IMG/VR virus record: IMGVR_UViG_3300031565_000487
Location: 1-20,317 of that record
Strand: one strand, 5' to 3'
Source of the DNA: a virus
Length of the DNA stretch: 20,317 nucleotides
Shown here: in pieces, positions 1 to 20,317 of the stretch
Numbering within the stretch: position 1 is the first letter of the stretch
How the letters are laid out: each line of letters starts with the position of its first letter
Notes under the pieces: model-generated
The model's input: only the letters and a program-made list of their open reading frames with translations
Database searches by the model: none
What the model was told of the DNA's origin: nothing
Position numbers and translations under genes: made by a program

Positions 1-836
1 AATAATTTTGATATCGCATCCGCTGGCAACCCGCTTATTTTTTTAAAGACTCCAATTAATCCTTCGCTTTGCAGGGTAGCCGTATTCATACTAAAGCCTA
101 GTTCCTCGGCGTAACTAGCCGCTTCCGCAGAAGGCGATAAAAACGCGGTTATAATCGACGTTACGGCGGTAACGGCGGCATCGGTTTTAACGCCCGCACG
201 TGTCAAGGTTGCAAGTGATGCGCCCAATTCGTCCAGCCCAACGCCGCCGCTGGCAGCAATGCTGGCAACGTTACCAATTGCCGGGGCAAGTTCCCCGAAG
301 GTCGTTTTACCACGCTTGACAATGGTGAATAATAGGTCTGATATATCAGCCGCTTGGCTCGCGTTTTTGCCGTAGCTGTTTAGTATGGTCGTGATCGCGT
401 CAGCCGCTACGCCAGTATCAGTCAATCCAGCGGTTGCCGCCTTTGCTGCCACGTCCAACACATCCAGAGCGTCAGCCGCTGGCACCGATGCACTAATAAT
501 ATCATACAAGCCTTTAGACAAAGTCTCCGTGCTTTCCCCGAATTTGATAGCCATGTTTTGCAAACCGGCTTCAAAGTTTTTTAGCGTCTCTTTTGGAAAA
601 TCTCCAAGCGTCGATATGTTTGCAATCTGCGTTTCAAATTGTGAAAACTCTTTTGCGCCGATAGCAAACGGCGCGGATATTGCCGCACCAACTTTTAAAA
701 ATTGGCTGCCGATTTTGCTGATATTTTCGGAAAATGCTTTAATCTTTTTTTGCGCTGTGTCAAGTTGCTCTTTCAAATTATCACGTAGCGTTAACTCTAC
801 ATATCCACCACCCGCTTTAATATCGCTTGCACTCAT
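1..836 (-). CDS. Tail tape measure protein, N-terminal part
   Basis: The reading frame starts at an ATG whose first base is the last base of the upstream stop (TAATG). It stays open for 278 codons to the left edge, so the 3' part lies outside the window. The visible part holds ISAPFAIGAKEFSQFETQIA (about residues 55-75) and LSKGLYDIISASVP (about 115-130), followed by repeated Ala/Gly-rich helices. This is the conserved N-terminal core of tailed-phage tape measure proteins (TIGR01760 type). Such proteins set tail length and are ejected with DNA. The position after the chaperone, holin-like and minor tail genes fits. Role is confident; total length is unknown. Confidence 0.9.
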   Translation of the reverse strand, partial: MSASDIKAGGGYVELTLRDNLKEQLDTAQKKIKAFSENISKIGSQFLKVGAAISAPFAIGAKEFSQFETQIANISTLGDFPKETLKNFEAGLQNMAIKFGESTETLSKGLYDIISASVPAADALDVLDVAAKAATAGLTDTGVAADAITTILNSYGKNASQAADISDLLFTIVKRGKTTFGELAPAIGNVASIAASGGVGLDELGASLATLTRAGVKTDAAVTAVTSIITAFLSPSAEAASYAEELGFSMNTATLQSEGLIGVFKKISGLPADAISKL

Positions 837-1498
837 TATTTGACCCTCACGCTATTATTAAAGATGTCATTTAATTTTGTTTTGTGCCTTTGCAAAAACA
901 AATTAAATGTCGGTCGTCTTGGATACCTTGCAGTTGATTTTGCATTAAGCGAAAATTGCGGATGCCGTTTAGATATAGCGTCAATAATATCGCGTGACCG
1001 CTCGACCTGTCTATCGCTTCGCAATTTTCCCCAGACTAAATTTTTGTAAACAGTCTTAATGTTTTTCGGCACGTTTTGGGGTGTTCGCTTTTTAATCCTA
1101 CCATAACGCACGGGCCCAGAGCCACCCACGCGCAACCGTGCGTTTAATCGCGCTGCATTTGCCAGCCCCGACGTGTTCGGGAAAGTTCCACCGAATTCAT
1201 GCTTTTTAATTCCGCCCCACGCAAAACGTGAAGCCAAAAAGCCGACAATGACAGATTTTTTATTATTGACCGTGCGGATAATATTTTTAAGACCACCGGT
1301 TTTTACGTGAGTGTATGGCGGTCTTTCAGCCGGACTTGCAAGCTGTTTATTTTTACGATATCGAATACTATTCCGCGCAACCCGATATATATACTTTGAC
1401 ATTGCCACTATGCCGCGCTGTGTGCGATCATGGTAAGTTGCAGGCAATCGCTGCGAAAACTTGCGGTCAAAGTGTGGGGTAAATTTCGCTTGAAACAT
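836..1498 (-). CDS. Minor tail / head-tail protein, HK97 gp10-like
   Basis: This predicts a basic 220-residue protein starting MFQAKFTPHF. I chose the ATG at 1498 over an in-frame start at 1531 because it overlaps the upstream stop as TAATG, the same junction seen at the tape measure gene. Near residues 55-120 the pattern PPYTHVKTGGLKNII, then KHEFGGTFPNTS, resembles HK97 gp10 or minor tail proteins (P-x-x-T..G.L...I; E.GG). The C-terminal half is rich in Arg and Lys. Position just before the tape measure supports a tail structural or completion role. The family assignment rests on motif resemblance only. Confidence 0.5.
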   Translation of the reverse strand: MFQAKFTPHFDRKFSQRLPATYHDRTQRGIVAMSKYIYRVARNSIRYRKNKQLASPAERPPYTHVKTGGLKNIIRTVNNKKSVIVGFLASRFAWGGIKKHEFGGTFPNTSGLANAARLNARLRVGGSGPVRYGRIKKRTPQNVPKNIKTVYKNLVWGKLRSDRQVERSRDIIDAISKRHPQFSLNAKSTARYPRRPTFNLFLQRHKTKLNDIFNNSVRVK

Positions 1499-1929
1499 TA
1501 TCTGATATCCGCCCAGTTTTGCTTGTAACACGCACCCGGTTTCATTTCCGGTAAAAGCCCTTCCTCTGCGATGTCGTCGTCGCTATTGTCTAGCGGTAAA
1601 CAATACCACCCTTCGGGTATATCCATTTGCGTCAGCACCTGCCCATCCGGAGTCATTACCCAGACGGCAACACCTTTAAGCGGTTGCGCCAGCTTTACCG
1701 GCTCACCGTGCGGTACGTAAATTGTCCGGGTGAATAGTTTACATCCACTAGCGCAAAGCACAAGAACAAGGGCAAGCGCGATATACCACTTGCCCATTAT
1801 CTGTTTCCGTAATTGTTTTTTTAGTTTTGGCTGCGTCGTGGCTTCGATATGTGTTGGCTTCGCGCTATCCAGCATCGCCGGGAATATCACTCTCGCAAGT
1901 GCAATTACAATGTTTATTATCAGTTGCAT
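1498..1929 (-). CDS. Membrane-anchored lipoprotein, possible spanin-like or structural protein
   Basis: The start at 1929 follows a good ribosome site (GAAGGGAGAAAACG before ATG) and gives 143 residues beginning MQLIINIVIALARVIFPAML. A second hydrophobic segment begins at the internal Met at position 1797 (MGKWYIALALVLVLCASGCK). It looks like a type II signal peptide ending in the lipobox-like ASGC, with Ala rather than Leu at -3. The mature part contains YVPHGEPVKL and PEGWYCLPL, a pattern I associate with small lipoproteins of planctomycete-like prophages (from memory). The N-terminal 44 residues look like a separate small protein fused in frame, or a leader for a nested start. Neighbouring holin-like genes make a lysis role possible but unproven. 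Confidence 0.6.
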   Translation of the reverse strand: MQLIINIVIALARVIFPAMLDSAKPTHIEATTQPKLKKQLRKQIMGKWYIALALVLVLCASGCKLFTRTIYVPHGEPVKLAQPLKGVAVWVMTPDGQVLTQMDIPEGWYCLPLDNSDDDIAEEGLLPEMKPGACYKQNWADIR

Positions 1930-2083
1930 CGTTTTCTCCCTTCGCGTCAATCTCAAACTGTTTCGCAATCCGTGTTACCGGATTAACATCGACAATCTTT
2001 TGCGCGTTAATCCGGCAGCTATAGATGCCGATAATTTCCGCGCCGTCTGATACCGCCCAAACCTCTATGTGGCATCGTGTCAT
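1865..2083 (-). CDS. Small hypothetical protein
   Basis: This predicts 72 residues beginning MTRCHIEVWAVSDGAEIIGI. Its start codon overlaps the stop of a possible micropeptide upstream, and GTGGGGTGAT lies upstream as a weak ribosome site. The last 65 bases overlap the next gene out of frame. The N-terminal 45 residues look like a compact alpha/beta fold. The C-terminal tail is polar with three closely spaced Cys residues (HCNCTCE). Without it most of the interval 1930-2083 would be empty, unlike the rest of this operon. I do not recognise the family. Confidence 0.5.
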   Translation of the reverse strand: MTRCHIEVWAVSDGAEIIGIYSCRINAQKIVDVNPVTRIAKQFEIDAKGENDATDNKHCNCTCESDIPGDAG

Positions 2084-2151
2084 TTTTTATCACCCCACTC
2101 TAATAACACAATAGCCCAAGCGGTAACTAGTAAAACTATAGCCAGACACAA
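2080..2151 (-). CDS. Possible transmembrane micropeptide, TTG start
   Basis: This 23-codon frame would start at TTG and encode a nearly uninterrupted hydrophobic segment (LCLAIVLLVTAWAIVLLEWG) ending DKK. Its TGA overlaps the ATG of the next gene as ATGA, the same coupling seen elsewhere in this operon. It fills the gap after the holin-like gene almost exactly. Against it: the start is TTG and no clear Shine-Dalgarno sequence precedes it. If real it could be a lysis or antiholin peptide; that is speculation. Confidence 0.3.
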   Translation of the reverse strand: MCLAIVLLVTAWAIVLLEWGDKK

Positions 2152-2153
2152 AG

Positions 2154-2498
2154 TTATTTAATCTCGTTATGCAATGCGTTTATGGCTTCGGCGATAGCCC
2201 GCGTGTCAACTGCGTTAGGAGTAGTTCCTTCCGCTCGCGCAATACCAGCGCAAACGATTTTCAACGCTTCGTCAAATCGCCGCACGTGTTTATTTTCAAC
2301 GTTATCCGGAATAGTTTTTTCCACCTGTCGAATTGCTGAAACGATAGTGCCCCGGTATTTATCCGCGTAAATCTGCCATTGCGGTTTAGCTGCATAAACC
2401 CTATTAATGATAAACGCAGTGACAGATAACACCATTGCAAAACCAAAATCAGAATTTACAAGTTTCCACGCCATTTCAAGCACGTTGTCAATGTTCAT
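2154..2498 (-). CDS. Holin-like / small membrane protein
   Basis: This predicts 114 residues. A single hydrophobic segment (about residues 17-35, DFGFAMVLSVTAFIINRVYA) is followed by KPQWQIYADKYRG and a long soluble helical tail (IVSAIRQVEKTIPDN, FDEALKIVCAGIARAEG). The pattern of one N-terminal membrane segment, K-x-x-W and an amphipathic tail resembles LL-H-type holins or small lysis accessory proteins found near tail genes. Its ATG overlaps the upstream TGA (ATGA) and is served by GAGAGGAAAAAA. I judge a membrane location secure and the holin role tentative. Confidence 0.5.
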   Translation of the reverse strand: MNIDNVLEMAWKLVNSDFGFAMVLSVTAFIINRVYAAKPQWQIYADKYRGTIVSAIRQVEKTIPDNVENKHVRRFDEALKIVCAGIARAEGTTPNAVDTRAIAEAINALHNEIK

Positions 2499-2923
2499 TT
2501 TTTTCCTCTCTCGTTTTCCGGTAAAAACATCTTTAACATCGATATCGACGATGCGTCCAATTTTATTTTATTGCCGCCCAAACTCTTTGATTCCCGATAC
2601 GGTGAAAAAGCGTCGTACGGAATCTGCTTAGCCTTCGATTTTTGCCGCATATTTATTGCTACGGCAACCGGCAATGACATGCGATACCATGCCGCACTAT
2701 CAACACGTTCCGCCGCATCGCAAATTTCGCGTAACGTCCAGCCCGCATACGGTAACCCAGACACCGCCAGACCGCAAACTACTTGCCGTCTAACGCATCC
2801 GATATAACCGTATTTAGATTTAATTCGTTCTGCCGCTTTGTTATCCGGCTTACTAGTTCCGCCTCCGCCGTCCGCGCGTTGTTCACCGCCAGCCGTATCA
2901 TCTCGCGCCGGCGTGGCGGGCAA
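2495..2923 (-). CDS. Tail assembly chaperone second frame (T-like), start unresolved
   Basis: The frame is open from just after a stop at about 2938 to 2495 and lies at -1 relative to the upstream G-like gene, overlapping its last 145 bases. The part that looks like real protein is the C-terminal 90 residues: GWTLREICDAAERVDSAAWY, then MSLPVAVAINMRQKSKAKQ and YDAFSPYRES. This resembles the second (T) part of siphophage tail assembly chaperones or small minor tail proteins. The first 40 residues of the open frame are Gly/Pro-rich and look like a shadow of the G gene. No ATG with a ribosome site begins it, so expression by -1 frameshifting from the G-like gene, or from a weak start, is inferred. 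Confidence 0.55.
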   Translation of the reverse strand: MPATPARDDTAGGEQRADGGGGTSKPDNKAAERIKSKYGYIGCVRRQVVCGLAVSGLPYAGWTLREICDAAERVDSAAWYRMSLPVAVAINMRQKSKAKQIPYDAFSPYRESKSLGGNKIKLDASSISMLKMFLPENERGKK

Positions 2924-3234
2924 AAATTTACGTATGCTTCAAGCATCGCCTCCGCCGCTGATTCCCAGCTATCGCCATCCATCGATTCGTAAAATTCACT
3001 TTCGGTTAATCCTTGCGCTTCGACTTGTTTTTCGACGCAAGCGAAAACCACACGGCAAATTTTAACCGGGTCAAGGCTAACCGTCAGCAAATCTTGCGGC
3101 TCTGTGATATCAATCCCCAGCCGGTCGCGGATCGCATCGATCGTCAATATCGTTATCCGAATATTGTACGTTCGATTCTGGCTGTCTTGGAAAATCGTTT
3201 TTTCTTTTTCGACTTCGTTTTGTTTCGCCTTCAT
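2779..3234 (-). CDS. Tail assembly chaperone first frame (G-like)
   Basis: This predicts 151 residues. I chose the ATG at 3234 because GGGGGGAGAAA precedes it; the in-frame extension to 3327 is a shadow of the Cys-rich gene in another frame. The protein has YNIRITILTIDAIRDRLGID (about 22-41), LLTVSLDPVKICRVVFACVE, an acidic middle (ESMDGDSWESAAEAMLEAY) and a charged helical end. Position between tail tube and tape measure, size, acidic helical nature and the -1 overlapping downstream frame all match the lambda G / GT arrangement. Sequence similarity to a named family was not checked. Confidence 0.6.
   Translation of the reverse strand: MKAKQNEVEKEKTIFQDSQNRTYNIRITILTIDAIRDRLGIDITEPQDLLTVSLDPVKICRVVFACVEKQVEAQGLTESEFYESMDGDSWESAAEAMLEAYVNFCPPRRREMIRLAVNNARTAEAELVSRITKRQNELNLNTVISDALDGK
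2923..2929 (-). other. Candidate -1 slippery heptamer A AAT TTT
   Basis: Read in the frame of the G-like gene, the codons AAT TTT are preceded by A, giving the canonical X XXY YYZ pattern. It lies just inside the region where the -1 frame becomes open (the last -1 stop is at about 2938). It would move ribosomes into the T-like frame. It sits 48 codons before the end of the G-like gene, earlier than in lambda, which weakens the case. Confidence 0.3.
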
Positions 3235-3349
3235 TTTCTCCCCCCATGTTTTCGGTTTTTTTGCAACGACTACATTGTGCGGGAGTAGTTCTCCCGCACA
3301 TTGCAGCGTATTCATGACCACATTCACATTTGACTTTTTCGTAACGCAT
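3110..3349 (-). CDS. Small zinc-ribbon protein, Com-like
   Basis: The ATG at 3349 follows AGGGAGATAAAAA, a good ribosome site. The N-terminus reads MRYEKVKCECGHEYAAMCG, then PAQCSRCKKTENMG. The CxCG...CxxC spacing could bind one zinc ion, as in Mu Com-type ribbons. The first 38 codons lie upstream of the G-like gene and fill an otherwise empty stretch. The remaining 41 codons overlap that gene out of frame, and this tail is low-complexity and charged. The N-terminal ribbon is credible. The real C-terminus would be surprising and should be checked for a sequencing or frameshift event. Confidence 0.5.
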   Translation of the reverse strand: MRYEKVKCECGHEYAAMCGRTTPAQCSRCKKTENMGGENEGETKRSRKRKNDFPRQPESNVQYSDNDIDDRCDPRPAGD

Positions 3350-3374
3350 TTTTTATCTCCCTATTGTCTTACCC

Positions 3375-3821
3375 TTACGGTGTCGGTACGGTATACCAGA
3401 TTGGCGCGTTATCGGAGTAGCCCGGCTTCATACTGACATCGACCATTAATGCTTCGGTCAAGTTTTCGTTACGGCTGAAAGTCATAATGTCAAATTCAGC
3501 GCGAAGTCCCTGACTGCCCGGCGTGGTAATATCGCCATCCATTACCGCAAAGTCAATTAACGTGCCAGCTAAAAACGCGGTCTGTATCGCGGTAAAGTCC
3601 GTGTCCGCCGTGTTCCATACCATGCTAAAGTCAACCGAACCGTCTTTAAGCGTTCCGACCTCTGCCTTCCATCCATTGTTACCACGCGTGGTTACGTCTG
3701 CGACATCTTTGGTAAGTGCCAGCGTAAGGTCGCGGACATTACCGACTAGATCCCACGTAGGCGTTCCATACGTCGCGGTATTGCGGTAAAGTTTCGCGTT
3801 CATGCCAAGTACATGACTCAT
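3375..3821 (-). CDS. Major tail (tail tube) protein
   Basis: This predicts 148 residues starting MSHVLGMNAKLYRNT, with a strong ribosome site AAAAAGGGGAAAAC. The pattern VGNVRDLTLALTKDVADVTT (about 26-45), GSVDFSMVW, a central AVMDGDI and FDIMTFSRNENLTEAL..DVSMKPG is typical of compact beta-rich tail tube proteins of the gpV/TP901-1 class. Length fits the smaller members. It lies directly upstream of the chaperone pair and tape measure, the usual order. It would polymerise as hexameric rings around the tape measure. Confidence 0.8.
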   Translation of the reverse strand: MSHVLGMNAKLYRNTATYGTPTWDLVGNVRDLTLALTKDVADVTTRGNNGWKAEVGTLKDGSVDFSMVWNTADTDFTAIQTAFLAGTLIDFAVMDGDITTPGSQGLRAEFDIMTFSRNENLTEALMVDVSMKPGYSDNAPIWYTVPTP

Positions 3822-3879
3822 GTTTTCCCCTTTTTCTGTGCCTTTTAAAGGCGTTTAATTAATTACCGCTCTTAAAGTT

Positions 3880-5493
3880 TTAACCTAAAGGTATGCCAAT
3901 TCTGTTAATGCTTACATTACAAGTTTCCACAGTTATATTATTTGTGTTATCATTTTTAAACCTAATGTCAAAGGTGTCTCCAGTGCTGCCAGTTATTATC
4001 CCTGTTAAAGCTATTGCGCCCACATCGATTGCACCCAGTTTGCGCATGACTTTTGTATTACCGGCTTCTACGCCGTTTGCAAATATCGCGGCGGTTATGG
4101 TATCGCCAGTTGATCCACTAAAAGAAACCGCAGCGGTTACGTGGTACATCCCGTCAGGGACAATTAATTGATAATTTGCGCCGCTCCACGTGACAACACT
4201 GATAACTCCCTCTGATACATTAGCCCCTGTTAATTGATAATATGTATCAGCAAGAGATACAGTGATTGTTGTCGACGCGGTAACCTTAAACTCACCAAAC
4301 ACCCCAATCGCAATAATCGGTTTGGTTGCTTCAAACTGATCCGCGCTTTCGTCCCAAAATAATTTAGGCGCACCAGTAACGCCTACGGTAATTAAATCTG
4401 CGTCGGTGTCAGAACCCGGATTAACGTCAAGACCCGCTGTGCCTTCGATTATTAAATTACCGTTAAACGTTATACTTTCGTCCGCGTTAATTCGGAATTG
4501 GTCACAAGTTACAGTCCAGTTATCATTGCCGCAATCATAAGCCAGCCCATTGCCACCGCCGTTAGCAGTTAAACGTTTTACAACAAAATCGGTATCTGAC
4601 GCTCCACCGATGCCGATATTAACGGTATCAGTGCGCCCGATAACCATATCACCGCCAAGACTCGGCACATAGATTGCCGCGCCGTTTACGTTATTAATGG
4701 AGAAAGACATGGCGTTACTCTTATTAGGATTCCATGTAAAATCATCGGTGTCGTCAATCGTAGCGACTACATTTCCGTTCTGGATTATGTTTATGCCGTA
4801 GTCATCCACCGTGCCGATAGTTATTGCGCGTCCGGCTGTGTTGCCACCATCATAAATAACATTATCAGCTAACGTAGAAGTTGCTGTATACTCCATATAA
4901 TTACCGTTTGTATGGTCGTAAGCGGATCGACCGTTGCCGTTGTCGGTCTGCCCATCGTCAAGTTCAATAAATATATTTATAGCATTACCATACGCCCACC
5001 CCGGACGATTAACGACCTCTTGGATTACCGCGCTCAAATCCGGCGACGGATAATGCACACCGACCGACCACGCGTCAGTAATTGTCCAAGTTGCCTTAGC
5101 CGTGGTTTTTGTCCGTGCGGTTAAATTGTTAGGTGTCGCTGCAAAAGCGGTCGCATCGTCTAACGCTTCGGCTCGGATTTTAAGCTGTGGAGTTGTCCCG
5201 CTTGACGCATCGTTACATTCAAAATACACAACAAAATTTGAAACCGTTTCACCCTGATTTATTTTAATGTCGGAAAGTTGAAACGCAGACGCTGACATTA
5301 ACGCACCAGACGGCGCGACTTCACGCGGAAAATCAATATCCGCATCGTGACGACAAACGCCAGTAGTCAACTCTTCTAAACTGTCCGACATAAATGATTT
5401 TGCGCTGACTATAATCGGCGCGTGTAGTGTATCGCCGTGAGGCACTTCTTTAATTGCCCCTGCGATTATCGTTAATGGTCTGCGCTCTGCCAT
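3880..5493 (-). CDS. Tail fibre / receptor-binding protein
   Basis: This predicts 537 residues. Residues 1-25 (MAERRPLTIIAGAIKEVPHG, then DTL) match the N-terminal anchor of two other fibre genes here. Residues about 85-205 look like a carbohydrate-binding-type beta-sandwich: ATWTITDAWSVGVHYPSPDL, IIQEVVNRPGW-like and AYDHTNGNYMEYT. A Gly/Asn/Asp-rich repetitive shaft follows (about 210-395). The last 140 residues (YYQLTGANVSEGVI, YHVTAAVSFSG, FDIRFKNDNTNN) resemble a C1q/TNF-like trimeric head. Role is inferred from architecture; the receptor is unknown. It begins 3 bases after the preceding gene's stop. Confidence 0.75.
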   Translation of the reverse strand: MAERRPLTIIAGAIKEVPHGDTLHAPIIVSAKSFMSDSLEELTTGVCRHDADIDFPREVAPSGALMSASAFQLSDIKINQGETVSNFVVYFECNDASSGTTPQLKIRAEALDDATAFAATPNNLTARTKTTAKATWTITDAWSVGVHYPSPDLSAVIQEVVNRPGWAYGNAINIFIELDDGQTDNGNGRSAYDHTNGNYMEYTATSTLADNVIYDGGNTAGRAITIGTVDDYGINIIQNGNVVATIDDTDDFTWNPNKSNAMSFSINNVNGAAIYVPSLGGDMVIGRTDTVNIGIGGASDTDFVVKRLTANGGGNGLAYDCGNDNWTVTCDQFRINADESITFNGNLIIEGTAGLDVNPGSDTDADLITVGVTGAPKLFWDESADQFEATKPIIAIGVFGEFKVTASTTITVSLADTYYQLTGANVSEGVISVVTWSGANYQLIVPDGMYHVTAAVSFSGSTGDTITAAIFANGVEAGNTKVMRKLGAIDVGAIALTGIITGSTGDTFDIRFKNDNTNNITVETCNVSINRIGIPLG

Positions 5494-5496
5494 TGG

Positions 5497-5982
5497 TTAG
5501 CCTTTCGGTATTAGCGTTTTAATCGCTTCGCGTTTCGCTTGTATTGCGTCCGCGCCGACATCTACTGAAGTGCGCCCTTCGACAACCATTTCCCACAAAG
5601 CGACAACTAATTTGTCTGTGGTCACTCCTTCTTTTATATATTCAATTTCGCGCTTTTTATCATAAGGCAACGCGGCAATTCTAGCGGCTTCGGCGGATTC
5701 GGCTTCGGCTTCCGCTTCCGCGATAATTGCATCATGCGCCGCGATAATTGCCGCTGAATTTTCGGCAACGGAATTTAAAATATTTATAAAACTATCAGGT
5801 AAAACTTTTTGATTTCCATTGCTATCAAATCCGGCATTTGTTAATTCCCCAGTTGTTGAATAATTAAAATGCGTATAGCCCGACGGTAACGCATAGCCAG
5901 CTATAACCGATTGAACATCGGCAAGACTCACAACTTGATTATCAATCCACACTCTACCATCTCTTGTGTGACGTATTTTCAT
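5497..5982 (-). CDS. Tail fibre assembly-like protein
   Basis: This predicts 161 residues. The N-terminus (MKIRHTRDGRVWIDNQVVSL) and GYALPSGYTHFNY are followed by an Ala/Glu coiled coil (IIAEAEAEAESAEAARIAAL, about 85-105). The C-terminal helical domain has YDKKREIEYIKEGVTTDKLV and ALWEMV. The 'Y..KR..EY...G...D.L..ALW' pattern is shared with fibre-assembly proteins and small virion proteins near fibres. It sits between two fibre genes, consistent with chaperoning one of them or being a fibre component. The ribosome site is AAGGGGAGAGT. Confidence 0.55.
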   Translation of the reverse strand: MKIRHTRDGRVWIDNQVVSLADVQSVIAGYALPSGYTHFNYSTTGELTNAGFDSNGNQKVLPDSFINILNSVAENSAAIIAAHDAIIAEAEAEAESAEAARIAALPYDKKREIEYIKEGVTTDKLVVALWEMVVEGRTSVDVGADAIQAKREAIKTLIPKG

Positions 5983-5991
5983 ACTCTCCCC

Positions 5992-6618
5992 TTAAAGTTT
6001 TATTATCAGGTTTACTGCCGCCCAAGGCTGCATGTTATTATGCGCTGTGTCGGAACCTTTATTATTGGTTACGGTGAGTGCCGCAGTAGTGCCTTGAGTC
6101 CCTGCACCAACATTACCCGCTACTCCATTCATTGCGTCATTATAATTAAATGCGTGATTATGCGCCGCCAGTTCTGCAGTACTCAATTGATGTGTTTCTG
6201 CACCACCAACCGCACCATGCGTTCTGCTGGTTAAACTACCACCTTGACCAGTACCAATTAAAGAACGACCTCGTGGGTCTGGCATTGTCAATGTTTTATT
6301 AGCCGCAAAGTCCGCCGCTGCATTTGCACCTCTGCCGCTACTGACCGGAGCTTCGGTATTGGTCATTGCGTTATAATATAAGGTATATAAATCCTCTGCG
6401 TCTGCGTTCGCGTAATCTGATCCACTTGCCGCGCTACCTATCGTCCGGATTGCACTGGCACTAGTTGCCAATATCCACCCACTGGGTGAGGTTGTGCCAA
6501 TATACGGCATAATCAGACCGGTAAAAAACGATGCAGCAGCCGCTCCCGGCAGGGTGTCACCTGTGGGCAACTCCTGCAAACTACCCGATATATTCACCAG
6601 CGGTCTACGTTCTGCCAT
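5992..6618 (-). CDS. Tail-collar domain fibre protein
   Basis: This predicts 208 residues. Residues 1-25 (MAERRPLVNISGSLQELPTG, then DTLPG) are the anchor motif shared with the two other fibre genes. From residue 30 the tail-collar fold is clear: GLIMPYIGTTSPSGWILATS, then TMPDPRGRSLIGTGQGG, RTHGAVGGAETHQLSTAELA, AHNHAF, and the terminal WAAVNLIIKL. These are hallmarks of phage tail-collar (PF07484) proteins, usually distal fibre tips that meet the host surface. Function as an adsorption component is well supported; the ligand is unknown. Confidence 0.85.
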   Translation of the reverse strand: MAERRPLVNISGSLQELPTGDTLPGAAAASFFTGLIMPYIGTTSPSGWILATSASAIRTIGSAASGSDYANADAEDLYTLYYNAMTNTEAPVSSGRGANAAADFAANKTLTMPDPRGRSLIGTGQGGSLTSRTHGAVGGAETHQLSTAELAAHNHAFNYNDAMNGVAGNVGAGTQGTTAALTVTNNKGSDTAHNNMQPWAAVNLIIKL

Positions 6619-6636
6619 TATATGCGTCCCTAAATA

Positions 6637-6688
6637 TCCAGTGTGGCGGGCAGCCGGGAGAGAGGTAGCCTACCGCACCAACACTGGA
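6637..6688 (-). repeat. 52-bp inverted repeat with internal hairpin between fibre genes
   Basis: The ends TCCAGTGT and ACACTGGA pair perfectly. Further GC-rich pairing (GCGG/CCGC) and an inner GGTAG-x-CTACC hairpin can form within. It occupies the only sizeable gap (6619-6702) among the fibre genes, just upstream of the collar gene's ribosome site. No T-run follows in either direction, so it is not a classical terminator. It may be an mRNA structure (processing, stability or translation control). Confidence 0.6.
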
Positions 6689-6702
6689 CAAATCTAAAAC
6701 AA

Positions 6703-7212
6703 TTAAGCCAAAGTTACAGCATCTCCACGCGCAAAAGTAAATTCAGTTGTGCTTAATGCACGTCCTACGCGCTGGACAACGTTGCCACTTGCACTCGGCG
6801 CGGTAGCAGTCGTCAGACCCGCAGTAGCAGATAGATACAATGCCGATGCGCTGGTTAATCCAGTTGCCGCGTTGTTAATTGCGTCAACGTAAACAGTTGC
6901 ATTATTGCCGCTGGTTACGACCGACAACACAAAACCGTCTGCTTCTTTACCGGCTGTGGTGGCATCGGCTTTACGAACCTTAGTTGTGCCTGAATCGTCC
7001 CACACGTTGACCAAGTCACCAGCGGCAAGGTCTTCACTGGCTGGCAATATTTTGCTTTCGTCGCCTACTCCCGGCGGTAATAGGGTATTGTCCAATTTAC
7101 CAGTTGAGTCTAAAGCAACTATCTTTCCGCTATCACCCGCCCCCGCGCTTGTAGTGTTGGCTTCGACTTCGATTAAATTCCCCGCGATAATTTGAATCGG
7201 TTTCTGTGCCAT
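6703..7212 (-). CDS. Virion surface / fibre protein with duplicated beta-rich domain
   Basis: This predicts 169 residues. The N-terminus MAQKPIQIIAGNLIEVEANT is the fibre anchor motif, followed by GKIVALDSTGKLDNTLLPPG, a short shaft-type segment common in fibres. The C-terminal 110 residues (LAAGDLVNVWDDSGTTKVRK, ADGFV, LYLSATAGLTT, GNVVQRVGRALSTTEF) are paralogous to the protein at 7515-7919. This domain recurs in phage capsid or tail accessory proteins, so I take it as a beta-sandwich structural module. No enzymatic motif is seen. Confidence 0.65.
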   Translation of the reverse strand: MAQKPIQIIAGNLIEVEANTTSAGAGDSGKIVALDSTGKLDNTLLPPGVGDESKILPASEDLAAGDLVNVWDDSGTTKVRKADATTAGKEADGFVLSVVTSGNNATVYVDAINNAATGLTSASALYLSATAGLTTATAPSASGNVVQRVGRALSTTEFTFARGDAVTLA

Positions 7213-7224
7213 GTTTATTCCCCT

Positions 7225-7497
7225 TTACTTTTTGATTGGATGCCGTTCGCGGCAATCGCTTTTGAGCATAAATGTTTGCAGGCAATCCTGCTTTTCTCTT
7301 TCCGCTTCGACGGAAATTTTGTGAACGTCAGCTTGAATCTGTCTTAGTAGGTCAAATATTTTTTCGTGCATCGAATCGATTTTAGCCATTGCGGAAGCGT
7401 GGTCTTTTTCGATCCGCGTTATCCGGCTGGATAACATCCCCCACACAACGCCAATCAGGGCAAAGATAATCGTAACTGCAACTTGCATTAAATCCAT
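7225..7497 (-). CDS. Membrane-anchored coiled-coil protein, holin/lysis-accessory-like
   Basis: This predicts 90 residues. A single N-terminal membrane helix (MDLMQVAVTIIFALIGVVWG) is followed by a charged coiled coil (about 25-65, RITRIEKDHASAMAKIDSMH, LLRQIQADVHKI) and a Cys-containing tail ending RHPIKK. The layout resembles small phage membrane proteins near lysis cassettes. It could be a holin partner or spanin-like protein. There is no lipobox, and no endolysin gene is visible nearby. The ribosome site AAAGGGG lies upstream of the ATG. Confidence 0.45.
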   Translation of the reverse strand: MDLMQVAVTIIFALIGVVWGMLSSRITRIEKDHASAMAKIDSMHEKIFDLLRQIQADVHKISVEAEREKQDCLQTFMLKSDCRERHPIKK

Positions 7498-7514
7498 GAT
7501 GTCAGCCCCTTTGA

Positions 7515-7919
7515 TTATGCCAATAAAACCGGCTGCCCTAATTCCACAAATATTGAAGTCGTGCTGATTGCGTCACCCACGCGCTGGACAAGTTCGCCCG
7601 TTCCGCTGGGCGGCGTTTCCGTTGTTTTGCCCGGCGTTACGGCGGATAAATATTGCACCGTTGCCGCCGTCAATGCCGCACAATATTTATTAGTGCCTTC
7701 GGCGTAAACGATAACCGGCGCACCCAACACCGCCGCGCTCGGCACAAAGCCATCCGCTTTATAACCTAAAGCCGCGTCAGCTTTTCGCGCCTTTATCGTT
7801 CCAGCGTCGTCGTACAAATTTACAAAATCTCCACTGGATAAATTTTCCCCAGCGTCAAAAGTGCTGCGCTCTGTCCAGTCACCAGTACCAGTTCCGCCAC
7901 CGCCGCCGTAATATTCCAT
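7515..7919 (-). CDS. Virion surface / decoration-like protein
   Basis: This predicts 134 residues from the ATG at 7919, chosen because it overlaps the upstream stop (TAATG). A flexible Gly-rich start (MEYYGGGGGTGTG) leads to a beta-rich domain: LSSGDFVNLYDDAGTIKARK, YKADGFV, VQYLSAVTPGKTT, GELVQRVGDAISTTSIF. It aligns along its length with the C-terminal domain of the 6703-7212 protein, so the two are paralogs. The Gly-rich linker suggests a surface-displayed domain. The exact virion location is unknown. Confidence 0.6.
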   Translation of the reverse strand: MEYYGGGGGTGTGDWTERSTFDAGENLSSGDFVNLYDDAGTIKARKADAALGYKADGFVPSAAVLGAPVIVYAEGTNKYCAALTAATVQYLSAVTPGKTTETPPSGTGELVQRVGDAISTTSIFVELGQPVLLA

Positions 7920-8182
7920 TATTCGATCTCCCCATCGAACCCGCAAACATCGCCGGAAGTGCCCTGCACCGTCAACGCGTAAACATCGACCTTGTTAAAA
8001 GTGACGCGGCTACCAGGTGTCATTGTCCGCGTCCCGCCATTGGCAAGCGTTAATGTGACGTTGCTTGTGTTGGTCGGTGGCGCATCGACTTGACAGCGGC
8101 ATACCAAACTGGCAGCGGTTAATTTTTGTGCGGCACCTGTCAGGGTGATTTCCGCCCCCACACTCATGTGTGCGTATGACAT
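7919..8182 (-). CDS. Small structural protein
   Basis: This predicts 87 residues from the ATG at 8182, preceded by ATAGGGAGTATAAC. The sequence is beta-rich (EITLTGAAQKLTAASLVCRC, SNVTLTLANGG, VDVYALTVQGTSGDVCGF). Its size and position between the tail-terminator-like and surface proteins suggest a small virion component, perhaps a head or tail fibre base. I do not recognise a defined family. The stop overlaps the next ATG. Confidence 0.5.
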   Translation of the reverse strand: MSYAHMSVGAEITLTGAAQKLTAASLVCRCQVDAPPTNTSNVTLTLANGGTRTMTPGSRVTFNKVDVYALTVQGTSGDVCGFDGEIE

Positions 8183-8192
8183 GTTATACTCC

Positions 8193-8609
8193 CTATATGA
8201 TAGCGATAAATTGCAACGCAATTACGCTAGTGATTACCCCTGTTTCGTTAAGGTTATCAGCCTGAATTAATGGCTCATGCCGCGTTTGTATGTGCTGGAA
8301 GCTACCGTAATCTTTACTAAAACACCAATCGGCGATTTCATCTGCCAACGTCAACACCGCATCCTCTGCGGATTTAGAATCCGCTTGCTTTTGCAATGCG
8401 ATTAATATAGTAGCATCGAAACGCTCTTTAGCACGGCTCATTGAATCGCGTTGCACATCTCCAGCGGTAACGGTAACGACCAAACTGGACAGCGCGGTCA
8501 AATTAACTTCCGGACGGTTTTTTCGCGTAGCGGTAAACGACGTAGTAAACGTAGCAGCGTTAATCGCGCTCGTTACTGCATCGGCTAAAGTTATAATCCT
8601 ATTTGCCAT
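8193..8609 (-). CDS. Tail terminator / tail completion-like protein
   Basis: This predicts 138 residues with ribosome site GAGAGGTAGCA. Features include LADAVTSAINAATF, then LSSLVVTVTAGDVQRDSMSR, DATILIALQKQADSKS, and ADEIADWCFSKDYGSF. The alternating beta strands and helices, the length, and the place just after the neck-type connector gene match gpU-like or HK97 gp10-to-tail completion proteins. These cap the tail tube at the head-proximal end. Assignment is by context and fold impression. Confidence 0.45.
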   Translation of the reverse strand: MANRIITLADAVTSAINAATFTTSFTATRKNRPEVNLTALSSLVVTVTAGDVQRDSMSRAKERFDATILIALQKQADSKSAEDAVLTLADEIADWCFSKDYGSFQHIQTRHEPLIQADNLNETGVITSVIALQFIAII

Positions 8610-8611
8610 TG

Positions 8612-8971
8612 CTACCTCTCCCGCGTGTAAATCCGTAACATTGTACGGTACGGATCAGAGTACCGGTAAGGCGTTCCGCCGGAAGGCGGATAAACCGAAA
8701 AAGTAACACCTCCAGCATCCGTTATCACATCACCTTTTTGCGGTATCGCCGCGCTTCCCGATAAAATCAAATCCGCCGTCGTGCAAATAAAATCTTGCGT
8801 GTGCGTCAATATCGGGAAGCCATCGCCATCTAGTTCCGTGTGCTCGGTATATCCTCGCGTGACGGACAGCGTTACAGTTGCCGCGCCCCTGCTATAAGTG
8901 ATCGTCTCACTAGCATTAGACTTAATCTGTGCGGCTAACCATGTAACGCCGTCCGAAAGCATATTAGACAT
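8612..8971 (-). CDS. Head-tail connector / neck protein-like
   Basis: This predicts 119 residues. Recognisable segments are SETITYSRGAATVTLSVTRG (about 20-40), TQDFICTTADLILSGSAAIP (about 60-78), KGDVITDAGGVTFSVYPPSG and the terminal YRYSDPYRTMLRIYTRER. This resembles a small family found directly downstream of capsid genes in phages with gpT-like capsids, where it likely closes the head (gpFII-like stopper). The start overlaps the cement gene's stop (TAATG). Function is inferred from position. Confidence 0.5.
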   Translation of the reverse strand: MSNMLSDGVTWLAAQIKSNASETITYSRGAATVTLSVTRGYTEHTELDGDGFPILTHTQDFICTTADLILSGSAAIPQKGDVITDAGGVTFSVYPPSGGTPYRYSDPYRTMLRIYTRER

Positions 8972-9318
8972 TAAGCACTCGCGGCATAGTTGCCGAGTTT
9001 AACCATGACGGTTGTTTCGGTTGTCACGGTAGCGATACAAACACCAAGACGTTTATTAGTGCCGGAATCGCTTGCGGTCGTTACAGCACCGTCAGCTACG
9101 TCCCAATACACAACCGCGCCAGCGGTTATGCCGCCATCTCCGGTAAGTTTGACCATTTGAAACACACCTTCGACGGCTATTGCGCCGAGAGCATTTGCTG
9201 CGATATCATGAGTAGCAATACCCACGAGTTCGCCCTGAACAATAACGTCACCGGCGGTTACTGCGCTTGACGGTATGTAGTCAATCATCAAGCCTTCTTT
9301 TTTAAAATAAGCTGCCAT
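8971..9318 (-). CDS. Capsid cement (decoration) protein, DUF2190-like
   Basis: This predicts 115 residues from the ATG at 9318, which follows CAAAGGAGATATA; the in-frame extension upstream runs through the hairpin and is rejected. The chain MAAYFKKEGLMIDYIPSSAV, TAGDVIVQGELVGIATHDIA, LGAIAVEGVFQMVK, ITAGAVVYWDVADGAVTT, LGVCIATVTTETTVMVKLG is characteristic of DUF2190 proteins. These sit on or beside HK97-fold capsids as cement, analogous to lambda gpD. Its place directly after the capsid gene agrees. Confidence 0.8.
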   Translation of the reverse strand: MAAYFKKEGLMIDYIPSSAVTAGDVIVQGELVGIATHDIAANALGAIAVEGVFQMVKLTGDGGITAGAVVYWDVADGAVTTASDSGTNKRLGVCIATVTTETTVMVKLGNYAASA

Positions 9319-9347
9319 TATATCTCCTTTGTTTTTTTTGAGTTTAA

Positions 9348-9385
9348 AACATGCCGGGCAGGTATCGCCCACCCGGCTGAATGTT
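9348..9385 (-). terminator. GC-rich hairpin after the capsid gene (attenuator-type)
   Basis: GCCGGG (9353-9358) and CCCGGC (9372-9377) form a strong stem on either side of a 13-base loop that can itself pair partly. Outer AACAT/ATGTT extends it past a small bulge. It starts about 5 bases after the capsid stop. On the coding strand a short TTTT follows, so it may act as a partial terminator or 3' stabiliser that lowers downstream expression. Confidence 0.55.
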
Positions 9386-9390
9386 AATTA

Positions 9391-11331
9391 TCAGGCAGAA
9401 CCCTTGCTGAAAACGCTTGCCTTTGGATCGATGTCGTCAACGCCAAAGCTGAAGGCAACGCGGTAACCAATACCCAGAATGTTTGCGGCGAGGTCAACCT
9501 GCTCGACAACCGGCGTACGCTGTCCGCGTAGATAGCTGATTTCAAAGCTGTTACCAATACGCGGATCGGTAAATAAATACCATCCGACAGAGCTTGCGCC
9601 GGTGTAGTTAGTATTTGATAGTTCCGGCGCAACCACAACCTCAATACCAGACGTTGCAAATGGGTTTTCGGTCGGGAGGTTAGTTGCGTCGGTCGAACCC
9701 TTCGCGGCCAACAGTTTACTATTGATAAGCTGTTTAGCGATAAACTCAAGCTCGCTCGGCACAACCAGATAACGTGGAGGCAGATTAATATTTTGACCGT
9801 CTGCGTCAAGCTGTTTACGCATCAACACGATTGCAGCGTCAAGGCTTGACGCGCTCAACACTTTATCAGAACCACTTAAATAATTATTGTTTCCGCTGGC
9901 GTAGAAGCTGCCCGGATTCGATAGCAACAAAGTGTAAAATCTGTTATCAACAAATCTGGCAGACTTAATACCCCACATGCTCGGGATTTCGAGAAATGCA
10001 CCGAGGTCATCATTAATAACCATTTTTTCGGTCAGCGTAAACATTTTGGCATATTGGTGCGCTTGAACGGTTGCGTTGTTTTCGCTCATGCGACCGTTAA
10101 CAATCTCGCCGTTTTCAGCAACTTCTTCGAGGGTGCCGATGTCGGTAACGCGAATGCGGTTAGCCTGTTTATAGTCATTTACGTCGGACGGTTTGCAGAG
10201 AATAGTAGCTGTTACGTTGTGAGCACTGTAAGCAGTCTGCAAGGCTTTATTTGCAGTGTTGCCCAAAATGTACGGAAGGCTGGTCGTAGAAAATGCAGCG
10301 CGAATCGTGTCATTTCCGAAAGCGCGTGAAACTGGTTTGCCTTCGATGCGGGCACATTCAGCACAAATTTCTTTCAGCCCGATATTACGCATTTTATAAC
10401 CGGCTTCGACGCTGGCTTCGCCAAGTTCTTTAACCAGTTTATTTTCGTCGTGTCCAGCGCGAATATTCAACGCGGCTGTAAGCGTTTTTAATTCGTCAGC
10501 CTTGGACGTTTCATTTTTCGCGGTGATCATTTCCGGCGCGATAGTCGGTCGTTTTTCGCGGGTGGCTTTCAAAATTTCTTGAGCAGCCAATCCGACAGTC
10601 CAGCCCTCTGAAATTGCTTTGCTCTGTAATTCTGCATGTTCGCCAGCGCACAAACTAGCGATTTCCGATACGCGATTGCGTTCGGCGTTCATTCCTGATT
10701 CACTTGCGGCTTTGATTTCCGCGCTGTTGTCAGCCTGTACCGGCTCGACTTTTGGCTCGACTTTTGGCACGCTCATTGTTTTCCCCTTTTTTGCAATAAG
10801 GCTTTCAAAACCTTCTAATTTAAAACTGGCTGCGATCTCCAGTCTTGTATCTTTATCAGCACCAACTGCTACAATAGACACTTCCCGCAAAACCATTCCG
10901 CTTATTACTTCAGCGGGAGCGGTAATTGTTTTTCCGTTGACGATTATCGTTTCGTCATTTTCAAGCGTGGTAATTTTAACGCCAGAATCGGGAGAAGAAT
11001 TTGCACCGATTGACACCTGCCAATCACCGCCCTTTTTACCCTGTGCAATGACGTTTTGTGCGGCTTCATTTTCGGCAAGTATTTTTCCGTCGATTAATAA
11101 CTGTCCATCGACTACGACCGCCGAAACAGTTCCGATGCGCGTGTCTGTGCTGTTATCGTGATTCAACAGCAGCGGTATTTCAGCCGGTATTTCAAGGCTA
11201 GACAAATCCACAACGACCGGATTATAATATCCGCCCACAAACATTTTGCCGCCGGTATATGCCACACCGTAAACCGTCGCTCCGTCTGATTTTTCAGCCG
11301 CTTTAATTTCAATTTTGTGTGACATTTTCAT
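9391..11331 (-). CDS. Prohead protease fused to major capsid protein
   Basis: One 646-residue frame. Residues about 1-175 look like an HK97-type (U35) prohead protease: PLLLNHDNSTDTRIGTV (about 53-69, His58), WQVSIGA (Ser107) and REVSIVAVGAD (149-159). Residues about 186-340 are charged and helical (scaffold/delta-like). Residues about 345-646 resemble an HK97-fold or Mu gpT-like capsid: LPYILGNTANKALQTAYSA, TLEEVAENGEIVNG, KMFTLTEKMVINDDLGAF, WYLFTDPRIGNSFEI. The start overlaps the portal gene by 23 bases, and a second Met at 11325 is equally possible. An internal Met at 10776 with its own ribosome site may yield the capsid part alone. Fusion of these two functions is known in some phages. 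Confidence 0.8.
   Translation of the reverse strand: MKMSHKIEIKAAEKSDGATVYGVAYTGGKMFVGGYYNPVVVDLSSLEIPAEIPLLLNHDNSTDTRIGTVSAVVVDGQLLIDGKILAENEAAQNVIAQGKKGGDWQVSIGANSSPDSGVKITTLENDETIIVNGKTITAPAEVISGMVLREVSIVAVGADKDTRLEIAASFKLEGFESLIAKKGKTMSVPKVEPKVEPVQADNSAEIKAASESGMNAERNRVSEIASLCAGEHAELQSKAISEGWTVGLAAQEILKATREKRPTIAPEMITAKNETSKADELKTLTAALNIRAGHDENKLVKELGEASVEAGYKMRNIGLKEICAECARIEGKPVSRAFGNDTIRAAFSTTSLPYILGNTANKALQTAYSAHNVTATILCKPSDVNDYKQANRIRVTDIGTLEEVAENGEIVNGRMSENNATVQAHQYAKMFTLTEKMVINDDLGAFLEIPSMWGIKSARFVDNRFYTLLLSNPGSFYASGNNNYLSGSDKVLSASSLDAAIVLMRKQLDADGQNINLPPRYLVVPSELEFIAKQLINSKLLAAKGSTDATNLPTENPFATSGIEVVVAPELSNTNYTGASSVGWYLFTDPRIGNSFEISYLRGQRTPVVEQVDLAANILGIGYRVAFSFGVDDIDPKASVFSKGSA
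10774..10792 (-). promoter_or_regulatory. Internal ribosome site and start codon for the capsid part; overlapping A AAA AAG
   Basis: The coding strand reads AAAAAAGGGGAAAACAATG in frame at codon 186 (Met-Ser-Val-Pro-Lys). It is almost identical to the ribosome site of the tail tube gene (AAAAAGGGGAAAACATG), so internal initiation is likely. It lies exactly at the protease/scaffold boundary. The same bases contain A AAA AAG (10786-10792) in the zero frame, a classical -1 slip site. A -1 shift would end at a TGA 18 codons later, giving a protease-only product of about 200 residues. Confidence 0.6.
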
Positions 11332-12718
11332 CTGGCTCCTGTATACCGTAAAGTTTATTTAGTTCCATTTGATAAGCCGCTTCTTTTGCGCGTTGTTCCA
11401 TTACGTCCGCCCAGTGTTTGCCATCACGTGCGGTTTCATCTGCAAGAGTGGTAATGCCAAGTTCTAAACGTGTCTTTTGTGCGTTAGCTGTTTTGACTGG
11501 GTCGTTCGGCTCAAAGCCGTCAAAATACCATTTATAATTCAATCTGGTTAAATCTATTCCGCGCGGCACTCCATAAACTAACACGTATTCGGCAATATAT
11601 TTTTGTAAGAGGTTATCTAAAAATAAATGTTTAATACGGTTGCGTTCGATATCAATCAAACGGTAATATGTTTGAGTATCCAAACGTCCACTTGCAAAAT
11701 TATAATCCTTCGATTTTCCCGCCGCTATATTCCACGGAATGTTTAGGCAACGGGCAATCTCTGATATTAACGCGTCAATAAATTCCTGATAATTTGCGAC
11801 CGGATGAGCGGGCGTATTCTGCTTCATATCCCAACCTTGCGGTAGGGTTAAAAGCATGTTACGCGATAGCTCAAAACTTTCGAGAGCTTCAATTTCTTCC
11901 GCTTCGCCCGCTGGCGTGTCGGTCGTCAATACGCCTGCATAGCAAGCCGCGCTTTGCGCTGATTCCAAACATGCGGTCGAGTAATCGCGCATCATTCCGA
12001 ACCTATCTAACGCAGGCGTTAATTCTGATATGCCGCGATGCTGCCCCGGACGTGTCGATGTATAGTAATGTATCATGTATTCAGCGTCGATATTATATGC
12101 TTCGGTCGATGGCATACTATCGCCCGGATGTGATTTTAACACGCGGTATGATTTCGGATTGCCGTATTGATCAAGTTTAATGCCGTCTATGTCGTCAGGC
12201 GATAAAATGCCAAAATCGCCTTGAACGCGGTCACATTCGATCAACGCGATATCTAATTTAACTTTATCACGTATTCCCGGATTATTGCCAATCATAACGA
12301 AGGATTCGCCATCAACTAATCTTGACAGCCGGGCAGTGCGTATTTTTTCGGCAATATTTGCGGATTGAAACCACTTCGAAAAAACGTTTTCAAACTCACG
12401 ATTAAAATTTTCGTCGTCGGTTAGCATTTCCAACCGCGGTGAAATTCCGACGGTGTCATTTGCGATAGTTGTACACATGCCAAAACAATATGAGTTATTA
12501 GCAAACTCATATCGCGCCCGGTGGGCAATCCTGCGCCGAATAGTAGGCGATGCCGCATTATCCGCGCTTAATGCGTCAGCACCAAGCCAGTGTTTCTTTG
12601 TGCTGTTATTTGTTTTCCCGGCATCATACCATGATAAAACTTTCCGATGCGCGTGACCGCCGGACGCTTTAACGTCTGGCTTTTTTTCGCGCATTAAAAT
12701 TTTATCGAGTATTGACAT
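11309..12718 (-). CDS. Portal protein, lambda family
   Basis: This predicts 469 residues, slightly shorter than lambda gpB. Recognisable parts: HWLGADALSADNAASPTIRR (about 43-62), RRIAHRARYEFANNSYCFGM, IECDRVQG (about 170), GISELTPALDRFGMMRDYST (about 225-245), SIARCLNIPWNIAAGKSKDYN-like segment (about 335) and YNFASGRLDTQTYYRLIDIE. These are typical of the lambda-type portal family, the dodecameric ring through which DNA enters and leaves the head. Location between the gpW-like gene and the protease/capsid gene matches lambda W-B-C order. Its end overlaps the next gene. Confidence 0.9.
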   Translation of the reverse strand: MSILDKILMREKKPDVKASGGHAHRKVLSWYDAGKTNNSTKKHWLGADALSADNAASPTIRRRIAHRARYEFANNSYCFGMCTTIANDTVGISPRLEMLTDDENFNREFENVFSKWFQSANIAEKIRTARLSRLVDGESFVMIGNNPGIRDKVKLDIALIECDRVQGDFGILSPDDIDGIKLDQYGNPKSYRVLKSHPGDSMPSTEAYNIDAEYMIHYYTSTRPGQHRGISELTPALDRFGMMRDYSTACLESAQSAACYAGVLTTDTPAGEAEEIEALESFELSRNMLLTLPQGWDMKQNTPAHPVANYQEFIDALISEIARCLNIPWNIAAGKSKDYNFASGRLDTQTYYRLIDIERNRIKHLFLDNLLQKYIAEYVLVYGVPRGIDLTRLNYKWYFDGFEPNDPVKTANAQKTRLELGITTLADETARDGKHWADVMEQRAKEAAYQMELNKLYGIQEPDENVTQN

Positions 12719-12719
12719 T

Positions 12720-12908
12720 TTAATCGATCGCCCCCGGATTAATCATGCGTGATAAACGTATTGATTTATGCCCAGCCGCTTTTGCTGATACGTAGCGATC
12801 CGCCTCAATAAGGTCTTTTAATGGGTGTGATTCGACGGTCACCCCATCCGAGGTGACTTTCCTGTGACCATTAACGGCATCGGTTATCTGCGTCGAATAG
12901 TCTGTCAT
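12720..12908 (-). CDS. Head-tail joining protein, gpW-like
   Basis: This predicts 62 residues from the ATG at 12908 (MTDYSTQITDAVNGHRKVTS). I reject the in-frame start at 12926 because it lies inside the promoter -10 region. The pattern DYSTQI...G...VTSDGVTVESHPLKDLIEA fits gpW (a helix, a short beta hairpin around DGVTVE, then a helix), and its length is close to lambda gpW. It directly precedes the portal gene, as in lambda. There is no Shine-Dalgarno sequence; the predicted transcript starts 2-3 bases upstream, so translation may be leaderless. Confidence 0.65.
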   Translation of the reverse strand: MTDYSTQITDAVNGHRKVTSDGVTVESHPLKDLIEADRYVSAKAAGHKSIRLSRMINPGAID

Positions 12909-12910
12909 GT

Positions 12911-12934
12911 TGATAGATACTATCATATTGATAG
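12911..12934. promoter_or_regulatory. Two interlocking palindromes (operator)
   Basis: TGATAG (12911-12916), CTATCA (12920-12925) and TGATAG (12929-12934) alternate in orientation with exact 9-bp spacing. Each neighbouring pair forms a perfect inverted repeat around a 3-bp spacer (ATA and TAT). The site covers the -10 box and most of the spacer of the structural promoter, so a bound protein should block transcription. The ribbon-helix-helix protein encoded at 18053-18217 is a candidate binder (inference). Confidence 0.6.
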
Positions 12935-12945
12935 GTATAAGTCAA
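12917..12945 (-). promoter_or_regulatory. Promoter of the structural operon
   Basis: On the minus strand TTGACT (12940-12945) is followed after exactly 17 bases by TAGTAT (12917-12922), a good sigma-70 pair. It lies between the terminator of the upstream unit and the gpW-like gene. The predicted start of transcription is about 12910, nearly at the ATG. Confidence 0.65.
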
Positions 12946-12946
12946 T

Positions 12947-12973
12947 AAAAAAACACGCAATAAAGCGTGTTTT
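12947..12973 (-). terminator. Rho-independent terminator
   Basis: On the coding strand a 9-bp perfect stem (AAAACACGC / GCGTGTTTT) closes a 6-base loop and runs into seven T residues. It lies 27 bases after the stop of the zinc-ribbon gene and just before the structural promoter, so it separates the terminase unit from the structural unit. Confidence 0.85.
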
Positions 12974-13000
12974 ACTTGTAAATCTATATGTGATATATAC

Positions 13001-13681
13001 TTATATTTTTTTAACTGTTTCGCATAGCTTTTGAAGTATGTCAGGTTTGGTATAAGCACCGCGCCATTTTACGCGTTTTTTAAGCCCGCACACCGGGCAA
13101 TAACATTCAAAAGTGTTTTTCTGCCTTTTAGCCCTCGGATTCGGCTTGTCACTATCTATCAAAGTGATAGATAATAATTCATCGTCACACGCCGGGCAAA
13201 TATAGTAATGTGAGTAAACAGATATAAATTTTTTAATTTCAGCCGGTGTTTCCGCGTCAATGAAATCGATCATATCAACGACTGAATATGCGCTGGGAAA
13301 CTTAAATAAAGTAAAATTTTTACAGTCGTCACAAAAAACGCGAATTTTATTATGTCGTACACAAGGAACGTGATAATCATAATTACATCTACGCCTACCG
13401 CAATTCGGACACCGAAAATTTTGCATTGAATCGTCTAACGCTTTCGCCTGCGCAAATACAATATCAGCCTGTTTACGCTCTTTAATTACTCGCGCATATT
13501 TTTTTAAATCTTGTTTGATAAATTTATCTTTATCAATAGCCAACGTATCCGCCTCTTTTTTTTCAATCCGCGCAATAGATATTTCCAAAAAATCGAAAAC
13601 GTCATATTCTGCAAACGAATTTAATAACTCCAACTCATGCCAGTAAAATGCCTTACGTCGCGTATTAATTCTAATCGCCAT
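13001..13681 (-). CDS. Multi-zinc-ribbon protein of unknown function
   Basis: This predicts 226 residues from the ATG at 13681, which sits 9 bases after GGAG; the ATG at 13690 abuts that site and is less likely. The N-terminal half is helical and charged (FAEYDVFDFLEISIARIEKK). The rest carries paired CxxC knuckles: CPNCGRRRC (about 92), CDDCKNF, CPACDDEL (about 165) and CPVCGLKKRVKW (about 197). This suggests two zinc ribbons, each with two knuckles. Nucleic-acid binding is plausible but no named family is recognised. It is the last gene before the terminator. Confidence 0.55.
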   Translation of the reverse strand: MAIRINTRRKAFYWHELELLNSFAEYDVFDFLEISIARIEKKEADTLAIDKDKFIKQDLKKYARVIKERKQADIVFAQAKALDDSMQNFRCPNCGRRRCNYDYHVPCVRHNKIRVFCDDCKNFTLFKFPSAYSVVDMIDFIDAETPAEIKKFISVYSHYYICPACDDELLSITLIDSDKPNPRAKRQKNTFECYCPVCGLKKRVKWRGAYTKPDILQKLCETVKKI

Positions 13682-13913
13682 AATATCCATCTCCGGCTAA
13701 TAGCGCAAACCCAGCTTCTAATCTATCGTCGTAATTTTTTTCGTATTCGTCGAAACCTGAAAACCTAGTATCAACGTCCAATTCCCTGCAATGCTGACAC
13801 ATACCTAACGAGTTTAACGCGCTAACATTAACCCCACATCGGCACACGTGATATTTACTATTATCCGGAATAGGTATTGTCGGACACAATTTGATGTCTT
13901 TATTTTTTTTCAT
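13671..13913 (-). CDS. Small Cys-rich protein
   Basis: This predicts 80 residues, starting MKKNKDIKLCPTIPIPDN, with CRCGVNVSALNSLGMCQHC in the middle, a CxCG...CxxC knuckle set that could hold zinc. The C-terminal third is acidic and aromatic (DEYEKNYDD, GDGYYGD). The start overlaps the previous stop (ATGA), and the end overlaps the next gene by 11 bases. No family recognised. Confidence 0.5.
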   Translation of the reverse strand: MKKNKDIKLCPTIPIPDNSKYHVCRCGVNVSALNSLGMCQHCRELDVDTRFSGFDEYEKNYDDRLEAGFALLAGDGYYGD

Positions 13914-14464
13914 TTCTTACCCTCCTGCAAAAATTGACTAAAATGTTCTCGCAAATATGCTGCTTGCGTTTCAGCAATTACACGTAATCTTTTCTTATAG
14001 ATATAAGAAAAAAACGATCGTTTTGCCTGCGCATAGCGCGTTATTACTGCGCATCGTTGCACGCAATGATACAACCAATCATTACTGCATGCTGCTAATG
14101 CCGCAGCTTCATACACTAGCCCGCCAACCTCACCATGTGCAACCCATGCCATTGCACGCGCCACCGCTAATTCATCCTCCGTCGCTTCACCTACAGCGTA
14201 TTTCTCTGCGATAATCACGGCGTTTCTTGAATGTTCATCTGTCAGTAAATTCCATATATGCCTAACGCACCAACAAGAAAATAAACGCAATTGGTTATTA
14301 CCTATCATGCCTTCACATGTGGCAATATAAATCAATAAATCTGGAGTAGCTGTCAGCCATACTTCGTGCATCGATGTATGGTTATTTATAATTTCCTTTA
14401 AATGCTTATCGTCAATACATATTCTGTGTTTACTAAAAAAGTCTAATATATCTTGTGTACTCAT
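13910..14464 (-). CDS. Ala-rich IWxLLTDE family protein, paralog 1
   Basis: This predicts 184 residues. It shares with 16801-17358 and 17355-17891 the order: HTSMHEVWLTATPDLLIYIA (about 28-47), LRLFSCWCVRHIWNLLTDEH (about 59-78), NAVIIAEKYAVGEATEDELA (about 81-100), a variable Ala-rich middle, and a C-terminal AYLREHFSQFLQEGKK. I recall the same LRLFACxCCRxIWHLL...A...E core in many planctomycete proteins of unknown function. This copy has the least Ala-rich middle and more aromatic and basic residues. The Cys residues after LRLFS could bind metal. Role unknown. Start overlaps the terminase stop (ATGA). Confidence 0.6.
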   Translation of the reverse strand: MSTQDILDFFSKHRICIDDKHLKEIINNHTSMHEVWLTATPDLLIYIATCEGMIGNNQLRLFSCWCVRHIWNLLTDEHSRNAVIIAEKYAVGEATEDELAVARAMAWVAHGEVGGLVYEAAALAACSNDWLYHCVQRCAVITRYAQAKRSFFSYIYKKRLRVIAETQAAYLREHFSQFLQEGKK

Positions 14465-16545
14465 TTTTTGCCCTCCCTCTGTTTTGCGGCAAGTGAAATT
14501 TTTTCACCCAAACGCTTCCTCTTCTTTTCGTCTCCGACGCCGATTTCCTCTAACGATATTCCCTCGACAGATGCCCCAACGGCACAACCGACAAGACAAT
14601 CCCACCAGTGATTTTCAGTTTTATCCGGTCGAATTTTCCATTCGTCTACAACGCGCCCACGCCCGGTCGTCCTAACAGAATATTCAGCCGTTAAATGTTC
14701 AAATAATAATTCATGGTTTGTTTTTGCATCGCCATAAATATTAATTCCCTTATCGACAATAGCCATTTTAAGACGCGAAGCGCAAAAAGATTTCCAAAAG
14801 TTTGCATCAAAATTTATAAAATGCGTCGTGCGTTTGCCTCGCCCTTTTGACAATAGCCAGTTAAAACCTAATTTTTCTCCCGGTCTTTTTGAGTATTCAG
14901 TCATAGGCAAATTGCCAGCACCTACGAATTTACCATGAGCAGGAAATATAACGGTTTTATGCTGTGTGTGAACGGCTAACTGATAAATACTGCCCTGCGA
15001 CGCTGCCCAGTTGGCATCTATTAAAATTTTATTGATAGGCAATTCACCGTCACCAATACACGCATATTTACGCGATATTAAATCGCTTGTTAAAGCATCC
15101 GCCGCGTTGTATAACTGCATTTCCAGCGATTGCCCCGGAAAAACATGTTCGATCCGTATTCGCGCGCTCCGCGTGTCAAACATACCGTCATTTTGTTGCG
15201 GGAATGTACCGTATTCTATTATTTCACCCGCAAAGTTTCTGCGCCAGCTACACACAACGTAATAAAGCAAATTTTGCTGCACGTCAATAAAGGCTGTTAT
15301 TTTTTCTACCTCATTTCCCACAACTCCAGCCGATATTCCGTTTAGTTTTCCCATAAGTTCAGCCAGAGTTATACGTACATCGGCTTTAATAGCATCCTCT
15401 ATTCGCGGGTCATTCTGAAATTCAGAATAAAAACTCATTTTATTTTTGAAATATAAATTCATGGCGTATTGTATACCGTCAACTTCGTCATTATTATATC
15501 GCGCTGTCCAGCTAACCTCTGCACCCTCACGCATTGCGTCAAGGTTTTGTTTATAAAATTCGGTAGCAATAGAAATGTCTTTATTCACACGTAGCGAATC
15601 AGCCCGAATTTCTGCGTATTTTTCCCACAAGTTCATATTTGTTGGAAATGAATTTAACAATTTCATACGCACGGAAAACCAGTCAGGATTTTTTTCACTA
15701 TCTAAAAAATGGTCAGCCAGATCGCCCGGACAAATAACAGTACACGGCATTAATACCGCTATTTTTTGTCCCGGCGCGGGTAAATTAGTAATTGCGTTAT
15801 CAATTGTTTTAATACGTTTATCTGTCTGCGTAAATGAATATGCTGATTCCTCTGTTTGTGGGTCGTCGATAATAACAAGCGATGGGCGAACAACTCTACC
15901 GTCAGTCCGCATGTAGTTTTTACCGCGAATCCGTGCGGTCATACCGGCACATTGAATAATAGCCTCACTGCATAATGCCCCATCAACGCGTGGTAAAATA
16001 AGTTTTTCCGCTGATAAGGAAATTTTTGTACGAACACCGTTTATCGTCTGCCCTTTACATCTGATATGGCTGCCATCAATCTTGCGGATAGGGAAACAAG
16101 CCTCCGGGAAGTCGTCATAAAGCAAATCATTAGACTCCAAAATTTGCCTGATTTTTAGCATATTTTCTTCGCTGGCATCATTTGTCGCGCCAATAAACAC
16201 AATATATTTGTGCTCACCGGACAATATAACCCATAATACAACTACCAGGCATATCACGGTTTTACCCGTGCCGCGTGGCATAGCAATAGCAAAAAAACCG
16301 CCTTTATTTGCGCATAGTTCCGCTAGATCGAAAAGTTGTTTATGATCGTCCGATAATTCGTAATAAAATATTTCAGGAAAATAAGTCATTGCGAAATTTT
16401 GCAATGATTTTAAAGCCGCCGCCCGGCGTTCTGGATTAACGCACGGTGGCGGCTCTCCTATCTCTCTGCCAGCCGCTGATCGCTCCCGGCTGGCTTGCGC
16501 CATTTTATCGCGATGCTCGATATATTCCGCGTCTGTTTTAGTCAT
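14461..16545 (-). CDS. Terminase large subunit, GpA-like
   Basis: This predicts 694 residues. The ATPase has Walker A AMPRGTGKT (88-96), with a VFIGATND coupling-type segment near 116-123, and Walker B SLVIIDDPQTEE (222-233). The nuclease part has ITAFIDVQQNLLYYVV (first Asp about 421), ILIDANWA (about 507) and the late ENHWWDCLVGCAVGA (644-658), whose Asp is the usual last metal ligand. It would cut and package DNA through the portal. Length fits GpA-type terminases. No obvious small terminase is adjacent, unless one of the upstream small genes serves. Both ends overlap neighbours by ATGA. Confidence 0.9.
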   Translation of the reverse strand: MTKTDAEYIEHRDKMAQASRERSAAGREIGEPPPCVNPERRAAALKSLQNFAMTYFPEIFYYELSDDHKQLFDLAELCANKGGFFAIAMPRGTGKTVICLVVVLWVILSGEHKYIVFIGATNDASEENMLKIRQILESNDLLYDDFPEACFPIRKIDGSHIRCKGQTINGVRTKISLSAEKLILPRVDGALCSEAIIQCAGMTARIRGKNYMRTDGRVVRPSLVIIDDPQTEESAYSFTQTDKRIKTIDNAITNLPAPGQKIAVLMPCTVICPGDLADHFLDSEKNPDWFSVRMKLLNSFPTNMNLWEKYAEIRADSLRVNKDISIATEFYKQNLDAMREGAEVSWTARYNNDEVDGIQYAMNLYFKNKMSFYSEFQNDPRIEDAIKADVRITLAELMGKLNGISAGVVGNEVEKITAFIDVQQNLLYYVVCSWRRNFAGEIIEYGTFPQQNDGMFDTRSARIRIEHVFPGQSLEMQLYNAADALTSDLISRKYACIGDGELPINKILIDANWAASQGSIYQLAVHTQHKTVIFPAHGKFVGAGNLPMTEYSKRPGEKLGFNWLLSKGRGKRTTHFINFDANFWKSFCASRLKMAIVDKGINIYGDAKTNHELLFEHLTAEYSVRTTGRGRVVDEWKIRPDKTENHWWDCLVGCAVGASVEGISLEEIGVGDEKKRKRLGEKISLAAKQREGKK

Positions 16546-16733
16546 GCTGTATATACCTCGTCAAAAAGTTTATCGAAATTTTCGACAGCTTTTTGTGCGA
16601 AACTATGACAATTATGACATGACGATCCCGCGACATGGGACGCTAAATACACATCGCAGTATAATTTCGCTGAATAACATTTTCCCAGTTCGGTAATATT
16701 GATTAACCGTTTTGGTTTTGTCAAGTCGCCCAT
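16542..16733 (-). CDS. Small protein upstream of terminase
   Basis: This predicts 63 residues from the ATG at 16733 (MGDLTKPKRLINITELGKCY), preceded by AGGAGTATTATA and overlapping the stop of the micropeptide as TAATG. It contains SSCHNCHSFAQKAVENF, a CxxCH motif (heme- or metal-binding type by pattern only), and ends with a helix FDKLFDEVY. Position directly before the terminase suggests a packaging accessory, but it is too short and lacks a clear HTH to be called the small subunit. Confidence 0.5.
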   Translation of the reverse strand: MGDLTKPKRLINITELGKCYSAKLYCDVYLASHVAGSSCHNCHSFAQKAVENFDKLFDEVYTA

Positions 16734-16804
16734 TATAATACTCCTATCGCTCGACAAACCAACAAAACAAAATAACACGCACCAACCGCTTGTAAGTCGT
16801 TCAT
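16733..16804 (-). CDS. 23-residue hydrophobic micropeptide
   Basis: The frame ATG...TAA encodes MNDLQAVGACYFVLLVCRAI followed by GVL. It has a strong ribosome site (AAGGAGGGTAAAAA) formed by the end of the upstream gene and overlaps that gene's TGA. Its own stop overlaps the next ATG (TAATG). This is the junction style of all true genes here, so translation is likely. It could be a membrane peptide or simply a coupling device. No homology is claimed. Confidence 0.5.
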   Translation of the reverse strand: MNDLQAVGACYFVLLVCRAIGVL

Positions 16805-17358
16805 TTTTTACCCTCCTTTAAGAACGGACTAAAACGCTCACGCAGATATGCCGCCTGCGCCAGCTTCGCCGCTACCTCCTCCTCCTCTGCCGCCCACGCA
16901 CACGCCGCCCACTCCGCCGCCGCCGCCGCCGCCGACCACTCCACACACGCCTCCGCCGCCTCCGCCGCCGCCGCCGCCGCCGACGACCACTCCGCACACG
17001 CCTCCGCTGTCAACGCCGCCTCCGCCGCCGCCGCCTCCGCCGCCCACGTCTCCGCACACGCAGCTTTTAATTCATCTGTAGTCGCCTCTCCGACTGCATA
17101 TTTTTCTGCGACGATAACAGCGTTTTTTGAGCGCTCGTCAGTCAGTAAATGCCACACCTGCCTTGCACACCAGCAGGCAAAAAGACGTAAGTCTCTTTCC
17201 GGCAAAACTCCCTGTCTGGTCGCAACCCAGACCACCCAGTCGGGTCGCGCTTTTAACCACACCTCGTGCATACTATCGCAACTGTTTAACGCCCAATCCC
17301 TGCCATCTGCACAAGCGTAGTGCGTATGGCAAAAATCAACTACCTCGTGTCTACTCAT
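16801..17358 (-). CDS. Ala-rich IWxLLTDE family protein, paralog 2
   Basis: This predicts 185 residues. Shared core: NSCDSMHEVWLKARPDWVVW (about 26-45), LRLFACWCARQVWHLLTDER (about 57-76), NAVIVAEKYAVGEATTDELK. The middle (about residues 105-165) is extreme: runs such as EACAEWSSAAAAAAEAA and EACVEWSAAAAAAEWAA form an internal repeat, followed by EEEEV. The C-terminus AQAAYLRERFSPFLKEGKK matches the other copies. The DNA of the middle is almost pure GCC/TCC/CGC triplets on the plus strand, far richer in GC than the surroundings. Function unknown; the Ala-rich part is probably helical and hypervariable. Confidence 0.6.
   Translation of the reverse strand: MSRHEVVDFCHTHYACADGRDWALNSCDSMHEVWLKARPDWVVWVATRQGVLPERDLRLFACWCARQVWHLLTDERSKNAVIVAEKYAVGEATTDELKAACAETWAAEAAAAEAALTAEACAEWSSAAAAAAEAAEACVEWSAAAAAAEWAACAWAAEEEEVAAKLAQAAYLRERFSPFLKEGKK
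16870..17060. repeat. GC-rich imperfect triplet tract coding for the Ala-rich segment
   Basis: About 190 bases of near-continuous CCGCCG/CCTCCG-type triplets with embedded CAC, TCC and ACG variants. In the gene on the minus strand they encode Ala-rich helix with Glu and Trp. It is an outlier in base composition and a likely site of slippage and length change. Confidence 0.8.
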
Positions 17359-17891
17359 TTTGTTTCATCCTTTAAAAATGGATTAAACATCTCACGCAGA
17401 TATGCCGCCTGCGCCTCCCGAGCATCGTCAACTGTAGTATCATATGCCCACCCAGCATCAACTGGCACCGGAGCCCCCGCAGCATACGCCGAAGCCGTGG
17501 CAACATCTATCGCTACAACTATTTCGTCAGTAGTCCATCTTGCCGCATTATCTGCCCACGTCGCCTCATCGCCAGCCAATAAATCAGCAGCTACACGCGC
17601 AGCATCTAATTCATCCGGAGTAACCTCCCCGCTGGCATATTTTTCCGCGACAATAACCGCAATTTTAAATATATCATCTGTGAGTAAATGCCATATCTGC
17701 ATTACGCACCAACACGAAAACAGTCTTGCTTCTTTGTCGGGCAAAACACATGTGGCAATATAAATCAATAATTCCGGCTGTGCGTTTAGCCACACTTTAT
17801 GCATACTATCGCAACTGTCTATTGCCTTTTGCCTCTCGTCCGGACATATTTTATGCGTACTAAAAAAATCAATAATCTCTTGTTTACTCAT
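17355..17891 (-). CDS. Ala-rich IWxLLTDE family protein, paralog 3
   Basis: This predicts 178 residues from the ATG at 17891 (MSKQEIIDFFSTHKICPDER), which follows GAGAGGGCAAAAA; an upstream in-frame start lacks such a site. Shared core: DSCDSMHKVWLNAQPELLIY, LFSCWCVMQIWHLLTDDIFK, VIVAEKYASGEVTPDELDAA. The middle is moderately Ala-rich but with normal codon mixture (VAADLLAGDEATWADNAARW, ATASAYAAGAPV). The end AQAAYLREMFNPFLKDETK matches. Its stop overlaps paralog 2's start (ATGA), so the pair is a tandem duplication. Function unknown. Confidence 0.6.
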   Translation of the reverse strand: MSKQEIIDFFSTHKICPDERQKAIDSCDSMHKVWLNAQPELLIYIATCVLPDKEARLFSCWCVMQIWHLLTDDIFKIAVIVAEKYASGEVTPDELDAARVAADLLAGDEATWADNAARWTTDEIVVAIDVATASAYAAGAPVPVDAGWAYDTTVDDAREAQAAYLREMFNPFLKDETK

Positions 17892-18069
17892 TTTTTGCCC
17901 TCTCCGTAAAAAAATTACAGTCCGTCCGTGCGGTGTAAATACGTACATCGCCACCACCGTCAACTCTAGTACAAACTCCGTACTGTTTGTCCCTCCAGTA
18001 CGCAGCCCAGTGACAGCACCGCGAACATTTCACCGCGCCAGCCGGGCGCATGTTAATCCGTGTATCCAT
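17884..18069 (-). CDS. Small Cys-rich protein
   Basis: This predicts 61 residues starting MDTRINMRPAGAVKCSRCCH, with CSRCCHW, YGVCTRVDGGG and RTDCNFF. The CxxC...C...C set fits a small zinc-binding knuckle of the kind common in phage accessory regions. The ATG at 18069 follows GGAGG by 7 bases inside the end of the RHH gene (17-base overlap). A later Met at residue 7 is possible. It overlaps the next gene by 8 bases. Confidence 0.55.
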   Translation of the reverse strand: MDTRINMRPAGAVKCSRCCHWAAYWRDKQYGVCTRVDGGGDVRIYTARTDCNFFTERAKNE

Positions 18070-18217
18070 CTACTAGCCTCCGTATTATAGCATCCCTCAC
18101 AAACGTCGATAAACTATCACTACCCCTCATTTTATCGATCTGCGATTTCAAATCAATGCCGATTAAAAAATTAATTCGGTATTTTTTTTCTGGGTTTTCG
18201 ATCCTTTTTCGCCCCAT
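18053..18217 (-). CDS. Ribbon-helix-helix protein (CopG/Arc-like)
   Basis: This predicts 54 residues, short enough to be missed by length cut-offs. After MGRKRIENPEKK comes a strand YRINFLIGI, then helix DLKSQIDKMRGSD, then SLSTFVRDAIIRRLVDGYTD. The strand-helix-turn-helix order, the alternating basic and hydrophobic strand and S.FVRDAI..L are typical of ribbon-helix-helix DNA-binding dimers. The ribosome site AAGGGAGTAACC is strong. It could repress phage transcription, and the palindromic operator at 12911-12934 is an attractive target (inference). Confidence 0.7.
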   Translation of the reverse strand: MGRKRIENPEKKYRINFLIGIDLKSQIDKMRGSDSLSTFVRDAIIRRLVDGYTD

Positions 18218-18228
18218 GGTTACTCCCT
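18142..18228. repeat. Direct repeat copy 1: start region of the RHH gene
   Basis: About 87 bp that recur, roughly 90% identical by eye, at 18467-18555. The repeat covers the ribosome site and the first 25 codons of the ribbon-helix-helix gene. Confidence 0.85.
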
Positions 18229-18450
18229 TCTTGAGTGGATTTCATTCCAACGCCATGTTTCAAATTCAGCCATTGCTGTCAGACAATCTTTATTTGTTGT
18301 TGGTCTTGGGCAAGGTATGCGTGGAAAAGGTATAAAATAATCACCTCTTAGTTCTAAAGGGTATTTTAATATACAATATGGACGACCTGCACCAAGGCTT
18401 TGGAGGCATTTACAGGAATGACACGATGACTTTCGTTTTACTATTTTCAT
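18220..18450 (-). CDS. Small Cys-rich protein between RHH copies
   Basis: This predicts 76 residues: MKIVKRKSSCHSCKCLQSLG, then PYCILKYPLELRGDYFIPFP, RIPCPRPTTNKDCL and a helical tail EFETWRWNEIHSRRE. Six Cys residues (CxxCxC, C, C, C) suggest a metal-bound or knuckle fold. The ribosome site is CTGGAGAG, and the ATG overlaps the stop of the truncated RHH frame (ATGA), so the two are translationally coupled. No family recognised. It looks inserted between the two RHH copies or trapped by the duplication. Confidence 0.6.
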   Translation of the reverse strand: MKIVKRKSSCHSCKCLQSLGAGRPYCILKYPLELRGDYFIPFPRIPCPRPTTNKDCLTAMAEFETWRWNEIHSRRE

Positions 18451-18542
18451 CTCTCCAGTACTCCTAGCGATTTCAAATCAATACCGATCAAAAAATTAAC
18501 ACGGCATTTTTTTTCGGGGTTTTCGATCCTTTTTCTCCCCAT
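18447..18542 (-). pseudogene. Truncated ribbon-helix-helix duplicate
   Basis: The 31-codon frame starts MGRKRIENPEKKCRVNFLIG, matches the full RHH protein at 23 of its first 25 residues, then diverges to LGVLER and stops. The two helices needed for dimerisation are missing. It keeps a strong ribosome site (AAAAAGGAGTAACCAC). Its TGA overlaps the next ATG. It may survive only as a leader that couples translation to the Cys-rich gene. Confidence 0.75.
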
Positions 18543-18555
18543 GTGGTTACTCCTT
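18467..18555. repeat. Direct repeat copy 2: truncated RHH start region
   Basis: Partner of the repeat at 18142-18228. The match begins at the GCGATTTCAAATCAAT side and runs through the start codon and ribosome site. The two copies differ by scattered substitutions, mostly synonymous, so it is an old rather than fresh duplication. Confidence 0.85.
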
Positions 18556-19044
18556 TTTAAAAATGTCAATAACTCGTTTAACATCGACAGGCGCGGACGC
18601 TGTGCCGATTGTCCTAGACAGTTTATTTTGTCCGCCGTAAGATGTCATTAATTGCATCGCGCCGATTGTAGCCTGTAAAGTCAAGGCCTTATTTTTTTCC
18701 GGCTGTGACAGTTTATCAAATTCAGCGCAAGACAAAATCTTACCAGATTTTTTATTAAAACGATTTACTTTGTGTTGCCTATCACCAACGCAATCAACTA
18801 TTTTCCCGCCGGAGATTAACTTAATCCCCTCCCCACGCATGACACCATAAACAAACGCGTGGTCACGCATCAATATCCGCCTCGCTGATTCCAAGAAATG
18901 GCGGTTTTGCTGTATCGGTTTACCGATAATTTGCGATAATTCGTTATAATTAATTATTCGTTCCGGCGCATTATCAGCCAGTTCCAGCAAAAATTTAACG
19001 ATGCTTTGTGTATCGATAGACGGCTCAAAGTTCAAGTTTTTCAT
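18547..19044 (-). CDS. Winged-helix-like DNA-binding protein
   Basis: This predicts 165 residues. Residues about 30-80 (INYNELSQIIGKPIQQNRHF, LESARRILMRDHAFVYGVMR, GEGIKLI) follow a pattern I recognise from phage proteins of unknown function: a 'YxELSxxIG' recognition-type helix, then 'ARRIL.RDH..V...VRGEGIK.L', like a helix-turn-helix with wing. The C-terminal part is basic (RQHKVNRFNKKSGKIL) and helical. It could be a regulator or a small-terminase-like DNA binder. It is the first gene downstream of three CCNNA arrays, and its stop overlaps the ribosome site of the truncated RHH frame. Confidence 0.55.
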   Translation of the reverse strand: MKNLNFEPSIDTQSIVKFLLELADNAPERIINYNELSQIIGKPIQQNRHFLESARRILMRDHAFVYGVMRGEGIKLISGGKIVDCVGDRQHKVNRFNKKSGKILSCAEFDKLSQPEKNKALTLQATIGAMQLMTSYGGQNKLSRTIGTASAPVDVKRVIDIFKKE

Positions 19045-19077
19045 TTTCTCTCCATGTTTTTGTGTATTAAAAAATGC

Positions 19078-19132
19078 CCTTACCTGACCTTACCTCACCT
19101 TACCGCACCCAACCTGACCTTACCCCACCGCA
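19078..19132. repeat. CCNNA pentamer array A (11 units)
   Basis: Eleven contiguous 5-bp units, all exactly CCNNA on the plus strand, with NN in order TT TG TT TC TT GC CA TG TT CC GC. On the coding strand this is a run of TNNGG. It lies 34 bases upstream of the start of the winged-helix-like gene. Confidence 0.95.
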
Positions 19133-19163
19133 TTAATTTTCAAATCCTTTACGGATTTTTGTC
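19133..19163. repeat. Hairpin-bearing spacer, copy 1
   Basis: Follows array A. AAATCC and GGATTT (19142-19147, 19153-19158) form a 6-bp stem with loop TTTAC and a T-run on the plus-strand side. The 30-bp core is identical to the segment after array B, 103 bp away. It could terminate transcription weakly in the plus direction or be a structural spacer. Confidence 0.8.
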
Positions 19164-19175
19164 ATGTTTAAAAAC

Positions 19176-19235
19176 CCTTACCTTACCTTACCTCACCGTA
19201 CCATACCGAACCTCACCCGACCCTACCTGACCACA
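19176..19235. repeat. CCNNA pentamer array B (12 units)
   Basis: Twelve contiguous units, all CCNNA: NN are TT TT TT TC GT AT GA TC CG CT TG AC. It is preceded by TTTAAAAACC, which also introduces arrays C and D in slightly varied form. Confidence 0.95.
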
Positions 19236-19263
19236 TTAATTTTCAAATCCTTTACGGATTTTT
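19236..19263. repeat. Hairpin-bearing spacer, copy 2
   Basis: Same sequence as copy 1: AAATCC / GGATTT stem at 19245-19250 and 19256-19261 with loop TTTAC, followed by TTTTATTG on the plus strand. Confidence 0.8.
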
Positions 19264-19279
19264 ATTGTGTTAAAAATAC

Positions 19280-19334
19280 CCTTAACTTACCTCACCTTAC
19301 CCGACCCAACCGGACCCAACCCCACCCAACCCGA
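19280..19334. repeat. CCNNA pentamer array C (11 units)
   Basis: Eleven contiguous units, ten of them CCNNA and one (the second) ACTTA; NN of the rest are TT TC TT CG CA GG CA CC CA CG. It directly follows the 3' end of the gene at 19343-19906 in the direction of transcription. Confidence 0.9.
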
Positions 19335-19342
19335 ACAAACAT

Positions 19343-19906
19343 TTATTCAAATGACAAAGACAAAATTTTAAACCGTCCGTAATATCCGTTATTGCGCGGG
19401 CGGAATCTACCCAGCCCGATAAATTTTCCAGCCTGTTCGAGGTGATACTCAAACACCTCACGTGTTATTGTATCATCTACGATCAGCGCGTTAAAATTAA
19501 ATTGTGTACCAGCCGGGATGTAAGGGAAACATTTTGCAACGCGTGTAGTGCCACCCCTGCGCCCGTCAGACGGTACATGCAGCCATTCACCGTCAACATC
19601 ATCGCGTTTTATTCCCAGCGGGATTTCCTCTGACAGCAAAATCCCGGCTTCAAAGTGTTTAGTATATGTAGATTTCCCTTTTCCGGGAATCTGCATCGAC
19701 AAATATTTAGCCACCGCCGCAAGGCAATTTTTGATCATCATCGGCGGAATAAAGATTTCCAATGTTTTGGGGAAATAGTGCATCCGCTCCCGCCAAACTC
19801 TTTTTTCATAATCTGCAAAATTTTCTTTTTTTTCTTTTTCAATCGATACAAATTTACTCATTGAAAATGGACTAACAAATTCACATGACACCGTTGCTGT
19901 TTTCAT
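19343..19906 (-). CDS. Unknown protein with Gly/Arg-rich RAMP-like C-terminal loop
   Basis: This predicts 187 residues, MKTATVSCEFVSPFSMSKFV at the start; ribosome site CAGGAGAGAGAG. Segments: FPKTLEIFIPPMMIKNCLAA (about 45-65), GWL-less DDVDGEWLHVPSDGRRGGTT, FPYIPAGTQFNFNALIVDD (beta strands), EHLEQAG-like helix and AGKFIGLGRFRPRNNGYYGR. The last segment, GxGRFRP..GxYGRF, resembles the glycine-rich loop near the end of RAMP-fold (Cas5/6/7-like) proteins. That is a look-alike only: no other Cas feature is near. Similar phage proteins of this length exist, to my memory as hypotheticals. It lies between arrays C and D. Confidence 0.5.
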   Translation of the reverse strand: MKTATVSCEFVSPFSMSKFVSIEKEKKENFADYEKRVWRERMHYFPKTLEIFIPPMMIKNCLAAVAKYLSMQIPGKGKSTYTKHFEAGILLSEEIPLGIKRDDVDGEWLHVPSDGRRGGTTRVAKCFPYIPAGTQFNFNALIVDDTITREVFEYHLEQAGKFIGLGRFRPRNNGYYGRFKILSLSFE

Positions 19907-19930
19907 CTCTCTCTCCTGTTTTTAAAAAAC

Positions 19931-19990
19931 CCTTACCTTACCACACCGAACCACACCCCACCCAACCGAACCCCACCCTACCGCACCTAA
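19931..19990. repeat. CCNNA pentamer array D (12 units)
   Basis: Twelve contiguous CCNNA units with NN TT TT AC GA AC CC CA GA CC CT GC TA, plus a terminal CCAAT. The right end runs into the stop codon of the upstream gene. On the coding strand it lies 24 bases upstream of the start of the RAMP-like gene. Confidence 0.95.
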
Positions 19991-20316
19991 CCAATCAACC
20001 CATCGCGTACACCGCGCATGTATGTTAATGTGTCATCAATAATTTTAACGCATTCGCCTTCAGCCTGTGCGATAAAATCTGTAGCAATAGTTTCTAACTC
20101 TTTGTCAGTGGTATCAGCCGTTATTTCATCTCGCGCCGATTGATTAAAATATTCCCACGCAAAAAATACCACGTGGCAGTCGCAATCATCGTGATCGACA
20201 CCTAACACTATCTCATTTACCGACCTAACATCGCCTGATCTAACGTATGGCAAGATCGCAGTAATTAATTTATTCATCGCATCCGCCGATATCAATTCCG
20301 GGATATACCAGCGCAT
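19987..20316 (-). CDS. Hypothetical protein at right edge (possibly partial)
   Basis: 109 codons are visible, starting at an ATG one base from the right edge (MRWYIPELISADAMNKLITA), so the true start may lie outside. It is acidic and alpha/beta (VNEIVLGVDHDDCDCHVVFF, TDKELETIATDFIAQAEGEC). The DHDDCDCH stretch could be a metal site, though nothing is known of it. It ends GLIG with the stop inside the last CCNNA unit. No family recognised. Confidence 0.5.
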   Translation of the reverse strand: MRWYIPELISADAMNKLITAILPYVRSGDVRSVNEIVLGVDHDDCDCHVVFFAWEYFNQSARDEITADTTDKELETIATDFIAQAEGECVKIIDDTLTYMRGVRDGLIG

Positions 20317-20317
20317 A

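Follow-up and report, generated by a model that had tools for sequence, protein, structure and literature searches.

What are four runs of a five-base unit, constant at three positions and changing at the other two, doing in a phage genome? The window analysed here, the whole 20,317-nucleotide stretch of IMG/VR virus record IMGVR_UViG_3300031565_000487, is viral, 20.3 kb long, and codes for tailed-phage proteins (terminase, portal and capsid); the relatives of its terminase and capsid are all distant. An earlier note, made from the sequence alone, had counted the four runs and judged them to be no microsatellite, CRISPR or iteron known to it.

Anatomy of the four arrays

On the plus strand, the window carries four CCNNA arrays of 11, 12, 11 and 12 units, of which 45 of 46 match exactly, as the earlier note had counted; the single mismatch, in array 3, is ACTTA at 19285-19289 (TAAGT on the minus strand). 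Searching for (CCNNA)6 with up to two mismatches gave 28 matches in the window, whereas 100 dinucleotide shuffles of it gave 0.00 on average. The middle bases take at least 14 different dinucleotides (at least 13 had been claimed), and across the 44 units in strict runs T, G and G are invariant while all four bases are present in each free column, which bears out the view that CC-A is held and NN is freed. Read on the minus strand, which is the coding strand of the flanking genes, the arrays are (TNNGG)n with the RNA unit GGU-NN. The note treated them as protein-binding sites on DNA, with the winged-helix protein at 18547-19044 as first candidate; instead, the functional strand is most likely the minus strand with the unit TNNGG (GGT-NN), and the arrays most likely act as RNA from it. 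The features are as follows, with labels that follow the assignment argued below.

19931..19990, minus strand: putative vrRNA array 4, 5′ of vipr; 12 TNNGG units, guide NN (5′-3′) TA GC AG GG TC TG GG GT TC GT, then AA AA
19343..19906, minus strand: vipr, predicted RAMP (Cas7-like) guide-RNA-binding protein; 187 aa, PHROG_4652-like, G-loop GLGRFRPRNNGYYGRF
19280..19334, minus strand: putative vrRNA array 3, first 3′ of vipr; 11 units, one imperfect (TAAGT), NN CG TG GG TG CC TG CG AA GA (AA) AA
19176..19235, minus strand: putative vrRNA array 2, second 3′ of vipr; 12 units, NN GT CA AG CG GA TC AT AC GA AA AA AA
19135..19160, minus strand: separator between arrays 2 and 1; 6-bp hairpin AAATCC-GTAAA-GGATTT, 103-bp period
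19078..19132, minus strand: putative vrRNA array 1, third 3′ of vipr and directly 5′ of vap; 11 units, NN GC GG AA CA TG GC AA GA AA CA AA
19063..19077, minus strand: A/T-rich 3′ extension, candidate minimal tail, G..TTTTTTAA.AC (similarity judged by eye)
18547..19044, minus strand: vap, accessory protein, homologue of phage SUSP1 vap1 by profile search (the winged-helix protein of the earlier note)

The order on the minus strand is thus the ORF at 20316-19987, array 4, the gene at 19906-19343, arrays 3, 2 and 1, and the gene at 19044-18547. Arrays 1-3 lie between the genes at 19343-19906(-) and 18547-19044(-), and array 4 lies upstream of 19343-19906(-). The arrays are intergenic and upstream of genes, as had been noted, with the qualification that array 4 overlaps the stop codon of the ORF at 19987-20316(-). 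Arrays 3, 2 and 1 are spaced by near-identical segments of ~40 bp, and a near-identical copy of the separator is found at 19238-19264. Further copies of the 3′ extension occur at ~19161-19175, 19265-19279 and 19917-19930, so that a short, similar stretch follows 4 of the 4 arrays. Rfam gave no match, hammerhead included.

Elsewhere in the window, three genes look alike (13910-14464, 16801-17358 and 17355-17963, minus strand), the last two matching PHROG_18326, and a 51-bp tandem repeat at 16903-17035 codes for an Ala-rich stretch inside one of them. A diverged direct repeat (18147-18220 and 18469-18545) was also seen, in which the 5′ part and leader of the small ORF 18053-18217(-) recur upstream, adjoining vap.

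Variable arrays are linked to a RAMP protein

The earlier note had proposed searching for (CCNNA)n in other phages, and variable arrays do recur in dozens of viral contigs. Scanning viral contigs for (CCNNA)8 yielded at least 120 stretches; many of the matches listed are plain microsatellites with a single NN, but NN vary in at least 56 loci, one of which is that of the window. In many of these loci several arrays stand in tandem, on one strand per locus. Among the matches listed, one family of ~200-aa proteins, which includes the product of 19343-19906, is encoded near the arrays in 46 of the 56 variable-array loci; 47 of 48 family members are on the array strand, at a median of 61 bp from an array. 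One locus, L091 (IMGVR_UViG_3300012971_000018), has ~25 arrays, one of them a run of 47 units, and also a shortened second vipr-like ORF at 6364-6693. In the short contig L055, where no vipr was found, a terminase-like ORF with an apparent intein insertion (809-3772, plus strand) adjoins variable arrays.

The window protein, hereafter Vipr, matches PHROG_4652 (E=1e-10), and is recognised by no Pfam or PADLOC model; searches of INPHARED phages and GTDB genomes gave no match. An AF2 model built from a 38-sequence alignment reached pLDDT 95.4 and pTM 0.88, and its best PDB matches are Csm3 (E 3e-8) and type VII Cas7 (E 4e-8). The PDB matches listed are Cas7-type or other RAMP subunits from type III, type VII and Cas7-11 CRISPR complexes. 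As first candidate for the binding protein, the RAMP protein is to be preferred to the winged-helix protein. The window itself contains no CRISPR repeats or spacers by tandem-repeat scan, and Pfam and PADLOC gave no Cas match for the tested neighbouring genes, in keeping with the note's "not a CRISPR"; its rejection of an iteron is accepted as right as well.

The window is very probably a further VIPR locus

The one description matching these arrays in a literature search is a preprint of April 2026 (PMC13142463, bioRxiv 10.64898/2026.04.26.720920). There, VIPR consists of a RAMP protein and vrRNAs built from 9-16 YNNGG repeats. The NN of these repeats specify a DNA target, pairing with DNA so that one base, usually the wobble base, is skipped per pair; the targets are competing phages. 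The preprint shows transcription, RNP formation, the skip rule, repression and phage defence for SUSP1 and P. fulva, and in SUSP1 reprogramming of NN changes the regulated gene. Seven VIPR types are published, of which SUSP1 is type II. Membership traits are given as a constant GGY, hypervariable NN, an invariable 3′ tail and a minimal, mostly viral locus, together with a single RAMP homologue, having an RRM core, a G-loop and a thumb, that is encoded beside the arrays (PMC13142463). As a positive control, we recovered the VIPR locus of phage SUSP1 (KT454805.2, ~27.7-29.2 kb) from sequence, with Vipr at 28474-29061, vap1 at 28031-28471 and arrays both upstream and downstream.

The window has the same components: a single RAMP homologue encoded beside the arrays, arrays of 11, 12, 11 and 12 units (within 9-16 YNNGG) with constant GGY and hypervariable NN, and a vap1 homologue in a minimal locus of a virus record. 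By blastp, window Vipr and SUSP1 Vipr are 26% identical over 148 aa (E=1e-7). A profile of the window vap family, built from its clade, finds SUSP1 vap1 (E=4e-9), and the family adjoins vipr in 71 of 82 clade loci; on this profile match and this frequent presence beside vipr, the winged-helix protein is identified as the VIPR accessory protein. The homology suggests that the window locus is near type II VIPR. Taken together, these results indicate that the four arrays are very probably vrRNA guide genes of a phage-encoded VIPR system. The window is a further natural VIPR locus, outside the SUSP1 clade, of a system that is itself already known; the hypothesis of a Cas7-like filament agrees with VIPR.

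By analogy, the arrays would be transcribed in the direction of the adjoining genes, each transcript having ~9-10 GGU-NN guide units and, towards its 3′ end, AA units and then a short A/U-rich extension. Copies of the RAMP protein (19343-19906) would coat the vrRNA, and in each 5-nt unit a single protomer would grip the fixed GGU and leave the two NN bases exposed. On a double-stranded DNA target, these would pair with two bases out of three (a 1-nt skip), the base left over usually being the codon wobble base. With the assistance of the vap1-like protein (18547-19044), binding would repress a gene carried by a competing phage or mobile element at the level of transcription.

The tail probably differs from that of SUSP1. 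In the 3′ extension, a stable fold beyond that of shuffled sequences was not found and a structured or pseudoknot tail of the SUSP1 type was not recognised. In 152 clade arrays, the share of AA is 61%, 45% and 32% at the last three NN and 3-12% at the first five. We infer that AA units plus a short A/T-rich stretch form the minimal tail of this clade, unlike the structured tail of SUSP1.

NN composition carries a codon signature

Exact 9-10-unit skip-1 patterns of all four window guides gave no natural target in 2.9 million viral contigs. One match, of array 3 to L220, is probably due to chance; it ends where the searched units end, and the base that it skips is codon position 2. No target was found for one window guide in 84,980 genomes, for two window guides in 49 related phage records with three mismatches allowed, or for a guide conserved in three relatives. 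When 445 guides were compared all-against-all with 2.3 Mb of fetched loci at skips 0-3, there was no skip-1 match, and the six skip-3 matches look like missed or homologous arrays. As a control, a SUSP1 guide was likewise without a target in the viral contigs, and the missing window targets therefore say little.

The NN composition of 142 clade guides is fitted best by the genes of the phages themselves at codon positions 1-2, which beat positions 2-3, positions 3-1, average dinucleotides and a uniform distribution in 98.6% of locus bootstraps; for 216 guides from other clades, codon positions 1-2 are best in 70% of bootstraps. The window's 32 scored units alone do not favour frame 1-2 and are too small a sample for the codon test. 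Within-guide strand coherence was seen in frame 1-2 (z=3.4) and frame 2-3 (z=4.4) and was absent in frame 3-1. The codon 1-2 signature agrees with the wobble-skip rule and so lends it indirect support from composition. The note's description of NN as free holds in that they vary, but they are not merely free if, as in VIPR, they are guide information (PMC13142463).

A leader-regulation reading starts from the resemblance to TRAP, whose binding sites consist of a triplet, (G/U)AG or NAG, and a 2-nt spacer in 11-12 units. An 11- or 12-subunit ring would bind GGU in mRNA leaders and control translation, with NN as spacers. The window arrays likewise have a triplet, a 2-nt spacing and 11-12 units, and they lie ahead of the vipr and vap ribosome-binding sites. 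However, the fold of the linked protein is that of a Cas7-type RAMP rather than that of TRAP, and the protein has no Pfam match; among the matches listed, some other loci have 6-26 arrays in tandem, far beyond the need of a leader, and many arrays of relatives have 14-23 or more units. The triplet also differs (NAG in TRAP-binding leader RNA, GGU here), NN composition tracks codon positions 1-2, and NN carry information in VIPR. We consider such regulation very unlikely.

NN turn over on a constant frame

The earlier note named a simple refutation, namely mutations spread evenly over all five positions in related genomes. The flanks of the arrays in the near-identical phages L019 and L090 are 96% and 91% identical. 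None of their 143 units departs from T..GG, while the similarity of NN is at the level of shuffled units, which excludes ordinary repeat decay and supports the note's "not a microsatellite". In L026, L093, L103, L109 and L119, a group of close relatives, whole arrays are common, lost or reordered as cassettes with CAGG between arrays, and sub-strings of units recur between arrays within one phage; the cassette behaviour is somewhat like that of CRISPR spacers.

Such gain, loss, reordering and sharing of sub-strings would also be expected of a fast-evolving minisatellite-type repeat, in which T..GG is kept by a DNA- or RNA-binding constraint and NN are recombined, without targeting. Against this, adjacent units in the window are seldom identical (the same NN in 3 of 40 neighbouring pairs), NN show the codon 1-2 signature, and the arrays are linked to a RAMP protein of a system whose programmability is published (PMC13142463). 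This explanation too has only a slight chance of being right, and guide arrays of a VIPR system remain our preferred reading.

The fixed triplet changes within the Vipr clade

We assembled a clade set of 80 viral loci (L137-L216) with relatives of the window Vipr at 39-61% identity. A strict TNNGG finder detected arrays in only 2 of them. A motif-free search for a 5-bp period with three fixed and two variable columns found 167 arrays near vipr in these loci (0.85/kb), compared to 2 in 681 kb far from vipr (0.003/kb). Triplets were labelled in 61 loci, among them those of the window and L037, and are GGC (19 loci), CGC (15), GAC (10), CTC (5), GGT (4), CAC (4), GTT (3) and GTC (1). L194 and L196 may have an AAT-coded array ~719 bp downstream of the vipr start, which would not fit the [GC][GAT][CT] pattern of the other triplets. 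L165 has extra GGC-coded arrays ~2.5-4.5 kb upstream of vipr and near 9269, one of which scores 32.5; some phages may thus have distant vrRNA clusters.

These triplets largely refute two-tier G-quadruplexes, in which (GG N3)n on the transcribed strand would fold and regulate expression: GG every 5 nt in GGT-coded arrays does allow G2N3 quadruplexes, but relatives of the same family use GAC, CAC, CTC, CGC and GTT, with no GG run, at the same positions, and the invariant T is left unexplained, so that we give this reading practically no weight.

On the Vipr tree, the triplet switched at least 21 times (23 with the tested columns left out), base 2 on no fewer than 14 occasions, and two Viprs that are 74% identical go with GGC in one and CGC in the other. 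With G as base 2, Arg167 in the G-loop is present in 33 of 33 cases, otherwise in 11 of 22. Gly166 accompanies C as base 3 in 48 of 48 cases and T in 3 of 7, U at this position going with Leu166 or a residue other than Gln16. Phe127 is found in 34 of 34 cases with G as base 1 and in 10 of 21 with C, which goes with changes in the thumb loop 111-127. These associations have Fisher p values of 1e-4 to 3e-6 without correction for relatedness, and the residues changed on the tree at least 9 (167), 4 (166) and 5 (127) times. A relatedness-controlled independent-pairs test had only 1-3 pairs on well-supported branches, too few for significance. We lean slightly towards the conclusion that the fixed triplet is evolvable within the window's Vipr clade, with at least eight triplets whose switches track Vipr residues. 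Triplet diversity may be partly known already, since the preprint refers to 'a related consensus', placed in a supplementary figure (PMC13142463).

If true, VIPRs would be mutually orthogonal RNA-guided systems with a scaffold code switchable by few residues, and phages would perhaps avoid loading each other's guides. In this clade the 'constant' code letters are not universal and a handful of Vipr residues may read the triplet. Guide-scaffold recognition by a RAMP protein becomes testable, and orthogonal tool versions could follow.

Comparison with known systems

The closest characterised system is the VIPR of SUSP1, which shares with the window a RAMP protein, a vap1 homologue and one array upstream of vipr, all on one strand, and four reported YNNGG arrays (3 recovered here) of 9-16 units with hypervariable NN. 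The gene order differs, being array-vipr-three arrays-vap in the window and array-vipr-vap1-three arrays in SUSP1. Some SUSP1 units have C or are imperfect and the arrays have a long structured tail, whereas the window arrays deviate hardly at all from T..GG and close with AA units followed by a short A/T-rich extension. Among IMG/VR relatives, L215/L021, L037 and L172 are, like the window, GGT-coded members of the same Vipr clade with arrays beside vipr; their G-loop is GLLR[FW]RP, compared to GLGRFRP with M16 in the window. Class 1 CRISPR-Cas effector complexes line up repeated protomers along a guide RNA, and their subunits (Csm3, type VII Cas7) share the RAMP fold with the window Vipr. Unlike these, the window has a 5-nt unit with three fixed bases rather than a contiguous spacer. 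VIPR, which has been proposed as a viral forerunner of CRISPR, is a minimal system for programmable DNA binding, and the window adds to it a natural VIPR with a compact four-guide locus.
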